Source of the DNA: Tellurirhabdus rosea
GTDB lineage: Bacteria; Bacteroidota; Bacteroidia; Cytophagales; Spirosomataceae
NCBI RefSeq assembly: GCF_026278345.1
Contig: NZ_CP111085.1
Location: 3,489,501 to 3,553,500, forward strand
Direction of reading: 5' to 3'
DNA: 64,000 nt
Shown here: positions 1 through 64,000 of the stretch, piece after piece
Layout of the letters: the number at the start of each line of letters is the position of its first letter
How positions within the stretch are numbered: the stretch's first letter is position 1
Translations under genes and position numbers: made by a program
Notes under the pieces: generated by a model
Seen by the model: only the letters and a program-made list of their open reading frames with translations
Told to the model about the DNA's origin: nothing
Database searches by the model: none

Positions 1-3
1 TGC

Positions 4-11
4 TACCTTTG
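4..11 (+). promoter_or_regulatory. -7 promoter box upstream of isocitrate dehydrogenase
   Basis: TACCTTTG matches the Bacteroidota -7 consensus TAnnTTTG and lies 44 bp before the ATG of the isocitrate dehydrogenase gene. The matching -33 element would lie outside the window, so only half of the promoter can be checked. Confidence 0.55.
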
Positions 12-54
12 CGCCTGATTTTCTGTATACGTTTCACCTGTTTATAGTTAGCTA

Positions 55-1266
55 ATGGAAAAAATTAAAGTAGCTAATCCCGTTGTTGAACTGGATGGCG
101 ACGAAATGACCAGAATCATCTGGAAGTTCATTAAGGATAAGCTGATTCTTCCCTACATCGACGTTGACATTAAATACTACGACCTCGGCATCGAATACCG
201 CGACGAAACCAACGACCAGGTAACGATCGACGCGGCCAACGCCATCAAGCAGTACGGTGTCGGGATCAAATGCGCCACCATCACGCCCGATGAAGCCCGC
301 GTGAAGGAATTCAATCTGAAGCAGATGTGGAAGTCGCCCAACGGCACCATCCGGAACATTCTGGACGGTACGGTGTTCCGCGAGCCCATCGTGATGGAAA
401 ACGTACCGCGTCTGGTGACCAACTGGTCGGCCCCGATCATCGTGGGTCGTCACGCCTTTGGTGACCAGTACCGCGCGACGGATTTCGTCGTACCGGGTGC
501 CGGTAAGCTGACGATGAAGTTCGAAGGCGAAGACGGAACCGTGATGGATTTTGAAGTTTTCAACTTCAAGAGCGGCGGCGTAGCCATGGGCATGTACAAC
601 GTGGACGAATCGATCCGCGGCTTTGCCAAGGCTTGTTTCAACATGGCGAAACAGAAAAACTGGCCGCTGTACCTCTCGACCAAAAACACGATCCTGAAGA
701 AGTACGACGGTCGTTTTAAAGATATTTTCGAAGAAGTGAGCGCCGACTTCCCGGAAGTTCACTACGAACACCGCCTGATCGACGACATGGTGGCCTCGGC
801 CCTGAAATGGGAAGGCAACTTCGTGTGGGCGTGTAAGAACTACGACGGCGACGTGCAGTCGGACACCGTCGCGCAGGGCTTCGGTTCGCTGGGCCTGATG
901 ACGTCGGTACTGGTTACGCCGGACGGTCAGACGATGGAAGCGGAAGCTGCTCACGGTACCGTGACGCGCCACTACCGCGAGCACCAGAAAGGCAACCCGA
1001 CCTCGACCAACCCGATCGCCTCGATCTTCGCCTGGACGCGCGGTCTGGCTTTCCGGGGCAAACTGGACGGCAACCAGCCGCTGATCGACTTCTGCAACGC
1101 GCTGGAGCAGGTGTGTATCGAAACCGTCGAAAGCGGCAAGATGACCAAGGACCTGGCCGTGTCGGTATTCCCGGCGGGAACGAAACTGGTCGCCGGTGAG
1201 CACTACCTCAACACCCAGGACTTCCTGGAGGCGCTCGACCAGAATCTGAAAGCGAAGCTTTCCTAA
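55..1266 (+). CDS. icd: NADP-dependent isocitrate dehydrogenase (dimeric, eukaryotic-like type)
   Basis: Oxidatively decarboxylates isocitrate to 2-oxoglutarate with NADP in the cytosolic TCA cycle. At 403 aa it has the length of the homodimeric, eukaryote-like subfamily. The substrate-binding signature KSPNGTIRN is visible near residue 93, followed by the conserved run [11 protein letters not shown], and the family start [14 protein letters not shown] is intact. The ATG at 55 follows a TAnnTTTG promoter box. The gene stands alone and ends in two successive hairpin terminators. A second isocitrate dehydrogenase of a different subfamily lies at 39320-40774, so this genome carries two non-homologous-length forms of the enzyme. 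Identification is secure; cofactor choice is from family knowledge. Confidence 0.96.
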
Positions 1267-1307
1267 TAAGGAATGCCATATCTCGCAGATATGGCATTCC
1301 TTATTAG
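1263..1307 (+). terminator. Long perfect palindrome at the end of icd
   Basis: A 21-bp arm (1263-1283) is followed by loop CGC and a perfectly complementary 21-bp arm (1287-1307). The icd stop codon lies inside the left arm. There is no long T-run, so this may protect the mRNA end more than terminate. Confidence 0.7.
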
Positions 1308-1317
1308 GGTAGAGGAG

Positions 1318-1346
1318 AGCCGCTCTCAATTTGGGGGCGGCTTTTT
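1318..1346 (+). terminator. Rho-independent terminator downstream of icd
   Basis: Stem AGCCGC/GCGGCT with a 13-nt loop followed by TTTT. It is the second hairpin after icd and is probably the true transcription end. Confidence 0.65.
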
Positions 1347-1403
1347 CCAACCTTTTTAGTCCGGTTGGTGTCTATGTACCAGAATCTTTCGTTTTTTTAG
1401 CGT

Positions 1404-1760
1404 ATGAAACTGACACTATCCACTCTGGCCCTGTCGCTGCTGCTGACGGCCTGCGAAGACGCCAATACCGACGGCGTAGCCCTGAGCGACGCCTGTCCCG
1501 ATTACGATGAATGGCAGAAGGCCGCCGACCTGCGGGCCGTGCCGGGAACCGTCGTGAACGAAGCCGATACGTCCAAAACAAGCACCTGGGTTTATATCCA
1601 AACCTCGGACAAGAAACGGTATTTCGCCTGCAACCTGCCCACTTCGCTCCAGAAGACGGGAACCAGCGTGATCTTCAACGCCACGGAATTTGCGCCCCCG
1701 CCGAATATTCGGCTGGCCGGAATCCCCATCAAACTGACGCATCTGGAAGTGACGAAATAG
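1404..1760 (+). CDS. Small putative lipoprotein
   Basis: I do not recognise a family. The 118-aa product starts with a typical lipoprotein signal (hydrophobic segment then LLTAC lipobox, Cys at residue 17), so it should be lipid-anchored after signal peptidase II cleavage. The mature part is about 100 aa, contains two further cysteines (around CPDY and FACN) that could form a disulfide, and looks like a small beta-rich periplasmic domain. It stands alone between icd and a shared bidirectional terminator facing msrA. ATG chosen because it gives a complete signal peptide. Confidence 0.75.
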   Translation: MKLTLSTLALSLLLTACEDANTDGVALSDACPDYDEWQKAADLRAVPGTVVNEADTSKTSTWVYIQTSDKKRYFACNLPTSLQKTGTSVIFNATEFAPPPNIRLAGIPIKLTHLEVTK

Positions 1761-1786
1761 GAGGGGCTTCTGTGGAGAATGGAATA

Positions 1787-1814
1787 AAAAAGCCCCGATC
1801 AACCGGGGCTTTTC
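1787..1814. terminator. Bidirectional terminator between convergent genes
   Basis: AAAAGCCCCG / CGGGGCTTTT hairpin with a short loop, with A-run on one side and T-run on the other. It serves both the small lipoprotein gene (+) and msrA (-). Confidence 0.85.
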
Positions 1815-1816
1815 TG

Positions 1817-2509
1817 TTAATTCTGGGCGACTTCCTTCTTCAATTTCTCCTTAAACACCTTCTTGAACTTGTCCAGCTTCGGGGCAATCACGAACGAGCA
1901 GTACGCCTGATCGGGGTTGTTGGCGAAGTAATTCTGGTGGTAGTCCTCGGCCGCGTAAAACGTGCTTTTCGGGCTGATTTCCGTCACGATCGGCAGGTTG
2001 TACGCGCCGGACTTGTTCAGTTCGGCAATGGCCGTCTGGGCCAGGGTCTTCTGCTCGTCGTTGTGAAAGAAGATCACCGAGCGGTACTGCGTGCCCACGT
2101 CGGCACCCTGACGGTTGAGCGTCGTCGGGTCGTGGCTGCGGAAGAAAGCTTCCAGCAGGGCGGCGTAGGACACTTTTTTGGGGTCGTAGGTTACTTCCAC
2201 GCACTCGGCATGGCCCGTTTCGCCGGTGCATACTTCTTTGTACGTGGGGTTGGCCTTCTGACCGCCTTCATATCCGGAAACGGCCGAAACTACGCCGTCG
2301 AGGGCTTCAAACATCGCTTCCGTACACCAGAAGCAGCCCGTGCCGAAAGTTGCCTTTTCGAGGCCGGGCGTTTTTGCAATTTGTTCCTGAGTCATATCGT
2401 TTGCCTTAACCTGTGCCGTGTTGGATTTCTGCGCGCACGACGTCAGCGCGGGGAGCAGAGCCGTCAGCAGGAGCATGAGGCGGCTGCGCAGGGAAGTAGT
2501 AACCATCAC
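1817..2509 (-). CDS. msrA: Peptide methionine-S-sulfoxide reductase MsrA, exported form
   Basis: Repairs methionine-S-sulfoxide in oxidised proteins. The catalytic signature FGTGCFWC is present near residue 57, followed by the family run EAMFEALDGV and the SGYEGG motif. The GAHCE-type later region appears as GHAECVEVTYDP. The first 25 residues form a signal sequence ending in LTSC, so this is a lipoprotein or at least an exported, periplasmic form, unlike the usual cytosolic enzyme. It is 230 aa, consistent with MsrA plus leader. Single gene, convergent with the upstream lipoprotein gene across a shared terminator. Confidence 0.93.
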   Translation of the reverse strand: MMVTTSLRSRLMLLLTALLPALTSCAQKSNTAQVKANDMTQEQIAKTPGLEKATFGTGCFWCTEAMFEALDGVVSAVSGYEGGQKANPTYKEVCTGETGHAECVEVTYDPKKVSYAALLEAFFRSHDPTTLNRQGADVGTQYRSVIFFHNDEQKTLAQTAIAELNKSGAYNLPIVTEISPKSTFYAAEDYHQNYFANNPDQAYCSFVIAPKLDKFKKVFKEKLKKEVAQN

Positions 2510-2615
2510 CTTGGTTTTCGGGTTTTTCTACAAAAGCATAACAGAAACTTTCTCCGGAAAGTTGCGCTAGTGGTGCCACGACACCACACACTGTTTTTCA
2601 ACCCCAACTCCCGGC

Positions 2616-3524
2616 ATGAATACGTACGAAACCAAGCTGCTTCTGGATGTTGACCGTTTCCGGCAGGACGGCAGCGATACCTTTGTCCTGAAAGAAGCGG
2701 ACACCAAAATTCCGGACCTGTACGAATCCGACGACCAGTACGACGCCCTGCTGCACAGCCTGACCGACGAACTCGACGAGCTTCAGCAGCGCATGTTTGC
2801 CCATAACCGCTACGGCCTGCTGGCTATTTTTCAGGCGATGGACGCCGCCGGGAAGGACAGCACCATTCAGAAAGTGTTCTCGGGCGTGAACCCGCTGGGG
2901 CTGCGGGTGTACTCATTCAAACGGCCGTCGGAGCAGGAACTCGACCACGATTTTCTGTGGCGCTGCCTCGTCAATCTGCCCGAACGCGGCACCATCGGCA
3001 TTTTCAACCGCTCGTATTATGAGGAAGTGCTGGCCGTGAAAGTGCATCCGGACCTCCTGACCGAAAAACAGCGTCTGCCCGAGGACCTGCTCGAAAAACC
3101 GGAGAAAATCTGGGACCACCGCTACGAAGACATTCGCCATATCGAAAAATACCTGCACCGCAACGGCTTTCCGGTCGTGAAGTTTTTCCTGAATATTTCC
3201 AAGAAGGAGCAGGGCAAACGACTCATCAAGCGCATCGAAAATCCGGCGAAAAACTGGAAGTTCGACGACCAGGATGTGGTGGAACGGGGTTTCTGGAAAG
3301 AATACATGAAGGCATACGAAGAAACCATCAACGAGACGGCTACCGAACACGCGCCCTGGTATGTCGTGCCCGCCGATGACAAGAAGAACATGCGGCTGAT
3401 CGTGGCCAAAATACTGGTGGAAGAACTGAAAAAACTGAAGTTCCGCTATCCGGAGGTAAACGCCCGCCAGCGAAAAACCCTGCAGCAATTGAAAGAAGTC
3501 ATTGAAAAACAGGACAAGGACTAA
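2616..3524 (+). CDS. Polyphosphate kinase 2 family phosphotransferase (copy 1)
   Basis: Transfers phosphate between inorganic polyphosphate and nucleotides (NMP or NDP). The PPK2 core is visible: Walker A-like QAMDAAGKDSTI around residue 72, then FSGVNP, the Walker B-like FNRSYYEEV near residue 133 and the lid region rich in Arg/Lys. At 302 aa it is a single-domain PPK2. The next gene is a clear paralog (58-bp gap), so the pair looks like a local duplication with divergence. Nucleotide preference (AMP, ADP or both) cannot be read from sequence with certainty. Confidence 0.92.
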   Translation: MNTYETKLLLDVDRFRQDGSDTFVLKEADTKIPDLYESDDQYDALLHSLTDELDELQQRMFAHNRYGLLAIFQAMDAAGKDSTIQKVFSGVNPLGLRVYSFKRPSEQELDHDFLWRCLVNLPERGTIGIFNRSYYEEVLAVKVHPDLLTEKQRLPEDLLEKPEKIWDHRYEDIRHIEKYLHRNGFPVVKFFLNISKKEQGKRLIKRIENPAKNWKFDDQDVVERGFWKEYMKAYEETINETATEHAPWYVVPADDKKNMRLIVAKILVEELKKLKFRYPEVNARQRKTLQQLKEVIEKQDKD

Positions 3525-3581
3525 CCCGCACCGAAGGCCGCGGTCATGCAACACCGGCGGCTCCCGACGATTTACAGCGCT

Positions 3582-4472
3582 ATGAACCTGAAGAAACCAA
3601 AATTTGACGCCGCCAGCTTCCGGTTTGAAGGAGGCCGCACCCGGCTGTCCCTGCGCGATACGCCCACCCGCATCGAGCCGTTCTACCGGGACGAGGCCGA
3701 CCGGACCCGCCAACTCGATGCCCTGACGGCCCGGATCGACCAGCGCCAGAACGAGATGCACGCCGACGAACATTACGGTCTGCTGGTGCTCTTTCAGGCG
3801 ATGGATGCGGGCGGCAAGGACAGCAGTATCCGGCATGTGTTCTCGGGCGTCAATCCGTCCCGGTTTCGCGTGGGGGAGTTCAAAAAACCCAGCAAGCAGG
3901 ACCTGGCGCACGATTTCCTCTGGCGTTTCTGGAAAGAACTGCCCGAGCGGGGCTATATCGGCATTTTCAACCGGACGTATTACGAAGAAGTGCTGGTCGA
4001 AAAAGTGCACCGCGAACGCCTGACCGAAAGCTCACTGCCGCCGAATCTGGTCGCCAATCCGGACGAACTCTGGAAAGAACGCTACCTCGACATCCGGAAT
4101 TTTGAGGATTACCTTTTCCGAAACGGCTTTCTCCTGATCAAGATTTACCTGCACGTGGACAAGCAGGAGCAGGGCCAGCGGCTCATCAACCGCCTGCGCG
4201 ATACCGAGAAGCAATGGAAGCTGAGCGAGAGCGATCTGGAAGAACGGCAGCATTGGGATGAGTACATCCAGGCTTACGAAGAGGCCATCAACGCCACGGC
4301 GACCAAACGCTGTCCCTGGTACATCATTCCCAGCGACGACCGCGCCAACCAGCAACTCATCATCGCCCGGATCGTGACCGAAGTCCTCGACTCGCTGCCG
4401 ATCGAGTTTCCCACCCGCGACGACAAAGAAGCCCGCCGCCTCATCCGGGAAATTGAAAGACAAGACAAATGA
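3582..4472 (+). CDS. Polyphosphate kinase 2 family phosphotransferase (copy 2)
   Basis: Paralog of the preceding gene: same Walker A-like FQAMDAGGKDSSI, FSGVNPS, Walker B-like FNRTYYEEV and the C-terminal WYIIPSDDRANQ segment. The start at 3582 (MNLKKPKFD) is preferred to the in-frame ATG at 3546 because the extra 12 residues have no counterpart in copy 1. The pair is probably one transcription unit. Two adjacent PPK2 copies suggest division of labour, for instance one AMP- and one ADP-phosphorylating enzyme (inference). The TGA stop directly abuts a heptamer-based inverted repeat (4473-4599). Confidence 0.9.
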   Translation: MNLKKPKFDAASFRFEGGRTRLSLRDTPTRIEPFYRDEADRTRQLDALTARIDQRQNEMHADEHYGLLVLFQAMDAGGKDSSIRHVFSGVNPSRFRVGEFKKPSKQDLAHDFLWRFWKELPERGYIGIFNRTYYEEVLVEKVHRERLTESSLPPNLVANPDELWKERYLDIRNFEDYLFRNGFLLIKIYLHVDKQEQGQRLINRLRDTEKQWKLSESDLEERQHWDEYIQAYEEAINATATKRCPWYIIPSDDRANQQLIIARIVTEVLDSLPIEFPTRDDKEARRLIREIERQDK

Positions 4473-4599
4473 ATTAAGAGTTAAGAGTTAAAAGTTAAAA
4501 GTAAGAAAGCTCCGCTGATTCAGGTTTCTGACCCGGCGGAGCCTTCTTACTTTTAATTCTTAACTCATAATTCTTAACTCATAACTCTTAATTCTTACC
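4473..4599. repeat. Heptamer-ladder inverted repeat, TTAAGAG class
   Basis: The left arm reads AATTAAG AGTTAAG AGTTAAA AGTTAAA in 7-nt steps. The right arm, read on the minus strand, gives TAAGAAT TAAGAGT TATGAGT units. The two arms enclose a GC-rich centre with GCTCCGC and GCGGAGC. It sits exactly between the convergent ppk2 and TraB-like genes and starts at the ppk2 stop codon. Confidence 0.8.
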
Positions 4600-4602
4600 T
4601 CC

Positions 4603-5466
4603 CTACAGCGGTTCCACCTTGTAGCCTTCTTTGCGGAAGAGTTCGATCAGGCCCTGCGGGCCGGGGAGGTGCAGGGCGCCGACGGCGATGAAGGTGGGGC
4701 GGGAGGAAACCAGAGCGGGCAGTTTCTTCATCCAGGTCCGGTTGCGCTCGTCGGTGAGGTAGGTCATGTCGCCGTAGCTCTCGCCGAGGTCCTGGCTGAG
4801 TTTGTACATGGCCTGCAAATCCTGTTTGAAGTACAGGTCCGTAATCTGCTTGCCGACGCCCCGCATCTTGTCTTTTTCGCGGACCATCTGCACCAGCTGT
4901 TTGGCCTGTTTTTCGACGGGTTCGTGGTCGAGGAGCAGGCTCAACTGCTCATCCATCGTTTCCAGCGTCGAGACGTTCTTGCCCAGTTTTTTGCCATCCG
5001 CCGCAAAGAACAGGTCGATGGGCTGGCCGGTAAACCGTTTGAGGGTATCGGTGCCTTTTTCGAGGTCGGCCATGCTGAGCATCATGGACGCGATGGCCGG
5101 CTTCAACTGGTTGAACATGGCTAAATCCATGCCCGTCGCGCGCTGAAATTCCTTCGAAACCAGAGCGTAATCTTCATCGGAAAGTAGTTTGGTCAGGCTG
5201 TTGTCCAGCATGAGCGCCTTCATGGCCATCTGCATCATGGCGGCGGATGAATCGATGGTCGTTTCGACCACCACACCCTGCGCCTTTCGGTAAGCGTCCC
5301 GGACTTTCGGGTTGGAATTCAGATAACTGTCTTTCAGGACGTGGTACGTGCCAAAGAGGTACGACGGTTCCCGCAGGCCGTTGCCCGATACTTTCCACAA
5401 GAGCGACTGCGCCGAAACCGCCGAGGCGGTCAGGAGCGTTAGGAGGAGCAGGGTATAACGTTTCAT
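4603..5466 (-). CDS. TraB/GumN family protein, exported
   Basis: Member of the TraB/PrgY/GumN superfamily, proposed to be metalloprotease-like. The product has a cleavable signal peptide (MKRYTLLLLTLLTASAVSAQ), then the family landmarks LFGTYH near residue 38 (GTxH motif) and the C-terminal FIAVGALHLPG run (the second GxxH motif) near residue 262. At 287 aa it has the normal length. It is thus predicted to be periplasmic; the substrate is unknown. It lies 4 bp upstream of nothing co-directional except the ABA4-like gene at 5471, with which it probably forms a two-gene unit. Confidence 0.88.
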   Translation of the reverse strand: MKRYTLLLLTLLTASAVSAQSLLWKVSGNGLREPSYLFGTYHVLKDSYLNSNPKVRDAYRKAQGVVVETTIDSSAAMMQMAMKALMLDNSLTKLLSDEDYALVSKEFQRATGMDLAMFNQLKPAIASMMLSMADLEKGTDTLKRFTGQPIDLFFAADGKKLGKNVSTLETMDEQLSLLLDHEPVEKQAKQLVQMVREKDKMRGVGKQITDLYFKQDLQAMYKLSQDLGESYGDMTYLTDERNRTWMKKLPALVSSRPTFIAVGALHLPGPQGLIELFRKEGYKVEPL

Positions 5467-5470
5467 AGAC

Positions 5471-5926
5471 TTAATCCTCGTCTGAATGGTCGCTCCGCGA
5501 GTACGAGCGTTTATAAAATTTCCGAATGATCCAGTAAATCAGGAAACCCGTCGGGCCGAGCAGGAAACACAGCAGCAGGCAAGGCACCAGCAGTCCGTGC
5601 GGAATCCGGCGGCGGCGACCGCTGCGCAATATGTACGTTCCGGCCACGAGGTCAAAGGCGAGGTAGTGTATCCAGCCCGCCAGCACGGCCGCATCGCTGG
5701 TAAACAGCGCCTTGACGCCCGCTAATGTATTGAACGAATCCAGCGCCAGGTTGTTGGTATTGGTCCCGAAAAAAAGAAAATACAGGTAAAACAGGGCCAG
5801 CAGTGCCGGAATGGGCTGGTGACGCATCAGCCAGCGGGTCGGTTGCCAGCGCGGGGCAAAAATCATCAGCAGCCATTGGGGCAGCACCAGCGCATTTGCC
5901 AGTTGGAAAGCCAGAGCGGTATTCAT
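5471..5926 (-). CDS. ABA4-like integral membrane protein (DUF4281)
   Basis: Predicted four-helix membrane protein of 151 aa. The family hallmark is seen in WIHYLAFDLVAGTYI near residue 85 followed by GRRRRIPHGLL and CLLLCFLLGPTGFLIY. The plant homologue ABA4 acts in neoxanthin formation; bacterial members are of unknown function, often near carotenoid or photoprotein genes, which is not the case here. It is followed by the TraB/GumN gene with a 4-bp gap, so the two are probably co-transcribed. Confidence 0.82.
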   Translation of the reverse strand: MNTALAFQLANALVLPQWLLMIFAPRWQPTRWLMRHQPIPALLALFYLYFLFFGTNTNNLALDSFNTLAGVKALFTSDAAVLAGWIHYLAFDLVAGTYILRSGRRRRIPHGLLVPCLLLCFLLGPTGFLIYWIIRKFYKRSYSRSDHSDED

Positions 5927-6004
5927 GAATAGGTAGGTGTTAACAGAGCGGTCTTTGGAGCAGAAAGCCCATCGATTAACGAATGTACGAAGGCGGCCTC
6001 AGGA

Positions 6005-6042
6005 CACAAAAAAATCCGCCCGTTCCAAAACAGGAGCGGACG
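6005..6042 (-). terminator. Rho-independent terminator after the sigma-factor operon
   Basis: On the minus strand TCCGCTCC pairs imperfectly with GGAACGGGCGGA and is followed by TTTTTTT. It closes the minus-strand unit that starts with the ECF sigma gene. Confidence 0.65.
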
Positions 6043-6074
6043 CATAGGGTGAAGAAAGGTTTTCGCGAAGGAAA

Positions 6075-6843
6075 TTACCAGCCGAGGCCAATCGCCGCGT
6101 TGAATTGAAAAGAAAAGTCAATGAGTCGGGTGCTTTTGGTGTCTTGTGGCCGCATAAGTTGCGGGCCGGCGTTCAAGTCGACGTAGCCAAAGTGGCTTAA
6201 CCGGCGCTGCAGTCCCCAAAAAAGGCCCAACGTGGGTAGATTGAGACCCTGAAGAGTCGGAGCGGTTCGTCTGGTGATGAAGGTTTGGGTGGAAGCATCA
6301 AAGCTCTTTTCGGAGACATAATACGAAACAGGCCTTGCCAACTGGATAGACACATAATTGCCGAAAAGTTGTTGGCCGATTTGCCAGTGCGGATGTGTCT
6401 GGCTTTTGCGTAATAATACCGGGCACCAAGCTTGACGCCCATTGTATTCCGAAATGTTCGACTTTTCCACTCAATCATCTGCGAAGCCACCACCGACGAC
6501 TGATTGAAGGTGGAATAATACACCATGGCGTCGATGCCCAGCAGGGCAGAAAACGACGGGCTGAGTTTCCGTTCAAGGGCCAGTTCGAAGTTGGAGCCTA
6601 TCGCAAATGTTGGCCCTACCGCAACAAAGGAGGTTCCCGAAATAGAGGGCTTAAGCCAAACTTGATCAAGGTTTTCTCCTCCACATTGGCCCGCGTTACG
6701 TAGCAGATGAACCGGTTAATTTCCTCGCTCGTCAGGCGGCATTCCTCCTGCGTGACGGTGGTGCGGAGAGTGTCGGATTGCTGGGCGAACAGCGGGGTGG
6801 TCAGCAAAAAGCAAAGGCAGATCGTAAACAGTCCGTATTTCAT
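6075..6843 (-). pseudogene. Outer-membrane beta-barrel-like protein, two frameshifts
   Basis: Three overlapping reading segments form one gene. The first has a signal peptide and starts MKYGLFTICLCFLL. It leaves frame at about 6645-6650, where the reading continues as KPSISGTSFVAVGPTF. A second frame change at about 6383-6400 leads into NYVSIQLARPVSYYV and the C-terminal end FQFNAAIGLGW. That end, with alternating hydrophobic and aromatic residues, is typical of the last strand of an outer-membrane barrel. Both breaks look like single-base deletions. The gene is the last of an ECF sigma operon and resembles outer-membrane beta-barrel proteins of Bacteroidota in a general way only. Real inactivation or sequencing error cannot be told apart here. 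Confidence 0.72.
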
Positions 6844-6860
6844 AAGTCTAGCAGTGGTTT

Positions 6861-7754
6861 CTAATTTTTAATCAACATGTCTCCGGCCGACTGAATGAGC
6901 GTCACCGGGCTGTAACTTCCGTCAATCCGCACGGCGGGCCGATTCCCGGCGGGCTGGTGGTCGAAGCGCAGCTTTCTGACAAACGGCTGGTGCGAGTCCG
7001 GGACTTTCAGCGTACTGTAGGTCGTTTCAACCTCATATTGGAAATCATCCACCCGACGGGTGTAGAGGTAGATCTCGGTTCGGGCGGCGCTGACCGTCAG
7101 GGAAGACAATCGCTCGGCGGGGCGGACGTAAAGCTTGCCGTAGCGGCTTTCAATCCGGGCCGTTCCGCTGAGCTGACGCAGGATGATATCGGCTTTTTCT
7201 GCCTTGCAAACCAGCTGCCCGCCCACGTCCGTCGCTTCCAGGTCGCCATACTCCGATTGGATGGTAAGCTTTCCCGTTAAATCGCTCAGACTGAGCTTAC
7301 CGAACTCGAAGGTGACGGACGTTTCGCCGCGCAGGTTTGCCAGCGTGATGTCGCCAAAGCTGTTGTCGATCTGCAGGCCCGTATTCTCCGGCACCCAAAG
7401 CTCAAACACGGTTTTCAACTGACTCTGCACGCTGCGGCGGTTCTGCGGAATCCGGAAGCCATTGGTGAGCGTCAGCACGCCGTCCTGCGCACCGATTTTG
7501 TAGAGCATGAAGTTCAGTTCTAATTCGGCTACGTCGCGGTCGGGGTGCTTGGCCACGCGCCGGATCTGGGCCGAAACGCCCGTTTTAGTCCAGCCGTGGA
7601 TGATGACATCGGCTTTTTTGCCGTTGATAACCACCTTGCGGATGCCCGTCAGGTCTTTTTCCAGCGACTGAGTCACCACCTGTAATTTTACCTGGGCGGC
7701 CAGCGGTGGAGTCAGCAGCACTGCCAGAAACAGGAGCATAAGGTACTTTTTCAT
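6861..7754 (-). CDS. DUF4097-like exported beta-helix protein
   Basis: A 297-aa protein with a clear signal peptide (ending LAAQ). The mature part is a chain of short beta repeats (IDNSFGDITLANL, IQSEYGDLEATDV, IESRYGKLYVRP) that resembles the DUF4097/adhesin-like beta-helix family. Such proteins are common directly behind ECF sigma/anti-sigma pairs in Bacteroidota, and here the start overlaps the anti-sigma stop by 4 bp, so translation is coupled. It is probably periplasmic or surface located. Function is unknown; a sensing or envelope-stress role is inference from the operon only. Confidence 0.75.
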   Translation of the reverse strand: MKKYLMLLFLAVLLTPPLAAQVKLQVVTQSLEKDLTGIRKVVINGKKADVIIHGWTKTGVSAQIRRVAKHPDRDVAELELNFMLYKIGAQDGVLTLTNGFRIPQNRRSVQSQLKTVFELWVPENTGLQIDNSFGDITLANLRGETSVTFEFGKLSLSDLTGKLTIQSEYGDLEATDVGGQLVCKAEKADIILRQLSGTARIESRYGKLYVRPAERLSSLTVSAARTEIYLYTRRVDDFQYEVETTYSTLKVPDSHQPFVRKLRFDHQPAGNRPAVRIDGSYSPVTLIQSAGDMLIKN

Positions 7755-8392
7755 ATCGCCAGCAGTTCGACCAGTTCTTTCGTAACTTCCTCGCGCTGGC
7801 TCTGGAGTCGCGCCTGGGCTTCCACCAACTGCGGGTCGTTGCCAAACACGGCCAGTTGCTCCTTCAATTGGGCCTGGCGATTGTCAAGATCGGCCAGTTC
7901 GGTGCGGAGTTCCTTCACTTCCGGCTTTTCGCAGACTGTTTTCACTTCCTGACAACGTTCGGCGATGAGTTGGCGGGCGTCAATGGGCGGCGCTGCGGAC
8001 TTCGGTTGCACGGGTTTAGCCACCTCGATGGAATACGTCACGGTCACGGTCTCCGGGGGTTCAAGGGTCAGGTAAAGCCAGCCGCCGAGAAGTCCGGCAA
8101 CGGTGGCGGCCGCCAGAATGGAAGCCCGTTTCGGCACCCGATTCCAGAGCGGACGAATCTTTTCGGTCGATTGCCCATCGGAAGCGGTCATTTCGCCGAA
8201 AGGCGGCATCTGTACATTTGCCAATCGGCTTTCCAGCGCTTCCCAGGCTTCGGCAGCGGGTTCAAATTCCGGCAGTTGCAGCATCGCCCGGTCGATGGTC
8301 GCTTCGGCATCGAGTTCGCCGGCAATGCGGTTCCAGAGGTCCGGCCGGGGGTCAAAATCGGGCAGTTGGTCGAGAGCGTCGTGCAGGTTCAT
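7751..8392 (-). CDS. Putative membrane-anchored anti-sigma factor
   Basis: The 213-aa product has a cytoplasmic N-terminal half with two similar segments (LDQLPDFDPRPDLWNRI and MLQLPEFEPAAEAWEAL), a single transmembrane segment near residues 90-110 and a C-terminal coiled-coil region. This layout and its position directly after an ECF sigma gene (4-bp ATGA overlap) mark it as the cognate anti-sigma factor. It lacks an obvious zinc-binding HxxxCxxC motif, so it is not a canonical ZAS-type anti-sigma factor. Assignment rests on context and topology. Confidence 0.7.
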   Translation of the reverse strand: MNLHDALDQLPDFDPRPDLWNRIAGELDAEATIDRAMLQLPEFEPAAEAWEALESRLANVQMPPFGEMTASDGQSTEKIRPLWNRVPKRASILAAATVAGLLGGWLYLTLEPPETVTVTYSIEVAKPVQPKSAAPPIDARQLIAERCQEVKTVCEKPEVKELRTELADLDNRQAQLKEQLAVFGNDPQLVEAQARLQSQREEVTKELVELLAI

Positions 8393-8934
8393 CGGTCGGG
8401 GTGCAGATCGGCCAGTTGTTTACGAAGCAATTTTTTAGCGTAGCTCAGCTGCGATTTGGAGGTTCCTTCCGAAATCGCCAGCAGGTCGGCCACCTCCCGG
8501 TGGGCGTAGCCTTCCACTTCGATGAGCAGAAAAACGGCCCGCGCCCCGTCGGGAAGCGCGCGGATGGCCGCATCGAGTTGTTGTCCCGTCAGCGTGTCGG
8601 GCACGGTCATCGGCTGATCGTGCTGGTCGGTCAGCGTTTCAAAACGGCTTTCGCGGGCCAGCTTTCGCAGGGCCTGCCGAATGACGATGGTTTTGATCCA
8701 GGCTCCGAGGGTGGATTGATACCGGAAGGAATGCAGGCTGCGGAACACTTCCACAAACGCGTCCTGCAACACATCGTGGGCATGGTCGGCGTCGTTCAGG
8801 ATGCGGAATGCCTTCGTGAACATGGCCCGTTTGTACCGCTCGAAGAGCAGCCGCTGGGCCGTCCGGTCGTGGATGCGGCAGCGTTCGACCAGGTCGCGTT
8901 CCGTAGGTTCAGGTGGTGATTGCACGCGGGACAT
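8389..8934 (-). CDS. ECF-type RNA polymerase sigma factor
   Basis: Region 2 is seen in LLFERYKRAMFTKAFRILND near residue 29 with DVLQDAFVEVFRSL. Region 4 is the C-terminal helix-turn-helix EGYAHREVADLLAISEGTSKSQL near residue 142. At 181 aa it has the size of an ECF sigma factor. It heads a minus-strand operon of sigma, anti-sigma, DUF4097-like protein and outer-membrane protein, whose last gene is broken. Such factors usually activate their own operon; no autoregulatory promoter could be defined by eye. Upstream lies a heptamer inverted repeat (8997-9116). Confidence 0.93.
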   Translation of the reverse strand: MSRVQSPPEPTERDLVERCRIHDRTAQRLLFERYKRAMFTKAFRILNDADHAHDVLQDAFVEVFRSLHSFRYQSTLGAWIKTIVIRQALRKLARESRFETLTDQHDQPMTVPDTLTGQQLDAAIRALPDGARAVFLLIEVEGYAHREVADLLAISEGTSKSQLSYAKKLLRKQLADLHPDR

Positions 8935-8996
8935 CAGTAATCGTCCAAAGTTTCACCACAAAGTGCAGAAAGGGAGGGAAAGGGTTGGAAAGCTCT

Positions 8997-9116
8997 TTGA
9001 GAATTAAAAGTCAAAAGTTAAAAATTAAAAGTAAAGGCTCCGCTGGTTCAGGTGTTCTGACCTGGAGGAGCCCTCTTACTATTCACTTTTTAACTTTTAA
9101 CTTTTAATTCTTAACG
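8997..9116. repeat. Heptamer-ladder inverted repeat, TTAAAAG class
   Basis: Left arm of AATTAAA AGTCAAA AGTTAAA AATTAAA steps, a GGCTCCGC / GGAGCC core and a right arm of AACTTTT / AATTCTT units. The TAA stop of the polyketide synthase gene (9104-9106) and its last two codons lie inside the right arm. Confidence 0.8.
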
Positions 9117-10270
9117 GCAACTCTGTATTCCTCCACCGCCTCCCGCATTTTCTCCGCCGGTACTACGTCCAGAATCATGGATTCGAGGGTCAGGCCGGGG
9201 CCGAAAGCGCAGCTTAGAATGTGGTCGGTTTTGGATGGACTGTCCGTCGGCGTCGTGCGGAATTCCTGCCAGATTTTCTGCAGCACAAACAGGACTGTCG
9301 CCGAAGACATGTTGCCGTATTGCTGCAGCACCTCGTAGGCGTAGCGATTATCTTCCGAGCTCAGTCCAAGCTGCTGTTCAATCACTTCCAATATCTTCCG
9401 GCCGCCGGGGTGCAGGGCGTAAAGCCCAATGTCTTCGATCAGCAGGCCGCTTTTTTCGAGCAGAATAGACAGCAGCCGACCGATGCCGTTCTGAATGACG
9501 GACGGCACTTCCGACGTCAGGGTCATTTCAAAACCAAAGTCGTTGATGATCCAGCCCATTTCGTCGCGGCCTTCCGGCAGGAGGTCGCAGTAGAACGACC
9601 GCATCCGGAACGCTCCTTCCGGTCGGGCGTGGCCTTCGACGAGCACGGCGGCGGCCCCGTCGGCAAAGAGCGCGTTGGAAAGCAGGTTGTCCTCGTCGGT
9701 TTTTTTCTGAAAATGAATCGTGCACAATTCCAGGCAAAGGACCAGAACGCGGGCTTCCGGGTTGGCCCGGACGATAGCGTCGGCCGTTTTTAAGCCGTTG
9801 AAGGCTCCGTAACAGCCCATGAAGTTGATCGCCGTGCGGTGCGTAGTGGTCGGCCAGTGCAGGGCTTCGATGAGCTCAATATCCAGGCCGGGGGCGTACA
9901 TGCCCGTGCAGCTGACGGTGATCAGGTGCGTTGGCTCCACCGTCGTTTTCAACTCATCCAGACAGCGCCGGATCGCCGTCAGCGCCAGCGGCAGGGCCTC
10001 GCGCCGGTAGAGCTGCATTCGCTGCCCGACCGTTGGAAAAGGTTCTAAATCCGGAGTGTTCGGAAAAAATGAAAAATCGCCTACTTTACGTCCGAAATCA
10101 GGCAACACAGAATGACGCTGGGCAATGCGGGTCTGTCGGTACAGCACCTGTAGTTTGCGCTGGTCGCGTTCATCTAGTTGCAAAGCCTGGCTCATGAAGT
10201 GAGCAATGTCGGATTGGGAAGTGCAGTGAGCCGGAACGGCGGTGCCAATAGCGGTGATGTAACTGTTCAT
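9104..10270 (-). CDS. Type III polyketide synthase (chalcone synthase-like)
   Basis: Condenses an acyl-CoA starter with malonyl-CoA units to alkylpyrones or alkylresorcinols. The thiolase-fold catalytic triad can be read: Cys153 in NFMGCYGAFNG, His287 in ALHPGGRKI and Asn320 in QYGNMSSATV. Length 388 aa is normal. A UbiA-type prenyltransferase gene starts divergently 136 bp away, so the likely product is a prenylated or membrane-anchored resorcinol/pyrone (inference). The stop codon is donated by a heptamer repeat, so the C-terminal two residues (KN) may not be ancestral. Confidence 0.92.
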   Translation of the reverse strand: MNSYITAIGTAVPAHCTSQSDIAHFMSQALQLDERDQRKLQVLYRQTRIAQRHSVLPDFGRKVGDFSFFPNTPDLEPFPTVGQRMQLYRREALPLALTAIRRCLDELKTTVEPTHLITVSCTGMYAPGLDIELIEALHWPTTTHRTAINFMGCYGAFNGLKTADAIVRANPEARVLVLCLELCTIHFQKKTDEDNLLSNALFADGAAAVLVEGHARPEGAFRMRSFYCDLLPEGRDEMGWIINDFGFEMTLTSEVPSVIQNGIGRLLSILLEKSGLLIEDIGLYALHPGGRKILEVIEQQLGLSSEDNRYAYEVLQQYGNMSSATVLFVLQKIWQEFRTTPTDSPSKTDHILSCAFGPGLTLESMILDVVPAEKMREAVEEYRVAVKN

Positions 10271-10406
10271 AGGGTGCTACGTAAACTTGGCACCGTCAAG
10301 GGCAGTGCAAAGTGTTGACATTTCATACATATGCTATCTAACTAACCGTGGAAGCGAATGTTATGAAGGATGTTGCATAAATCCTATCTTTCCTTAAAAT
10401 CCTTTT

Positions 10407-11294
10407 ATGTCACCTCGTGCGCTCTGGCTTCACCTGCGGGTTCCGTTCTCGTTTTTTCTGCTTCCGGTCTTTCTGTTTGCCCTGAGCGAGTCGCCGGCAC
10501 CCGACGCCGGCAGGGCGGTGGCCGTGCTGCTGATTATCCATTTGCTGCTGTATCCGGCCAGTAATGCCTACAACAGCTACTTTGACAAGGACGAAGGGAG
10601 CATAGGAATCCTGGAGAATCCGCCTCCGGTCGACAAAACCCTTTATTACGCCGCCTGGGCGCTGGACCTCGCCGCGCTGGCCCTGGGTATCTGGGTAGGG
10701 TGGCCGTTTGTGGGCTATCTGCTGGTGTACGGCCTGATTTCCAAGGCATACAGTCACCCGTCCGTGCGCTTGAAGAAGTACCCGATCGCCAGCTGGCTGA
10801 TTGTGAGTCTTTTTCAGGGAGCTTTCACCTTTGTGATGACGATGCAGGCGCTCAACGCTTTCTCGTTTGCCGAGGCTGTCCGCCCGCATATTCTCCTGGC
10901 CGGGGCCGTCTGTACCCTGAATCTGCTGGCGATTTATCCCATTACCCAGGTGTATCAGCATGACGAAGACGCCCGCCGCGGTGACCTGACGATGAGTCGG
11001 CTGCTGGGCATTCGAGGAACATTCGTGAGCGCGGTCGTTTGTTTCGGTTTGTCGCTGGCGGGTTTTTACACCTATTTTCACGGCAAGCCGGTGTTCTGGC
11101 TGCTGCCGGCCTGTCTGCTGCCGGGAGTAGCGTTTTTTCTGCTGTGGTTTCGGCGGGTGTGGGGCGATACATCCCAGGCAAATTTCCGTTCGGCGATGCG
11201 GATGACGTTGCTGGCCGGGCTGGGACTGAATATTTTTTTTCTGATGTTGTTCTTTTTAAATTTCTCAGAATCAGCAAAAACGGCCTTGCGGTGA
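10407..11294 (+). CDS. UbiA family prenyltransferase
   Basis: Integral membrane prenyltransferase of 295 aa with about eight hydrophobic segments. The first Asp-rich motif is NAYNSYFDKD near residue 52 (NxxxDxxxD type, here NSYFDKDEG), and the second is the YQHDEDARRGD region near residue 188. It is divergent from the type III polyketide synthase, sharing a 136-bp promoter region. Together they suggest a small aromatic polyketide pathway in which UbiA attaches an isoprenoid chain; this link is inference. No methyltransferase or oxidoreductase that often accompanies such pairs is adjacent. Confidence 0.85.
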   Translation: MSPRALWLHLRVPFSFFLLPVFLFALSESPAPDAGRAVAVLLIIHLLLYPASNAYNSYFDKDEGSIGILENPPPVDKTLYYAAWALDLAALALGIWVGWPFVGYLLVYGLISKAYSHPSVRLKKYPIASWLIVSLFQGAFTFVMTMQALNAFSFAEAVRPHILLAGAVCTLNLLAIYPITQVYQHDEDARRGDLTMSRLLGIRGTFVSAVVCFGLSLAGFYTYFHGKPVFWLLPACLLPGVAFFLLWFRRVWGDTSQANFRSAMRMTLLAGLGLNIFFLMLFFLNFSESAKTALR

Positions 11295-11325
11295 TAAAAA
11301 CGTAAAATTTTTTTGGAAGAAGGTC

Positions 11326-11356
11326 TTGCGGAGGAACAATAAGCCCCCTATATTTG
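11326..11356 (+). promoter_or_regulatory. Promoter of the tRNA-Gly/tRNA-Leu unit
   Basis: TTG at 11326-11328, a 20-nt spacer and TATATTTG at 11349-11356 form a complete Bacteroidota -33/-7 promoter, 41 bp before tRNA-Gly. The second copy of the tRNA block at 37835 has no such promoter. Confidence 0.75.
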
Positions 11357-11397
11357 CATCACAATTCGACGCCAAAGCGACGAAGAAAACAAAAAAC

Positions 11398-11473
11398 GCG
11401 AAAGTAGCTCAGCTGGTAGAGCGCGACCTTGCCAAGGTCGAGGTCGCGGGTTCGAACCCCGTCTTTCGCTCCA
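11398..11473 (+). tRNA. tRNA-Gly (GCC), with encoded CCA
   Basis: Acceptor arms GCGAAAG/CTTTCGC, anticodon stem CGACC/GGTCG with loop TTGCCAA (anticodon GCC), T-arm GCGGGTTCGAACCCCG and a CCA end. From 11410 on, the gene is part of the 195-bp repeat that is duplicated at 37835. Confidence 0.97.
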
Positions 11474-11474
11474 A

Positions 11475-11498
11475 GGCACCGGCAACGGTGCCTTTTTT
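11475..11498 (+). terminator. Terminator between tRNA-Gly and tRNA-Leu
   Basis: GGCACCG, loop GCAA, CGGTGCC and six T. A full intrinsic terminator between two tRNAs implies attenuated read-through to tRNA-Leu or a separate promoter for it. Confidence 0.85.
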
Positions 11499-11517
11499 GT
11501 GCCAGTGCATTCCGCAC

Positions 11518-11603
11518 GCCGGGATGGCGGAATAGGTAGACGCGCAGGACTTAAAATCCTGTGGGCCGTAAAGCCCGTACGGGTTCGATTCCCGTTCCCG
11601 GTA
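11518..11603 (+). tRNA. tRNA-Leu (UAA), left copy
   Basis: 86 nt with acceptor arms GCCGGGA/TCCCGGT, anticodon stem-loop CAGGA-CTTAAAA-TCCTG (anticodon TAA), a long variable arm and the T-arm ACGGGTTCGATTCCCGT. CCA is not encoded. An identical copy lies at 37943-38028. Confidence 0.95.
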
Positions 11604-11611
11604 CTATTTTG

Positions 11612-11652
11612 AAGCTGTAATTCGTTGATTTTCTTCGGGTTACAGCTTTTTG
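11612..11652 (+). terminator. Element-borne terminator after left tRNA-Leu
   Basis: AAGCTGTAA pairs with TTACAGCTT across a 19-nt loop and is followed by TTTTTG. It lies just inside the island and replaces the chromosomal tRNA terminator displaced to 38030. Confidence 0.6.
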
Positions 11653-11660
11653 TTTTTGGT

Positions 11661-11685
11661 TTACTGAAACTTTACTGAAACATTT
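11661..11685 (+). repeat. Tandem arm-type repeat, left end of the island
   Basis: Two tandem 11-mers TTACTGAAACT and TTACTGAAACA then TTT. It matches 37766-37790 at 24 of 25 positions in the same orientation. The position 57 bp inside attL suggests integrase or excisionase arm-binding sites. Confidence 0.7.
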
Positions 11686-11789
11686 GCCGCTACTACTAGC
11701 GACTGGGCACCAAGATAGCGGCTTTTTTCATTTGTTCAAATTCCTCTTTAACTTGACAGAAAACGATTCATCCTCATCATTCTGTCAAC

Positions 11790-12029
11790 ATGGAAACCAA
11801 CCACTGGGCAACCGAACGGGAAAGGTACGAACAGCGCCTCCGCGACTTACGGGCAACGCATGAGCAGCATCTACAGAGCTTGCGGGAACAGTATAGGCGG
11901 AAGTCCGAAAGATATGACGCGTTACTGGACCGGGTGTACGCCAGTACAGACGAGTGGAATAGCATCTGCGCCAAGTTGCTGGCGGCCGGTCTGGCTTTGG
12001 GAATCATCATCGGGTCGATGCTGTGCTGA
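11790..12029 (+). CDS. Small coiled-coil protein with C-terminal membrane segment
   Basis: No family recognised. The 79-aa product has a strongly charged N-terminal two thirds with heptad-like Arg/Glu/Leu pattern (coiled coil, residues 5-45) and a C-terminal hydrophobic segment LLAAGLALGIIIGSML, as in tail-anchored proteins. It is the first gene inside the left end of the island and has a plausible ATG after an AT-rich leader. Coding status is likely but not certain. Confidence 0.5.
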   Translation: METNHWATERERYEQRLRDLRATHEQHLQSLREQYRRKSERYDALLDRVYASTDEWNSICAKLLAAGLALGIIIGSMLC

Positions 12030-12084
12030 CGGGGACTCACCCGCGGTTTATTCATGAGTGCCCAGCAACGCAAACATCACTACA

Positions 12085-12363
12085 ATGACACACGAATTAA
12101 TTCTGCAACCGATAGGCAAATCGTGGGGCGTCATTCTGCCCGAGGAGATGCTTGAGGCCGCCGGGCTCAGGGATGCTCACAAAGTGAGCGTACAGGTTAT
12201 TGCAGGCGGCATCTTTCTATCTGCGGTCCACCGCAAGCCGCGGGAAGGCTGGGCGGAATCCATTGATGCGTATCTGGCTGCTGGCGGTAAGCTAGAGGGA
12301 GACGTTTTTGAGGCCATGTCCAATCAGTCCGATGAGACCCATTGGACATGGCCGGAAAAGTAG
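12085..12363 (+). CDS. MazE/AbrB-like antitoxin without adjacent toxin
   Basis: The 92-aa product begins with the swapped-hairpin AbrB/MazE fold: LILQPIGKSWGVILPEEMLE, followed by the typical acidic C-terminal tail containing the KPREGWAES run seen in MazE antitoxins. MazE binds DNA and neutralises the MazF ribonuclease. No mazF follows: the downstream sequence is non-coding on this strand and belongs to a minus-strand gene. It is therefore an orphan antitoxin, possibly a relic or an anti-toxin to another locus. The start at 12085 (MTHELIL) fits the fold better than an upstream in-frame ATG at 12058. Confidence 0.75.
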   Translation: MTHELILQPIGKSWGVILPEEMLEAAGLRDAHKVSVQVIAGGIFLSAVHRKPREGWAESIDAYLAAGGKLEGDVFEAMSNQSDETHWTWPEK

Positions 12364-12458
12364 CCTCCAGTAGCCCGAGTCAGCGGGAAAGAGTAAAGCC
12401 GCCCTTCTTCTGGACCGTACGTTCCCACCAACTGGCTCTTCCCGTCATCCGATGGTTG

Positions 12459-12755
12459 TCAGATGACTGGGTTAAAGACCAAAAAATCCCCTTCCTCCTT
12501 CTTCTCCAACGAATAGGCGGGGTCATTCAATCGCTGGTTGATGCTGACCAGCCCGGCTTGGCGGTACTCTTCGTCGGACCACTCTGGCTGGCGATCCAGA
12601 AACAAATTCGTCAGCAGCGTGGCGAAGCCCTGATCGGTTTGGCAGATTCGGTGCTTGCCTTTTTGCTTGGCCCAGTCCATGAAGATATTCAGGATGATCT
12701 GCAAGTCCTCGTCGGACTTGGTCAGGAATTGGCCATTGAAGTAGATACTTGACAT
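12459..12755 (-). CDS. Hypothetical protein downstream of the hsdM remnant
   Basis: Not recognised. A 98-aa acidic, globular-looking product (begins MSSIYFNGQFLTKSDEDLQ) encoded 34 bp after the hsdM tail on the same strand, so it was probably an accessory gene in the former restriction-modification operon. No signal peptide or membrane segment is visible. Codon use is similar to the surrounding chromosome. With its operon destroyed it may no longer be expressed. Confidence 0.55.
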   Translation of the reverse strand: MSSIYFNGQFLTKSDEDLQIILNIFMDWAKQKGKHRICQTDQGFATLLTNLFLDRQPEWSDEEYRQAGLVSINQRLNDPAYSLEKKEEGDFLVFNPVI

Positions 12756-12906
12756 AAAAGGATGGGTTAGGTGGGTTCAGAGAAAGGCCTAGGCCAACTG
12801 CTTAATTACGCTCCGGAAGTTCTCCAGCGCCGCTTCCAGATTCTCCACGATGTCGGCTGCCAGCACGTCCGGGTCGGGCAGGTTGTCCAGATCGCCTAGG
12901 CTATTT

Positions 12907-14230
12907 GAGACTGCTCGCTGAACTGTGTCAGGCCACAGGGTGAATAGAAGGAAAGAAAAGCCTACATTCACAACTATGACCGACCAATTCGATTTTGAGG
13001 CCTTCAAACAGGCCGCCATCAAGGGCCTTTACGAAGGTAAACCCCTGACGGGAGAGAACGGTTTGTTTGCGCCTCTGCTGAAGCACTTTTTAGAGTCCGC
13101 TTTGGAAGGGGAAATGGATAGTCACCTCGCCCAGACTCGGCAGGTAGAACAGAACCGACGTAACGGCAAGACAACCAAGCGCGTCAAAAGCAGTGCCGGT
13201 TTGCTAGACTTACAGACGCCCCGCGACCGTACGGGTAGCTACCAGCCTCAGCTTGTGCCCAAGCGCCAGGTAGTACTCACACCCCAACTTGAGCAGAAGG
13301 TATTATCACTCTACAGCGTGGGTAACAGCTATGCCGACATCAGCCAGCACTTGCAGGAGATGTATGGCTACGCACTCTCCGACAGCGAGTTAACGGCCAT
13401 TACTGACAAAGTCATTCCTGCTATGCGGGAGTGGCAGAACCGGCCTTTGGAGAGCCTATATACCCTGGTCTGGCTCGATGGTATTTATTACAAAGTGCGC
13501 CACGAGGGGCGTGTGGTAAGTCGGGTGCTCTACAGCGTGATCGGCCTGAATCTGTCAGGCAAAAAGCAGGTGTTGGGCATTTATACAGCAGAAACCGAGT
13601 CAGCCAAGTTCTGGCTTTCGGTGCTCACCGACCTCAAACAGCGGGGTGTAGAGGACCTGTTGATCACATGTGTGGACGGCCTAAAGGGCTTCGATGTGGC
13701 CATCAACAACGTTTACCCAGCCGCCACCGTCCAGCTTTGTATTGTCCATCAGCTACGCAATTCTTTCCGCTTCGTACCCGATAAGTTGCTCAAAGACTTC
13801 GCTAAAGATCTTAAGACGGTCTATCAGGCTCCAGACCGGGAGCAGGCCATGGAAAACTTACTACTGGTACAGGAGCGATGGGGCGGTATGTACCCCAAAG
13901 CCGTTCAACCGTGGCTCGACAAATGGGAATTACTCTCGCCCTTTTTCGACTATCCGCCTGCTATTCGCAAGGTAATGTATACGACCAATACGGTAGAGGG
14001 CTACCATCGTCAGTTACGCAAGGTTACCAAAACAAAAGGAGCTTTCAGCTCGGATGTTGCCCTGCAAAAATTAGTCTATTTGACGGTTCAAAACCTGCAA
14101 ATCAAATGGGAAACGACCACCTACAACTGGAAGGAAGTCGTCAACCAGTTTAGTATTATCTTTGAAGAACGCATTAAACAACATCGCTTCGACTAGAACC
14201 CTAGGCTGACACAGTTCAGCAAGCACTCCC
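12907..14230 (+). mobile_element. IS256-family insertion sequence, complete
   Basis: 1324 bp. The ends share an imperfect inverted repeat of about 26 bp (GCTGAACTGTGTCAG core at 12917-12931 and 14206-14220). Flanks are the 8-bp target duplication GGCTATTT at 12899-12906 and 14231-14238. The single transposase gene is intact, so the insertion looks recent. Confidence 0.92.
12976..14196 (+). CDS. IS256-family (Mutator-like) transposase
   Basis: A 406-aa DDE transposase. Family text is clear: FAPLLKHFLESALEGEMDSH near residue 35, the YALSDSELTAITDKV region, catalytic Asp context LVWLDGIYYKVR near residue 170, LLITCVDGLKGF with the second Asp, and CIVHQLRNS; the C-terminal TTNTVEGYHRQLRK carries the catalytic Glu. 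The start MTDQFDFEAF (12976) is chosen over an in-frame upstream ATG because it lies after the terminal repeat and gives the standard length. Intact, so potentially active. Confidence 0.95.
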   Translation: MTDQFDFEAFKQAAIKGLYEGKPLTGENGLFAPLLKHFLESALEGEMDSHLAQTRQVEQNRRNGKTTKRVKSSAGLLDLQTPRDRTGSYQPQLVPKRQVVLTPQLEQKVLSLYSVGNSYADISQHLQEMYGYALSDSELTAITDKVIPAMREWQNRPLESLYTLVWLDGIYYKVRHEGRVVSRVLYSVIGLNLSGKKQVLGIYTAETESAKFWLSVLTDLKQRGVEDLLITCVDGLKGFDVAINNVYPAATVQLCIVHQLRNSFRFVPDKLLKDFAKDLKTVYQAPDREQAMENLLLVQERWGGMYPKAVQPWLDKWELLSPFFDYPPAIRKVMYTTNTVEGYHRQLRKVTKTKGAFSSDVALQKLVYLTVQNLQIKWETTTYNWKEVVNQFSIIFEERIKQHRFD

Positions 14231-14267
14231 GGCTATTTTCCTTCAGCCGGAATACATGCTAGATATA

Positions 14268-14292
14268 AACCCGGCTATTGACCGGGCTTTTT
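14268..14292. terminator. Hairpin terminator between IS256 and the next minus-strand gene
   Basis: CCCGG, 7-nt loop, CCGGG then CTTTTTG on the plus strand; on the minus strand it directly follows the stop of the gene at 14294. Confidence 0.5.
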
Positions 14293-14293
14293 G

Positions 14294-14851
14294 TTACTCT
14301 TCTTTCTTATTAGCATTGTGTGGGGCAACGTTTAGTAAAGCTTTCAAGGTTGTGTTAAAGTTACTTTGCACCTTTTTTGAGTGAAAGCCATTTCGCTCAT
14401 TCAAATCCCAATAAGTCATACCCAATTCAACAGCGTCCGCATTTGATCTTAGCCATTGTTCTGCTACATCATAAGCGGTTTGAACGGCGTGTAAAAAGGT
14501 AAACTTACTGTCCGTTGTGTTAGCACTTGCCTTCAGAAATAAGTTTTTTTCGTTCAATGCAAACTGTCGGCGTTGCCCCTTTGGTATGTTCGAAATAATT
14601 AGTGCTTGAGTGCCATGCCATAATTTCTTTGCCCGAACCGGGTCTTCTGAGCCATCTACCAACGCTTCAAAATCGGCCTCTGGCTGAGCGTCTAATGATT
14701 GTTGAGTTTTGCCAACATCCGACTTAGAGCTAGCCTCCGTTTCTGGCGTAAAATCAAGGTTAATCTGTTTACCTCCATAGAGCCGTTCTTCTTCTAAGGC
14801 AATTTTCCTTAATTGATCAAAGATTTCATCGCGGGAATATCCGTCTTCCAT
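14294..14851 (-). CDS. Hypothetical protein, partner of the ImmA/IrrE gene
   Basis: Not recognised. A 185-aa soluble, charged product with a low-complexity segment at residues 35-65 and a helical C-terminal half (AVQTAYDVAEQWLRSNADAV). It starts 11 bp after the ImmA/IrrE gene on the same strand, so the two form an operon. In known HTH/ImmA modules the partner may be a repressor or toxin cleaved or controlled by the protease; whether that applies here is inference. More AT-rich than the chromosome, in keeping with island cargo. Confidence 0.7.
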   Translation of the reverse strand: MEDGYSRDEIFDQLRKIALEEERLYGGKQINLDFTPETEASSKSDVGKTQQSLDAQPEADFEALVDGSEDPVRAKKLWHGTQALIISNIPKGQRRQFALNEKNLFLKASANTTDSKFTFLHAVQTAYDVAEQWLRSNADAVELGMTYWDLNERNGFHSKKVQSNFNTTLKALLNVAPHNANKKEE

Positions 14852-14862
14852 GTTGTATTGTG

Positions 14863-16143
14863 TTAAAAGGTGGGGGAATTTGAATTTAGTTGTTCGGGTG
14901 AAAATTCATAAACACGTTGAACAGTATCTAAACCGTCATACACTGATTCATAATCAAAAGGTGCCGTTTTAATGAGTCGAATGGCTTCCTCGGAACTGCC
15001 GAAAAAATGTTGATAACGTGCGTAAACGTCCCGTCCTCTCTTTATCTTTTCTTCGTAGCAGTGCATGTCGTAAATGATACTAGGATGTACCTGTTGTTTG
15101 GCAGCATATTCATTAACATACGCCGGTGTATCAATCATGGGTCGTATGTAATCTAAGCGGGCTTTAGGCAATAGTCGATCACGTGCAAAGCTATCAGCCA
15201 TGTCTTCTTTGAAGAGATCGTTAGATAAGTCATATTCTCCTGACAAATGAAAGTTCCAAGATTTCAAAGCTTCTAGGTCAAACAAGACGTGATAAAGCTC
15301 GTGGATGAGAGTAAACCATAGTGTTGAGTACTTACCCCGATAGTTAGTAATTACTACACAAGGCTTACCATCAACGACGAAACACGCCCCTTTAACGGCG
15401 GTATTAGCCAGATACTTTTGCACAATTACCGTGACACCGGCCCGGTACAAGGCCCGCACAACCATTACAAAACCTGCTTCTTCGTCACGCGTGTAGGGGC
15501 GAATTTTGGGGATCAGCGCCAATAAGGCCTCTCGGTCGTAGGGGTGAGGATTGTTTAGCTTTCTAAACTGAGCAATAGCCCCTACAATCCACATGATTCG
15601 CATTTCGTCGGGGGTATATTGCTTTATTTTACTAAATAGCGTTGATGGCAGGTCAGTCGCATATTGATTGATAGTATCAATTCCGAACCACCGCGTTATT
15701 TTACGATCAATCGCCTTAAAGTCAGTCGTTGACTTAATAAATCCTATTTTCTTGAGAGCGTTTAGATTGAAATTTCTTAGAATGAAATTTGCCTTAGTCG
15801 CTAGGCTGAGTTCGCTGATGAACTCAGAGTCTAACGAGGCGACAAAGATTTCGGCCATTTCATTGATGTCAATACCTAAGAACTGGCAAACCTTCAAGAT
15901 GGAAAACAAGTCAACCTTCTGGGTTTCTCCGTCAATAAGCCGAACCAACGTATTGTTCGGAATACCAACCATCTTAGAAAACTCGTAATCGGTACCAATC
16001 TTAAATTGTGCCTTTTTAGCGTCAACTAACTCTCGAAAACTGGTTGAATGTTCTTCGGAAGCTAATCTTATAAAGATACTTTCGTCTGATTCGCCGAGGG
16101 TATCCGTTGTACCCTTCTTGCGGCCTTTTTTGACTTTTTCCAT
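14863..16143 (-). CDS. HTH plus ImmA/IrrE-family metallo-endopeptidase
   Basis: A 426-aa protein with an N-terminal helix-turn-helix region (about residues 50-95, YEFSKMVGIPNNTLVRLIDG) and a C-terminal gluzincin-type peptidase. The zinc motif HELYH is at residues 281-285, and a downstream acidic helix EDMADSFARDRLL carries the expected third ligand. ImmA/IrrE peptidases cleave repressors to induce mobile elements or stress genes. The position inside an island suggests control of excision, or of a toxin-antitoxin or defence module. The long middle region (100-250) is unlike short ImmA proteins. Operon with the hypothetical gene at 14294. Confidence 0.85.
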   Translation of the reverse strand: MEKVKKGRKKGTTDTLGESDESIFIRLASEEHSTSFRELVDAKKAQFKIGTDYEFSKMVGIPNNTLVRLIDGETQKVDLFSILKVCQFLGIDINEMAEIFVASLDSEFISELSLATKANFILRNFNLNALKKIGFIKSTTDFKAIDRKITRWFGIDTINQYATDLPSTLFSKIKQYTPDEMRIMWIVGAIAQFRKLNNPHPYDREALLALIPKIRPYTRDEEAGFVMVVRALYRAGVTVIVQKYLANTAVKGACFVVDGKPCVVITNYRGKYSTLWFTLIHELYHVLFDLEALKSWNFHLSGEYDLSNDLFKEDMADSFARDRLLPKARLDYIRPMIDTPAYVNEYAAKQQVHPSIIYDMHCYEEKIKRGRDVYARYQHFFGSSEEAIRLIKTAPFDYESVYDGLDTVQRVYEFSPEQLNSNSPTF

Positions 16144-16374
16144 TTTTGGAAGAGTTTATGGTCAAATATAGCCAATAAAAGTATATTTTTTCCAAAAATG
16201 GAAAATTTTTCATGACTATAGAGTTCGAGCCAACCCCCTTTTACGTTATAAAGCACAAAATATGGCCGGATAAACATGACACAGTCACGAGTACTGTTGC
16301 GAAGTACTGAGTAGTTTTGCGGTTTGGCGCCGTGCTGCTATAAGTAAAGTCCTCGTCCACCTCTGTTCGTAGCC

Positions 16375-17579
16375 TTAGTGATGGGTCAGCCGGTCGCGCT
16401 TGTCGATCCACTCACCCGCCTTTACCGTTGCCCCATTCTTGGTGATTTCGGTTTCGATGACGAACACGTCGAAGGGCACGTTCACCCCGTCGGCCGTCGG
16501 CTACGGCCCGCTCGTAGGTGTACTCCGACACCACGTTCCGGTTGAAGAAGCCGAAGGTCCGCTTGTCGGGCGTCGCCGTTAGGCCGATGAGGAAGGCGTC
16601 GAAGTAGTCCAATACCTGCTTCCACTCGTTGTAGATACTGCGGTGGGCTTCTTCGATAATGATAAAGTCGAAGGTCTCAATGAGCACACGCTCGTTGTAG
16701 GCCACTTCCCGCGACCTGCCCGTCGAGCGGAATTCGTTGGGGGAGGCTTCCTCCACCGATTCGTCCAGCTCCTCGCCCCGCAGGATGGAGTACATCCGCT
16801 AGATGGTCGAAATGCAGACCTGCGCCGAGGGGTCCACGAACGACTTCAACCGCTGGACTGTGTACAACTCGTTGAACTTGCGGCGGTCGTCATTAGGGGT
16901 GAATGCCTGAAACTCCTGTTCGCCGAGGTTCTTGGTATCGACCAGAAACAGGATGCGTTTGGCCTTGGCGTGCTTTTAGCAGGAGGTAGACGGTCGTGAT
17001 AGCCGTAAAGGTCTTGCCGCTGCCGGTCGCCATCTGCACCAGCGCACGCGGCCGGGCCTCGCCGAAGGACTTCTCCAGATTGGTGATGGCCGTGATCTGG
17101 CAGTCGCGCAGGCCGTCGGTATTGAGCGCCGGGAACTGGCGCAGATGCTGGCGGAGCGACGCTTTCTGCTTCATCCAGTCGCGCGGGGTTTCGGGCCGGT
17201 GGAAGGAGAACACCTCGCGGGAGCGGGGCGTCGGATCGCTGTTATCGGTAAAGTGCGTCTCCACGCCGGTCGATTCGTAGAAGAACCGGAGCGGATCACC
17301 GGCCTGCTGCCACTTCAACCGGCTGGTGGCGTAGCGGCCCGACTGCTCCTCGACGGGGGAAAGAATGGTGCCTTCGGATTTGGCTTCGATGATTCCAACG
17401 GGTTTGCGGTCCACGAAGAGGGCGTAATCGGCCGGGCCGGAGTCGGTAGGGTATTCCCGGATAGCCACGCCAAGGGCGGCACCGGGATTCAGGGTCTTCA
17501 TGTCCTGCAGCACCCAGCCGGATGCAGTGAGCATGTGGTCGATGGTCTGCCGGGCTTGGGCTTCGGGGGTAAGCGACAT
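16375..17579 (-). pseudogene. hsdR: Type I restriction enzyme subunit R (hsdR), decayed and truncated
   Basis: The start MSLTPEAQARQTIDHML (17579) and the nuclease-region text GIIEAKSEGT are followed by the Walker A motif QMATGSGKTFTA. Helicase motif II appears as IIIEEAHRS and motif III as GLTATPDKR. Three lesions are visible: one extra base near 16975 before the CACGCCAAG codons, an in-frame TAG at 16799-16801 where a Gln codon is expected, and a 5-bp tandem duplication near 16490. The reading ends after about 390 residues (KRDRLTHH), so the C-terminal half is missing. GC-rich, unlike the AT-rich cargo nearby. Confidence 0.88.
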
Positions 17580-18160
17580 AGGTAAGGATAGGAATCGAAT
17601 TGGTAATGTACAACGGAAGGACGAATAAATGAACAAGGGTTTGAGTGAACGGTAGTGCCCAATATGGACTCGAACGTTGAGCAACCGTCTTCCCAATAAA
17701 TTAGTTAAAAGAGCAATTAAGTCTGTTTTAAGCAATAAACTTAGCGGGCATATTAATTTTGCCGCGACCGATTTCGGCTAAATGTAGCCGACAGAGGTGA
17801 TTTGGAAGTTGTTGATCTTCTGGATAGTTATTTTTACAAATAAAGAATTGTTGTCTAAGATGTGGGAGGACTTTGATAACTTATATGAGAGGGTAAATCT
17901 GCCTGATGATTTACCCTACAATCTCGAAGTAGAATCCGCCTACTTCAAGATTGCAAACTTTCGAACTAAATCATACCGTGATTTTGCGCAAACCTTTCAT
18001 CTCCATTGCATAAAAGGTGAGGCGGAGTCGCTATCTGCTTATTTCATTAAAGCGTTACGTTCACGGGAAGAGGCATTTATCAGCCAACTAGAGGTGTAAG
18101 CTTCCCTGAAATTAGGACAGTGTAGGATTAGACTCATAAAGGGCTAATTTTAACTGTCAC

Positions 18161-18427
18161 ATGAAAAAGAAGACTTTCACCGAACCTCAGATCGTTGCCA
18201 TCCTCAAACAGTACGAAGGGGGACGCGAAGCAATGGATGTTTGCCGCGAATACGGCATTTCTAAAGCCACTCTGTTCAATTGGCGCAGGAAATATAGCGG
18301 CATGGAATCGACTCATCTTAAGGAGCTTAAAGCCCTACAAGATGAGAATCGGCGTCTTAAACAGATGTATGCTGAACTGAGTCTGGACTACAAATTGGCG
18401 AAGGAGATCATCGAAAAAAAGCTTTAG
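18161..18427 (+). CDS. IS3-family OrfA
   Basis: An 88-aa helix-turn-helix/leucine-zipper protein: KKTFTEPQIVAILKQYEGG, then CREYGISKATLFNWRRKY as the recognition helix and a C-terminal zipper. The stop TAG at 18425 is preceded by the slippery heptamer A-AAA-AAG (18415-18421). This permits a -1 shift into orfB and production of the OrfAB transposase, as in other IS3 elements. Confidence 0.93.
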   Translation: MKKKTFTEPQIVAILKQYEGGREAMDVCREYGISKATLFNWRRKYSGMESTHLKELKALQDENRRLKQMYAELSLDYKLAKEIIEKKL

Positions 18428-18447
18428 GGCCTTGTCAGCAGAAAGCG

Positions 18448-19245
18448 TTGGTTGAGTGGGCAGTGGAAAAAAAGGTGTCTGTAGGCAGGGCCTGCCGTGT
18501 TGTAGGCATGCATCGTTCCCGCTGGTACTATCAGAACCGGAAAAATGACCAACCGGTGATTGATAAGTTGCAGGCTTATGCTGAAGCGTACCCCACTCGT
18601 GGCTTTGATGACTATTATGGCAAAATCCGGAATGAAGGTCTGGTGTGGAATCGTAAGCGGGTATTACGAGTGTACCGGCTACTGAAACTCAAGCACCGAA
18701 GACGACATAAGCGACGACTACCTGCACGGGTTAAGAAGCCATTACAGGTACCTCAAGCAGCTAACCACTGCTGGAGCATGGACTTTGTAGCGGATGCTTT
18801 AGTTAGTAAGCGAAAGATCAGAGTGCTAACGATCATGGATGATTACAGCCGGGAGGTTCTGGCAGCTCATGCGGATTTTTCGTTGCCAGCCCAGAAAGTA
18901 GTTGATGTACTCAAAGACATTGCGTTACAACGGCCCCTTCCTAAACGAATACGCGTCGATAATGGCGCAGAGTTTATCGCTGATAAATTCACCAAGTGGT
19001 GTACTGATAATAATATCGAAATTCTATACATCCAACCCGGAAAGCCTATGCAGAACGGTTATATTGAACGGCTAAACCGTACCTTTCGGGAAGATGTGCT
19101 AGACGCTTATTTGTTCGAGTCACTCGAAGAGGTAAGGATACTATCGGACGAATGGATGGACCGGTATAACCGTTTACATCCGCACCAGTCGTTGGGTGGC
19201 TTGGCTCCAGCAACATATGCCAGGCAAACACAAACCAAAGTCTAA
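18448..19245 (+). CDS. IS3-family OrfB (DDE integrase domain)
   Basis: 265 aa from a possible TTG, but most likely made as an OrfAB fusion by -1 frameshifting at 18415-18421; the frame is open from there. The rve-type integrase core shows the first Asp in CWSMDFVADAL, the second in RIRVDNGAEF and the Glu in NGYIERLNRTFRED, with C-terminal text HPHQSLGGLAP. No disrupting stop is seen, so the element could be active. Confidence 0.93.
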   Translation: MVEWAVEKKVSVGRACRVVGMHRSRWYYQNRKNDQPVIDKLQAYAEAYPTRGFDDYYGKIRNEGLVWNRKRVLRVYRLLKLKHRRRHKRRLPARVKKPLQVPQAANHCWSMDFVADALVSKRKIRVLTIMDDYSREVLAAHADFSLPAQKVVDVLKDIALQRPLPKRIRVDNGAEFIADKFTKWCTDNNIEILYIQPGKPMQNGYIERLNRTFREDVLDAYLFESLEEVRILSDEWMDRYNRLHPHQSLGGLAPATYARQTQTKV

Positions 19246-20188
19246 AGGCTTACTGTCCGATTTCGGGGAAGGCTACAGAGGCTTGTCAAAAGGCTTCAGC
19301 CAAAAAAGTGGCCTTGCGGGAGGCCTTCTTCAAACTAGTCGAAGGGTTGAAGGAGACAGTTCGGGTCATGCTTCATTTTTCCGATCTCAAACCTGCTCTT
19401 GAGCAAACAGAAAATATGGTTGCCGAACTGAGCGGCGAGAACAAGCACTGGCCCTCCAAAACGGCAAGTAAAGACGCGGGAAAGGAGCCAGAAAGTGAAG
19501 AATACCGTACCCGGATGGACTTCCTGCAATGGTTGAAAGAAAACATTGGCTCTTTGGAAAGAGTCGAGGACCAACTGAACTTTTTCTTTTTGAACGCTGT
19601 AGGTAGCGACTCTCCTGCCAGAACCCTGTTTCTGATTGAAAACAAGCTATACTTCACTCTTACAAAGAGAGTAACCGAAATCAATAAAAGTGCCACAAAT
19701 CCATATCGTGAAATTGAAAACAGAAATTGGCGGTATGGCATTGTCATTGATCGAATCAGGACCTTTCTTGTCAAAGAAGGATGGGTGGCTCCAAGAGTCA
19801 CTAATGATCACCTGCGGAGTGTATTTCCACTCGATGTGGATAGCGATGTCCGGCAAAAGCCTTCCGCTCCAATACGGTGGTGCACGGCACCGGAGTACCT
19901 ACTGTATTTTTTGCAGCAGCTAAAGAACAATTTTATTGGCGAGCATAATCGGCCGGGACTCTACGAAATCGCTTTTGTACGCTTTGTCGATATATACGGC
20001 CAATCATTTCCCCAATCCTTGAGAGAGCGGATCAATAAAAAAGGTCTTCAACTAGAGCCGAGTGCTACAAAGGTAAAGGATAGTATCAGCGACCTGACAA
20101 AAACAATAATGGAGGTGCTGGAGGGGAGGGTATAGAAAATTGAAGAAAATTTACAGCGTCAATGCGCTAATTAACAGTAAGTTGCTGT

Positions 20189-20217
20189 GGGGGAGGTTGA
20201 CACCTCCCTCTTTTTTT
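20189..20217 (+). terminator. Terminator of the IS3-split gene
   Basis: GGGAGGT, loop TGAC-like, ACCTCCC and TCTTTTTTT: a strong intrinsic terminator 54 bp after the stop. The rest of 20218-20492 shows no gene I can support. Confidence 0.85.
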
Positions 20218-20492
20218 GCCCCCTTTTGTTAGCCAAATTTGCAGCAGCTCTGGCAGGTAAATCAGAGCCAACTATAAAAAAACAGAATTATTATAAGCTA
20301 TGAAACCAATTACGCCGCCACCCTGACCGACCCTTCCGTGCTGTAACTCGTCGGGAGACGAAGCAGCCTTAGAAGCTCCGCCTTGGGGCATCTGTCCGTT
20401 TCATGCATGGTTGGGTGCAGAAGGTACCCCTCCTGAAGTCATGCTGTTCATTATTGAAAACTCCTTAGTTAATAACCCATTGTAACCGAAAA

Positions 20493-20936
20493 ATGGTCAA
20501 GAAGTCACTCCACTTAACACGTATACTCGCCCTGACAGAGGAACTGTACGGCGAGCCGACAGGACGCCCTCGGCGATTCATCTCCAATATCAAGCTCATG
20601 GAACTGACCGGCATCAGCGCAACGCAGTTGTGGCGATACCGCAACGACCCGGAATCCTTAAGTTGGACCGAAGGATGCGTGCCTTACATCACATTTGGCG
20701 GCCGAATCTATTACGAGATTGCCGACATCGAATACCTGCTGTATATGGCTCAGCACCGGTCTCCGCAGGAGTGGTTTTTTCTTTACTACGCGGTGTTTGG
20801 AGTGGTGTTCGAATTATCGGAACGCGTTGGCCGATATCAGTATCTAAAAACACTGCACGAAAGGTTGTTCCCGTCTATTCCCTTCGCGGACACGCTGGAG
20901 TGCTGGGCGGAGAGCAACTGCTACCGGCTTGTCTAA
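20493..20936 (+). CDS. Excisionase-like helix-turn-helix protein
   Basis: A 147-aa protein. The central segment ELTGISATQLWRYRNDPESL followed by VPYITFGGRIYYEIADIEYLL has the winged-helix pattern of excisionase/MerR-like HTH_17 domains, which read helix-turn-helix, then a basic wing with the phrase GGRIYY and a DIEYLL helix. The C-terminal 50 residues are aromatic and of unknown role. In a tyrosine-integrase island such a protein is a candidate directionality factor or replication regulator, though it is encoded far (16 kb) from the integrase. Confidence 0.7.
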   Translation: MVKKSLHLTRILALTEELYGEPTGRPRRFISNIKLMELTGISATQLWRYRNDPESLSWTEGCVPYITFGGRIYYEIADIEYLLYMAQHRSPQEWFFLYYAVFGVVFELSERVGRYQYLKTLHERLFPSIPFADTLECWAESNCYRLV

Positions 20937-21326
20937 GGCTGGCCGGTTGACTTTGATTTACGTGTGTAGCGACTCATCTGGCTCTGACGGTATATTGACA
21001 TTGCTCAGAAGAGCTTCCTGTGAGAGCAGATGAAACTGTTGACCGTGGAATAGGCGAGACGTGTTCACCACTGTTTCTGCCTGAGGCATTTCGCTTCCCG
21101 CCTTAATATAGGAAAATCCAGTGCGCATGTACTACGCTGCCTGTTTTCCTATACTGGTGAATGCTTAGCAACCCCTGACGCGCCATCCCATTCGTAGTGC
21201 CTGTGTCCGTTCTGGCCAAACGGCACAACCCACTGCGAGACTTCCGCCTTTAGCCTCCTCGCCGTAATCTGTGGCTACTGGGGAGCTCCCCTCCATCACG
21301 TTTCTAACACAATCCACTTTCTCTTT
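20937..21326. other. Non-coding stretch with an inverted repeat
   Basis: No convincing gene. A perfect 10-bp inverted repeat TATAGGAAAA (21107-21116) / TTTTCCTATA (21144-21153) encloses a 27-nt loop and could be a hairpin or a nick/binding site. Base composition is mixed and there is no T-run after the hairpin. Confidence 0.45.
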
Positions 21327-21641
21327 ATGAACAACAGTAACCCTTCCCTCAGATCATACGAGGTAGGAGTAATCACGCCCAATGGCACCGGGAGGCACTC
21401 CCCTGAGCTGGCAGACGCAAGCTCCATTTTAAAGCGCCACTGGGGACTCTCGGCCTCCGCGCTCCAACGTCTGCGTAAACAGCAGCACCTGCCGAATCCC
21501 TTCCGGGCAACCGACTGGGAGGAATTGATAACCGACAAGGGTGACAACCCTAAGCCCGCCAGCAGGCAATCCGACGAATGGCCCGAAGCAGACAAACAGC
21601 CAGCCGTAGTTGCTGCCATCTCCCATTCAACTGTTCCGTGA
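21327..21641 (+). CDS. Hypothetical protein
   Basis: A 104-aa product not matched to any family by eye. It is hydrophilic, with a helical centre (SSILKRHWGLSASALQRLRKQ) that may be a DNA-binding helix-turn-helix, and a Pro/Asp-rich tail. The ATG follows an AT-rich leader, and the direction agrees with the replication-type genes downstream. Small size and lack of known family keep confidence moderate. Confidence 0.5.
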   Translation: MNNSNPSLRSYEVGVITPNGTGRHSPELADASSILKRHWGLSASALQRLRKQQHLPNPFRATDWEELITDKGDNPKPASRQSDEWPEADKQPAVVAAISHSTVP

Positions 21642-21679
21642 TCAGATCAACTAATTTACAAACCCCAAATTGCTTTTTA

Positions 21680-22052
21680 ATGAAAGCCTTAAGTACACGT
21701 TTTGTTCTCTCCGACCCAGCTCTTTCAACCGATGAGCTACACTGCCCGTGCGAAACCATGAAACTGGACGTGCCAGCGGGAAGCTAGCTGGCTGCCCTTC
21801 AGTTCCATGCCCTCAATCAGATCATGGGTAAGGCCTGTCCATTCCAGTGCTCCCTGTGCGGACCGGCCTTCCCGTGGACGGCTGAGGAAAGAGAAGAGGA
21901 CTCTGATGATGAAGCCCGGTTCTATCTGGCCGATCCGGTCCACGATCCTCCAGCTTGAGGAAGAGTACCTTCGCAAGCAGGAGAAGGAAAGAAACCATGA
22001 GGCGTACTTGGAGTACCTGCGTGAAGAGTACTCCGAATGCTGGATGGATTAA
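21680..22052 (+). other. Small, possibly frameshifted cysteine-containing reading frames
   Basis: From ATG 21680 a frame runs through an in-frame TAG (21785-21787) to 21958 and contains CPCET and the CPFQCSLCG motif (zinc-finger-like). A second frame ending at 22052 encodes a highly charged tail (LQLEEEYLRKQEKERNHEA). Together they could be one decayed small zinc-finger protein or two short genes; the sequence does not decide. Confidence 0.35.
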
Positions 22053-22325
22053 TCGCACGTCTTAAGGCCTTACCCTTGTAAGCGTCGTGAACTCAGGATA
22101 CCCGACACCCTTCACCGGAGGCGGTCTTCATCAATCCGGGTAACACCGTTCACTCTTAAACAAGCCACTTTATGATTCCATTACGAATCATCAGCCGCGG
22201 GCCACCCACCCACGAGCCGATGGATGGCGATAGCCTTACCTGAAAAGTCCTGCCACACGCTTTGCGATGAGGGCACAGAACGCACGTCTTTCTCAAAGAC
22301 TCATTACAAAACTTTTATTCCTTTC

Positions 22326-24332
22326 ATGAGCCCAGCTCAAACTTCCGCCCCTGCGGAGCTCCCAAATACACCGGCCTCTGCCCGGTTCTCCCTCTTTACT
22401 GGCCCAGACCAGCCCGCCGCGTCCCTCTCCTTGGAGGAGATCATTTACCGCATCCGAGGCGGAATCTACCATGATGCCATCGCAAGCCTTCGCCGGAGGC
22501 CGCTCCCGGCGAACGACCTCGATTCGGCATCGCCGCAACTTCCGGCCTTCGCCGTATCACGACGCTATGAATCCAGTAGCGAACTTCGGAACATGGCCGT
22601 CTACACTGGCTTTCTTCTGCTGGACCTGCCCCTAAGTTCTCATCCGGCTGAAGGGGAGCGTATACGCCATAGCGTTAACGAGCAGCCGGAGACAGTCGCC
22701 AGTTTTCAAAGCGCCTGCGGACAGTATCTGCAGGTAATCCTGTGGACGAACTCTCCGCAATCAGCGCACAAGGAACGGTACCGTGCCGCCTGTGATTGGT
22801 TGCTACGTCTGACGGACGTTGAACCGGGCCGGGAGGCAGATGACCCCAAGCGCCGGTGTGTGCTCTCCGCTGACCCTGCCGCGCACTTCAACCCTGCCGC
22901 CGTGCCTCTTGCCCCCCAAGCGGCACGCGTCTTCACCGACCATTTTGGGATTACCTCCAACAAGGAGGCTGCAAAAGATGCAAACGCTACAAAACCGGCT
23001 GAGAAGGAAGTCAACAACCGGGAAACCACGCCCTGCATACCGGATTGGGTCTATGAGGAATTACCCCCCTTTCTGAAAGAGCTCTGCGCTCCCTTTGATC
23101 CGGGCCGGGAGCGGGATGTGGTGCTCATTTCCGCCCTGCTGGTTGTCAGTGCCTGTCTGGAAGTAAAGGCTGAATTTCGGGGAAGTACCCACTGGCCCAA
23201 CCTGATGGGTATGGTCTTAGCTCCTCCCGCGTCAGGTAAAGGCCGGTTGGCCCAAAGCCGAAGGCTGGCCGAAGGGTTTCATGGGCAACGTCTGGAGGTG
23301 TATAAGCAGCAGAAAGCCGACTACCAGCGAGCCTTGAGACGGCACAAAAAAGCCGAACAGGAGGGCGACTGGGATGCAGAAGTTGACCTGCCTCAGAAAC
23401 CCCAAATGCGCAAATTCCTCATCCCCGGCGACAGCACCAGTGCGTCACTCCAAGAAGATCTGTTGCCGGGTGAGTCCCACCTGATTCACGAATCGGAGAC
23501 CGATACACTGGGCAAGGCATTCAAGGCCGGAAACGGTAACTACTCGGCAGAACTGCGTAAGGCCTTTCATCATGAAGCTATTTCTGTCGCCCGCAAAACT
23601 GACGCCTATGCGAAGGAAATCGTCAATCCGCGCCTTTCCGTTGCCTTAGCCGGAACACCGGATCAACTCTTCGGCCTCATCAAGGCCACCGAAGACGGCC
23701 TGTTCAGCCGGTTTATCTTCTACTACTTCGACGAGGCGCAAGAGTATCAGGACGCTGTTCCTGCAGGTGCTCAGTCGGTTAATGCCGAACAGCACTTTGA
23801 TCTCTTCGCTCAAAAGCTGGAGGCATTGGCCCAGCGCATCGCCGAGGCGCCTACCACGTTTGACATGACCGCAGAGCAGTACGAGCGGTACAACCGACGC
23901 TTCAAGACGTTAACCAAGCGGGCCCAGCTCATGGATAAAGGGGCAGACGGAGTCATTCGGCGCTTCGGAGTGATTGTATACCGAATCATGATGATTCTCA
24001 CTACGCTGCGGATGGCCGAGCAGGAAATCACCGACTGTCGCCTCGTCAGTAACGACGTGGACTACCGGGTTGCCGAGGGCTTGACCGATGTGCTGCTGGA
24101 GCATACCCTGACGGTTTTTAACCGGCTTCCCAAAACAGGCGCTCGGGTGAATAAAGCGTTACTCCGGTTCTTCGATAGCCTGCCCAGCGGATCGGTATCT
24201 CGTAAAGAAGCGGTCGACATCGGCATGCAAATACTCCCCGTTGCAGTACGAAGCATTGGTGCTTACCTACAGAGCCTAGTAGATATGGGTCTGCTTCAGA
24301 AAACCAGACATGGCCACTATGAAAAAACATAG
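22326..24332 (+). CDS. BT4734/VirE N-terminal plus DUF3987 primase-helicase-like protein
   Basis: Large protein (668 aa from 22326; an in-frame ATG at 22224 would add 34 residues of low quality). The N-terminal third resembles the BT4734-like domain (degenerate primase fold: YTGFLLLDLP, then QVILWTNSPQ). The C-terminal two thirds match DUF3987: an ATP-binding loop APPASGKGRLAQ, the RKTDAYAKEIVNPRLSVALAG segment and ATEDGLFSRFIFYYF. Such proteins serve replication of Bacteroidota mobile elements. The next gene starts about 120 bp later and is polymerase-like, which strengthens a replication role. A TGCAAA 9-bp-spaced repeat lies within the gene at 22970. Confidence 0.85.
   Translation: MSPAQTSAPAELPNTPASARFSLFTGPDQPAASLSLEEIIYRIRGGIYHDAIASLRRRPLPANDLDSASPQLPAFAVSRRYESSSELRNMAVYTGFLLLDLPLSSHPAEGERIRHSVNEQPETVASFQSACGQYLQVILWTNSPQSAHKERYRAACDWLLRLTDVEPGREADDPKRRCVLSADPAAHFNPAAVPLAPQAARVFTDHFGITSNKEAAKDANATKPAEKEVNNRETTPCIPDWVYEELPPFLKELCAPFDPGRERDVVLISALLVVSACLEVKAEFRGSTHWPNLMGMVLAPPASGKGRLAQSRRLAEGFHGQRLEVYKQQKADYQRALRRHKKAEQEGDWDAEVDLPQKPQMRKFLIPGDSTSASLQEDLLPGESHLIHESETDTLGKAFKAGNGNYSAELRKAFHHEAISVARKTDAYAKEIVNPRLSVALAGTPDQLFGLIKATEDGLFSRFIFYYFDEAQEYQDAVPAGAQSVNAEQHFDLFAQKLEALAQRIAEAPTTFDMTAEQYERYNRRFKTLTKRAQLMDKGADGVIRRFGVIVYRIMMILTTLRMAEQEITDCRLVSNDVDYRVAEGLTDVLLEHTLTVFNRLPKTGARVNKALLRFFDSLPSGSVSRKEAVDIGMQILPVAVRSIGAYLQSLVDMGLLQKTRHGHYEKT
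22970..22996 (+). repeat. TGCAAA nonamer repeats, set 1
   Basis: TGCAAAAGA, TGCAAACGC and TACAAAACC in tandem 9-bp steps, inside the DUF3987 gene. Same unit as 24933-24968 and, inverted, 26100-26131. Confidence 0.5.
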
Positions 24333-24451
24333 GCTGGCCCCGGCGCACCACCGTCCTTTTGGGTGGTGCCCACCGGCTGGGTATATACCCTCTTTCCGGC
24401 GTCAAAACTGGTCCGCGGATAAAAAAACCCTCTGACCACCTCCCAATCAAA

Positions 24452-26086
24452 ATGAAGCTTCAAGCTACCAAAACCTCACCGTCATCACCGTCGGCGTCAT
24501 CATCAGCATCATTTGCGGATTTGCCTCCGGTAGGCTGCATGCGTCCCCAGAACCTGTGCTGGACGACTGTCAGGCAGGAGTATAAAGCCCTTCTTGAGCA
24601 GAAGCCTACTCTGCTGCAGCAGGAGCCGTTTAAATGTCTCAAAGGCTTTAGACCAAGATTGGATAATCTGAAACTGCTGTTGAACTTCATTGTCCAAGGA
24701 GCGATGCAGGACGATTGCAAGCAACTCGACGGATATCCACTGGTACGTCTTCATTCGCCAACACTGAAGTCTTGTATTCACGATTACCAGAAGTATGTTA
24801 CGTACCTCCAAATGATGGGAGTTATCTACGTCACGGCCGGATACCAATCGGGCAAGTACTCGAAGGGCTATACCTTCCGGGAAGCATACCGCACGACGTT
24901 TGTCCCCGACTTGATTACGGATCGAAAGGTATTGCAAAGGTTGCAAACTCTGCAAAGGCTGCAAAACCGGGAGGCTGAGGAGGTCTACCCCCACCTCTGT
25001 CGGTGGTTTGAGGGTGGGCTGGAGATAAATTGCCGGAATGCGACCGAGCACCTCAACCACTTACTAGAGGGGAGGTTACAGCACTGCTCCACTTCAGCCC
25101 AAGCCCAGAGCCTGAAGATAGGCTACGCAGGGCAGCACCTGTTAATCGCTCAGATTGCCGGTAATTACCCCCGATTGTACGTGGATGGGGCCGGTAACCG
25201 GTTCTATAGTCCATTGACCAACCTGAAGAAGGACCTGCGGCATTTTGTCACGTTTCGGGGGCAGTCACTAGCCTGTGTGGACGTCAGTTGCTGCCAGCCC
25301 TTCTTGATTGCCCGTCTGCTGGAGCCTTCGTTTTACACCACTTCTTCGCAAACTTCATCGGCAACCAATGACCGTATTCATCTGGATGATCTACCGCTGC
25401 ATGTTCAGGAAAGGGTAGTCCCACTTATTCCAGCTATACTTCAAAGATTAGGGGGTATAAGCAGTTGTAATAAGCCTGAGGGAATTGATAATGAATACAG
25501 TACTAAAAGTTTTCCATTATTTCAGTGGTTATCTAACTCTACTCCCCCCAATACTCCTCCTATATGTGCGGGTTTTTCCGATGCGGTTGATCTTTCGTCT
25601 GTCGGGCAGGAAGTGGCGCAGTTCCGGCAGCAGGTCAGCTCCGGCCAGTTTTACGAGCATTACCAAAGCATCATTGAAACACTGGGAGTGCAGTGTCCTG
25701 CGGACCGTGATAGCCTGAAAGAGTCGGTGTACTCAGCGATTTATTCGAAGAACGACGGCAACAGTGAGGCGGTGGAGCAAAAACGAAGAGTGTTCAAAGC
25801 AGCCTTCCCGGCCATCTTCGAGCTCATGAGTTTGCTCAAGTCCAATGGCCATGCCACGCTTTCAGTTCTGCTGCAAAGCATAGAGGCACAGATCGTGTTG
25901 AACCGCATCGGTGGACGCATCAGCCGGGAGAGGCCGGACCAACCGCTGTTTTCCATACACGATTCCTTATGCGTGCCGGTAGGCCACGAAGCATACTTGC
26001 AGAGGGTGATGGTGGAGGAACTGGAGCGGGCGGTGGGGCTCAAGCCCAGCGTGAAGGTGGAGGTGTGGGGAGGTGGAGTGCCCTGA
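24452..26086 (+). CDS. Divergent family A DNA polymerase-like protein (palm only)
   Basis: A 544-aa protein with no obvious annotation. The C-terminal half has the order of family A palm motifs. Motif A-like text LACVDVSCCQPFLIARLLE carries Asp about residue 277. A Lys/Arg-rich helix follows (KESVYSAIYSKND, AVEQKRRVFKAAFP). Then comes LLQSIEAQIVLNRIGG, like the QGxAADI helix, and finally motif C-like FSIHDSLCVPVGHEAY, whose His-Asp pair corresponds to VHDE. The last lines (VMVEELERAVGLKPSVKVEVW) also mimic the PolA C-terminus. No exonuclease domain is seen. The start at 24452 (MKLQATKTS) follows an AT-rich leader. It forms a unit with the DUF3987 gene. The polymerase call is inference from motif order. 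Confidence 0.6.
   Translation: MKLQATKTSPSSPSASSSASFADLPPVGCMRPQNLCWTTVRQEYKALLEQKPTLLQQEPFKCLKGFRPRLDNLKLLLNFIVQGAMQDDCKQLDGYPLVRLHSPTLKSCIHDYQKYVTYLQMMGVIYVTAGYQSGKYSKGYTFREAYRTTFVPDLITDRKVLQRLQTLQRLQNREAEEVYPHLCRWFEGGLEINCRNATEHLNHLLEGRLQHCSTSAQAQSLKIGYAGQHLLIAQIAGNYPRLYVDGAGNRFYSPLTNLKKDLRHFVTFRGQSLACVDVSCCQPFLIARLLEPSFYTTSSQTSSATNDRIHLDDLPLHVQERVVPLIPAILQRLGGISSCNKPEGIDNEYSTKSFPLFQWLSNSTPPNTPPICAGFSDAVDLSSVGQEVAQFRQQVSSGQFYEHYQSIIETLGVQCPADRDSLKESVYSAIYSKNDGNSEAVEQKRRVFKAAFPAIFELMSLLKSNGHATLSVLLQSIEAQIVLNRIGGRISRERPDQPLFSIHDSLCVPVGHEAYLQRVMVEELERAVGLKPSVKVEVWGGGVP
24933..24968 (+). repeat. TGCAAA nonamer repeats, set 2
   Basis: Four perfect 9-bp steps: TGCAAAGGT, TGCAAACTC, TGCAAAGGC, TGCAAAACC, encoding the protein repeat LQRLQTLQRLQ within the polymerase-like gene. 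Its 15-nt core TGCAAACTCTGCAAA is found exactly inverted at 26108-26122. Confidence 0.7.
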
Positions 26087-26535
26087 GCCGGTTGCGGACT
26101 TTGCAGGTTTGCAGAGTTTGCAGGTTTTGCAGTAGGTGGTTTTGAGTTACGTGTAAGAGGGAGGATGTGTGGCCGATGGCAACACGAATGATGGCCTAAA
26201 AATCTCGGCAAGTAACACTCACCGGGATTCCTTTCCACCGTAACATGTACTTAATAGGTTGCTAGTCTGGCTGTCAACCTATATTTAAGTTAGCTGTTTT
26301 ACTTTCGACCCAAGCCAGTAATAAAATCCCGGCTCGCAACGAGGAGCTGAGATTCGAAGCTCAAGACAATAGTTTGATGCATAGTGCGAAGAAAAGTATC
26401 GCTCTGTCGGCAAAATTTGTTAAAACCATATCGTAAGGTCTCATTTAAAGATTAAAGCCCGGTTCACGTCGGGTTTATTTATTAGCTATAGGTTTTATGT
26501 TTTGGTATTCTTGGTTTTTGTTAATATGTTTATAA
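26087..26535. other. Non-coding stretch after the polymerase-like gene
   Basis: Starts with the inverted nonamer array (26100-26131). A weak hairpin AAGCCCG/CGGGTTT near 26455-26475 may end transcription. Otherwise I see no gene; from about 26250 on the DNA becomes clearly AT-rich. Confidence 0.5.
26100..26131 (-). repeat. TGCAAA nonamer repeats, set 3 (inverted)
   Basis: Four TTTGCA units at 26100, 26108, 26117 and 26126 (spacing 8, 9, 9), starting 14 bp after the polymerase-like stop codon, in the non-coding region. As it is non-coding, codon repetition cannot explain it. Confidence 0.7.
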
Positions 26536-27144
26536 GTGGACGCCACCGATAAAAACTTGTCTAATAAGCCGGATTTTATAGATTTTTACAAAGAGGTCTA
26601 TTATAAAGAGTTAGACCGACGCAACAGTCTCAACACAGAGATCGCTTTGCAAGCTACGACTCTCGTGGCTATAGTCTCCAGCGTCTTTTCTCTTCTGACC
26701 AATCTTAAAAGTAGCTCTGCCTGTTTACACTTCATCTTTGCCTTCTTAACCCTTGGGGAAACCGTCATCGCGGTCGTCGCCGTGTATTACCTCATGCGTA
26801 GCTATTACGATTTTATCAAACGGGGCCGCCGTTTTCGCTATCTGCCTAAAATGGAGAAAGTGCATGAGTACTATGAACAAGTCGATGGTCAAGAGTTTAA
26901 TAGCTTCCTCCGGGACTACTTTATTGCGGCTTGTGACAGCCACATAACTCATAATGATCATAAGTCCGTCTTGCTTACTAAGTCGTCTCGCTGGATGACT
27001 TACTTAGTAATGGGAGGAGGGTTAATCGCCTTGATTTTTATTGTTAACTATGTATTTGATAATCCTAACTTGAAAACCACTAGTAACAATGCAGTTCAAG
27101 AACCAAAAAAACCAGCCACAGCACCAACCCGTACGCCCCTCTAA
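26536..27144 (+). CDS. Three-helix membrane protein
   Basis: 202 aa from a GTG at 26536 (no in-frame ATG nearby upstream). Predicted transmembrane segments lie at about residues 40-58, 68-92 and 155-175; a basic stretch (IKRGRRFRYLPK) follows the second helix. The topology resembles small SLATT-like or other membrane effector proteins found in defence loci, but I cannot assign a family. The 3' end overlaps a 52-aa reading frame by 56 bp and both end at a strong terminator, so they form one transcription unit. AT-rich cargo region. Confidence 0.65.
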   Translation: MDATDKNLSNKPDFIDFYKEVYYKELDRRNSLNTEIALQATTLVAIVSSVFSLLTNLKSSSACLHFIFAFLTLGETVIAVVAVYYLMRSYYDFIKRGRRFRYLPKMEKVHEYYEQVDGQEFNSFLRDYFIAACDSHITHNDHKSVLLTKSSRWMTYLVMGGGLIALIFIVNYVFDNPNLKTTSNNAVQEPKKPATAPTRTPL

Positions 27145-27247
27145 TCAGCCACAAACGCAACAGAGCGGCCAGACTGTTCTTCGTCCGCCAATGCGCGAGT
27201 TAGAGGAGCGCAGCGACAAGACACCTTACGAGCGCAGAACCAAGTAA
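27089..27247 (+). CDS. Short Gln/Pro-rich protein overlapping the membrane protein gene
   Basis: 52 aa beginning MQFKNQKNQPQHQPVRP and ending in a charged tail ERSDKTPYERRTK. It is encoded +1 relative to the membrane protein gene, overlapping its last 56 bp, and ends 4 bp before the stem of a strong terminator. The low-complexity Gln content and the position just before the terminator support a real small gene, but a short frame can occur by chance. Confidence 0.5.
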   Translation: MQFKNQKNQPQHQPVRPSNQPQTQQSGQTVLRPPMRELEERSDKTPYERRTK

Positions 27248-27280
27248 AAAGAAAGCTCCTTAGGCAGGAGCTTTCTTTTT
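27246..27280 (+). terminator. Strong intrinsic terminator
   Basis: GAAAGCTCCT, loop TAGGC, AGGAGCTTTC, then TTTTT, directly after the 52-aa gene. Confidence 0.88.
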
Positions 27281-27758
27281 ATAAAGATGAAGAAGCGATA
27301 CTTTTTGGTTGTTGGTTGCGCTTGGTTGAGTTTGGGTTATCCGGACCTGCATTAACGGTTCGATTAATGCCTCTACACGGGGTTTTAATTAATACTGCAT
27401 CACTACTGATACAGCGAAGTGCGCCCCACTCCAAACCGACGAGCCGCTACACTGTTAGAGCCATAGGTCTGATACAACTTGATCCAGCCCATACGGGCGC
27501 GTATCTGCTGTTGAATGTTAAAAGGAATAAGAGGTAACAGGGTTTTACTTCGTTGAAACCTACTCAGAAAAACATCTCGTTTTCAGTCACATAAGGATGT
27601 GTAGCTTGACTTGATCGCTCACACTACTGTCATTGGTTTGCTAATAAATTAAATCTTCTTTTGATTAAACGTCCATTTATGACGCACTTCCTATATTAAA
27701 CAACGGCATAAAAATAGTAATTCACTTAAAGGTGAGTTTAAGAAAAAAATACAGGTGA
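27281..27758. other. Non-coding stretch between terminator and primase-like gene
   Basis: No gene with recognisable features. One open frame at 27316-27537 has no family and an unconvincing composition. The last 100 bp are very AT-rich and form the 3' side of the primase-like gene. Confidence 0.4.
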
Positions 27759-28733
27759 CTATGTTTTAAAACCTTTCTCTTTTGCTAAATAAACTATAGT
27801 TGAAAAAGAAATGTCATTCACACGTCGGTTCACATAACAGTAGTTAAGAAGCTTAATACTCTCATCCTCATTATGAATCTGGTTGTCAAGCTCACATAGT
27901 CTTAAAAAATATTTTTCCCCAATATCATAAGTGAATGTATTTGCGATTGCAAGAGCAACTCTAAACCAACTGTCATAATTGCTTGTTATAGAAACTTTAT
28001 TTTTATACAAATACTTTATTATTTTAGCTAATATTTCCCTATCGCTTGGCTTATTTCTATTAGATGGGTCAAAAAAAAGAGCTGGTTGCAACTTTATACC
28101 ACTTTTATCAATTTCAGGGGATATCGAGGGTCGGCTTACTATTGTTGTTTCAAACGGAAAATCATAATCCTTATAATTATATGGTATACACATTTTTTTA
28201 ACTATCATTCTATCATCATAAGAAATTATACAAAGTCTACATATGTCGCTCCCACTTTTATCTATCTCTATATTATGCTTATATCTAAAATAGTAATTTA
28301 AAGATTGAAAGCATTGTCTATGTTCATTTTCACTACTTGAGACAGGTATCAATACTTTTATTCCATGTCCAGAAGGAGAAAACCAAGCCGCCAAAACGTG
28401 GTTATCGAGAGACAAGGAGGTCTTTACAAGAGCCATTTGCTCGGTTTCTAGATTGTCAATATCAATTATAACTAGTTGTGAGTACGATTGCAAGTTTTCT
28501 TTTTTATGTGCGCCTCTAAATACTCCGCTGAAAGTATAAGCAGGCAAAGTTGCTTTGTATTTTCTGTAAGCTACTGAGTCCCCGCTTCTAACAAACTGCC
28601 TGCAAGCTTGTATCTCCCTAAAATACTTACCGTTTGATAAATCATCCAAAGCCTCCTTCAACGTAACTACTTCATTATCAATGGAGTATAAATTTCTAAA
28701 TTTTGAAATATTAATTTTGTCGAAAAAAATCAT
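27759..28733 (-). CDS. Stand-alone BT4734/AEP-type primase-like protein
   Basis: A 324-aa protein with the signature of the BT4734/VirE N-terminal family, a form of the archaeo-eukaryotic primase fold. An Asp-x-Asp motif VIIDIDN carries D91/D93, FSPSGHGIKVLIP is at 118-130 (SxH-type motif, H123), and SDICRLCIISYD is near 162. The C-terminal 90 residues (ILAKIIKYLYKN, WFRVALAIANTF) look like a PriCT-type helical domain. All three catalytic positions appear kept, unlike many VirE-like relatives. It is divergent from the reverse transcriptase gene with a 95-bp gap, so the two probably share control. AT-rich. Confidence 0.78.
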   Translation of the reverse strand: MIFFDKINISKFRNLYSIDNEVVTLKEALDDLSNGKYFREIQACRQFVRSGDSVAYRKYKATLPAYTFSGVFRGAHKKENLQSYSQLVIIDIDNLETEQMALVKTSLSLDNHVLAAWFSPSGHGIKVLIPVSSSENEHRQCFQSLNYYFRYKHNIEIDKSGSDICRLCIISYDDRMIVKKMCIPYNYKDYDFPFETTIVSRPSISPEIDKSGIKLQPALFFDPSNRNKPSDREILAKIIKYLYKNKVSITSNYDSWFRVALAIANTFTYDIGEKYFLRLCELDNQIHNEDESIKLLNYCYVNRRVNDISFSTIVYLAKEKGFKT

Positions 28734-28776
28734 GAGATAACTTGATTAAGGTTTACAAGTAACGATATATTTGACG

Positions 28777-28912
28777 GTGGAGTAGCGAAGGGTGTAGGTG
28801 ACTACATCAAGTTGAATCGGTTCAATATATGGGTTTTGCGGTACCTCCGTATGTTATACATCGCATGATAAATATGTCAGTATCTTTGCAGATTTCCAAT
28901 TCCGCTACTCCA
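28777..28912. repeat. Inverted repeat around the start of the reverse transcriptase gene
   Basis: GTGGAGTAGCG (28777-28787) is exactly complementary to CGCTACTCCAC (28902-28912), enclosing 114 nt. A second inverted pair AACTTGAT / ATCAAGTT lies at about 28740-28747 and 28805-28813. It could form a structured leader or non-coding RNA. The right arm lies within the first codons of the RT frame. Confidence 0.6.
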
Positions 28913-30709
28913 CATTTAAAAAATATAGTTGATTTTAAGTTGGAAGACTATTTTACTGAAAAAAATATAGTTGACCTCTTAATAAAGTATAGGATAAAGG
29001 CTGCGTCTCAAAGGCATAAGCATCATTTAATGAGAAATATAAGTTCTCATGAATTGGCAAAAAGCAGGCTAGAAAACATCCCTCCTGATATACAAGAAAT
29101 TATCGCATCGCTTCCACCTAGAAGGCAATGGAGAAGGCCAGATCAGAAGAATAGAAAAATTATTAATAATTCGCAAAGTATTAGTATACTATCCATCAAG
29201 CGATGTATCTATTATACAAAGTATAATGTCAGGAATAACAGAGAAGTGATGCCTAATTGGTTGATTAAATTAAATAAAATAGTTGAAGAGGTAAAAGAAA
29301 GAACCACCCAAATAGATTATATAATAAAAGAGCCTGTTATAAAACCTGTTAAAAAAGAGGATCACAAATCTTGCAGAGCTTGTAGGCCCCTATCAGTTTA
29401 CAGCTTAGTAGATAGAATTATCATTAGTTTAACTGCACGATATTTTATCGATTTATGTGATCCATACTTCCTCAATAACTCATATGCATTTAGATCTACT
29501 AGGTTAAAAGGAGAAGTTGAGGTTGCTAACCATCATTTAGTAATCAGAGATGTAAATAAATATCGGAAAGGTTTTGATTTGGAATCACTTTGGGTTGCAG
29601 AATGTGATATTAGAAAATTTTTTGATTGCGTTAATCATGACGTAGCAAAGTCTACTCTTGACAAATTTTTAAATGAAAATAATTTAAATATTGATGTAAA
29701 TGCAAAAAGAATTTTTTATAAATATCTTGACTCATATTCTTTCAATTACAATGTATTACCTCTTAACGACTCCGGTTTTTTTAAGGACAAGAATCTAGGT
29801 GATTGTTTCTTTGAGTGGCATGAAGAAGAATTATTAGATAAGTTCTATAGAAGTCAGCCTGTGCATGCCTCTGATAAAAAACAAACATCTATAGTTGATA
29901 GAGTGGGCATCCCTCAAGGTGGGGCTCTATCTTGCTTTATTTCTAATTTAATTTTACATAGTGCAGATTTAGCTATTCAAAAACTTGAGTTAAATAATAA
30001 TTTATTTTATGCCAGATATTGTGATGACATGATTATCATTCATCCAGATAAGGACGTTTGTGCTAGAGCCCTTAATGAGTATAAAAACTGCGTTTTAGAA
30101 AACAAATTATTAATTCATGAGCCTGAAGAAGCATCAATATATTCAAGAAATTTTTGGAAAACAAAGTCAAAGAAGCCGTATAAGTGGGCTAAATATAAAT
30201 TTTCTTTAGATAGCGTACCTTGGTTATCTTTTGTTGGGTATCAGTTAAACTATGATGGACAGATAAGAATTAGAAAAAAATCACTTGATAAAGAAATTCA
30301 TAAACATAAAAAAGAATTTAAAGAAGTTCTTCGAGCTCTGGGACAGTTCTCAGGGAGCGAGATGAATATTAATGATGTTTCAAGAAAAACTTTGCGTCAG
30401 CATATTCATGCATTAGAAAGCCGGTACGTTAGCATGTCGGTAGGACGCGTTAAACTTCACAGACCTAATCAAGTGCATGGACTTTGCTGGACTAATGGCT
30501 TTAAGAGTTTAAGTGATAATCCAATTTTGCGATCACAGTTAAAAAAGTTAGATAAGAGCAGAGGCAGACATGTTTACTTACTTAAAAAAAAATTAGCACA
30601 ATTGACCATCGCATCCACCAATAGGGAATTTAGAAAGAATATAAAATTTTATGGCGCGCCGTTTAGCTACTATGGGTTTCTGATTAGAAAAGGGTCAGTA
30701 ATAGATTGA
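28829..30709 (+). CDS. Reverse transcriptase of the unknown-group/defence type
   Basis: Up to 626 aa. RT motifs in order are RPLSVYSLVDRI (motif 1-2), WVAECDIRKFFDCVNHDV with catalytic D260, VGIPQGGALSCFISNLI at about 359, YARYCDDMIII with D399/D400, and LSFVGYQLNYDGQIRIRKKS (motif 7). The YCDD box differs from the YADD of most retron and intron RTs. There is no maturase or endonuclease domain, no group II intron RNA that I can see, and no VTG motif of retrons. It therefore best fits the unassigned UG/DRT classes. The true start is uncertain: ATGs at 28829, 28865 and 28874. Divergent primase-like gene; AT-rich. Confidence 0.85.
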   Translation: MGFAVPPYVIHRMINMSVSLQISNSATPHLKNIVDFKLEDYFTEKNIVDLLIKYRIKAASQRHKHHLMRNISSHELAKSRLENIPPDIQEIIASLPPRRQWRRPDQKNRKIINNSQSISILSIKRCIYYTKYNVRNNREVMPNWLIKLNKIVEEVKERTTQIDYIIKEPVIKPVKKEDHKSCRACRPLSVYSLVDRIIISLTARYFIDLCDPYFLNNSYAFRSTRLKGEVEVANHHLVIRDVNKYRKGFDLESLWVAECDIRKFFDCVNHDVAKSTLDKFLNENNLNIDVNAKRIFYKYLDSYSFNYNVLPLNDSGFFKDKNLGDCFFEWHEEELLDKFYRSQPVHASDKKQTSIVDRVGIPQGGALSCFISNLILHSADLAIQKLELNNNLFYARYCDDMIIIHPDKDVCARALNEYKNCVLENKLLIHEPEEASIYSRNFWKTKSKKPYKWAKYKFSLDSVPWLSFVGYQLNYDGQIRIRKKSLDKEIHKHKKEFKEVLRALGQFSGSEMNINDVSRKTLRQHIHALESRYVSMSVGRVKLHRPNQVHGLCWTNGFKSLSDNPILRSQLKKLDKSRGRHVYLLKKKLAQLTIASTNREFRKNIKFYGAPFSYYGFLIRKGSVID

Positions 30710-30792
30710 AACGACCAACTATGAACTCTATATTTCTATAGACGGGTAAATTAGTATCGATCTTTGGGCGGAGTAAACCTAAGAAGGCGTTT

Positions 30793-31588
30793 GAAAATTA
30801 AGTTGGGTATTTAAGCTGAATTCGTTGTAGTAACACCTGTGTGTTTGCTAGATATAACCACGCCGCAGAAGAAGATGTGGTATATTTGTAATCTTTGACA
30901 ATTCTTTAAAAAATTTTTGGCCAAATGATGCTGCGTTCGACTACCCATTGCTTGGCAAGTGGCACAAAACCCATAACTGATTCGGGTCGAGAAGCCTTTT
31001 CAAAGTGAATTGTCCAAGTTAAAGATGTTTTTGCAAAAACACCATTATAAGCTTGGTTGCCAATAATCTTTCTAGTCGTTCGCTCAAGCAGGCAATGTCC
31101 GCTACCTGACTTGCCGCAACATGCCCATTAGCTTCATCTGCTTGATGTACCCAAGCAAATTATAAGCGCCCGTCTGTGTCAACTAAAGGTTGTCGTTCTC
31201 GTCCATTGATGCGGTTGTAAGTACCTAGTCCTCCAGATTCACTCGCCAGCGGATTTGACTTAACACTTTGATTATTAACCTGAAAATAGAGGAAATAGGC
31301 CCTTGTCCTTCATCTCCTCTATCTAACTAGCACAACCTACGAATGATCTTCTGAAGGGTGTCATTAGTCTTTCAGAGTTGAAAATAATAGTAAACGGCTT
31401 GCCAATGAGGCTAGTAAGCAGGCAAATTACGCCATTGCGCGGGTGGCCCCGTGGCAACCGGTACGGAGCAGCTACAAGATAGCGTCCATAATTTGACGGC
31501 GATCATGTTTACGCTTGCGTTTGATGTTGAGAAAAGGTGAAATTGCGGCTCATTGAGGACCGGTCAGTGGATTCTACTGTTTGGTCAT
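30793..31588 (-). pseudogene. IS5-family transposase, decayed
   Basis: Reading the minus strand gives family text broken by stops and frame changes. It starts MTKQ-stop-NPLTGPQ, then RKHDRRQIMDAIL-stop-LLRTG, later YNGVFAKTSLTWTIHFEKA, and finally PLAKQWVVERSIIWP, the counterpart of the conserved RWVVERTFAWL. The tail LANTQVLLQRIQL ends near 30793. It fills most of the 1.1-kb space between the RT gene and the next gene. No terminal repeats were found, so this is an old insertion. Confidence 0.8.
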
Positions 31589-31801
31589 TTTCTTGTAGTT
31601 TGGCGATCACAAAGATGACTCGACTCTTAAACTTTTTCAATTGCCCAACACCTTCTTAGAAAAAACTATCCCAAACTTAAGCAAATCCCTAAACATATTA
31701 TAATAGCACAATTAACAAAAAGGTATATTTAGATAAATGCGAAAAAACAGCAAAAAATTTCATTTATTTAATAATAATGCATAAGTAAAAATAACCTGTA
31801 T

Positions 31802-32488
31802 ATGGACCTAAAAGACTACATAGCAATTGCTGCGTTGCTTATTTCTATCACGTCCTTAGTAATAACCTTACTACAAAAGAGAAAAGAAAATTACAGGACT
31901 ATAAGAAAGAATTTAAGCGACACACTAGAAAGTGTGGCTAAAATAGCCATTGAAACAACAAAACTCCGACAAACAAATGATGAATCCGATGCAGTTGTTG
32001 ACCTTAGGCGTGCTTACAATACCCAGAGAAGAGTTTTGATAGTCCACGCTGATTTTCTTGTAACAGAGAATGACGAGATTGTAACAGAAATTGATTGCAA
32101 TATACTTGCAACAGCACTTATCAGTATAGGCGATTTGGAAAGAGCTGAGCATTATTGGAGCAAAACTATCGAAAAATCGCAGAACGATTCTATCAAGCAC
32201 ATGAACTTAAGAGGATATGCAAGGTTTCTTTTTTTGCAGGGACAATTTCAATTAGGCAGAAGCAAATATGAAGATGCTTTAAGGTTAAAGCTTGCTGACA
32301 ACGATTATAATCGAAGATTAGTAACCGATACATGCATTTTGTGGGCTAAAGTGGAAAGAGAACATGGAAACATTTCAGAATTTAGAAGGCTAGTGGGTCT
32401 TGCACATGGATACTGCTCAAGAATTGGGAACATGACAATGAGAGATGAGATGGAAAAACAAATCAATCTACTTGAACCAACAACATAG
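31802..32488 (+). CDS. Membrane-anchored TPR-like protein
   Basis: A 228-aa product not assigned to a family. One N-terminal transmembrane segment (IAIAALLISITSLVITLL, residues 8-25) is followed by a cytoplasmic helical region. That region includes two tetratricopeptide-like hairpins (ALISIGDLERAEHYWSKTIE and YARFLFLQGQFQLGRSKYED). Such single-helix TPR proteins often scaffold or sense other proteins. It is the last gene of the AT-rich block with the RT/primase pair, but the IS5 relic separates them, so linkage is uncertain. Confidence 0.65.
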   Translation: MDLKDYIAIAALLISITSLVITLLQKRKENYRTIRKNLSDTLESVAKIAIETTKLRQTNDESDAVVDLRRAYNTQRRVLIVHADFLVTENDEIVTEIDCNILATALISIGDLERAEHYWSKTIEKSQNDSIKHMNLRGYARFLFLQGQFQLGRSKYEDALRLKLADNDYNRRLVTDTCILWAKVEREHGNISEFRRLVGLAHGYCSRIGNMTMRDEMEKQINLLEPTT

Positions 32489-32866
32489 AATAAAAAAGTC
32501 TGTGCCTAACAGAAGCTTAAAAAAATAAAGGCAGAAACATACGTGTTGAACTTGTTAAAATTATTTAACAGGAAATAACTGAACAATATAGTAAAAATTC
32601 CCTTTTTTCTTAAAACTATTTACCTCTATAGATGTCTTTCTAATTTCGACAATAGGCCTTTACCGTGCCAATTAAGTGCTTTTTGTTTCGCTTTAACGTG
32701 AACGCGTCTACTTGTTCCATAATACCCTCGGCTTTTGGTGATTTTAGGGTATTCCGGTGTCGCGTGAACCGGGCGGGTTTCGGTGTTGGAAAATCTTACC
32801 CCCGAAATCAACCTTCCGAAAACGGTTGGTATGAAACTTGCCCTTTGGTGGCTGTTTAGTAACCTC
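32489..32866. other. Non-coding stretch at the end of the AT-rich block
   Basis: AT-rich to about 32640, then an abrupt change to the GC-richer composition of the right part of the island. A minus-strand open frame overlaps 32626-32940, but it runs antisense through the signal peptide of the next gene and is rejected. Confidence 0.4.
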
Positions 32867-33436
32867 ATGAAACAGCTACTCTTTATTCTTTCCTTCCTGT
32901 CTGTCTTTGCGGCGCAGGCCCAGTCCAAGTACGAAACCAACCCCGACTATGTCCTGTGGTCGGCCACCCGAAAACTGCAGGCCGGTGATTATCGAATGGC
33001 GCGTCCGCACCCTCAAGGAAACACCCCTGTAGCGGGGATGATAATGGTCGGCTTCGATCTGCGGGGGTATGATCTATTCTCCAAGCACCTTAACAAGAAG
33101 GTGGTCAACTATCTACAACGTTCGGGTTCGTGGATCGATACCACCAACTATGAGCCCGCCTTTCTGCTGACGTACGAACAGACCCGCTTCGATATTCTGG
33201 AGGTGTACGCCCGCAAGCTGCGCAAAGAATTAAAGGAGAACCGTCGCACCATCGTCCTCAGAGGCGGGCAAACCTTCGATGACCGTCATGAAAAGCTTAT
33301 GGCCGAGTGCAACCGGCTGATTGTGGAGTATTCGGACGATACCGACAGCGGTCGTCTGGAGGCTAAACAGCGGCAGTGGGAGGCCAAGATTCAGGCCATG
33401 TTGGACGAACTGGCCGAGTACGCTTACGACCGATAA
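32867..33436 (+). CDS. Secreted hypothetical protein
   Basis: 189 aa from ATG 32867, chosen because it gives a perfect signal peptide (MKQLLFILSFLSVFAAQAQ). The mature part starts SKYETNPDYVLW and is rich in charged helices toward the end (RLEAKQRQWEAKIQAMLDEL). No family recognised. It is followed 60 bp later by a lipoprotein gene of the same strand, so both may be envelope cargo genes of the island. Confidence 0.75.
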   Translation: MKQLLFILSFLSVFAAQAQSKYETNPDYVLWSATRKLQAGDYRMARPHPQGNTPVAGMIMVGFDLRGYDLFSKHLNKKVVNYLQRSGSWIDTTNYEPAFLLTYEQTRFDILEVYARKLRKELKENRRTIVLRGGQTFDDRHEKLMAECNRLIVEYSDDTDSGRLEAKQRQWEAKIQAMLDELAEYAYDR

Positions 33437-33495
33437 GCACCTGAGGGCAGCCCCTCTTTACTGGGGTTATTCGAAATTATCTTAATCACAACGCT

Positions 33496-34293
33496 ATGAA
33501 GTACCTTTTCCTCGTATTCGTGTCAGTACTCTTGCTGGGCTGCGAACCATCTGAGCCAGCCGTTGAACAAGTAAAAAAAGTAAAAACCGAAAGGCTGTTT
33601 ACCAGAGATACCTCCAGCGTGTATGCGGTCCTTACGTACCATTATGACCGCCAAGGCAGAATGGAAAGAGTCGATACCGACAAGTCTGAAGAATCCGAGT
33701 GGAACCCGGACTTCTACCTTCAATATAGCTACCAACCTAAGCAGATTCAGATTACCAGATTCGATTACCTGCCTGCCACCCAGCAGTGGAAACAAAAGGC
33801 AAAGTATACGTATACGCTGGATGATAACGACCATGTAATTTTGATGAAGTCTGTTTATGAACTCAATATTTTAGGCCAGATTAAAGTCGATTCGTTTACG
33901 GTCAGGAACTACCAGTACGAAAACGGAATGCTGGTGTCTGCCAGCGACCTGCAGCCAAGGACGATCCGGGATGGCAATATAGTGGCGTTTAAACACGAAA
34001 ATGGGTTGGATGCTTTACAAATAGAATATAAGAATGAACCGGACCTGAAAAACCCTCACCTTAGATTATATGGATCGTTCACATTTTGGACAAATGATTA
34101 CTTGGGAAAACCGACGAAGAGCCTACCCATCAAGCATACATTATTTGATGAGGCAGGTAAAATGACTGCCGTTTACGAGTTACTATATGAGTTTGATGCC
34201 AAGGGCTATGTGACCACTCGAACAACCAGATACACCGATCCTACTGGTAAGTATGCTTCTCAAGTCTACGGCAGTACATTCACGTACCAATAA
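33496..34293 (+). CDS. Putative lipoprotein with YD-like beta repeats
   Basis: 265 aa. The lipobox VLLLGCE puts Cys at residue 16. The mature chain shows short beta repeats (LTYHYDRQGRMERV, YTYTLDDNDHVI, LYEFDAKGYVTTRTT) of the YD/DUF4595-like kind found in many Bacteroidota outer-membrane lipoproteins. Function unknown. Probably co-transcribed with the preceding secreted protein (60-bp gap). Confidence 0.75.
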   Translation: MKYLFLVFVSVLLLGCEPSEPAVEQVKKVKTERLFTRDTSSVYAVLTYHYDRQGRMERVDTDKSEESEWNPDFYLQYSYQPKQIQITRFDYLPATQQWKQKAKYTYTLDDNDHVILMKSVYELNILGQIKVDSFTVRNYQYENGMLVSASDLQPRTIRDGNIVAFKHENGLDALQIEYKNEPDLKNPHLRLYGSFTFWTNDYLGKPTKSLPIKHTLFDEAGKMTAVYELLYEFDAKGYVTTRTTRYTDPTGKYASQVYGSTFTYQ

Positions 34294-34405
34294 GGCCGGG
34301 CTGACTCAGGGATAAGCCAGAGCCCAGTACCATTCATCACAGCGGTAGGTATTTTTGTATTCACGACGCTGCTACCAGCGCCACGTTGTCATACTTTGGA
34401 AGAAG

Positions 34406-35002
34406 ATGAATCAGTTTTCCCAGCGTTACGAGGTACTGCCCGGATTGCCGCCGTATGGCCCCATGTACATCCCCGTAGCACGGGAAGCTATCCCTTTCAA
34501 AAGTCCATACAGCGAAGGCTTCGTGGTACGCTTCTTTTGTTCTGACGGCAGCTCATGGGTAGCCAATTTCAACCTTGGCTCGACCAATTACAGCGCGGTG
34601 TTTGACTTTCCGGAAACCAATCGGACGGTGGTCATCGCTGGAGGGTGCGGCTATGTGATGGACCCAAACCAGACGCAACCCCTTGCCACCTTTGCTGTCC
34701 GTATCCAGACTGCAATAACCATTCCCGGCCAAGTGGTGATCACTCCGGATGATACGCGTATCCATGTGGTGGAATCGGATGGAGAAGTCTGGACCTCCGA
34801 CCGGGTATCATGGATGACATGGGACGGAATCAGGAACTTGCGGCTGGATGGTCACCTACTGCATGGGCTGTCCTTGGCCCTGACTTATGACCAAGAAGAA
34901 TGGGTCGCGTTTACCCTCGATTTGGACACCCGTCAGTTGAGCGGCGGTAGCTATAGCCGTTACTTTAAGCCGGACGGAACGCCCATCAACGAAGGATTAT
35001 AA
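34406..35002 (+). CDS. Hypothetical protein
   Basis: 198 aa from ATG 34406 (MNQFSQRYEV), preferred over an upstream in-frame ATG at 34355 whose added residues look random. Beta-rich soluble protein (YSEGFVVRFFCSDGSSWVANF and similar) without signal peptide. The general look recalls immunity-type or phage-like single-domain proteins, but I cannot assign it. Confidence 0.7.
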   Translation: MNQFSQRYEVLPGLPPYGPMYIPVAREAIPFKSPYSEGFVVRFFCSDGSSWVANFNLGSTNYSAVFDFPETNRTVVIAGGCGYVMDPNQTQPLATFAVRIQTAITIPGQVVITPDDTRIHVVESDGEVWTSDRVSWMTWDGIRNLRLDGHLLHGLSLALTYDQEEWVAFTLDLDTRQLSGGSYSRYFKPDGTPINEGL

Positions 35003-35056
35003 GCGAACGGACGACTCGCTCATGATGGCGGATTGCCATCCTGTCTCGAATCATCC

Positions 35057-35482
35057 TTACTTCAACTCCGTTGGCCGTACCTCGTAGCCTTTCTCGTGGA
35101 TAACCACGTCCAGCCAGAGTTGCGGGCGGCGGATAAAGTCCGTCTCCCGAGCCGTTGTTATTTTGTGGACATACCTTGTGATGGCCCCCATGATTTCGCC
35201 CTTGACCCGCTTTTCCCACCGCGATGGTAGGAGTTCATCCCTGAAGCCAGCGCAATGCAGATTGAAGACCCAGCCAGCGTCTGTCTCCCAACCACTGACA
35301 CTGGCGGTCCGAAAGCTACTTTGAATGGGGCCGTTGGGGTCAAGATGGCCAGTGTATACCAGATGGCCGAATTGAACTTCCCGGAACCGAAGCCCCATCG
35401 CTTCCTCCAGCCGACGAACCTCCGTCCGTGACAGGAGGTGGCGGAAGCCCTGCGGGACGTTCTTGTGTTGCTTACTTTTCAT
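35057..35482 (-). CDS. Hypothetical protein
   Basis: A 141-aa basic protein (MKSKQHKNVPQGFRHLLSR) with no recognised domain. The N-terminal helix RTEVRRLEEAMGLRF might bind nucleic acid. It is followed upstream, on the same strand, by a terminator hairpin and the LAGLIDADG gene, so it forms its own unit. Confidence 0.6.
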   Translation of the reverse strand: MKSKQHKNVPQGFRHLLSRTEVRRLEEAMGLRFREVQFGHLVYTGHLDPNGPIQSSFRTASVSGWETDAGWVFNLHCAGFRDELLPSRWEKRVKGEIMGAITRYVHKITTARETDFIRRPQLWLDVVIHEKGYEVRPTELK

Positions 35483-35519
35483 TTTATGGATGCGGGGGTG
35501 ACTACGGCAAGGTATACAT

Positions 35520-35570
35520 AAAAAAACGGCTGGATGCTACCGTTTATACAAAGGACAACATCCAGCCGTT
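35520..35570 (-). terminator. Terminator of the LAGLIDADG gene
   Basis: AACGGCTGGATG / CATCCAGCCGTT, 12-bp perfect stem (35525-35536 with 35559-35570), and a T-run on the minus strand. Confidence 0.85.
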
Positions 35571-35587
35571 ATGATTGCTCCGTTCTG

Positions 35588-35926
35588 TTACTCGGGAGTA
35601 TACCCCGGCCAGTCAAAGTACTTCTGGTACTTTATCACCCATTGCTGGTACTGCTCCCGCTTACGGGATTCCGGAAGGTGCGCCTCAATAATCGGCATGG
35701 ATTTACGGAGCGGAATCCCCCGCAGTTGCCAGAGATAGTAGTTCCGATTCTGGTGGCAGTAAGGGCCGTGCAACACGCCGCCAAAAACTTCCATGAGCAG
35801 GGCAAGAGGTTTAGGGTCATCAGCATGCAGTTTGACGGCGACGGTCGGCTTTCCTTTTGCCCCAGTAAAGCAACCTTCGCCCACCAGAAGGCCGAAGGCG
35901 TAACCCATTTTGAATTCGTTTTGCAT
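35588..35926 (-). CDS. Short LAGLIDADG-type endonuclease-like protein
   Basis: 112 aa from ATG 35926. One LAGLIDADG helix is seen at the start: GYAFGLLVGEGCFTG, with the catalytic acidic residue in GEG. It is followed by the usual beta strand VAVKLHADDPKPLALLMEVFGG and a second half with YLWQLRGIP. A single motif implies a homodimer. Free-standing members act as homing endonucleases, WhiA-like regulators or domesticated proteins. In the island it might help the element spread or be cargo. No intron or intein is seen around it. A start at 35986 would add an unlikely leader. Confidence 0.65.
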   Translation of the reverse strand: MQNEFKMGYAFGLLVGEGCFTGAKGKPTVAVKLHADDPKPLALLMEVFGGVLHGPYCHQNRNYYLWQLRGIPLRKSMPIIEAHLPESRKREQYQQWVIKYQKYFDWPGYTPE

Positions 35927-36000
35927 ATAAAAACTTGGACAGATTGTAATTGAATTGACGATGTGAATCGAGTGCCCGGCAGACACTGATCGAGGGTTGA

Positions 36001-36396
36001 CTATTCGCTGGAATCAACCTCTTTGGGAAAGGCCGTCAGGATGCCGGGCGTGAACTCGACCACGGGTGACTCGCCGCGTTGCCAGATAACCGGCTGGACA
36101 AAGTCGGGAGGGCCGCATTCGATGAAGTTCTGGATGTTCCAGAACAGGATCATCTGGTTGCTTTCGGCTTTGGTCACCGGGAAGGGCAGCAGTTTCATAA
36201 AGCCCGGCTCCACTTTCACCAGCCATTGTTGTTCAATTCCGACCACCGCCACCTCTTGCTGGGCAATGTCTTCAAATCGGACGGTGACTCGCCCTTTGAA
36301 AGGATCGACGTCGGTTACGGAGCCTACGTGGCCGGGCAAAAGGCCGTACTCGGGCAGCGCCTTGCGCAGCATGACGTGTTTGCGTGTTTGTAACAT
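36001..36396 (-). CDS. Hypothetical protein with a DUF4926/KOW-like segment
   Basis: 131 aa from ATG 36396 (MLQTRKHVML). The segment LLPGHVGSVTDVDPFKG followed by RVTVRFED resembles a KOW/SH3-like strand as in DUF4926 proteins, often encoded next to small toxins. No toxin is recognised here. It sits 47 bp after the integrase stop on the same strand and may be co-transcribed with it. Confidence 0.6.
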   Translation of the reverse strand: MLQTRKHVMLRKALPEYGLLPGHVGSVTDVDPFKGRVTVRFEDIAQQEVAVVGIEQQWLVKVEPGFMKLLPFPVTKAESNQMILFWNIQNFIECGPPDFVQPVIWQRGESPVVEFTPGILTAFPKEVDSSE

Positions 36397-36442
36397 AGAT
36401 TTATGGGTTATGAAATTTATGGCTGACAGTTGGGCTGGTAGC

Positions 36443-37732
36443 TCATCTGTTTTTGCTTTCCAATGGGATAGGGGATTCCGCATCTGGAAAAATGTCTACC
36501 ATTGCGCGGTTCATCGAGGTGTGGTCAATCTTGGCGAAGTACTGCTCCGTGATGGCAAGCCTGCTATGGCCAAGCAGCTTGGAGATGTCGTAGAGGCTCA
36601 CCCGTTTCCGACCGTTGTCAGCGAACGAATGGCGGGCGGTGTGAAAGGTCACGCGCTTGGTGATGCCCGCCCGCTCTGCCACCTTCTTCAGGTACTTATT
36701 GATGAGGGCGTTCTTGCGGGAGATTTCCACCTTGAAGGAGCGGTCATCAAGGAAGTCCGTCTTGGGGTTGAGGATGGGAAAGACCAGCGCCGTGTCGCCC
36801 ATCGCACGACGGTGTTCATATAGGTTGAGGATCGCCAGCGCCTTCTTGGGCAGAAGGACGGTATGATACTTACCGGTCTTCTGCATGTCGTAGCTGACAT
36901 ACACCCGCCCGTCCGGCTGCTGAACGATGTTAGACCAGCGCAGCGATGCCACGTCGCTGAAGCGAACCCCTGCCGAGTAATAGGCGAACATCCAATAGTT
37001 TCGGGTGTGCCATATAATGGTGTTTAAGGCCAGCTCCACCGACGCGAAGCTTTCGACTTCATCATCCGCCAAACGGTCTTTGCGGGGCTTGCCTTCCTTA
37101 ATGCGGTACATCCGGAATGGGTTCATGTCGTATCCGATCACACCGTGGCGTATGGCGTGGTTAATGACGGCTTTGACCTTGGACAGGTTAATGTCCACCG
37201 TAGTGTCGTTGTTGAGGTAACTCCGACGTAGAAATACCTCAAAGCGATTGACGAAATCCAGCGTGATTTCGGCGAATGTGACGTCTTTATGCCCGGCAAA
37301 CTCTTCTACCTTATTGAGGATCGTGCGTGTATTCTTGCGCGTGTTGAATGGCTTGTCTTTGAGATAGTACTCGTATGCATATTCGATAAATGTGGGAACC
37401 TTGGTAGGGTTTCTCTCCCCCCGCAAGATTTTCATGACGTCTTCCGCACCCATTTGAGGACTGTCGAGCTTAAGCTGCTTGAGCTGACCGAGGATGTCGT
37501 GCAGCCGGAGGTTTTTGCGGGTGGCGTCTTCGTCTTTACGCCTAACTTCTTCCTTTTTTCCATCCCACCATTCTTTCCGTACGTCGATCTCGGTGTAGAT
37601 TCGCTTTGACCGGCGGTTCTCCGTGATGCGGAGTAGGATAGCATGTTCGCCACTTCGCTTGGGCTTGTTACCCAGTTCTAGTCGGAACGATAGACCGGAC
37701 CGCAGCGGGGTTGGGTTACGTTTTTGATTCAT
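36443..37732 (-). CDS. Tyrosine recombinase / integrase of the island
   Basis: 429 aa, Bacteroidota-type phage integrase with an N-terminal arm-binding domain (residues 1-100), a SAM-like core-binding domain (about 110-215) and a catalytic domain. Catalytic residues in this numbering: R257 in SAGVRFSDVASL, H364 and R367 in FHTARHSF, H389 in LLGHSRL and nucleophile Y398 in ITEQYFAK. All are present, so it should be active. The start MNQKRNPT (37732) is preferred to 37762. The gene reads away from attR, and its upstream region holds the right arm-type repeat (37766-37790), so integrase binding may repress its own promoter (inference). Confidence 0.95.
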   Translation of the reverse strand: MNQKRNPTPLRSGLSFRLELGNKPKRSGEHAILLRITENRRSKRIYTEIDVRKEWWDGKKEEVRRKDEDATRKNLRLHDILGQLKQLKLDSPQMGAEDVMKILRGERNPTKVPTFIEYAYEYYLKDKPFNTRKNTRTILNKVEEFAGHKDVTFAEITLDFVNRFEVFLRRSYLNNDTTVDINLSKVKAVINHAIRHGVIGYDMNPFRMYRIKEGKPRKDRLADDEVESFASVELALNTIIWHTRNYWMFAYYSAGVRFSDVASLRWSNIVQQPDGRVYVSYDMQKTGKYHTVLLPKKALAILNLYEHRRAMGDTALVFPILNPKTDFLDDRSFKVEISRKNALINKYLKKVAERAGITKRVTFHTARHSFADNGRKRVSLYDISKLLGHSRLAITEQYFAKIDHTSMNRAMVDIFPDAESPIPLESKNR

Positions 37733-37765
37733 GGCAGAAAGGGGCTGCCACCCGAAGATCAATTT

Positions 37766-37790
37766 TTACTGAAACATTACTGAAACATTT
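37766..37790 (+). repeat. Tandem arm-type repeat, right end of the island
   Basis: TTACTGAAACA TTACTGAAACA TTT: two exact 11-mers, 24/25 identical with 11661-11685, 45 bp inside attR and between it and the integrase start. Confidence 0.75.
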
Positions 37791-37834
37791 TTGCGATAAT
37801 GCTCCGTATGAGGGCTCCAAAATTGGACAGTCTG

Positions 37835-37898
37835 CAGCTGGTAGAGCGCGACCTTGCCAAGGTCGAGGTCGCGGGTTCGAACCCCGTCTTTCGCTCCA
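37835..37898 (+). pseudogene. tRNA-Gly fragment lacking the 5' end
   Basis: Identical to tRNA-Gly from its 13th base to CCA, but the preceding bases do not restore the acceptor arm GCGAAAG, so no functional tRNA-Gly can form. It results from the island boundary. Confidence 0.92.
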
Positions 37899-37899
37899 A

Positions 37900-37923
37900 G
37901 GCACCGGCAACGGTGCCTTTTTT
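37900..37923 (+). terminator. Copy of the tRNA-Gly terminator
   Basis: Second copy of the GGCACCG-GCAA-CGGTGCC-T6 hairpin within attR. It would block transcription entering from the island into the right tRNA-Leu copy. Confidence 0.8.
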
Positions 37924-37942
37924 GTGCCAGTGCATTCCGCAC

Positions 37943-38028
37943 GCCGGGATGGCGGAATAGGTAGACGCGCAGGACTTAAAATCCTGTGGGCCGTAAAGCC
38001 CGTACGGGTTCGATTCCCGTTCCCGGTA
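37943..38028 (+). tRNA. tRNA-Leu (UAA), right copy
   Basis: Identical to 11518-11603 and complete in structure. The unit promoter is missing upstream and a terminator (37900-37923) stands directly before it, so expression is doubtful unless a local promoter exists. Confidence 0.9.
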
Positions 38029-38029
38029 C

Positions 38030-38059
38030 AAAAAAGGATCGCGCCAGCGATCCTTTTTT
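38030..38059 (+). terminator. Chromosomal terminator of the tRNA unit
   Basis: A-run, GGATCGC, loop GCCA, GCGATCC and six T. It was probably the original end of the tRNA-Gly/tRNA-Leu transcript before the island inserted. Confidence 0.88.
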
Positions 38060-38180
38060 ATTTTTATCTCCCGCCATTCATCCGCCCGCTTGTCTGCCCG
38101 CGCTAAATTCTTGTCTGAAATTGTGACTTCACCAGCGGCCCTTCGTCTAATACTTAGAATAAATCACTACCCAGATTTCT

Positions 38181-38480
38181 ATGCAGACGTACTACACCGT
38201 GGTTTGGCAAGGAGGAGAAAGCAGTTTCCGTTATTTTGGCTCCGAAATGGAAGCCCAGATTTATCTTCACCAGTTGATTCTTACCAGACGGGTTAATGGA
38301 CAATGCCGGATGGGACTGGGTGAAAAAAGAACGAAAAGCATCGACTACTACGGCACCCCGGATGGCTTCGTCGAGTACATGAATGAGAAACGCCGCCAGA
38401 ATGTCCTTTCGATGACAGCCGACAACCGGCGGGCCAGCCGGAGCCGAACCGCGCTGGGCGCTCTGTTTGCCGGATTCTGA
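38181..38480 (+). CDS. Hypothetical protein
   Basis: A 99-aa soluble protein (MQTYYTVVWQGGESSFRYF) with no family recognised. The mix of beta N-terminus and basic C-terminal helix (EKRRQNVL, RRASRSRTALG) suggests a small, possibly DNA- or RNA-binding protein. It is the first chromosomal gene right of the island. ATG follows directly on an AT-rich leader. Confidence 0.6.
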   Translation: MQTYYTVVWQGGESSFRYFGSEMEAQIYLHQLILTRRVNGQCRMGLGEKRTKSIDYYGTPDGFVEYMNEKRRQNVLSMTADNRRASRSRTALGALFAGF

Positions 38481-38646
38481 GTCGCTGCGCCTAAAAAATC
38501 ACCCAGATAAACGGGCCGGATACCTTACCGCCCAGCCAATAGGTATTTATCCGGGAAAACACACCCAATTGCTTACCGTTCATACAAAACTTCTTGGTAA
38601 TCAGACGGCCACTATTTACCTTGTCGCCGCTCTTATCCTGGAATGT

Positions 38647-38985
38647 ATGCGATACCTTTTCTTCCTGACGCTGCTGTTAGCTGGTCTGACGGCTCGTGCT
38701 GCCTCATCAAACGCGCTCTGTCACCGTCCTGACCTGCCGGCCGCCATCAGTAGCGGCGGAGAAGAAGATCGTGATAAGAAAGAAGGCGAGTGCCCGACTA
38801 CGAGGCCTACACTCTTCAATGACCGCACTTTCACGCCCCGGCGCTCCAAACAAAGCGGAGGCGCCAAGTCCCTACAGCCGTCGCTGCTTGAGCGCGGCGT
38901 AAAATTGCTCTTTGGTACAGCTACCACCCGCCGGGACACAGCCGAACCCGTTGGCACAGGCTTTGCAACTACTATAATCAGTTAA
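38647..38985 (+). CDS. Small exported hypothetical protein
   Basis: 112 aa from ATG 38647, which gives a signal peptide MRYLFFLTLLLAGLTARA. The mature part is low in structure, with Lys/Glu and Ser/Thr-rich text. Upstream in-frame starts (38467) would place the signal internally. No family recognised; coding status moderate. Confidence 0.5.
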   Translation: MRYLFFLTLLLAGLTARAASSNALCHRPDLPAAISSGGEEDRDKKEGECPTTRPTLFNDRTFTPRRSKQSGGAKSLQPSLLERGVKLLFGTATTRRDTAEPVGTGFATTIIS

Positions 38986-39011
38986 GTACAAGTTACGGTG
39001 GGTACGAAAAT

Positions 39012-39037
39012 GGCTGGCATGTTGACCAGCTTTTTTT
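39012..39037 (+). terminator. Terminator of the small exported protein gene
   Basis: GCTGG, 8-nt loop, CCAGC and seven T, 27 bp after the stop codon. Confidence 0.7.
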
Positions 39038-39138
39038 CTGCCCTTTATTTTTTACATGAAATATTTTTCATGTTAATTAAGGCGATGATTATCAGTGTTT
39101 TGCTTTAATTTTTATTTTTTTGAGCACTTTAAAAAGAA

Positions 39139-39162
39139 AAAACCGCTCGAAAAAGCGGTTTT
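39139..39162. terminator. Bidirectional hairpin terminator
   Basis: AAAACCGCT / AGCGGTTTT with loop CGAAAA; suited to both directions, including minus-strand transcripts from the second isocitrate dehydrogenase. Confidence 0.75.
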
Positions 39163-39319
39163 GTTCAGGTCAAGTAGCGTTACAAGATCGAGTACGAAAG
39201 TCCACACCACAGTTCCACAATGGCGTAGACAAATCTACACAACAAATAGAATAAATCAATCGCTCCCGGGGCGTTTTCTACTGACAGGCCCGTAAGGAGA
39301 GAAATTTTTTGTCCGGTAA

Positions 39320-40774
39320 TTATTCGCCCTGCCCCAAGGTGTAACCCAACTGACCATCAAAGCTGTACAGGTTTTCGGTTTTGATGGTATCAAAACCCTG
39401 CTCGTGCAGAAGACGCATCAGGTGAAGAATCATTTCATGCGTTATCGGCGTTCCCGGGCCCTGCTCGCCCACAAACCGGCAGCGCCAGTGGTCGGTACAG
39501 AACGTTTCGGGAATGCCGTCGGGATACACTTTAACCCCCCGGTTGGAGATCATCTTCAGTTTTAACGGACTTAGGCTCAGCGCAGAAATCGCATCGCCCA
39601 GTTGTCCGGCATTTCCGCTGCTGTAATCCAAAAAAATATCGACGCCGACGAGTTCTTTCTTCTGGCGCGGCCTCGCCAGCGTAGCCGTCGGATGAACTTC
39701 CCGCGGGGACCCCAGATAGGTGACGGGCTTGAAAAAGTTGGGAGTCTGTCCAAGGCGCTCGATGACCGCACCGGCAAACTCCCTGGTTCCCACGCGCAGT
39801 TTGCTGACGCCTTCCTTGTAGATGTCTCCCGTATGGATGCCGCTTTCGATGGTGCTCAGCCAGGCGTTATGAACTGTGGCGGCAACGTCGGGCTGGCCGA
39901 TGTGGACCAGCATCATAATGGCCGCGTTGATGAGCCCGGATGGATTGGCAATGCCTTGTCCGGCAATGTCGGGTGCGGAGCCGTGAATGGCTTCGAACAT
40001 GGCACACTGGTCGCCGATGTTGGACGAACCGCCCATGCCTACGGAGCCGGCAATCTGGGCCGCAATGTCGGAAATGATATCGCCGTACAGATTCAAGGTG
40101 ACGATAACGCCAAACCGTTCGGGCACATCCGCCAGCAGGGCAGAGCCGATGTCGATGATCCAGTGTTCTTTTTCAATGTCCGGATACTCGGCCGAAATCT
40201 CGTCGAAGACCCGGTGGAACAGCCCGTCGGTCATCTTCATGATGTTGTCCTTCGACAGACAGGTGACTTTGCGGCGACCGTAGGCGCGGGCGTACTCGAA
40301 GGCGTACCGGATGATTTTTTCGCAGCCCGGCCGCGAAATGAGTTTCAGGCACTGGTACACCTGATCCGTTTGCCGGTGCTCGATGCCCGCGTACAGGTCT
40401 TCCTCGTTTTCGCGGATAATGACTAAGTCCATCTTCGGGTGCTTGGTCTCCACAAACGGGTGGTACGCCTGGCAGGGCCGCACGTTGGCGTACAGTCCGA
40501 GCGATTTGCGGGTGGTGACGTTGAGGCTTTTGAAGCCGCCGCCCTGCGGGGTGGTGATGGGCGCTTTCAGAAAGACTTTGGTGCGGCGGAGTGATTCCCA
40601 GGCTTCGGGGCGGATACCGGCCGAAACACCTTCCAGGTATACTTTTTCGCCGATTTCGATGATTTCGGGTTCAATGGCGGCTCCGGCGGCTTCCAGGATG
40701 CGAAGCGTCGCGGCCATGATTTCCGGGCCAATTCCGTCGCCGTAGGCTACTGTAATGGGCGTTTTTGTTGTCAT
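39320..40774 (-). CDS. Isocitrate dehydrogenase, Thermus/HICDH-type with C-terminal extension
   Basis: A 484-aa decarboxylating dehydrogenase. Family signatures: YGDGIGPEIM at residue 11, the substrate site NVTTRKSLGLYANVRP near 85, ENEEDLYAGIEHRQ near 121 and the cofactor loop HGSAPDIAGQGIANPSG near 264. About 140 residues follow the catalytic core (from about 345), like the long C-terminal domain of Thermus-type IDH. It belongs to a branch distinct from the 403-aa enzyme at 55-1266. Whether it prefers NAD or NADP cannot be fixed by eye. Single gene, divergent from the flippase gene. Confidence 0.9.
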   Translation of the reverse strand: MTTKTPITVAYGDGIGPEIMAATLRILEAAGAAIEPEIIEIGEKVYLEGVSAGIRPEAWESLRRTKVFLKAPITTPQGGGFKSLNVTTRKSLGLYANVRPCQAYHPFVETKHPKMDLVIIRENEEDLYAGIEHRQTDQVYQCLKLISRPGCEKIIRYAFEYARAYGRRKVTCLSKDNIMKMTDGLFHRVFDEISAEYPDIEKEHWIIDIGSALLADVPERFGVIVTLNLYGDIISDIAAQIAGSVGMGGSSNIGDQCAMFEAIHGSAPDIAGQGIANPSGLINAAIMMLVHIGQPDVAATVHNAWLSTIESGIHTGDIYKEGVSKLRVGTREFAGAVIERLGQTPNFFKPVTYLGSPREVHPTATLARPRQKKELVGVDIFLDYSSGNAGQLGDAISALSLSPLKLKMISNRGVKVYPDGIPETFCTDHWRCRFVGEQGPGTPITHEMILHLMRLLHEQGFDTIKTENLYSFDGQLGYTLGQGE

Positions 40775-40856
40775 TTTGTGAAGTGTATCTAAGTCGTGAC
40801 AAAGATAAGGCGGTCTTTTTCAGAACCCGCTTCGGTCCGGATAGTTTTGGAAAGCG

Positions 40857-40864
40857 TATCTTTG
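40857..40864 (+). promoter_or_regulatory. -7 box for the flippase gene
   Basis: TATCTTTG matches TAnnTTTG 19 bp before ATG 40883. Because it lies inside a longer upstream open frame, it supports 40883 as the true start. Confidence 0.55.
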
Positions 40865-40882
40865 CGCGCATACAAATCCTGC

Positions 40883-42406
40883 ATGAGTACATTTAAGAAA
40901 CTGGCGGGCGATACGGCCCTGTACGGCATCAGCACCATTCTGGGCCGGCTGCTGAACTGGGCGTTACTGCCGTTGCATACCCGGGTCTTTGTGGACCCGG
41001 CAGAATTAGCCTCCAACGTCAAAATTTACACGTACATCGGTGTTTTCCAGATTATCCTGCTGATGGGGCTGGACACGGCTTTTTTTCGGTACGCCGCCCG
41101 GAATAAAGAGCAGGTGCAGGATTATTTCAACCGGACCCAGAGCCTGATTCTGGTGGTGAATCTGCTGGTTGGCGCGGCCCTTGTCTTCGGGGCTCCCTGG
41201 CTTTCGCGGGCGATGGGCTATCCCGACGAGACGCTCTCGCTCCAATGGGCGGCGACGCTGCTGGCCATCGACGCCATTACGGCCATTCCGTTTGCCCGGC
41301 TGCGGGTGCAGAACCAGGCTAAACGGTTCGTGACGGCCAAAATTACCAACATCGGCCTCAACGTAGCGCTCAATGTGTTTTTCCTGGTTATCTGCCGCGA
41401 CATTTACAACGGGGCCTACCTGACGGGCCTGCAGCCGCTGGTGGACCAGATTTACTATCCGTCCATCGGGGCGGGATACATCATTTTGGCCAACCTGATT
41501 GCCAATGCCGTCAATCTCCTCCAGCTGGCGGACCTGTGGCGCGGTTTCCGGCTCCGGCTACAAAAAGCGGAAGCGCAAATCCTGCTGGCCTACGCTTTCC
41601 CCATGATGCTGATGAGCCTGACGGGCGTGGTCAACCAGTTGTCCGACCGGCTTCTGCTGGACTACCTGCTGCCGGACGATTTCTACCTGAACGTCGATAA
41701 AAAGGAAGCGCTCGGCATCTACGGCAACTGCTACAAAATGTCGGTCTTTATGGCGATGGCCATTCAGTCGTTCAAATTTGCGGCCGATCCGTTTTTCTTC
41801 TCCCGGGCGGAGGACAAGGCCGCTCCGGGTTTGCTGGCGGATGTCACAAAATGGTTCGTGCTGATCTGCGTCGTCATCTGGGTGGGAATCAGTCTGAATA
41901 TGGACCTGATTGGGCTGCTGATCGGCAAATCGTACCGCAGCGGCCTGATTGTGGTGCCCGTCCTGATGCTCGGAACGCTCATCATGGGCGTGTATTACAA
42001 CATGGGTTTCTGGTTCAAACTGACCGACCGGACGGTGTACGGCACCTGGATTACGGCCGCTGGTCTGCTCGCCACCGTGCTGCTGAACGTCTGGCTGATT
42101 CCGGTCATCGGGTACATGGGCTGCGCCGTGGCGTTTCTGGCCTCAGCCATCATCATGACGTGGCTCTGCTATTATTTTGGCGAAAAGTATTACCCCGTTC
42201 CCTACGACCTGGGCTCAGGCATCGGGTATATTCTGGGCGGCGGGGCGCTGATTTTCGCGGCGGCACAGATCGAAATCTCCAACCTCTGGATCGCCGTCCC
42301 GTACCATCTGGCGCTTTTCCTGCTGTTTCTGGCCGTTGTGTTCGTCGTCGAACGAAAGACATTCCTGCCCGTGCTGGGGAAGCTGATGGGAAGGGGAAGG
42401 AATTGA
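40883..42406 (+). CDS. Oligosaccharide flippase family (Wzx/MATE-like) membrane protein
   Basis: 507 aa with about 12-14 hydrophobic segments. The N-terminal text MSTFKKLAGDTALYGISTILGR is typical of polysaccharide biosynthesis flippases (PF01943/PF13440-like), and ANLIANAVNLLQL and the FPMMLMSLTGVVNQLSDR region occur mid-protein. It moves lipid-linked sugars across the inner membrane, probably for LPS or exopolysaccharide; the gmd, kdsA and heptose kinase genes of the window fit that pathway. The TGA stop is part of the first unit of a heptamer repeat. Confidence 0.88.
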   Translation: MSTFKKLAGDTALYGISTILGRLLNWALLPLHTRVFVDPAELASNVKIYTYIGVFQIILLMGLDTAFFRYAARNKEQVQDYFNRTQSLILVVNLLVGAALVFGAPWLSRAMGYPDETLSLQWAATLLAIDAITAIPFARLRVQNQAKRFVTAKITNIGLNVALNVFFLVICRDIYNGAYLTGLQPLVDQIYYPSIGAGYIILANLIANAVNLLQLADLWRGFRLRLQKAEAQILLAYAFPMMLMSLTGVVNQLSDRLLLDYLLPDDFYLNVDKKEALGIYGNCYKMSVFMAMAIQSFKFAADPFFFSRAEDKAAPGLLADVTKWFVLICVVIWVGISLNMDLIGLLIGKSYRSGLIVVPVLMLGTLIMGVYYNMGFWFKLTDRTVYGTWITAAGLLATVLLNVWLIPVIGYMGCAVAFLASAIIMTWLCYYFGEKYYPVPYDLGSGIGYILGGGALIFAAAQIEISNLWIAVPYHLALFLLFLAVVFVVERKTFLPVLGKLMGRGRN

Positions 42407-42546
42407 ATGGTTGAATTTTGAATGGTTGATAGGTTGAATGGCTGATTGGTTATTTAGCTCCGCAGGGTTGGAGGTAGCGGGACCAGCCATTCAATCATTC
42501 AACCTATCAATCATTCAAAATTCAACCATTCAAAATTCAATCCTTC
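42403..42546. repeat. Heptamer-ladder inverted repeat, TTGAATG class
   Basis: Units TTGAATG, TTGAATT, TTGATAG on the left and ATTCAAC, ATTCAAT, AATCATT on the right enclose a centre containing GCTCCGCAGG. It lies between the convergent flippase and ABC ATPase genes and carries the flippase stop. Confidence 0.8.
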
Positions 42547-42549
42547 CAT

Positions 42550-43296
42550 CTAAGCTCTCTGCTCGCGCAGGAGTTTGTTCGCGTAGATGAATTCGTTCAG
42601 TTCCGGGACGCTGGACTGCGTCAGGCTGCCGCTGTTGCCTTCCCAGAGTTTCTTGCCCTGATAAAGGAACATGATCTTCTCGCCGATTTCCATCATGGAG
42701 TTCATGTCGTGCGTGATGACCACCGTCGTGATCTGAAACTCATCGGTGATTTCCCGGACCAGCTGGTCGATCTTGATGGCGGTCAGCGGGTCAAGCCCTG
42801 AATTCGGCTCATCGACAAACAGGTATTTGGGGTTCATCACGATGGCCCGGGCAATGCCCACGCGCTTTTTCATCCCGCCGCTGATTTCCGACGGCATCCG
42901 CTGGCCTGCTCCTTCCAGGCCCACCCGCTGCAGACAGAATTCGGCCCGTTCCAGCTTTTCGGCGGAGGACATTCCCGTCAGCATGTCGAGCGGAAACTGG
43001 ACGTTTTCGAGCACCGTCTTCGAGTCGAAAAGGGCCCCGCCCTGAAACAGCACGCCCATCTCGCGGCGGATTGCCTTCTGCGTTTCTTCGTCGCCGTTCA
43101 GAAAACTGCGGCCGTCGTAGAGGACCTCGCCTTCTTCGGGCGTAATGAGGCCAATCATGCATTTCAGCAGGACGCTTTTTCCCGTACCGCTGCCGCCAAT
43201 GATCAGGCTGGTATCGCCGGGCGCAAACGTCCCCGACACGCCCGCCAGAATGGTCCGGTTGCCGAATGTTTTATGGATATTTTTTATTTCAATCAT
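42550..43296 (-). CDS. ABC transporter ATPase, MlaF-like
   Basis: A 248-aa ATPase: Walker A IIGGSGTGKSVLLK near residue 32, Q-loop region FQGGALFDS, signature EISGGMKKRVGIARAI near 137, Walker B YLFVDEPNSGLDPLT near 157 and H-loop VITHDMNS. This is the MlaF-type ATPase for phospholipid or lipid trafficking between membranes. The MlaE-like permease gene lies upstream with an 88-bp gap filled by a heptamer repeat. No MlaD (MCE) gene is adjacent. Confidence 0.93.
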   Translation of the reverse strand: MIEIKNIHKTFGNRTILAGVSGTFAPGDTSLIIGGSGTGKSVLLKCMIGLITPEEGEVLYDGRSFLNGDEETQKAIRREMGVLFQGGALFDSKTVLENVQFPLDMLTGMSSAEKLERAEFCLQRVGLEGAGQRMPSEISGGMKKRVGIARAIVMNPKYLFVDEPNSGLDPLTAIKIDQLVREITDEFQITTVVITHDMNSMMEIGEKIMFLYQGKKLWEGNSGSLTQSSVPELNEFIYANKLLREQRA

Positions 43297-43299
43297 AAA

Positions 43300-43388
43300 G
43301 CGATAGGCAGTGGTCAGTGACTAGTGGTTAGTGGACAGTGGCTGCGCCGGTTCCTGACTAAGTGGAACCACTGTCCACTAGCCACTAT
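43300..43388. repeat. Heptamer-ladder inverted repeat, TAGTGG class
   Basis: Perfect 7-nt steps CAGTGGT CAGTGAC TAGTGGT TAGTGGA CAGTGGC on the left; right arm CCACTGT CCACTAG CCACTA, enclosing GCGCCGGTTCC. The TAG stop of the permease gene (43385-43387) is one of the repeat units. Confidence 0.8.
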
Positions 43389-44113
43389 AAAAGTAACTGC
43401 GCCAGTAAAAAGTCGGCGGCCAGTACGGCAATACAACTGTTTGTTACGGCAGATGTTGACGCCTGGCCCACTTCCAGTGCCCCGCCGGAGGTGTAATAGC
43501 CCTTGAAAGCGGAAATGGTGGAAATCAGAAAGGCGAAAACGACCGATTTGATCAGCGCAAAAATGACCCCGAACGGCTTAAAGTCCGAGCGCAGGCCGTA
43601 GATGTAGTCTTCAGGCGTGATGATGTCGGCCAGCGTACCCGCCAGATACCCGCCATAAATGGACAGAAATCCGGACAGAATCACGAGCATCGGGAACATG
43701 ATGATGGCGGCCACCACTTTGGGCAGCACCAGATACGAGGTCGAGTTGATGCCCATTACTTCGAGCGCATCAATCTGCTCCGTGATGCGCATGGTGCCGA
43801 TGCCCCCGGCAATGTTGGAGCCGACTTTACCCGCCAGCACCACGGAGGTGATGGTCGGAGCCAGTTCGAGAATGGTCATGTCGCGGACAATCACAGCAAT
43901 GATGGACAACGGAATCAGCGGACTCACCAGGTTGTAGGCCGTCTGCACGCAGCTAACCGCTCCGATAAAGGTCGAAACGATGGAGACGATGAAAACCGAG
44001 TTGATGCCGATGGAAACGCACTCGTCTATGACTAACCCAATATACACGCCGAACTTCTCGCGATTGCGGAACAGCGTGCCCAGGAAAATGAAATAACGTC
44101 CGAGATTATGCAT
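43385..44113 (-). CDS. ABC transporter permease, MlaE-like
   Basis: A 242-aa MlaE-family permease with about five transmembrane helices. The family text LVLAGKVGSNIAGGIGTMRITEQIDALEVMG is clear by parts (GKVGSNIAGGIGTMR; EQIDALEVMG near residue 110), and YLVLPKVVAAIIMFPML follows. It works with the MlaF-like ATPase encoded next on the same strand. Its stop codon is supplied by a heptamer repeat unit, so the repeat appears to sit inside this operon. Confidence 0.93.
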   Translation of the reverse strand: MHNLGRYFIFLGTLFRNREKFGVYIGLVIDECVSIGINSVFIVSIVSTFIGAVSCVQTAYNLVSPLIPLSIIAVIVRDMTILELAPTITSVVLAGKVGSNIAGGIGTMRITEQIDALEVMGINSTSYLVLPKVVAAIIMFPMLVILSGFLSIYGGYLAGTLADIITPEDYIYGLRSDFKPFGVIFALIKSVVFAFLISTISAFKGYYTSGGALEVGQASTSAVTNSCIAVLAADFLLAQLLL

Positions 44114-44188
44114 GGAAAGTTGTCAAAACTACCGTAAAGATAGTGTGCTTTTCATGCGTATCTTGCCAACACTATACGATTTTACCTT

Positions 44189-44923
44189 ATGAATCCATTG
44201 ATAGTGGTTACCGGCGCTACAAAAGGCATTGGTCGGGCAGTGGTTGAAACCTTCATGACGGGCGGCTATGACGCCGTCGTCTGTGCCCGCAGCGAGGAAG
44301 ACCTCAGCCGGATGAGCGAGGAACTGACCGAACTGATGGAAACCCTGAGCGACGACCCGGACGAGCGCCCTAAACTCCATACTCTGCAGGCCGACGTGTC
44401 GAAGCGGGCCGATCTTGACCGTTTTGTTCATTTTGTCCACTCCCTCGAACGGCCGGTAGACGTGCTGGTCAATAATGCCGGTGTGTTTCTGCCCGGACAA
44501 ATCCACAACGAAGCGGAAGGCACGCTGGAAACGCAGATGGAAACCAACCTCTACAGCGTATACCACCTGACGCGCGGCCTGCTGAGCGGCATGATGGAAC
44601 GGCAGCGGGGCCATATTTTTATGATGGGGTCCACCGCCAGCATCACCGCCTATCCCAACGGCGGCTCCTACTGCATCTCCAAATTTGCCCTCATGGGCCT
44701 CACCAAAGTCCTGCGCGAAGAACTCAAACCGCATGGCGTCAAAGTAACCATTCTCCTGCCCGGCGCCACCCTGACCAACAGCTGGGCCGGGACCAACCTG
44801 CCCGAATCCCGGTTCATGGAAGCCGAAGACGTCGCCAGTGTCATCTGGTCGGCCTGCCACCTCTCGGCCGGGGCGGTGGTGGAAGAAATCCTGTTACGGC
44901 CGCAGTTGGGGGATATAAAATGA
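44189..44923 (+). CDS. SDR-family short-chain dehydrogenase
   Basis: A 244-aa NAD(P)-binding Rossmann protein: cofactor motif VTGATKGIGRAV at residue 7, NNAGVFLPG near 92, catalytic Ser in MGSTAS and YCISK near 156-160. Substrate unknown. ATG 44189 directly precedes the cofactor motif. Divergent from the Mla-type operon and followed 90 bp later by the ROK kinase gene. Confidence 0.9.
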   Translation: MNPLIVVTGATKGIGRAVVETFMTGGYDAVVCARSEEDLSRMSEELTELMETLSDDPDERPKLHTLQADVSKRADLDRFVHFVHSLERPVDVLVNNAGVFLPGQIHNEAEGTLETQMETNLYSVYHLTRGLLSGMMERQRGHIFMMGSTASITAYPNGGSYCISKFALMGLTKVLREELKPHGVKVTILLPGATLTNSWAGTNLPESRFMEAEDVASVIWSACHLSAGAVVEEILLRPQLGDIK

Positions 44924-45014
44924 GACTTACGGCTGACTTTCGTATCTTGCGCCCTCATTAACTGCATTGAGCTACAGAAACTAACTTTTCACTATAACAT
45001 CTTACCAATTTTTA

Positions 45015-45929
45015 ATGGAGCCTGAACAGTATCTGGGGATTGACGTGGGAGGTACCAACGTCAAGATGGGCATTGTTGATGCGAAAACCGGTAAAATTTC
45101 CAACTTCTACAGCCACGACACTACCAGCTGGCGCGAATCCGGGCACTTTGTCGATCGTTTTGGAGACGCCATCGCGCTGCAGCTTTACGGCAACAAGGAA
45201 GTGAAAAAAGTGGGCATCGGTCTGCCGGGAATGATTAACCGCGACCGGACGACACCGCTGGAAATTACGGCTATTCCCGAGCTGGACGGCGTTCCGCTGG
45301 TTGCCACTCTGAGCAAACGCTTCCCCGGTATTCAGTTCTTTCTGGAGAACGACGCCAACGCGGCGGCGCTGGGTGAGTTTTATTTCGCTCAGGAAAAAAT
45401 CAACGAAAATTATATTTTCATCACGCTCGGAACCGGAGTCGGCGGTGCCGCCATCATCAACCGGAAGGTCTTTCTGGGCGGCGACGGCAACGCGATGGAA
45501 CCCGGACACATTCCTTCCCGGAACGGGCGCGTGCTCGAACGCAACATCGGTAAAAAAGAACTGCTGGATCTGGCCAACGTCCGCCGGGCCGAATTTAAGG
45601 GCTCGACTACCTTACCCACCGACGGCAGCATCTCTACCACGGGCCTGGTGGCGGCAGCGGCCGAAGGCGATGAACTGGCGATGAATATCTGGGAAGAAGT
45701 GGGAGAGATGCTCGGCGACGGGCTCGTCTCGCTCGTCCGGATTCTGGACATCAAACTCATCCTGATCGGCGGCGGACTTTCGGCTTCCTACGACTACATT
45801 CTGCCCGCCGTGCAGAAACAGCTGAACTACTGGCTGACCCCGTACTACCTCAAAGACCTCGACCTCAAGCGGGCCACGCTGGGCAACGATGCCGGTCTGC
45901 TCGGCGCCGCGTCGCTTTGTTTTGAATGA
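45015..45929 (+). CDS. ROK-family sugar kinase
   Basis: 304 aa. ATP-binding motif GIDVGGTNVKMGIVD at residue 7, the catalytic region ENDANAAALGEF near 116, TLGTGVGGAAIINRK near 138, and the C-terminal adenosine motif LIGGGLSASYD. The usual CXCGXXGCXE zinc motif of many ROK proteins is not visible; the region reads EPGHIPSRNGRVLERNIG. This places it in the PPGK/glucokinase-like branch without the zinc site (inference). The TGA stop (TTTGAATGA) is part of the following heptamer repeat. Confidence 0.88.
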   Translation: MEPEQYLGIDVGGTNVKMGIVDAKTGKISNFYSHDTTSWRESGHFVDRFGDAIALQLYGNKEVKKVGIGLPGMINRDRTTPLEITAIPELDGVPLVATLSKRFPGIQFFLENDANAAALGEFYFAQEKINENYIFITLGTGVGGAAIINRKVFLGGDGNAMEPGHIPSRNGRVLERNIGKKELLDLANVRRAEFKGSTTLPTDGSISTTGLVAAAAEGDELAMNIWEEVGEMLGDGLVSLVRILDIKLILIGGGLSASYDYILPAVQKQLNYWLTPYYLKDLDLKRATLGNDAGLLGAASLCFE

Positions 45930-46008
45930 TTGAATGATTGATTGACTGAATGACTGAGAAGAAAAGCGGCGCAATTCAGTCATTCAGTCAATCAATCATT
46001 CAATAAAA
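45922..46008. repeat. Heptamer-ladder inverted repeat, TGAATGA class
   Basis: TTGAATG ATTGAAT GATTGAT TGACTGA ATGACTG on the left and the inverse on the right, around AAGCGGCGC. It supplies the stop codons of both convergent neighbours: TGA of the ROK gene and TGA of murB. Confidence 0.85.
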
Positions 46009-47024
46009 TTCACCTCCGGCGTCAGGCGGATGCCGAACTGCTCGGCTACCGAAGTCTGGACATTTTTCGCCAGGGCTTTGATTTCTTCGCCGGTGGCGCC
46101 GCCGTGGTTGACCAGCACCAGGGCCTGTTTGGCGTGAACGCCCGTGTTGCCCACGCGCTTGCCTTTCCAGCCGCAGCGCTCGATGAGCCAGCCGGCTGGC
46201 ACTTTGACCGCCGCCTCGCCGATCGGGTAGCCGGGCATGTCGGGGTGCTGCGCTTTCAGCTGGTCAAACTGTTCTTTCGGAATTTCCGGATTTTTGAAAA
46301 AACTGCCCGCATTACCGATCTGGGCGGGGTCGGGGAGCTTGCTGCGGCGGATGCGGACAACGGCCTCGCTGATAGCCTGGATGGTCAGGTCGTCGTGGGA
46401 GATACCCATCTCGGCGAGCGTTTCCTGAATGGCCCCGTAAGACGTATGGAACGTCGGGGTTTTGTCGAGCCGGAAAGTAACGTGCGTAATGATGTAGAGT
46501 CCTTTGGCTTCGTGCTTGAAAATACTCTCGCGGTACCCGAACCGGCAGTCGGCATGGCGGAACGTCCGGACTTCGCCCGTGTTCATGTTCAGGGCTTCGA
46601 GTTCTTCAAAAGCCTGCTCAACCTCAACGCCATAGGCGCCAATGTTCTGCATCGGGGCCGCCCCGACCGTGCCCGGAATGAGGGACAGATTTTCGAGTCC
46701 GGCCAGATTGTTGCGGACACAGAACTGCACAAACTGGTGCCAGTTTTCACCGGCTCCGGCCCGGACGTAAACGTGCAGATCGTCTTCGCGGAGAACATCA
46801 ATGCCGGAGATACTGTTTTTAACAACGAGTCCGTCGAAATTCCGCGTCAGCAGAATGTTGCTGCCGCCGCCCAGAATCAGCTTCGGTATAGTCAGAAATT
46901 CGGAGAGCTGGAGCAGGGTCTGCAAATCTTCGCGACTTTCAATTTCTACCCAGTAACGGGCTTTGGCGTCGATGCCGAAGGTATTATATGGTTTGAGCGA
47001 AACGTGACTCTGGATGCTTAGCAT
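45996..47024 (-). CDS. murB: UDP-N-acetylmuramate dehydrogenase
   Basis: 342 aa, reduces UDP-GlcNAc-enolpyruvate in peptidoglycan synthesis; FAD enzyme. Text typical of MurB: LKPYNTFGID at residue 10, LGGGSNILLTRNFDG near 53, SLIPGTVGAAPMQNIGAYG near 119, and GNAGSFFKNPEIP with the catalytic Ser near 237, then GYPIGEAAVKVPAGWLIE. It is of the E. coli-type (type I) length. The stop lies in a heptamer repeat (ATTGAATGA), so the last residues FIE may be repeat-derived. Confidence 0.96.
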   Translation of the reverse strand: MLSIQSHVSLKPYNTFGIDAKARYWVEIESREDLQTLLQLSEFLTIPKLILGGGSNILLTRNFDGLVVKNSISGIDVLREDDLHVYVRAGAGENWHQFVQFCVRNNLAGLENLSLIPGTVGAAPMQNIGAYGVEVEQAFEELEALNMNTGEVRTFRHADCRFGYRESIFKHEAKGLYIITHVTFRLDKTPTFHTSYGAIQETLAEMGISHDDLTIQAISEAVVRIRRSKLPDPAQIGNAGSFFKNPEIPKEQFDQLKAQHPDMPGYPIGEAAVKVPAGWLIERCGWKGKRVGNTGVHAKQALVLVNHGGATGEEIKALAKNVQTSVAEQFGIRLTPEVNFIE

Positions 47025-47109
47025 AGGGTAAATTCAATCCGGAATCAAAGGTACATAAAAGCCGACAATCCTGACATTTTCGGAGGAAAGGGACCTTCGC
47101 TAACGAAAA

Positions 47110-47140
47110 TTGCTCAAACGGCAGATACTTACTATGTTTG
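47110..47140 (+). promoter_or_regulatory. Promoter of the SPOR-like lipoprotein gene
   Basis: TTG at 47110-47112, 20-nt spacer and TATGTTTG at 47133-47140, 10 bp before ATG 47151. The very short leader would leave only a few untranslated bases. Confidence 0.65.
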
Positions 47141-47150
47141 TACGAAAGTC

Positions 47151-47750
47151 ATGAACACAAAAAAGCTGTCTTGCGGACGAAATACGCTTCTCAGTGGCCT
47201 GCTTGCCTGTCTGCTGGCCGCTGGCGTCAGTTCGTGTGCCTCCTCGAAAGGGGCCGCCTCCGGAGGCGCTTCTTCCGAAGAATATAATTCTTTTAATGAC
47301 GATCTGACGGCGGTGCGTCCCCGGTACGAAGCGCCGGCACGACCCGCTATCCCGGCTGCCCGTCCCGCAACGCCCGCCGACAGGCCCGTTCCGACAAAGC
47401 GACAGCTGCCCTCGGCCACGGCCCTGCACATCAACAAGCGGCTGGACGCCGTGCTGGATACCATCTCCCGCAACAACCGCTCTATTCGCTACGCACCCGG
47501 CTTCCGCATTCAGGTTTATGTGGGAAGCGAGCGAAACCGCGTTGACCAGGCCAAGGTGATGTCGTACCAGAATTTTCCCGAGTTAAACCCGTACCTGACT
47601 TATAATCAGCCGACGTATCGGTTAAAAGTGGGTGACTTCATGCGTCGTATGGATGCAGAACGTTACCTGTCCCAGATTCGCCAGCAGTTTCCCTCGGCAA
47701 CCATGCTGGCCGATAAGGTGGACATCCGCAGAAGTTTGCTAATTAAATAA
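47151..47750 (+). CDS. SPOR-like lipoprotein
   Basis: 199 aa. A lipoprotein signal with lipobox GVSSCAS (Cys at about residue 26) is followed by a Pro/Ala/Arg-rich linker (residues 60-85). The C-terminal domain (GFRIQVYVGSERNRVDQAKVM, YRLKVGDFMRRMDAERYLSQI) has the SPOR fold pattern that binds denuded peptidoglycan. It may act in cell-wall or division functions. Named by pattern; the linker length is unusual but plausible. Confidence 0.75.
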   Translation: MNTKKLSCGRNTLLSGLLACLLAAGVSSCASSKGAASGGASSEEYNSFNDDLTAVRPRYEAPARPAIPAARPATPADRPVPTKRQLPSATALHINKRLDAVLDTISRNNRSIRYAPGFRIQVYVGSERNRVDQAKVMSYQNFPELNPYLTYNQPTYRLKVGDFMRRMDAERYLSQIRQQFPSATMLADKVDIRRSLLIK

Positions 47751-47785
47751 TAATTAATGCGTTAGCTACATTCGCCAGATTGCCT

Positions 47786-47793
47786 TAAATTTG
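47786..47793 (+). promoter_or_regulatory. -7 box upstream of gmd
   Basis: TAAATTTG fits TAnnTTTG, 45 bp before ATG 47838; no convincing -33 element was identified. Confidence 0.4.
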
Positions 47794-47837
47794 GAGGTCT
47801 GTACTTAACGTTATACAATCCTTTTCAATTTATTTGC

Positions 47838-48950
47838 ATGAAAAAAGCGCTGATTACCGGTATCACCGGTCAGGACGGGGCGTATCTGGCAGAATTGCTG
47901 CTGGCCAAAGGATACGAAGTCCACGGGATTAAACGCCGCTCCTCCCTCTTCAACACCCAGCGGATCGATCACCTCTACGAAGACCCGCACGAGAAAGACG
48001 TTCACTTCAAGCTCCACTACGGCGACCTGTCGGACTCCGCCAACATCATCCGGATCATTCAGGAAGTGCAGCCCAACGAAATTTATAACCTCGGTGCCAT
48101 GTCGCACGTACGGGTGAGCTTCGACGAGCCGGAATACACCGCCCAGGTCGATGGCATTGGTACGCTGCGTATCCTGGAGGCCGTTCGCCTGCTTGGTCTG
48201 ACGGAAAAAACGAAAATCTATCAGGCGTCCACTTCCGAACTGTACGGTGGTGTGCAGGGACATGCCCAGTCGGAGCTGACGCCGTTTTATCCCCGTTCGC
48301 CGTATGCCGTTGCCAAACTTTACGGCTACTGGATTACGGTCAACTACCGGGAGGCTTACAACATGTTTGCCGTCAACGGAATTCTGTTTAACCACGAATC
48401 CCCGCTCCGCGGCGAGACGTTCGTAACGCGGAAAATCACCCGCGCCGTAGCCCGGATTGCGCTCGGGTTGCAGGACAAAATCTACCTCGGCAACCTCGAT
48501 GCGCAGCGCGACTGGGGCCACGCCAAGGATTATGTAGAAGCCATGTGGCTGATTCTGCAACAGGATACGCCGGAAGATTACGTTATCGCAACGGGCCAGA
48601 CGACCCGCATCCGCGATTTTGTCCGGATGGCGTTTGCCGAAGTTGGCGTAGAACTGGATTTCCGCGGCGAAGGAGCCGATGAGAAAGGCTACGTCGTCAG
48701 CGCAAGCAACCCGGACTTCGCGCTCGAAGTTGGCAAGGAAGTGGTCTGCATCGACGAGCGTTATTTCCGCCCGACAGAGGTAGACCTGCTGCTCGGCGAC
48801 CCGACCAAGGCCATGACCCAGCTCGGCTGGAAACCCAAGTACGACCTGAAAGCCCTCGTGCAGGAAATGGTTGCCGCCGACGTGGACCTCTTCAAGCGCG
48901 ATCAAATCCTGGAGCGTAGCGGCCACCGCGTCCCGAATTATTTCGAATAA
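47838..48950 (+). CDS. gmd: GDP-mannose 4,6-dehydratase
   Basis: 370 aa SDR-type enzyme forming GDP-4-keto-6-deoxymannose, the precursor of GDP-fucose, rhamnose or perosamine. The start [20 protein letters not shown] with the TGxTGQDG loop, [16 protein letters not shown], catalytic Thr region [11 protein letters not shown] and YxxxK in [12 protein letters not shown] are all typical of Gmd. [16 protein letters not shown] also matches. It supports O-antigen or exopolysaccharide synthesis. Ends at a strong shared terminator. Confidence 0.97.
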
Positions 48951-49000
48951 GCCGTAAAGCACCGAACGCCCCAAGTCCTAAAGATGCTTTACAAAACATA

Positions 49001-49034
49001 AAAAGCCCGGTCGCATATCGCGACCGGGCTTTTA
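49001..49034. terminator. Bidirectional terminator between gmd and the protease gene
   Basis: AAAAGCCCGGTCGC / GCGACCGGGCTTTT, 14-bp perfect stem. Confidence 0.92.
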
Positions 49035-49063
49035 CTTTATTCAGGTATGCGAATGAGTCTTAC

Positions 49064-50578
49064 TTAGACCGGCACCGCGTAGTAGTACATCCGGGAGCTG
49101 TTCGGATAAACACCGATCAGCATCAGCCCTTCGCCTTCCCGCACACCGGCCATAGCCGCCTGCAGTTCTTTCACGGTCCGGATATTTTTGCCGTTGGCTT
49201 TGACGATGATGAAGCCTTCCTCCACATCCGTGTCGGCGAGCTTTCCGTCGTAAATCCGCTTGATGCGGACTCCGCCGTTGATGCCCAGCCGCTTGGCGTC
49301 AGCCGCGGTCAGGTCTTCGAAGTCAGCGCCCAGCGCTTTCAGCGACGAGGGAGCCGAGGCCGTAGCGTCTTCCCGACGGATTACGTCGCGGCCACCGTTC
49401 CGGTTGCGCAGTTCCACTTTCACGTCGCGGAGGTCGCCGCCACGGTTAACGGTCACGTTGATGATGTCGCCCGGACGACGACGGCCGATGATTTCGCGCA
49501 TCTGAGCGTCCGAATCGACGTTCTGGCCTTCCATCTTCACAATCACGTCGCCTTTCTTCAGGCCGGCAGCGGCGGCAGCACCGCCTTCAACCACTTCGTT
49601 GATGTAGATACCGCGACCTACACGGGCTTTCAGTTCCTGCGCCCGGCCGCTGTTTAGCTCAACCGGAATGATGCCCAGATAACCACGCTGTACGTTGCCG
49701 TATTTCAGCAGGTCAGCCGATACTTTCTTCACCAGCGATACCGGAACGGCAAAACCGTAGCCGCTGTAATAACCCGTTGCCGAGGCGATAGCCGTGTTGA
49801 TGCCGACTAGTTCGCCGCGCAGGTTAACCAGCGCACCGCCCGAGTTACCGGGGTTGATGGCCGCGTCCGTCTGGATGAACGATTCTACCGGAGAGTCCGG
49901 CTTCGGATCGTTCTGGTCGATGTTCTGGTCCAGGATACCAATGCGACGTCCTTTGGCACTCACGATCCCCGCCGTAACGGTTGATTCCAAGTCAAGCGGA
50001 TAACCCACGGCCAGTACCCATTCACCCAGTTTGAGGGCGTCGGAATCACCCAGGGTGATAGACGGCAGGTTGGAAGCACTGATCTGAACCACGGCAAGGT
50101 CGGTCAGCGGGTCGGTGCCGATTACTTTGGCCTTGAAGCTGCGCTTGTCGGACAGGATCACTTCCACTTCTTCGGCGCCCTGTACCACGTGGTTGTTCGT
50201 GACGATATAACCATCCTTGCTGATGATCACCCCCGAGCCGGATGCCTGACCGCGCTGGCGCTGCGGACGACCGCCCTGACCACCAAATTCATCGCCGAAG
50301 AAGTCCCGAAAAATGTCCGGAATCTGCTGCTGGCGAACGGTACGGGTAATGGTCGTTTTGATGTGCACTACCGCCGGGGTGGCCGCTTCGGCGGCGTACG
50401 TAAAGTCACCCGGTGCGGCGTCGGGACCCGTCAGGGCAGCCAGACGACCAATGGGCGTCGGGGCCGATTCGGTCAGGATAACGTCCTTCTGGTTAAAACC
50501 AAGCAGGTTGTAGGCGGCCAGCGTAACTGCGCTCGAAAGCAGGGCAATCAACGCTAAAACTTTCCAGTTACTTTTCAT
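49064..50578 (-). CDS. DegP/HtrA-type periplasmic serine protease with two PDZ domains
   Basis: 504 aa. An N-terminal signal-anchor lies at residues 8-26. The trypsin-like domain shows the catalytic His in GYIVTNNHVVQGAEEV near residue 133, Asp in DPLTDLAVVQIS near 163 and Ser in INPGNSGGALVN near 242. Two PDZ domains follow (RGYLGIIPVELN..., GADFEDLTAADAKRLG...). It degrades or refolds misfolded envelope proteins. A Gly/Gln/Arg-rich insert (GQGGRPQRQRGQ) precedes the His motif. Single gene with terminator toward gmd; a hairpin lies upstream at 50721. Confidence 0.94.
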   Translation of the reverse strand: MKSNWKVLALIALLSSAVTLAAYNLLGFNQKDVILTESAPTPIGRLAALTGPDAAPGDFTYAAEAATPAVVHIKTTITRTVRQQQIPDIFRDFFGDEFGGQGGRPQRQRGQASGSGVIISKDGYIVTNNHVVQGAEEVEVILSDKRSFKAKVIGTDPLTDLAVVQISASNLPSITLGDSDALKLGEWVLAVGYPLDLESTVTAGIVSAKGRRIGILDQNIDQNDPKPDSPVESFIQTDAAINPGNSGGALVNLRGELVGINTAIASATGYYSGYGFAVPVSLVKKVSADLLKYGNVQRGYLGIIPVELNSGRAQELKARVGRGIYINEVVEGGAAAAAGLKKGDVIVKMEGQNVDSDAQMREIIGRRRPGDIINVTVNRGGDLRDVKVELRNRNGGRDVIRREDATASAPSSLKALGADFEDLTAADAKRLGINGGVRIKRIYDGKLADTDVEEGFIIVKANGKNIRTVKELQAAMAGVREGEGLMLIGVYPNSSRMYYYAVPV

Positions 50579-51122
50579 TTGCTTTTATAAATACGGGTTG
50601 TTCACTGTGTCTGATTCACTCACCAAAATAACGAAAACCGTCCCTCGTAAAATTCTGTCGCGTCATGCAATTAACAAAATTTAACAAGCTTTGTTGGTTC
50701 TCAAAAATTGCAAAGAAAAGAGGTCCGCCGATTTTCCCGGCGGACCTTGAATGATATGGCCGTTTACAGCCGGCTGCTTATCCGATTTGACATCGTCCGG
50801 GGCTCTGAACCGGCCCCGATTGGGTTCACTTTGTGTAGGTCCGCCCCCGTTTGAGTCGCGCTACAGACACTCTATTTGCAACTTATGTACCACACTCGAA
50901 GGAGTTGTTAAACGGGGCATTTTGTCCTGATTTTTGTCATAAAATCGGCGCTCCCGTGTCATTTTGGCATTTTTTCTCTTTTTTTACTGACAGAAAGGAG
51001 AAGTGTGGAGAGAGGACGCGCTTGCCGGATTTGTCCTTAATTTTCCACAATCCGCCACAGCCCGAAATGTCTTGAGAATTAAGTAACTTGGCTCCCGCCT
51101 AATCAAGTTAGCCGTACGCTCT
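50579..51122. other. Non-coding stretch between degP-like and lytTR genes
   Basis: 544 bp with no convincing gene. It holds the isolated terminator-like hairpin at 50711-50747 (minus-strand polarity). A + strand frame at 50851-51075 has no family signal and is not supported. Confidence 0.5.
50711..50747 (-). terminator. Orphan terminator-like hairpin, minus strand
   Basis: AGGTCCGCCG / CGGCGGACCT perfect 10-bp stem with loop ATTTTCC. On the minus strand it is followed by CTTTTCTTTG, while the plus strand lacks a T-run. No minus-strand gene is known to its right before 51122. Confidence 0.6.
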
Positions 51123-51887
51123 ATGAATGTTCTGATTGTGGAAGACGAAGCCCTGGCCGTTCAGAAACTGACAAAACTGCTGAGGGAAACCGCACCGACG
51201 CTGAACGTGGTGGGAGTGACCGATGGCATCGAAACCACGGTCGAATGGCTGACCAGCCACCCGTCGCCCGATCTGATCATGATGGATATTGAGCTTTCGG
51301 ACGGGCAAAGCTTCGAAATCTTCAACCTCGTGGAGGTAGACTGTCCGGTGATTTTCACCACTTCGTACGACGAACACGCTCTGCGCGCCTTCAAAGGCAA
51401 CAGCCTCGACTACCTCCTGAAGCCCATCCGCCGCGACGAACTGGACCAGGCCGTGCAGAAATACCTCCGCATCGCCGCCCGCCGCGTCACTTCCGCCGAT
51501 ATTGGTCACCTGGTTCAGGACTTGCGCAAACAGGGCAGCGGCCATGAGGTCCGGACGCAGTTTCTGGTGCGCGAAGGCCAGCGGCTGATTCCGGTCGAAA
51601 CGGCGCAGATCGTCTGTTTCTACGCCGAAGACGGGCAAACCTACCTGCTCACCCGCAACCGGATTGGGTACACCGTTGAGTACACGCTCGAACAACTGGA
51701 GGAAATGCTGGATGTGACGCAGTTTTTTCGGGTCAACGAACAGTTTATAGTGGCCCAGAGTGCGATCACGGCCACCCATTCCTCGCTGAACGGTAAGCTG
51801 AAACTGGAGCTGAAACCGGGACCGGGCCGCGAGGTGCTGGTGAGTCCCGACCGGGTAGAACGTTTCCGAATCTGGAAAGGAAACTGA
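51123..51887 (+). CDS. LytTR-family response regulator
   Basis: 254 aa: receiver domain (EDEALAVQKL at the start, phospho-acceptor Asp in LIMMDIELSDG near residue 57, FTTSYDEHALRAF, YLLKPI) and a C-terminal LytTR DNA-binding domain (FYAEDGQTYLLTR, FFRVNEQFIV, VSPDRVERFRIWKG). It is partnered with the histidine kinase gene that begins 2 bp later. LytTR systems often control extracellular or cell-wall functions; the target here is unknown. Confidence 0.94.
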   Translation: MNVLIVEDEALAVQKLTKLLRETAPTLNVVGVTDGIETTVEWLTSHPSPDLIMMDIELSDGQSFEIFNLVEVDCPVIFTTSYDEHALRAFKGNSLDYLLKPIRRDELDQAVQKYLRIAARRVTSADIGHLVQDLRKQGSGHEVRTQFLVREGQRLIPVETAQIVCFYAEDGQTYLLTRNRIGYTVEYTLEQLEEMLDVTQFFRVNEQFIVAQSAITATHSSLNGKLKLELKPGPGREVLVSPDRVERFRIWKGN

Positions 51888-51888
51888 A

Positions 51889-52929
51889 ATGCATACCCTG
51901 AACGATAAATGGATGCGCGTGGCCGGAGTCCCGCTGCTTTCGCTGCTGGGGCAATGGATGATGTACGGCTACACCAACGTGCCGTACCCGGACGACTGGC
52001 GCATTCCTGTTTTCTTCGTGCTGGGGGCCGTGCTGGTCTGGGAAGCCAACCGGCAGGGAATCATCGTTTCGCGGCAGCGGTATCCGGAACTGGGCCAGAC
52101 CCGGCAGCGGGTCCTGTTTCAGCTGGTCTGGTTTTTCTTCTTCGCGGGGATTATCCGGATTACGCAAACGTTGTTCTACGACCTGATAGGTCTGTGGCAG
52201 ACGGATGACGTTTTCGAGATAAAGCCTTATTTCTTCAATACCCTCGTATCGGTGATCGGGACGATTCAACTGGCGGCCATGTTCGAGGGAATTTATCTGT
52301 ACCAGCGCTGGAAGGTGGCCTACACGGAGGCGCAGGAGCTGAAAAAGGTGAACCTCCAAAGCCAGCTGGAATCCCTGAAGACCCAGATCAACCCGCATTT
52401 TCTGTTCAACAACCTCAATTCGCTGTCTTCCCTCATTGGCTCGGCACCCCGTAAAGCCGAAGAGTTTCTGGATGACCTGTCGGCGGTGTACCGTTACCTG
52501 CTGCAACAGAACAACCGGAGTTTGTGCCCGCTAGCGGACGAGCTGCAGTTTATCCGGGCTTATTTTTACCTGATCAAAACCCGGTACGGCGAAGGAATCT
52601 TCATGAAAGTAGACATCGACGACCGCCTGCTAAAACACCTGATTCCGCCGCTGACGTTACAGATTCTGTTCGAAAACGCCATCAAGCATAACGTCATTTC
52701 CGTCAACCGGCCGCTGACAATCCGGCTGTACACGCGCGACAACACCTTGTTTGTGGAAAATAACTTTCAGAAGAAAAAGGTAGCCGTACCGTCCAACGGC
52801 ATCGGGTTGCAGAACATCACGATGAAGTACAAGCTGCTCGACGGCCCGCCGGTCATGATTCAGCAGGATGAGAGCCGGTTTCTGGTCGGTGTGCCGTTGA
52901 TGAAACCCAAAGTGGAAGAACCTGTATGA
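51889..52929 (+). CDS. LytS-like sensor histidine kinase
   Basis: 346 aa with about four N-terminal transmembrane helices (residues 15-150), a coiled-coil linker, and a His_kinase (PF06580) domain. The phospho-acceptor His lies in SLKTQINPHFLFNNLNSL near residue 172; the ATP-binding N box is in LQILFENAIKHN near 260 and GIGLQNI follows. ATG 51889 overlaps closely with the response regulator stop, so both are translated from one mRNA. Confidence 0.93.
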   Translation: MHTLNDKWMRVAGVPLLSLLGQWMMYGYTNVPYPDDWRIPVFFVLGAVLVWEANRQGIIVSRQRYPELGQTRQRVLFQLVWFFFFAGIIRITQTLFYDLIGLWQTDDVFEIKPYFFNTLVSVIGTIQLAAMFEGIYLYQRWKVAYTEAQELKKVNLQSQLESLKTQINPHFLFNNLNSLSSLIGSAPRKAEEFLDDLSAVYRYLLQQNNRSLCPLADELQFIRAYFYLIKTRYGEGIFMKVDIDDRLLKHLIPPLTLQILFENAIKHNVISVNRPLTIRLYTRDNTLFVENNFQKKKVAVPSNGIGLQNITMKYKLLDGPPVMIQQDESRFLVGVPLMKPKVEEPV

Positions 52930-52939
52930 GCCGAGCGGC

Positions 52940-53689
52940 CTACGGATTGGCGGCGGGTTTCAGCTCCAGTTGTTCGCAGGCTTTTTCGGCGGCGGCCTGT
53001 TCGGCCTTTTTCTTGCTGTAGCCGCTGCCCGTGGCAAATTCCTCGCCGTTGACCGTCACGGCCGCGATGAACTCCCGGAACTGGTTGTTGCCTTTCTCCG
53101 AAACAATCACAAAATCAATCTTTTTGCCTTCCCGCTGCGCCCACTCGATCAGCTTGCTCTTGTAGTTGAGGTTGTTGTTGATGAGCGAGTCTAGGTCGTA
53201 ATGACCCAGCAGTTCTTTGAGGATAAAGCGGCGGGTGAAGGCAAAACCTTTGTCGAGGTAAATCGCCCCGACGAGCGCTTCGAGGGCGTCGCCGTACATC
53301 GACGTACGGGCGGGCAGGATGCGGCCGCGGCTGCCGTCGTACTCGATAAGCTTGTCCAGACCCAGCTTACGGGAAATTCCGTTCAGCGTTTCGCGGTTGA
53401 CGATACGCGAACGGATTTCCGTCAGAAAGCCTTCGTCCTTGTAAGGGAATTTTTTAAAAAGAAATTCGGCGATGACCATGCCCAGCACGGCGTCGCCGAG
53501 GTATTCCAGCCGCTCGTTGGATTCCTTGAAGCCCTTGATGCCTGTTTCTTTCGACGCCGAAGTGTGTCGGAAAGCAAGCTGATAGACACGGGCATTCGTA
53601 GGCCGTGCACCAATGATGTGTGCGATAGCCTTTCGGAATTTCCTGTCTTCACTGTTTCCGAGCCCGAATAAATTGCGAATAGGCAACAC
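52940..53689 (-). CDS. rnc: Ribonuclease III
   Basis: 249 aa. RNase III signature NERLEYLGDAVLGMVIAEFLF near residue 61, second catalytic cluster LEALVGAIYLDKG near 135, and a C-terminal double-stranded RNA-binding domain (YKSKLIEWAQREGKKIDFVI through FATGSGYSKKKAEQAAAEKA). Cleaves dsRNA in rRNA and mRNA processing. Last gene of acpP-fabF-rnc on the minus strand, the usual Bacteroidota order. Confidence 0.96.
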   Translation of the reverse strand: MLPIRNLFGLGNSEDRKFRKAIAHIIGARPTNARVYQLAFRHTSASKETGIKGFKESNERLEYLGDAVLGMVIAEFLFKKFPYKDEGFLTEIRSRIVNRETLNGISRKLGLDKLIEYDGSRGRILPARTSMYGDALEALVGAIYLDKGFAFTRRFILKELLGHYDLDSLINNNLNYKSKLIEWAQREGKKIDFVIVSEKGNNQFREFIAAVTVNGEEFATGSGYSKKKAEQAAAEKACEQLELKPAANP

Positions 53690-53725
53690 TTCTTAAATCG
53701 CTGAGAGGGCCTTTGGGCCTTTCGT

Positions 53726-54979
53726 TTAGTCTTCCAATCTGCGGAACACGATGGTCGAGTTGTGACCACCAAATCCGAACGTATTACTCAAGGCCACCTT
53801 GACGGGGCGGGTCTGCGCCTGGTTGAACGTAAAGTTCAGCTTCGGGTTGAAGGCTTCGTCGTCGGTGAAGTGATTAATGGTCGGCGGCACCAGATCGTTC
53901 TGGATGGCCATAATGCTGGCAATGGCTTCAATGGCTCCGGCCGCGCCGAGCAGGTGGCCCGTCATCGACTTGGTGGAACTGATGTTGAGCACATAGGCAT
54001 GTTCACCGAAAACCTGTTCGATCGCTTTGGCTTCGCTCGGGTCGCCAACGGGCGTCGACGTGCCGTGGACGTTGATGTAGTCCACTTCTTCGGCTTTCAG
54101 GCCCGCATCGTCGAGCGCATCTTCCATGGCTTTGACCGCACCGAGGCCGTCCGGGTGGGAGGCCGTGATGTGGTAGGCGTCCGACGACATGCCGCAGCCG
54201 ATCAGCTCGGCGTAGATTTTCGCCCCGCGGGCTTTGGCATGTTCGTACTCCTCCAGGATCAGCGCTCCGGCTCCTTCGCCGAGCACAAAGCCGTCACGGT
54301 CCTTGTCGAACGGCCGGGAAGCCGTTTCGGGCGAGTCGTTCCGTTCGGAAAGGGCCCGCAGGGCGTTGAATCCGCCGATGCCGGCTTCCGTGATGGCGGC
54401 TTCCGAACCGCCCGTAATGGCCAGTTTCATGCGGCCGAGGCGGATGAAATTGAACGCGTCCGTGATGGCATTGCCCGACGAGGCGCAGGCCGAGACGGTC
54501 ACGTAGTTGACACCCCGGAAGCCGTAGCGGATCGACAGCAGCCCGGAGGCGCTGTCGGCGATCATCTTCGGAATAAAAAACGGATTGTAGCGCGGTGAGC
54601 CGTCGCCGGTAGCAAACGTGCTCACTTCGTCCTGAAACGTTTTCAGGCCACCGATGCCGGAACCCCAGATGACGCCGGCTTTGTCAAGGTCGATTTCTTC
54701 GAGATTAAGGCCCGAGTCGCGGATGGCTTCGTCAGCCACAACGACCGCATACTGGGCAAACGGGTCCATTTTACGTGCTTCCTGACGAGGGATGAACTGC
54801 GTGATGTCCAGTCCTTTTACTTCACAGGCAAACCGTGTGCGGAATTTTTCCGCATTGAACTTAGTAATCGGGCCGGCGCCGCTGACCCCGGCTGATAAGT
54901 TATTCCAAAAAGAGGTGACGTCGTTACCAATCGGCGTCAGTGCGCCAAGGCCTGTTACTACTACTCGTTTAAAGGGCAT
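53726..54979 (-). CDS. fabF: Beta-ketoacyl-ACP synthase II
   Basis: 417 aa thiolase-fold condensing enzyme of fatty acid elongation. Start RVVVTGLGALTPIGNDV, active-site Cys in YVTVSACASSGNAI near residue 162, His residues in NVHGTSTPVGD near 303 and SMTGHLLGAAGAIEA near 338, C-terminal SNTFGFGGHNSTIVF. Lies between acpP and rnc, 36 bp from rnc. Confidence 0.97.
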   Translation of the reverse strand: MPFKRVVVTGLGALTPIGNDVTSFWNNLSAGVSGAGPITKFNAEKFRTRFACEVKGLDITQFIPRQEARKMDPFAQYAVVVADEAIRDSGLNLEEIDLDKAGVIWGSGIGGLKTFQDEVSTFATGDGSPRYNPFFIPKMIADSASGLLSIRYGFRGVNYVTVSACASSGNAITDAFNFIRLGRMKLAITGGSEAAITEAGIGGFNALRALSERNDSPETASRPFDKDRDGFVLGEGAGALILEEYEHAKARGAKIYAELIGCGMSSDAYHITASHPDGLGAVKAMEDALDDAGLKAEEVDYINVHGTSTPVGDPSEAKAIEQVFGEHAYVLNISSTKSMTGHLLGAAGAIEAIASIMAIQNDLVPPTINHFTDDEAFNPKLNFTFNQAQTRPVKVALSNTFGFGGHNSTIVFRRLED

Positions 54980-55014
54980 AAAATGAACCTTAACCTTGAA
55001 TAGGGAGGGGGTAC

Positions 55015-55251
55015 TTATTTTACGTTCTCTTCCAGGTAGGCAACTGCCTGACCAACGGTGCCGATGTTTTCCGCCTGGTCGTCCGGGATAGAGATGTTGA
55101 ATTCTTTCTCAAACTCCATGATCAGCTCGACCGTGTCCAGTGAGTCAGCGCCCAGGTCATTGGTGAAGCTTGCTTCCGGAGTAACTTCAGACTCTTCAAC
55201 GCCCAGTTTTTCGACGATGATCGCCTTTACCTTCTGTGCAATTTCTGACAT
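55015..55251 (-). CDS. acpP: Acyl carrier protein
   Basis: 78 aa from ATG 55251 ([11 protein letters not shown]), the usual AcpP start; the in-frame ATG at 55263 adds four residues. The phosphopantetheine Ser is in [16 protein letters not shown] near residue 39. The acidic, helical profile is typical. First gene of the acpP-fabF-rnc unit. Confidence 0.96.
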
Positions 55252-55543
55252 TTTTGTATGCATTAGGGGTTAAAAAAACGTTGCAAAGAAATGCTTTAAA
55301 AACTGTATTGTCAAATAATTTTTTATCGCTCAAAACGTTTCTGAAGGCATTTCAGCGCGGTTGAAGTTGCAGATTTACAAGGTATTGCAGGACGTTATTT
55401 CGCCTTATGTAACCAATGTAGGCAACTTCGCTGGCAAAAGAGCTAAACAGTTCAATAACCGACTGTTCAGACTATTTTAGCACCTTTGCGGGGGTGATTT
55501 TGACCAAATCCGGACAAAGGTTACGCTTTTATTTTTTCAAACC

Positions 55544-56353
55544 ATGAATCTTCCCAAACTTAAACATACCGATTCGGGCAACTTTTTTCTGATTGCGGGC
55601 CCCTGCGCCATCGAAAGCCGGGATATGGCGCTGCGCATCGCCGAGCGCATTGTCGAAATTACGGACAGGCTCCGGATTCCGTACATCTTCAAAGGCTCTT
55701 ACCGGAAGGCGAACCGCACGAAACTGAACTCCTTTACCGGCATCGGCGACGAGGCGGCGCTGGCAATCCTGAAAGAAGTGGGGGAGACGTTCACGGTCCC
55801 GACGCTGACGGATTTTCACGAATCCGGGGAGGCGGCGATGGCGGCCCAGTACGTTGATGTGCTCCAAATTCCGGCTTTTCTGTGCCGACAAACGGATATG
55901 CTCACGGCCGCTGCCGAAACGGGCAAGGTAGTGAACATCAAAAAAGGCCAGTTCATGTCCGGCGAATCCATGGGTTTTGCCGTCGAAAAAGTGCAGTCGG
56001 TGAACCCCGACGCGCCGGTTTTCCTCACCGACCGGGGTAATTCCTTCGGGTACGGCGACCTGGTCGTGGATTACCGCAACCTGCCCGCCATGCAGGCGCA
56101 CGGCGTTCCGGTGGTGATGGACTGCACGCACTCGCTGCAGCAGCCCAACCAGACCTCCGGCGTCACGGGCGGCAAACCGGCCCTGATTGCCACCATCGCC
56201 AAAGCGGCCATTGCCGTAGGGGCCGACGGACTCTTTATCGAAACCCACCCGGTTCCTTCCGAAGCCAAATCCGACGGAGCCAACATGCTCGCCCTCGACC
56301 GGCTCGAAGGCCTGCTGGAGCAACTGGTACGGATTCGACAAGCCATCATGTAG
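55544..56353 (+). CDS. kdsA: 3-deoxy-8-phosphooctulonate synthase (Kdo-8-P synthase)
   Basis: 269 aa. Condenses arabinose-5-phosphate with PEP to make Kdo for LPS. Signatures: FFLIAGPCAIESRDMALRIAE at the start, FKGSYRKANRTKLNSFTG with the substrate Lys/Arg near residue 53, DVLQIPAFLCRQTDMLTAA near 105 and DCTHSLQQPNQTSGVTGG near 192. The Asn in KANRT points to a metal-independent type or mixed site; not decisive. The stop TAG is followed at once by a heptamer repeat. Confidence 0.95.
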   Translation: MNLPKLKHTDSGNFFLIAGPCAIESRDMALRIAERIVEITDRLRIPYIFKGSYRKANRTKLNSFTGIGDEAALAILKEVGETFTVPTLTDFHESGEAAMAAQYVDVLQIPAFLCRQTDMLTAAAETGKVVNIKKGQFMSGESMGFAVEKVQSVNPDAPVFLTDRGNSFGYGDLVVDYRNLPAMQAHGVPVVMDCTHSLQQPNQTSGVTGGKPALIATIAKAAIAVGADGLFIETHPVPSEAKSDGANMLALDRLEGLLEQLVRIRQAIM

Positions 56354-56453
56354 TTAATTATGAGTTATGAGTTAAGAGTTATGAATTGGGCTTTGATGCT
56401 CAATTTAGCGAAGCTCAACTTATAACTCTTAACTCATAACTCTTAACTGGATT
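56351..56453. repeat. Heptamer-ladder inverted repeat, TTATGAG class
   Basis: TTAATTA TGAGTTA TGAGTTA AGAGTTA steps on the left, AACTCTT AACTCAT AACTCTT on the right. It fills the whole kdsA to WYL-regulator gap and ends immediately before ATG 56454. Confidence 0.8.
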
Positions 56454-57428
56454 ATGAACCGCACCGACCGCCTTACCGCCATTCTGATTCATCTGCAAAC
56501 GAAACGCGTGGTTCGGGCGCAGGAGATTGCTGACCGCTTTGGCATCAGCCTGCGGACGGTCTACCGCGACATCCGGGCGCTCGAAGAGGCGGGTGTGCCC
56601 ATCGGGGCGGAGGCGGGCATCGGGTACTTTCTGGAAGATTACCACCTTCCGCCGGTTCACCTGACCCGGACGGAAGCAAGTGCCCTGCTGTTTGGGGCGA
56701 AACTGATCGAAAAACTGACCGATGAGTCGGTGCAGACGGAGTTTGAGTCGGCTCTGTTCAAGATCAAGTCCGTGCTGAAACGCGGGGATAAAGAGCACCT
56801 CGAAGACCTGGAACCCCAGGTGGGGGTTAGCCGTCCCCGGACGGTCCGCACGTTTTCAACCGCTTTTCTGAACGACATTCAGCAGGCCGTGGCGCAGAAC
56901 CGTGTGCTGCAGATCGAGTACCTTTCCATCTATAACGGGCAGTCGACCCAGCGGGAAATCGAACCGGTCGGGCTGTATTACTACGGCTCAGCCTGGCACC
57001 TGATCGCGTTTTGCCGCACCCGCCACGACTACCGGGATTTTCGCATCGACCGGATTAAAGTGCTGACCAACACCGGCCGTACGTTTGTCCGGCACGAACG
57101 GCTCTCGCTGGAGGCTTACCTGGCCCGCGAACGGACGAGGGAGGACATGCCGACGACGGACGTAACGATCCGGGTGAAAAACAACGAAGCCCGTTTCATG
57201 CAGGAACAGCGGTGTACGTTCGGCTTTGTAGCGGAAGAAGACGCCTGCGATTCCGTCCGGATGCATTTTCGGACGCCCTTTACGGAAGGGCTCAGCCGGT
57301 GGCTGCTGAGTTACGGCAACGCCGTGACCATTGAGTCGCCCGAAAGTTTTCTCCACCTCATGCAGGAACGGGCAGAAGAAGTCCGGACGCATTACCTGGA
57401 GGGAGTAGTGGAGAGGTTAAATGATTGA
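56454..57428 (+). CDS. HTH/WYL-domain transcriptional regulator
   Basis: 324 aa: N-terminal winged HTH (RLTAILIHLQTKRVVRAQEI, DRFGISLRTVYRDIRALEE), a middle region GIGYFLEDYHLPPVHLT, a WYL domain (REIEPVGLYYYGSAWHLIAF near residue 163) and a C-terminal WCX-type part. DeoR/YafY-like regulators bind nucleotides or nucleic acid through WYL. Start chosen as the first ATG after the repeat. Stop TGA (AATGATTGA) is part of the next heptamer repeat. Confidence 0.92.
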   Translation: MNRTDRLTAILIHLQTKRVVRAQEIADRFGISLRTVYRDIRALEEAGVPIGAEAGIGYFLEDYHLPPVHLTRTEASALLFGAKLIEKLTDESVQTEFESALFKIKSVLKRGDKEHLEDLEPQVGVSRPRTVRTFSTAFLNDIQQAVAQNRVLQIEYLSIYNGQSTQREIEPVGLYYYGSAWHLIAFCRTRHDYRDFRIDRIKVLTNTGRTFVRHERLSLEAYLARERTREDMPTTDVTIRVKNNEARFMQEQRCTFGFVAEEDACDSVRMHFRTPFTEGLSRWLLSYGNAVTIESPESFLHLMQERAEEVRTHYLEGVVERLND

Positions 57429-57605
57429 ATTTTGAATGTTGAATTTTGAATGACAGATAGGCGGTCCGTTACTGCAGTTGGTGGGCTAAGCCAGAGGCGA
57501 GCATTAAGCGGAGCCAACCGCAGCGACGGATCGCCTATCAATCATTCAAGCCAGCGACTACAGCGGCGTACCGCCTATCAAAATTCAACATTCAAAATTC
57601 AATCA
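57420..57605. repeat. Heptamer-ladder inverted repeat with long centre
   Basis: Left arm ATTGAATTTTGAATGTTGAATTTTGA, inverse right arm ending ATTCAACATTCAAAATTCAATC; the inner part has a second inverted pair GATAGGCGGTCCGT / ACGGATCGCCTATC. It holds the TGA stop of the WYL gene. Confidence 0.75.
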
Positions 57606-57682
57606 TTCCCTCCCCCTCCTGACATACCGCTGTCACTCCGGCTGCCGACTTTTGGGCATGTTTCACGTAAATCATCCTGACC

Positions 57683-58135
57683 ATGCTCGTTAAACAACTG
57701 CCTTCCATGACGGCCCTGATTTTTTCGGCTGACACGACGCTGAAAGACCTCGGCCGGTTCGGGGACGTATCGGTTCGCGGGCTTCACCACGAAGCGGCCC
57801 GGCTGGGGCTGAACGTACTGGGGCCGGTGTACTGGACGTATTACGGGGTCAGCGGCGACCCGAACCGCGTTTTTCGGCTGGAGGTTGCCCTGCCCGTCGG
57901 CGAAGTCCAGGGCATCCCCAACGGCTTTGAATTCAAACAACTGGCTGCGCTGAAGTGCGTTTCCGAGACGCTGGAGGGGCCGTGGGAAAATCTGCCGGGC
58001 ATTTACAACCGCCTGATTCCGCAACTGGTGCAGCAGGGCCACGCGCTCAACGGAATCTGCCGCGAACGTTACGTACACATTGACCTGGCCGAGCCGGTAA
58101 ACAACATCACGGAAGTCATGATTGGCGTCAACTGA
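57683..58135 (+). CDS. GyrI-like effector-binding domain protein
   Basis: A 150-aa stand-alone GyrI-like/AraC effector-binding domain: YWTYYGVSGDPNRVFRLEVA and VGEVQGIPNGF, then YNRLIPQLVQQGHAL. Such proteins bind small amphipathic or cyclic molecules, and some hydrolyse them. It is followed after 12 bp by the VOC gene; both lie downstream of the WYL regulator, which may control them. Confidence 0.75.
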   Translation: MLVKQLPSMTALIFSADTTLKDLGRFGDVSVRGLHHEAARLGLNVLGPVYWTYYGVSGDPNRVFRLEVALPVGEVQGIPNGFEFKQLAALKCVSETLEGPWENLPGIYNRLIPQLVQQGHALNGICRERYVHIDLAEPVNNITEVMIGVN

Positions 58136-58147
58136 GCCACCCACCGC

Positions 58148-58522
58148 ATGAAACTGAACGCAGGCATCATCACCGAAAAACTGGCCGAAACCAAAGCGTT
58201 CTACCAGAACGTCCTGAACTTCGGCGTTACCTTCGAAAACGACTTTTATGTGCTGCTGCACACGCCGAACCGGCAGGCCGAACTGAGCTTTCTGCTCCCC
58301 GGCCATCCGTCGCAGCAGCCCGTTTTCCAAAGCCGGTTCGACGGCCGGGGCGTGTACCTGACCATCGAAGTGGACAATGTCGATGAGGAGTACAACCGCA
58401 TCCGTGCACTCAACGTCCCGCTCGTCGTTAACCTCCGCGACGAACCCTGGGGCGACCGCCATTTCGCCATCCTCGACCCGAACGGGATTGGGGTGGATGT
58501 GGTGACGTATCGGAATGATTGA
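58148..58522 (+). CDS. VOC (glyoxalase/bleomycin-resistance) family protein
   Basis: 124 aa. Paired beta-alpha-beta modules: GIITEKLAETKAFYQNVLNFG at the start and DEEYNRIRALNVPLVVNLRDEPWGDRHFAILDPNGI in the second half. VOC proteins bind a divalent metal and act on or sequester small molecules. Probably co-transcribed with the GyrI-like gene. Stop TGA is in the following repeat (GGAATGATTGA). Confidence 0.88.
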   Translation: MKLNAGIITEKLAETKAFYQNVLNFGVTFENDFYVLLHTPNRQAELSFLLPGHPSQQPVFQSRFDGRGVYLTIEVDNVDEEYNRIRALNVPLVVNLRDEPWGDRHFAILDPNGIGVDVVTYRND

Positions 58523-58612
58523 ATTTTGAATGATTGAATGATTGATAGGTTGATTAAGCTTCGCAATGTTTCGCCCTGCAGAGCCTAATCAATCATTCAA
58601 TCATTCAATCAT
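58514..58612. repeat. Heptamer-ladder inverted repeat, TTGAATG class
   Basis: GATTGAATTTTGAATGATTGA on the left, repeated AATCATTC on the right, centre GCTTCGC...GCAGAGCC. Carries the TGA stops of the convergent VOC and NUDIX genes. Confidence 0.85.
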
Positions 58613-59092
58613 TCTCCTCCCCAGCCAGTCCTTCACCGCCAGCCCTGTGCCAAATGGCCAGGGCTTTAGTTTGTCGATGGGGACGAGTTTGTAATCCTGA
58701 ATTTCGGTCGGATCGACCTGAATGGGGCCGGTGGCGCGGACGTGGTAGGCGATGATGAGTTCGTTCCGCTGGTAGAAGGTGTAAATGCCGATTTGCTCCA
58801 CAATCTGGCCTTCAAGGCCGGTTTCTTCCCTGATTTCCCGCAGCACGGCAGCGGCGGGTTCCTCGCCGCCTTCCAGAAAACCCGTGACCAGCCCGTACCA
58901 TTCTTTCGGCCAGCCGACGTTCTGCACGAGCAGCACCGAGTTGTTCTCGTATTCGACAATCGCCCCGACGACCGGCAGCGGATTATTCCAGTAGACATAG
59001 CCGCACGAAGCTGAGCAGACGAGCCGTTCGCGGCCTCCGGCCTGGCCGGGAGTGAGAGGGTTGCCGCAGTTGGGGCAGAAGTTCATGGACAC
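58601..59092 (-). CDS. NUDIX hydrolase with zinc ribbon
   Basis: 163 aa. An N-terminal zinc ribbon CPNCGNPL ... CSASCGYVYW (four Cys) precedes a Nudix domain with the box GFLEGGEEPAAAVLREIREETGLEG near residue 70 (GxnExxxREUxEExGU pattern). The combination resembles NudC/YfcD-like proteins, which act on nucleotide diphosphates. Stop is provided by a heptamer repeat (ATTGAATGA), convergent with the VOC gene. Confidence 0.9.
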   Translation of the reverse strand: MSMNFCPNCGNPLTPGQAGGRERLVCSASCGYVYWNNPLPVVGAIVEYENNSVLLVQNVGWPKEWYGLVTGFLEGGEEPAAAVLREIREETGLEGQIVEQIGIYTFYQRNELIIAYHVRATGPIQVDPTEIQDYKLVPIDKLKPWPFGTGLAVKDWLGRRMIE

Positions 59093-59097
59093 GGGGT

Positions 59098-59276
59098 TTG
59101 AATGAATAATGAATGATGAAAATGAAGGTCTGTGATAAAGACGAACAATTAGCCCGCCGGGATGTCGTATATTTGCGTCAAGGTAAGAGTCCGGTCCGGT
59201 TTTCCGCTAATTCCCCTGCGGTTCATTACGGCTCGAATTCATTATTCATTGTTCATTTTTCATTCATTTTTGATCA
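59098..59276. repeat. Heptamer-like inverted repeat, AATGAAT class, split by a promoter
   Basis: GAATGAATAATGAATGATGA (59101 region) and the inverse TTCATTATTCATTGTTCATT (59240 region) flank about 110 bp that contain a TATATTTG box. It is less regular than the other members. Confidence 0.6.
59168..59175 (+). promoter_or_regulatory. -7 box upstream of ruvX
   Basis: TATATTTG, same as the tRNA promoter, 120 bp before the ruvX start; -33 element weak (TTAG at 59148). Confidence 0.5.
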
Positions 59277-59294
59277 CGGTTCGCCGCTGCGACT

Positions 59295-59714
59295 TTGAGG
59301 TTACTCGCAATTGATTACGGGACAAAGCGAACGGGGCTGGCAGTAACGGACCCGCTGAAGATCATTGCCACAGCGCTGGAAACGGTTCCGACGCATCAGT
59401 TGTTAGACTATCTTAAGAAATATACCGCAACCGAGCCCGTCGAAGCGTTCATCGTGGGGCTCCCCAAACGCCTCGACGGCACGGATACCGACAATACACC
59501 CCACGTTCGGGGCTTCGTGAAACGGCTGCAGGCCGCTTTTCCCGAAACGCCGATCCACTGGCACGACGAACGGTTTACGTCGAGCATGGCGCTTCAGGCA
59601 ATGATTGCCGCAGGCTCCACCAAAAAAGACCGCCGCGACAAAGGCAACATCGATAAAGTCAGCGCGGCGATAATTTTACAATCGTATATGCAGTCAGAAC
59701 CCGGATTACGCTGA
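59295..59714 (+). CDS. ruvX: Holliday junction resolvase-like RuvX/YqgF
   Basis: 139 aa RNase H-fold protein: first acidic motif LLAIDYGTKRTGLAVTDP, FIVGLPKRLDGTDTDNTPHVRGF near residue 52 and the last motif HWHDERFTSSMA, with D..NIDKVSAAIILQSYM at the end. It acts in rRNA processing or recombination. It begins with TTG at 59295; no in-frame ATG or GTG lies upstream, and the first Asp motif comes directly after. Confidence 0.92.
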   Translation: MRLLAIDYGTKRTGLAVTDPLKIIATALETVPTHQLLDYLKKYTATEPVEAFIVGLPKRLDGTDTDNTPHVRGFVKRLQAAFPETPIHWHDERFTSSMALQAMIAAGSTKKDRRDKGNIDKVSAAIILQSYMQSEPGLR

Positions 59715-59808
59715 TGAATTGATTGACTGTGAAAGAAGGCCGCCCGTGAAAAACGCGACGCCCTCATAGCCAATCCACGAATTCGTGTAGTCCAAGTTCA
59801 GAATTTTT

Positions 59809-60387
59809 ATGATCTACCCAATTATTGCCTACGGTGATCCCGTTCTTCGGAAACGGGCGCAGGACATTGAACAAGGAAGTCTCGACGTCAAGCAACTGAG
59901 CGAAGACATGTTTGAGACCATGTATAAAGCGTCGGGCGTCGGACTGGCGGCTCCGCAGATCGGCAAAAGCATCCGGCTGTTTGTCGTGGACGGCACGCCC
60001 ATGAACGACGATGAAGACCCGGACGACGAGCACGACCCGAGCCTCGACGGCTTTAAAAAAGTGTTTATCAACCCCACCATCCTGAACGAAGAGGGAGATG
60101 AGTGGGCCTTCGAGGAAGGCTGCCTGAGCATTCCGCAAATCCGGGCGGAAGTATACCGGCCCGAGCGCGTCAAAATCCGCTATTTCGATACCGACTGGAA
60201 CGAGCATACGGAAGAATACGACGGAATGGCGGCGCGCATCATCCAGCACGAATACGACCACCTCGAAGGCAAACTCTTCACCGATTACATGTCCCCCCTG
60301 AAACGCCAGCTCCTCAAAAAAAAGCTGGCCGACATCACCAAAGGAAAGGTGAAGGCGGACTACAAAATGAAATTCCCCAAAATTTAG
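59809..60387 (+). CDS. def: Peptide deformylase
   Basis: 192 aa; removes N-formyl groups from nascent proteins. Motif 1 GVGLAAPQIG near residue 45, motif 2 EEGCLSIP near 103 (metal Cys) and motif 3 HEYDH near 146. A short acidic insert (DDEDPDDEHDP near 66) is common in Bacteroidota. ATG 59809 after a leader of 94 bp behind ruvX; the stop TAG is immediately followed by a heptamer repeat. Confidence 0.96.
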   Translation: MIYPIIAYGDPVLRKRAQDIEQGSLDVKQLSEDMFETMYKASGVGLAAPQIGKSIRLFVVDGTPMNDDEDPDDEHDPSLDGFKKVFINPTILNEEGDEWAFEEGCLSIPQIRAEVYRPERVKIRYFDTDWNEHTEEYDGMAARIIQHEYDHLEGKLFTDYMSPLKRQLLKKKLADITKGKVKADYKMKFPKI

Positions 60388-60479
60388 TTATGAGTTAAGA
60401 GTTAAAAGTTGGGCTCCGCTATAGGGCAAGTAATCGGCGGAGCCTAACTTTTAACTTTTAACTCCTAACTCATAATTGC
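60386..60479. repeat. Heptamer-ladder inverted repeat, TTAAAAG class
   Basis: TTATGAG TTAAGAG TTAAAAG TTGGGCTCCGC on the left and GCGGAGCCTAACTTTTAACTTTTAACTC on the right (read by parts). It spans the entire def to amidase gap and ends 3 bp before ATG 60483. Confidence 0.82.
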
Positions 60480-60482
60480 CTT

Positions 60483-61298
60483 ATGAACGTCACCCTCCTC
60501 CAACCCAACCTCCACTGGGAGAACCCCACGGCCAACCGGGCGGCGCTGGAGGAGCAGATTTTTGCCCTTCCCCAAGCGACGGACCTCATCGTGCTGCCCG
60601 AGATGTTTACCACCGGCTTCACCATGAACGCCGCGGCCGTGGCGGAGCCGATGAACCTGACGACGTTCCGGTGGCTGAAACAGATGGCGGCGCACACCAA
60701 CGCGGCCGTGACGGGCAGTTATGTCGTGAAAGAGGCGGACCGTTTTTACAACCGGCTGGTCTGGATGGAACCCGACGGCACGTTCGATACCTACGACAAG
60801 CGACACCTGTTCCGGATGGCCGGGGAGGAGCAGACCTATACGGCAGGCACCAAGCGACTCATCCGTCACTGGCGCGGCTGGAACATCTGCCCGCTCATCT
60901 GCTACGACCTGCGCTTTCCCGTCTGGAGCATGGCTGCCGGACATGCCCATCCGGGCTTTAGCTCGAATGCAGAGGAGCCCGCCTACGACCTGCTGCTGTA
61001 CGTCGCCAACTGGCCCGCTCCGCGTCGCCACGCCTGGAATACGCTGCTTCAGGCCCGCGCCATCGAGAACCTGAGCTACGTCGTGGGCGTCAACCGCGTC
61101 GGCGAAGACGGCAACGGGAATCCGTACTCGGGTGATTCGGCGGTTGTTGATTTCAAGGGCGAGGTGCTGTTCCGGGCGGACGAAAATGAGGCTGTTTATC
61201 AGACGGAACTTTCGCTCGACGACCTGCGTGCCTTCCGCGAACGCTTCCCGGCCTACCGGGATGCTGATGGCTTCACAATTGATAATTCTTCAATATAA
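60483..61298 (+). CDS. Nitrilase-family omega-amidase (YafV-like)
   Basis: 271 aa carbon-nitrogen hydrolase. Catalytic triad: Glu in LIVLPEMFTTGF near residue 40, Lys in YDKRHLFRM near 116 and Cys in PLICYDLRFPVW near 143. YafV-type enzymes hydrolyse 2-oxoglutaramate or related amides. Located between def and an aspartate aminotransferase-like gene, a fitting neighbour for an amidase acting on transamination by-products (inference). Confidence 0.9.
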   Translation: MNVTLLQPNLHWENPTANRAALEEQIFALPQATDLIVLPEMFTTGFTMNAAAVAEPMNLTTFRWLKQMAAHTNAAVTGSYVVKEADRFYNRLVWMEPDGTFDTYDKRHLFRMAGEEQTYTAGTKRLIRHWRGWNICPLICYDLRFPVWSMAAGHAHPGFSSNAEEPAYDLLLYVANWPAPRRHAWNTLLQARAIENLSYVVGVNRVGEDGNGNPYSGDSAVVDFKGEVLFRADENEAVYQTELSLDDLRAFRERFPAYRDADGFTIDNSSI

Positions 61299-61353
61299 AA
61301 ACCCCTGTTTTGCGAAAAAGCAAATAATAGTAGGCTATTCGTTTGACAGATAG

Positions 61354-61361
61354 TAATTTTG
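61354..61361 (+). promoter_or_regulatory. -7 box upstream of the aminotransferase
   Basis: TAATTTTG fits TAnnTTTG, 44 bp before ATG 61405; no clear -33 element. Confidence 0.4.
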
Positions 61362-61404
61362 CGCGGGTTTACACAAAACCATTCATTTATAATCCCAACG
61401 TACT

Positions 61405-62622
61405 ATGTCTGCAATAGTGGAAACGACCAGTTTGCTGGCTGACCGCATTAACGCGCTCGAAGAGTCGTCAACGCTGGCCATGACGAAGAAAGCGCGGGAA
61501 CTGGCCGCGCAGGGCCACAAAGTAATCAGCCTCAGCGTCGGTGAGCCTGATTTTAAAACGCCGCAGCACATCTGTGAAGCCGCCAAGAAAGCCATCGACG
61601 ACGGGTTCCACGGTTACTCGCCCGTAGCGGGTTACCCGGATCTCCGCAAAGCCATTGCAGACAAGTTCAAACGGGAAAATAACATCGACTGGAAACCGGA
61701 AAACGTGGTCGTTTCGACCGGTGCCAAGCATTCGCTCGCCAACGTGATTCAGGTGCTGGTCAACCCCGGCGACGAAGTGATCATTTTCTCGCCGTACTGG
61801 GTGAGCTATTCCGAAATGGTGAAACTGGCCGAAGGCAAGTCCGTCATCGTGGAAGGCACCTTTGAGAACAATTTCAAAGTGACCCCCGAACAGTTTGAAG
61901 CCGCCATCACCGACCGCACGAAAGTCGTCATGTATGCTTCCCCCAACAACCCCACCGGCTCCGTCTACAGCGAAGCCGAACTGCGGGCGATTGCGGAGGT
62001 GGTCGCACGTCACGAAAATATTTTCGTGCTGGCCGACGAAATCTACGAACATATCAACTTCACGCCGACCGGCCACTTCAGCATCGGCTCGATTCCGGAA
62101 ATCAAAGACCGCGTCATCACCGTCAACGGCGTAGCCAAAGGCTTTGCCATGACCGGCTGGCGGATCGGTTACATCGGTGCCGCCAAGTGGATTGCCGAAG
62201 GCGTCGAGAAACTGCAGGGCCAGGTGACGTCGGGCACGAACTCCATTGCTCAGAAAGCGACCGTCGCCGCCCTGAATGGCCCGATGGAGCCGACGCAGGA
62301 AATGGCAAAGGCCTACGAACGCCGCCGTGACCTCGTGGTGAAACTGCTGAAAGAAGTGCCGGGCTTTAAGGTCAACGTACCGGAAGGCGCGTTCTACGCT
62401 TTCCCGGACGTGAGCGCCCACTACGGCAAATCCGATGGCGAGACGACCATCAAGGATTCCGACGATTTCTCGACCTGGCTGCTGGAAAAAGCCTTCGTGG
62501 CTACGGTTGCCGGTTCGGGCTTCGGCGCTCCAAACTGCATCCGGATTTCGACCGCCGCCGCTGATGAAGCCCTGGAAGAGGCCGTGCAGCGCATCAAGGA
62601 CGCCGTTGCGACGCTGAACTAA
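61405..62622 (+). CDS. PLP-dependent aspartate aminotransferase-like enzyme
   Basis: 405 aa, fold type I, subgroup I-gamma. Substrate text ISLSVGEPDFKTP near residue 46, cofactor-binding VVSTGAKHSLANV, MYASPNNPTGSVYSE near 178, and the PLP Lys in VNGVAKGFAMTGWRIGYIG near 245, followed by the Arg. It most likely interconverts aspartate and oxaloacetate. Ends at a strong terminator (62649). Confidence 0.94.
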   Translation: MSAIVETTSLLADRINALEESSTLAMTKKARELAAQGHKVISLSVGEPDFKTPQHICEAAKKAIDDGFHGYSPVAGYPDLRKAIADKFKRENNIDWKPENVVVSTGAKHSLANVIQVLVNPGDEVIIFSPYWVSYSEMVKLAEGKSVIVEGTFENNFKVTPEQFEAAITDRTKVVMYASPNNPTGSVYSEAELRAIAEVVARHENIFVLADEIYEHINFTPTGHFSIGSIPEIKDRVITVNGVAKGFAMTGWRIGYIGAAKWIAEGVEKLQGQVTSGTNSIAQKATVAALNGPMEPTQEMAKAYERRRDLVVKLLKEVPGFKVNVPEGAFYAFPDVSAHYGKSDGETTIKDSDDFSTWLLEKAFVATVAGSGFGAPNCIRISTAAADEALEEAVQRIKDAVATLN

Positions 62623-62648
62623 TCCTGGTAGCGAAGACTACTTTCCGG

Positions 62649-62682
62649 GCCCTCAACCATTCAGACGGTTGAGGGCTTTTTT
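62649..62682 (+). terminator. Terminator of the aminotransferase gene
   Basis: GCCCTCAACC, 8-nt loop, GGTTGAGGGC and six T, 27 bp after the stop. Confidence 0.92.
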
Positions 62683-62819
62683 ATCCGGATTACTGCCAAA
62701 ATTGTCCGCAGTTATTTGCCATAATCATCACCAGCTATGCCCGGCTTGTCCGCTTTTACCCACCCGACGAAACACCGGAGCAATAACCTCCCGCCAGCCG
62801 CACAATAGCCTTCGCGCTG

Positions 62820-62847
62820 CCCCGTTCGGAAATCGGACGGGGTTTTT
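62820..62847 (+). terminator. Second terminator-like hairpin
   Basis: CCCCGTTCG, loop GAAAT, CGGACGGGG and five T, 31 bp before the heptose kinase start. With no gene between it and the terminator at 62649, it could end a short RNA or act as an attenuator. Confidence 0.7.
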
Positions 62848-62878
62848 GTTTCTTTGTGGCGGAAAAACCTATGAACGA

Positions 62879-63901
62879 ATGATACCGGTCGCCCAAATGA
62901 CCATTGATGAAATATTTACCGCCTTCGACGGGCTCCGGGTACTGATTATCGGCGATGTCATGCTGGACTCGTACGTCTGGGGCAAAGTCGAGCGGATTTC
63001 ACCCGAAGCACCCGTGCCGGTGGTGACGGTCCAGAAGCGGGAACTGCGCCTTGGCGGAGCCGGAAACGTCCTGCTGAACGTGCAGGCCCTGGGGGCCGAA
63101 GCCATCATCTGCTCGGTGATCGGCACCGACGGACCGGGCGATATGCTCGTGAACCAGCTTTGCGAACGCGGCCTGAACTGCGACGGGCTCATCCGCAGCG
63201 AATCGCGCATCACGACCATCAAGGAACGAATCATCGCCGGGTCGCAGCAGGTCGTGCGGGTGGATACCGAAACCGACAAACTCATCACCAAAGCCGAACG
63301 CGACAACCTCATCGCCAAAGCGAAGGAGCTGATTCCGAGCTGCCAGGTCGTTATTTTTGAAGATTACGACAAGGGCGTGCTGAGCCGGGAAGCCATTGCC
63401 GAAATTACGAATTTTGCCAACGAGCGCGGCGTGCCGACGGTGGTGGACCCCAAAAAGCGCAATTTTCTGGAATACCATAACACCACGCTCTTCAAGCCGA
63501 ACCTGAAGGAACTGAAAGAAGGGCTGAAAGTGGACTTCGACGTTGACCGGCGCGAGGAGTTTATGGCCGCCGTCGACGAGCTGAAAACCCGTCTGAATGT
63601 GAAAGGCGCGCTGATTACCCTTTCCGAGCGGGGCGTTTTCATCGATTTCAACAGCGAGCGGCACCACCTCCCGGCGCACGTCCGGCAGATTTCGGACGTC
63701 TCGGGCGCGGGCGATACCGTGATTTCGATTGCGGCCTGCTGCGTGGCGCTCGGGCTGCCGCCCCGTTTCATCGCCGGACTGTCCAACCTCGGCGGCGGGC
63801 TGGTCTGCGAGGCGGTTGGCGTCGTCCCTATTGATAAACAACGGTTGAAGGCAGAGGCGATTCGGGAAAAACTGGGTCAGAATGGAAGTACAACAAGGTG
63901 A
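62879..63901 (+). CDS. D-glycero-D-manno-heptose-7-phosphate kinase-like PfkB protein
   Basis: 340 aa from ATG 62879 (an alternative is MTIDEIF at 62897). Ribokinase-fold: VLIIGDVMLDSYVWGKVERISPEAPVP near residue 24 by parts, LGGAGNVLLNV, VVDPKKRNF near 193 and the anion hole DVSGAGDTVISIAA near 284. This matches the N-terminal kinase domain of HldE (RfaE1). It phosphorylates heptose-7-phosphate for LPS core synthesis. Upstream in-frame starts (to 62669) run through two terminators and are rejected. Confidence 0.88.
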   Translation: MIPVAQMTIDEIFTAFDGLRVLIIGDVMLDSYVWGKVERISPEAPVPVVTVQKRELRLGGAGNVLLNVQALGAEAIICSVIGTDGPGDMLVNQLCERGLNCDGLIRSESRITTIKERIIAGSQQVVRVDTETDKLITKAERDNLIAKAKELIPSCQVVIFEDYDKGVLSREAIAEITNFANERGVPTVVDPKKRNFLEYHNTTLFKPNLKELKEGLKVDFDVDRREEFMAAVDELKTRLNVKGALITLSERGVFIDFNSERHHLPAHVRQISDVSGAGDTVISIAACCVALGLPPRFIAGLSNLGGGLVCEAVGVVPIDKQRLKAEAIREKLGQNGSTTR

Positions 63902-64000
63902 ATACCTGATTTCGACGGACCCCGCCCGGCTCCAGTTCGACGTCATCCACGATTTTCTGGCCAATAAATCCTACTGGGCCCCCGGCATCAGCCGGGAGAC
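63882..64000 (+). CDS. GNAT-family acetyltransferase, 5' part
   Basis: Starts at ATG 63882, overlapping the kinase stop by 20 bp, and is cut by the window end after about 39 residues. ISTDPARLQFDVIHDFL followed by SYWAPGISRE is the usual N-terminal sequence of a Bacteroidota/Proteobacteria GNAT group. Translation is probably coupled to the kinase. Confidence 0.75.
   Translation, partial: MEVQQGEYLISTDPARLQFDVIHDFLANKSYWAPGISRE

Follow-up and report, generated by a model that had tools for sequence, protein, structure and literature searches.

The 64,000-nt stretch of Tellurirhabdus rosea DNA analyzed here (the window) carries an intact reverse transcriptase (RT) gene and an intact gene for a BT4734/VirE_N-type primase, arranged divergently across a 95-bp gap as proposed in an initial annotation. 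The RT ORF (28829–30709, + strand) encodes 626 aa and was assigned to UG39 by the RT_UG39 profile, a tree, and an alignment of 15 RTs. The primase ORF (27759–28733, − strand) encodes a stand-alone primase-polymerase of 324 aa with a PriCT-2-like C-terminus, recognized from profiles and an alignment. A structured noncoding RNA is predicted between the genes (28775–28914, + strand). It had been missed earlier, and its place beside the genes alters which mechanism is likely.

The pair had been described as AT-rich island cargo, and both points hold. GC content is 0.32–0.35 at 28–31 kb versus ~0.55 in most of the window, and the UG39 region lies inside an island of 26.4 kb that has a perfect 195-bp direct repeat at each end. 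The left repeat (11410–11604, + strand; 3′ part of tRNA-Gly plus tRNA-Leu) is 100% identical to the right repeat (37835–38029, + strand; with tRNA-Leu). The island's tyrosine integrase (36443–37762, − strand) matches PF00589 at 71.5 bits. A second BT4734-like_N protein in the island (22224–24332) has a DUF3987 domain. The protein encoded at 31802–32488, 1.1 kb downstream, matches SLATT_6 only below threshold (19.2 bits against a cut-off of 27.1) and has no relative in the other 18 UG39 loci.

Reverse transcriptase

Among PADLOC profiles, the RT is a full-length match to RT_UG39 (575 bits, residues 38–620; runner-up 92 bits), followed by Drt2 (92 bits), Drt9, generic RT, UG17 (DRT10), and Drt3a. 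The previously listed motifs D260, GIPQGG, and YCDD with D399/D400 are present, and the alignment of 15 UG39 RTs shows no variation at the Asp residues or at P-Q-G (alignment numbering begins at Met16; add 15 for ORF numbering). The RT is divergent, as claimed, and falls short of every curated cut-off that NCBIfam sets for the group II, retron, and Drt2/Drt3a families, with 80 bits for Drt2 (cut-off 390) and 83.5 bits for the group II intron RT/maturase family group_II_RT_mat (cut-off 300). Scores of 56.5 bits for UG17 and 80.5 bits for Drt9, versus 575 for UG39, place the RT outside the profile families of DRT10 and DRT9. In a tree with 7 Drt2 and 4 group II-like rows, 18 UG39 rows group at 100/99 support, and the window RT groups with that of locus L051 at 99/97. 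In a Foldseek search with the RT model, DRT9 chains took the top six places; VIA-align did not favor DRT9 over DGR, G2L4, or group II RTs. A conserved C-terminal PFSY is modeled at low confidence.

The annotated RT start (28829) probably lies upstream of the true one. Start codons lie 1–4 codons ahead of a conserved xxYF motif in most RT relatives, so translation probably begins at TTG 28940, or at ATG 28874 as in L051. The DNA ahead of this likelier start is where the RNA is predicted.

Primase

The primase is a full-length match to RTasVirE-PriCT2 (PADLOC, 342.8 bits). Its PF08800 score of 101.4 bits (cut-off 22.4) supports AEP/BT4734-like membership, and a PriCT_2 match of 16.8 bits lies below the cut-off of 22. 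AEP motifs are defined as hhhDhD/E, sxH, and an acidic motif III residue in the available text of PMC5862659. Three motifs had been claimed for this protein. Asp-x-Asp stands: D91 and D93 are invariant in 13/13 aligned primases and correspond to motif I. SDICR stands in part, since within SGSDICRLC the residues G161, D163, and R166-L-C168 are invariant (13/13); invariant D158 and D163 are the candidates for motif III. SGHG does not stand as a motif. It supplies an SGH where motif II is expected, yet the His is not conserved among aligned primases, and the invariant part of this region is S-P-S-x2-G-x-K (SPSxxGxK).

The primase structure was modeled with a pLDDT of 88. No match was found in a PDB sequence search up to E 5 or with Foldseek at E 0.001. 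VIA-align of the model gave middling Z scores (at most 8.2 where the rmsd was sound), with non-polymerases, HP0184 (Z 7.3) among them, not far behind.

Distribution of the RT-primase pair

A primase gene adjoins the RT gene in 16/19 UG39 loci, 6 divergent and 10 co-directional, bearing out the expectation that such neighbors would be conserved in other genomes. RT and primase distances correlate (r 0.82; 0/5000 permutations; 15 of the 16 pairs). Compared across loci, the sequences show a conserved and co-evolving pair. It is not the undescribed module that had been supposed: PADLOC lists both proteins as DRT-labeled families, RT_UG39 and RTasVirE-PriCT2, so that the pair is already catalogued as a probable phage-defense pair. 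DRT7, in which an RT is fused to a primase, is also described in the accessible part of PMC13213688. The initial annotation had also weighed placement of the RT in a known clade without primase partners; the RT does fall inside a catalogued group, but that group has primase partners. UG39 is probably the UG28b of Sharifi & Ye 2021, as judged from the shared primase partner. No RNA is mentioned in the available portions of the UG39/UG28b literature. The UG/Abi classification itself is reportedly that of Mestre et al. 2022.

The primase is absent from three of the 19 loci examined. In two of the three loci of this primase-less clade, the RT has an OLD-family protein and a PDDEXK-like ORF as its flanking neighbors. 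BrxL lies near L056, and OLD-family genes adjoin L057 and L058. Phage protection by UG39 would fit the locus context (BREX and OLD-family genes near some loci). The phages collection had no RT match at E 1e-20, and the plasmids had one UG39 locus, with the RT split over two frames. A scan of viral_contigs with the RT alignment gave 8 relatives at 23–26% identity, which were set aside; the two classified had generic RT as best profile.

Predicted noncoding RNA

The RNA was predicted from a covariance model, folding, and a pairing test, and its bounds were set by a closing stem in which the 5′ arm GTGGAGTAGCG (28777–28787, + strand) pairs with the 3′ arm CGCTACTCCAC (28903–28913, + strand). Hairpin P2 (GGTGTAG-GTGA-CTACATC; 28791–28808, + strand) appears in the fold and forms helices 2 and 3 of the model. 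A promoter-like −7 element TATATTTG (TAnnTTTG; 28766–28773, + strand), which we take to be of Bacteroidota type, reads towards the RNA and RT. Comparison of divergent loci places TAnnTTTG 3–6 nt ahead of the closing stem in 5/6 (0.06 expected). A 134–197-nt stretch with a long closing stem lies directly ahead of the RT in 19/19 loci, with the primase in either orientation. This comparison shows that the predicted structured RNA remains with the RT, not the primase, when the primase gene is reversed or absent.

In a cross-locus pairing test, a locus's own 5′ and 3′ regions score 28.2 versus 21.0 for regions from different loci (0/20000 permutations, 18 loci); taken locus by locus, L048, L049, L057, L058, and L070 are weak. 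This test replaced another in which the duplex energy of the closing stem was set against shuffled 5′ parts and which was noisy (z −4.7 to 0.0, 18 loci). The MFE z is −4.0 for the window RNA and averages −3.9 over 19 RNAs versus −0.4 over 76 control windows, a comparison favored by choosing the RNA bounds by the stem.

A first covariance model, built from five clade-B relatives with the window left out, has its top match in the 64-kb window at 28773–28918 (E 0.0083) and misses 10/13 unused loci. A second model was made from 8 RNAs. Its four best matches in 11 unused loci (L002, L050, L051, and L049) are at the predicted places, it misses the other 7/11, and none of its hits in 23 loci that carry Drt2 or other RTs falls below E 0.84. 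In clade C, L052, L054, L055, and L060, the closing-stem design is the sole shared RNA feature. Across the 8 RNAs, in an alignment fitted to the structure, both-side changes occur in 19/26 pairs, with 8/9 in the closing stem, 8/9 in helices 2 and 3 (P2), and 3/5 in helix 4, in which 87% of cells are paired. When clades A and B were aligned with MAFFT, RNAalifold recovered the closing stem alone. By eye, a possible pseudoknot that involves the loop of a stem directly ahead of the candidate template (TCCTC/GAGGA, ACTGTC/GACAGT, TTCTC/GAGAG) was seen in five clade-B RNAs, roughly at the helix 4 pairs. Rfam gave no match at the RNA up to E 5. What is new here is this predicted third part, a conserved structured RNA beside a catalogued RT-primase pair.

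Candidate template

The conserved element TATGTCAGTAT (28873–28883, + strand) is a candidate template, recognized by conservation of TCAG[TA]A, which is present at the corresponding position in 14/19 loci. The A-B-A′ arrangement in the window is TAT-GTCAG-TAT, at chance level (p 0.95). Among the 17 RNAs tested, the repeat is likewise at chance in 10 besides the window's, and p is <0.05 in 5/17, one of which (L060) arises from an A-rich run. In L072 and clade C, the repeats adjoin the conserved element. Some relatives hint at a tandem-repeat template, which is not significant in the window.

Other template features were tried. A stem directly ahead of the template was rejected (3855/20000 permutations over 17 loci; 4140/20000 over 14 loci of clades A and B), and no poly-U template was recognized by eye in UG39 RNA sequences. 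The conserved CAG (CTG in cDNA) was dropped as a primase start site because the start-site preference of DbCAPP, given as 3′-XCC/T-5′ in the accessible part of PMC8211822, is absent from the predicted repeat.

Discussion

Both window proteins match the PADLOC pair of UG39 and RTasVirE-PriCT2 over their full length; what comes in addition is the noncoding RNA. DRT10 (UG17) is alike in its structured RNA of comparable length (137 nt in Eco3DRT10), in a possible A-B-A′ template after stems, and in a C-terminal Ser/Tyr. It differs in its RT profile family and in having a SLATT protein in place of the primase, and it makes tandem-repeat cDNA, whereas the repeat pattern here is not significant in the window. 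DRT9 (UG28) has an RNA upstream of the RT and a C-terminal Tyr and gives the best Foldseek matches; its product is poly-dA, whereas the UG39 RT has a low Drt9 score and its RNAs no poly-U template visible by eye. DRT7 (UG10), in the available descriptions, likewise couples an RT with a primase-polymerase but as a single fused protein, in contrast to two separate divergent genes and an RNA in the window; no Drt7 profile is among the best 25 listed for the window proteins. DRT7 makes protein-templated DNA, according to preprint evidence cited in the accessible text of PMC13213688. CAPP_B/DbCAPP, too, is a VirE_N PrimPol that stands alone, is about 330 aa long, and occurs mainly in Bacteroidetes, but is CRISPR-associated with Cas1-Cas2 partners; the window primase scores 66.5 bits against its cut-off of 200.

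On balance we think it probable that UG39 is a three-part phage-defense module composed of a structured RNA, an RNA-templated RT, and a separate primase-polymerase. The RNA would be transcribed together with the RT, fold through its closing stem, and be bound by the RT. An internal template, probably around UAUGUCAGUAU, would be copied into cDNA, perhaps repeatedly. As in DRT9 and DRT10, the RT's conserved C-terminal Ser/Tyr may be the site of priming. The single-stranded cDNA would then be the substrate of the primase-polymerase, whose most likely task is to synthesize the second strand. By analogy with other DRTs, phage infection would be the trigger, and the DNA product, or the effort of making it, would kill the infected cell. 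DRT2, DRT9, DRT10, and Drt3a are described as RNA-templated in the literature available in part, and the VirE_N PrimPol DbCAPP as a DNA-dependent primase and polymerase (PMC8211822, available portion).

A narrower version of this model, which we consider less likely than not, is a bacterial telomerase-plus-primase machine used for phage defense. The RT would make tandem-repeat DNA from a short RNA template, and the AEP primase-polymerase would fill in the complementary strand; in eukaryotes, telomerase works with Pol-alpha primase. The template would read UAUGUCAG both in the window and in several relatives, with UAUCAG taking its place in L072 and AUUCG in the primase-less clade, where the DNA might serve a nuclease partner instead. 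If the repeat model is true, the window cDNA would be (CTGACATA)n, that of L072 (CTGATA)n, and that of clade C (CGAAT)n.

The stretch ahead of the RT could instead be only a regulatory leader (an attenuator or autoregulated 5′ UTR) for an untemplated RT, like Abi and Class 1 enzymes. Its position directly upstream of the RT frame, which it overlaps in the window, would fit, as would the unused loci missed by the second covariance model. We consider this unlikely. A template RNA agrees better with the compensatory changes seen in several helices, with the conserved element that has the repeats of L072 and clade C beside it, and with the kinship of the RT to RNA-templated RTs; the DRT9 RNA is also upstream (PMC12483538, accessible text).

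A DRT2-like scheme, in which rolling-circle copying of a long RNA part builds a toxic-protein gene and the primase makes the second strand for transcription, is slightly less likely still. Drt2 is the second-best RT profile, and some sub-stretches of every RNA could yield an endless frame, but only 3/19 RNAs, the window's excluded, have one at full length. The endless-frame test is weak either way because long endless sub-stretches are easily obtained.

That the primase is a passenger, a mobile-element replication primase beside the RT by chance, is very improbable. The second BT4734-like_N protein of the island and the family's frequent place in mobile elements fit this view; the primase's own PADLOC profile, its adjacency to the RT in both orientations and differing neighborhoods, the correlated distances, and the catalytic Asp residues kept in every aligned primase oppose it. 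A DNA-level feature (protein-binding site or transposon end) would account for the perfect 11-nt inverted repeats in the window and is the least credible reading, given internal helices that retain pairing despite changes and the promoter-like element just ahead.

A construct limited to the two genes as annotated, with the RT beginning at its annotated start, would truncate the RNA and could fail on that account. The predicted RNA opens UG39 to direct tests, indicating what to clone, pull down, and seek as cDNA. In the literature available in part, RNA-templated DRTs work with RNA alone (DRT2, DRT9), a second RT (DRT3), or a SLATT protein (DRT10). If true, the pairing of an RNA-templated RT with a dedicated primase-polymerase would add a further route to immune DNA and would bear on second-strand synthesis in RNA-templated defense systems.

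The RT (28829–30709, forward strand) and the primase (27759–28733, reverse strand) were found intact at the coordinates of the initial annotation, which had taken the pair for an undescribed module. Both proteins already have PADLOC families. The RT matches RT_UG39 at 575 bits over residues 38–620 (next profiles Drt2 92, Drt9 80.5, generic RT 71, UG17 56.5, and Drt3a 56 bits). The primase matches RTasVirE-PriCT2 at 342.8 bits and PF08800 at 101.4 bits, with a PriCT-2 match under its cut-off. The pair is therefore already known and catalogued under DRT. In the accessible text of Sharifi & Ye 2021 (PMC8934634), VirE_N domains lie near 45–46% of 'UG28b' RTs, which we infer to be the same as UG39, and in that of PMC13213688 DRT7 is an RT-primase fusion.

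A UG39 profile search at E 0.001 matched 141 of 390 genomes of the order. Eight of these matches were strong, with E values of at most 1e-116; the remaining 133 had E values of at least 1.4e-23. At E 1e-50, matches were found in 5/395 phylum genomes, 4/395 class genomes, and 2/299, 3/196, 3/160, and 2/111 genomes of further draws; the draws overlap and each contains one genome already known. One Mucilaginibacter locus and one Thiospirochaeta plasmid were added, and 19 distinct UG39 loci were compared: the window, L002, L046–L060, L070, and L072 (L003 and L004, whose contigs equal those of L059 and L051 in length, were counted as identical to them). UG39 also occurs outside Bacteroidota, there as a broken copy. 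This locus (L060, 3515–5274, spirochaete plasmid NZ_CP035808) has the order primase-RNA-RT, with the RT split across two frames.

In 16 of the 19 loci the RT has a relative of the primase next to it (13/16 in the first set, plus L060, L070, and L072), divergent in six and co-directional upstream in ten. No primase was found at L056–L058 among ORFs of at least 50 aa at E up to 10. In the RT tree, from which the split L060 RT was excluded, UG39 forms one group (support 100/99) of three clades. The six rows of clade A have a divergent primase (92/87), the nine of clade B a co-directional one (78/86), and the three of clade C none (100/99); clades A and C unite at 91/89. Among 20 RT proteins profiled, 12 are Drt2, five are best to the generic RT profile, and the three clade-C RTs are UG39. 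RT and primase distances correlate (r 0.82, 15 of 16 pairs with L060 excluded, 0/5000 permutations). Residues invariant in 15 aligned RTs include D245, Y379, R381, C383, D384, and D385 (numbered from Met16), and those in 13 aligned primases (without L060, L070, and L072) include D91, D93, S119-P-S121, G124, K126, D158, and D163. The primase structure model (pLDDT 88) is only loosely like AEP polymerases, namely the S-2L PrimPol domain (Z 8.2; 3.2 Å, 138 residues), CAPP (Z 6.1; 4.3 Å, 143 residues), and AsfvPrimPol (Z 8.7 but rmsd 15.5 Å). Foldseek alone gave no match to it under E 0.001.

A foldable stretch with a long closing stem precedes the RT at each of the 19 loci (16 at first, L060 and L070 next, and L072 last). 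The predicted window RNA spans ~28775–28914 on the forward strand, and its 5′ arm (28777–28787, GTGGAGTAGCG) pairs with its 3′ arm (28903–28913, CGCTACTCCAC). Stem letters differ from the window in L002 (GCTAGAGTAGC/GCTACTCTAGC) and L057 (AAAGTTGCC/GGCAACTTT), and pairing is kept in both. In a cross-locus pairing test of 18 loci (L072 not included), 5′ regions paired better with the 3′ region of their own locus (mean 28.2) than with those of other loci (mean 21.0; 0/20000 permutations). The own pair was top in both directions in 7/18 loci; L048, L049, L057, L058, and L070 were individually weak. Mean MFE z was −3.9 for the 19 RNAs (17 below −2) versus −0.4 for 76 control windows inside RT genes (9 below −2), a comparison that favors the RNAs because their bounds were picked by the stem. 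TAnnTTTG, the sequence of the Bacteroidota −7 element, lies 3–6 nt before the stem in five of six divergent loci (0.06 expected). Rfam has no family match at the window RNA.

A first covariance model, built from five clade-B RNAs, has its best window match at 28773–28918 (E 0.0083; next 1.8). Of 13 unused UG39 loci it missed ten; in the other three, L059 (0.009), L047 (0.057), and L049 (0.53, a partial match), its hit lay where predicted. Two more sources in this search were fragments of the genome that contains the window, and in them the model recovered the window site. A second model, built from eight RNAs including the window's, found the predicted site in four of 11 unused loci (L002 at E 1.5e-5, L050 at 6e-4, L051 at 0.008, and L049 at 0.22) and missed the other seven. 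Its best E in 23 further RT loci (12 Drt2, the remainder other or unclassified RTs) was 0.84, and its sole match up to E 5 in the window's 5.58-Mb genome was the window RNA, a training sequence. In the eight-RNA alignment, which was fitted to the structure, both partners vary in 19/26 pairs, and pairing holds in 91.4% of cells, versus 69.9% shuffled and at most 50.3% slid.

TCAG[TA]A is found 53–84 nt before the RT motif in 14/19 loci (14/16 with a primase versus 0/3 without); its frequency across whole loci is 0.3–1.2 per kb. The window RNA reads TAT-GTCAG-TAT at this motif, resembling the A-B-A′ template design of DRT10 in the accessible text of PMC12632851. A repeat shuffle test took in 17 RNAs; the other two loci lacked the motif. 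Repeats were significant in L072 (TATCAG, p < 0.0005), L058 (ATTCG, p 0.001), L046 (p 0.015), L057 (p 0.044), and L060 (p 0.030, owing to an A-rich run outside the motif), near significance in L056 (p 0.065), and not significant in the other 11, including the window (p 0.95). The combined p of 0.0008 is carried by the few significant RNAs, and we therefore treat an internal repeat template in UG39 RNA as a candidate rather than as established. Of all the RNAs compared, the tandem repeat is clearest in that of L072 (~4207–4365), which reads TATCAGTATCAGTATCA at the motif.

Perfect 195-bp direct repeats (11410–11604 and 37835–38029) lie 26.4 kb apart and carry the 3′ part of tRNA-Gly together with tRNA-Leu. 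They enclose the island around the window pair, whose right end carries a tyrosine integrase. The island encodes a second BT4734-like_N protein, a DUF3987 fusion (22224–24332) that is probably the element's own replication primase-helicase. A protein 1.1 kb after the RT (31802–32488) has weak TPR matches, SLATT_6 below threshold, and no relative at the 18 other UG39 loci examined. By eye, its N-terminus is membrane-like. In the clade-C loci L057 and L058, the RT has an OLD-family protein on its upstream side (708–2561 and 9544–11304) and, on its downstream side, a common ORF (4486–5577 and 6639–7670) with a PDDEXK_15 match under cut-off (tested in L058); L056 has BrxL two genes upstream. A gene judged by eye to resemble a type I restriction-modification subunit is near 5/19 loci (L046, L049, L050, L058, and L070). 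Related AAA ATPases (AAA_15/AAA_21) adjoin the pair in L055 (10606–12303) and L072 (369–2315), and L060 has a different ATPase at the same place.

No description of the UG39 RNA was found in the accessible open-access literature, so one may be in print elsewhere. Foldseek with the RT model ranks DRT9 chains first. VIA-align does not separate DGR, G2L4, DRT9, and group II RTs (all Z 21.4–21.7; DRT9 5.1 Å over 424 residues) and gives DRT2 a Z of 17.6 (4.6 Å, 368 residues). According to the accessible parts of their descriptions, the nearest DRT families (DRT2, DRT9, DRT10, and Drt3a) copy RNA, and DRT9 and DRT10 prime from a C-terminal Tyr or Ser. UG39 RTs have a C-terminal PFSY in which S598 and Y599 are kept in at least 90% of 15 rows, but the RT model is poor there. 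DbCAPP, a VirE_N PrimPol, is a DNA-dependent primase and polymerase in the accessible text of PMC8211822. From the RNA-copying kin and the DbCAPP chemistry, we infer that the UG39 RT would make cDNA from an RNA template and that the primase-polymerase would then work on this cDNA.
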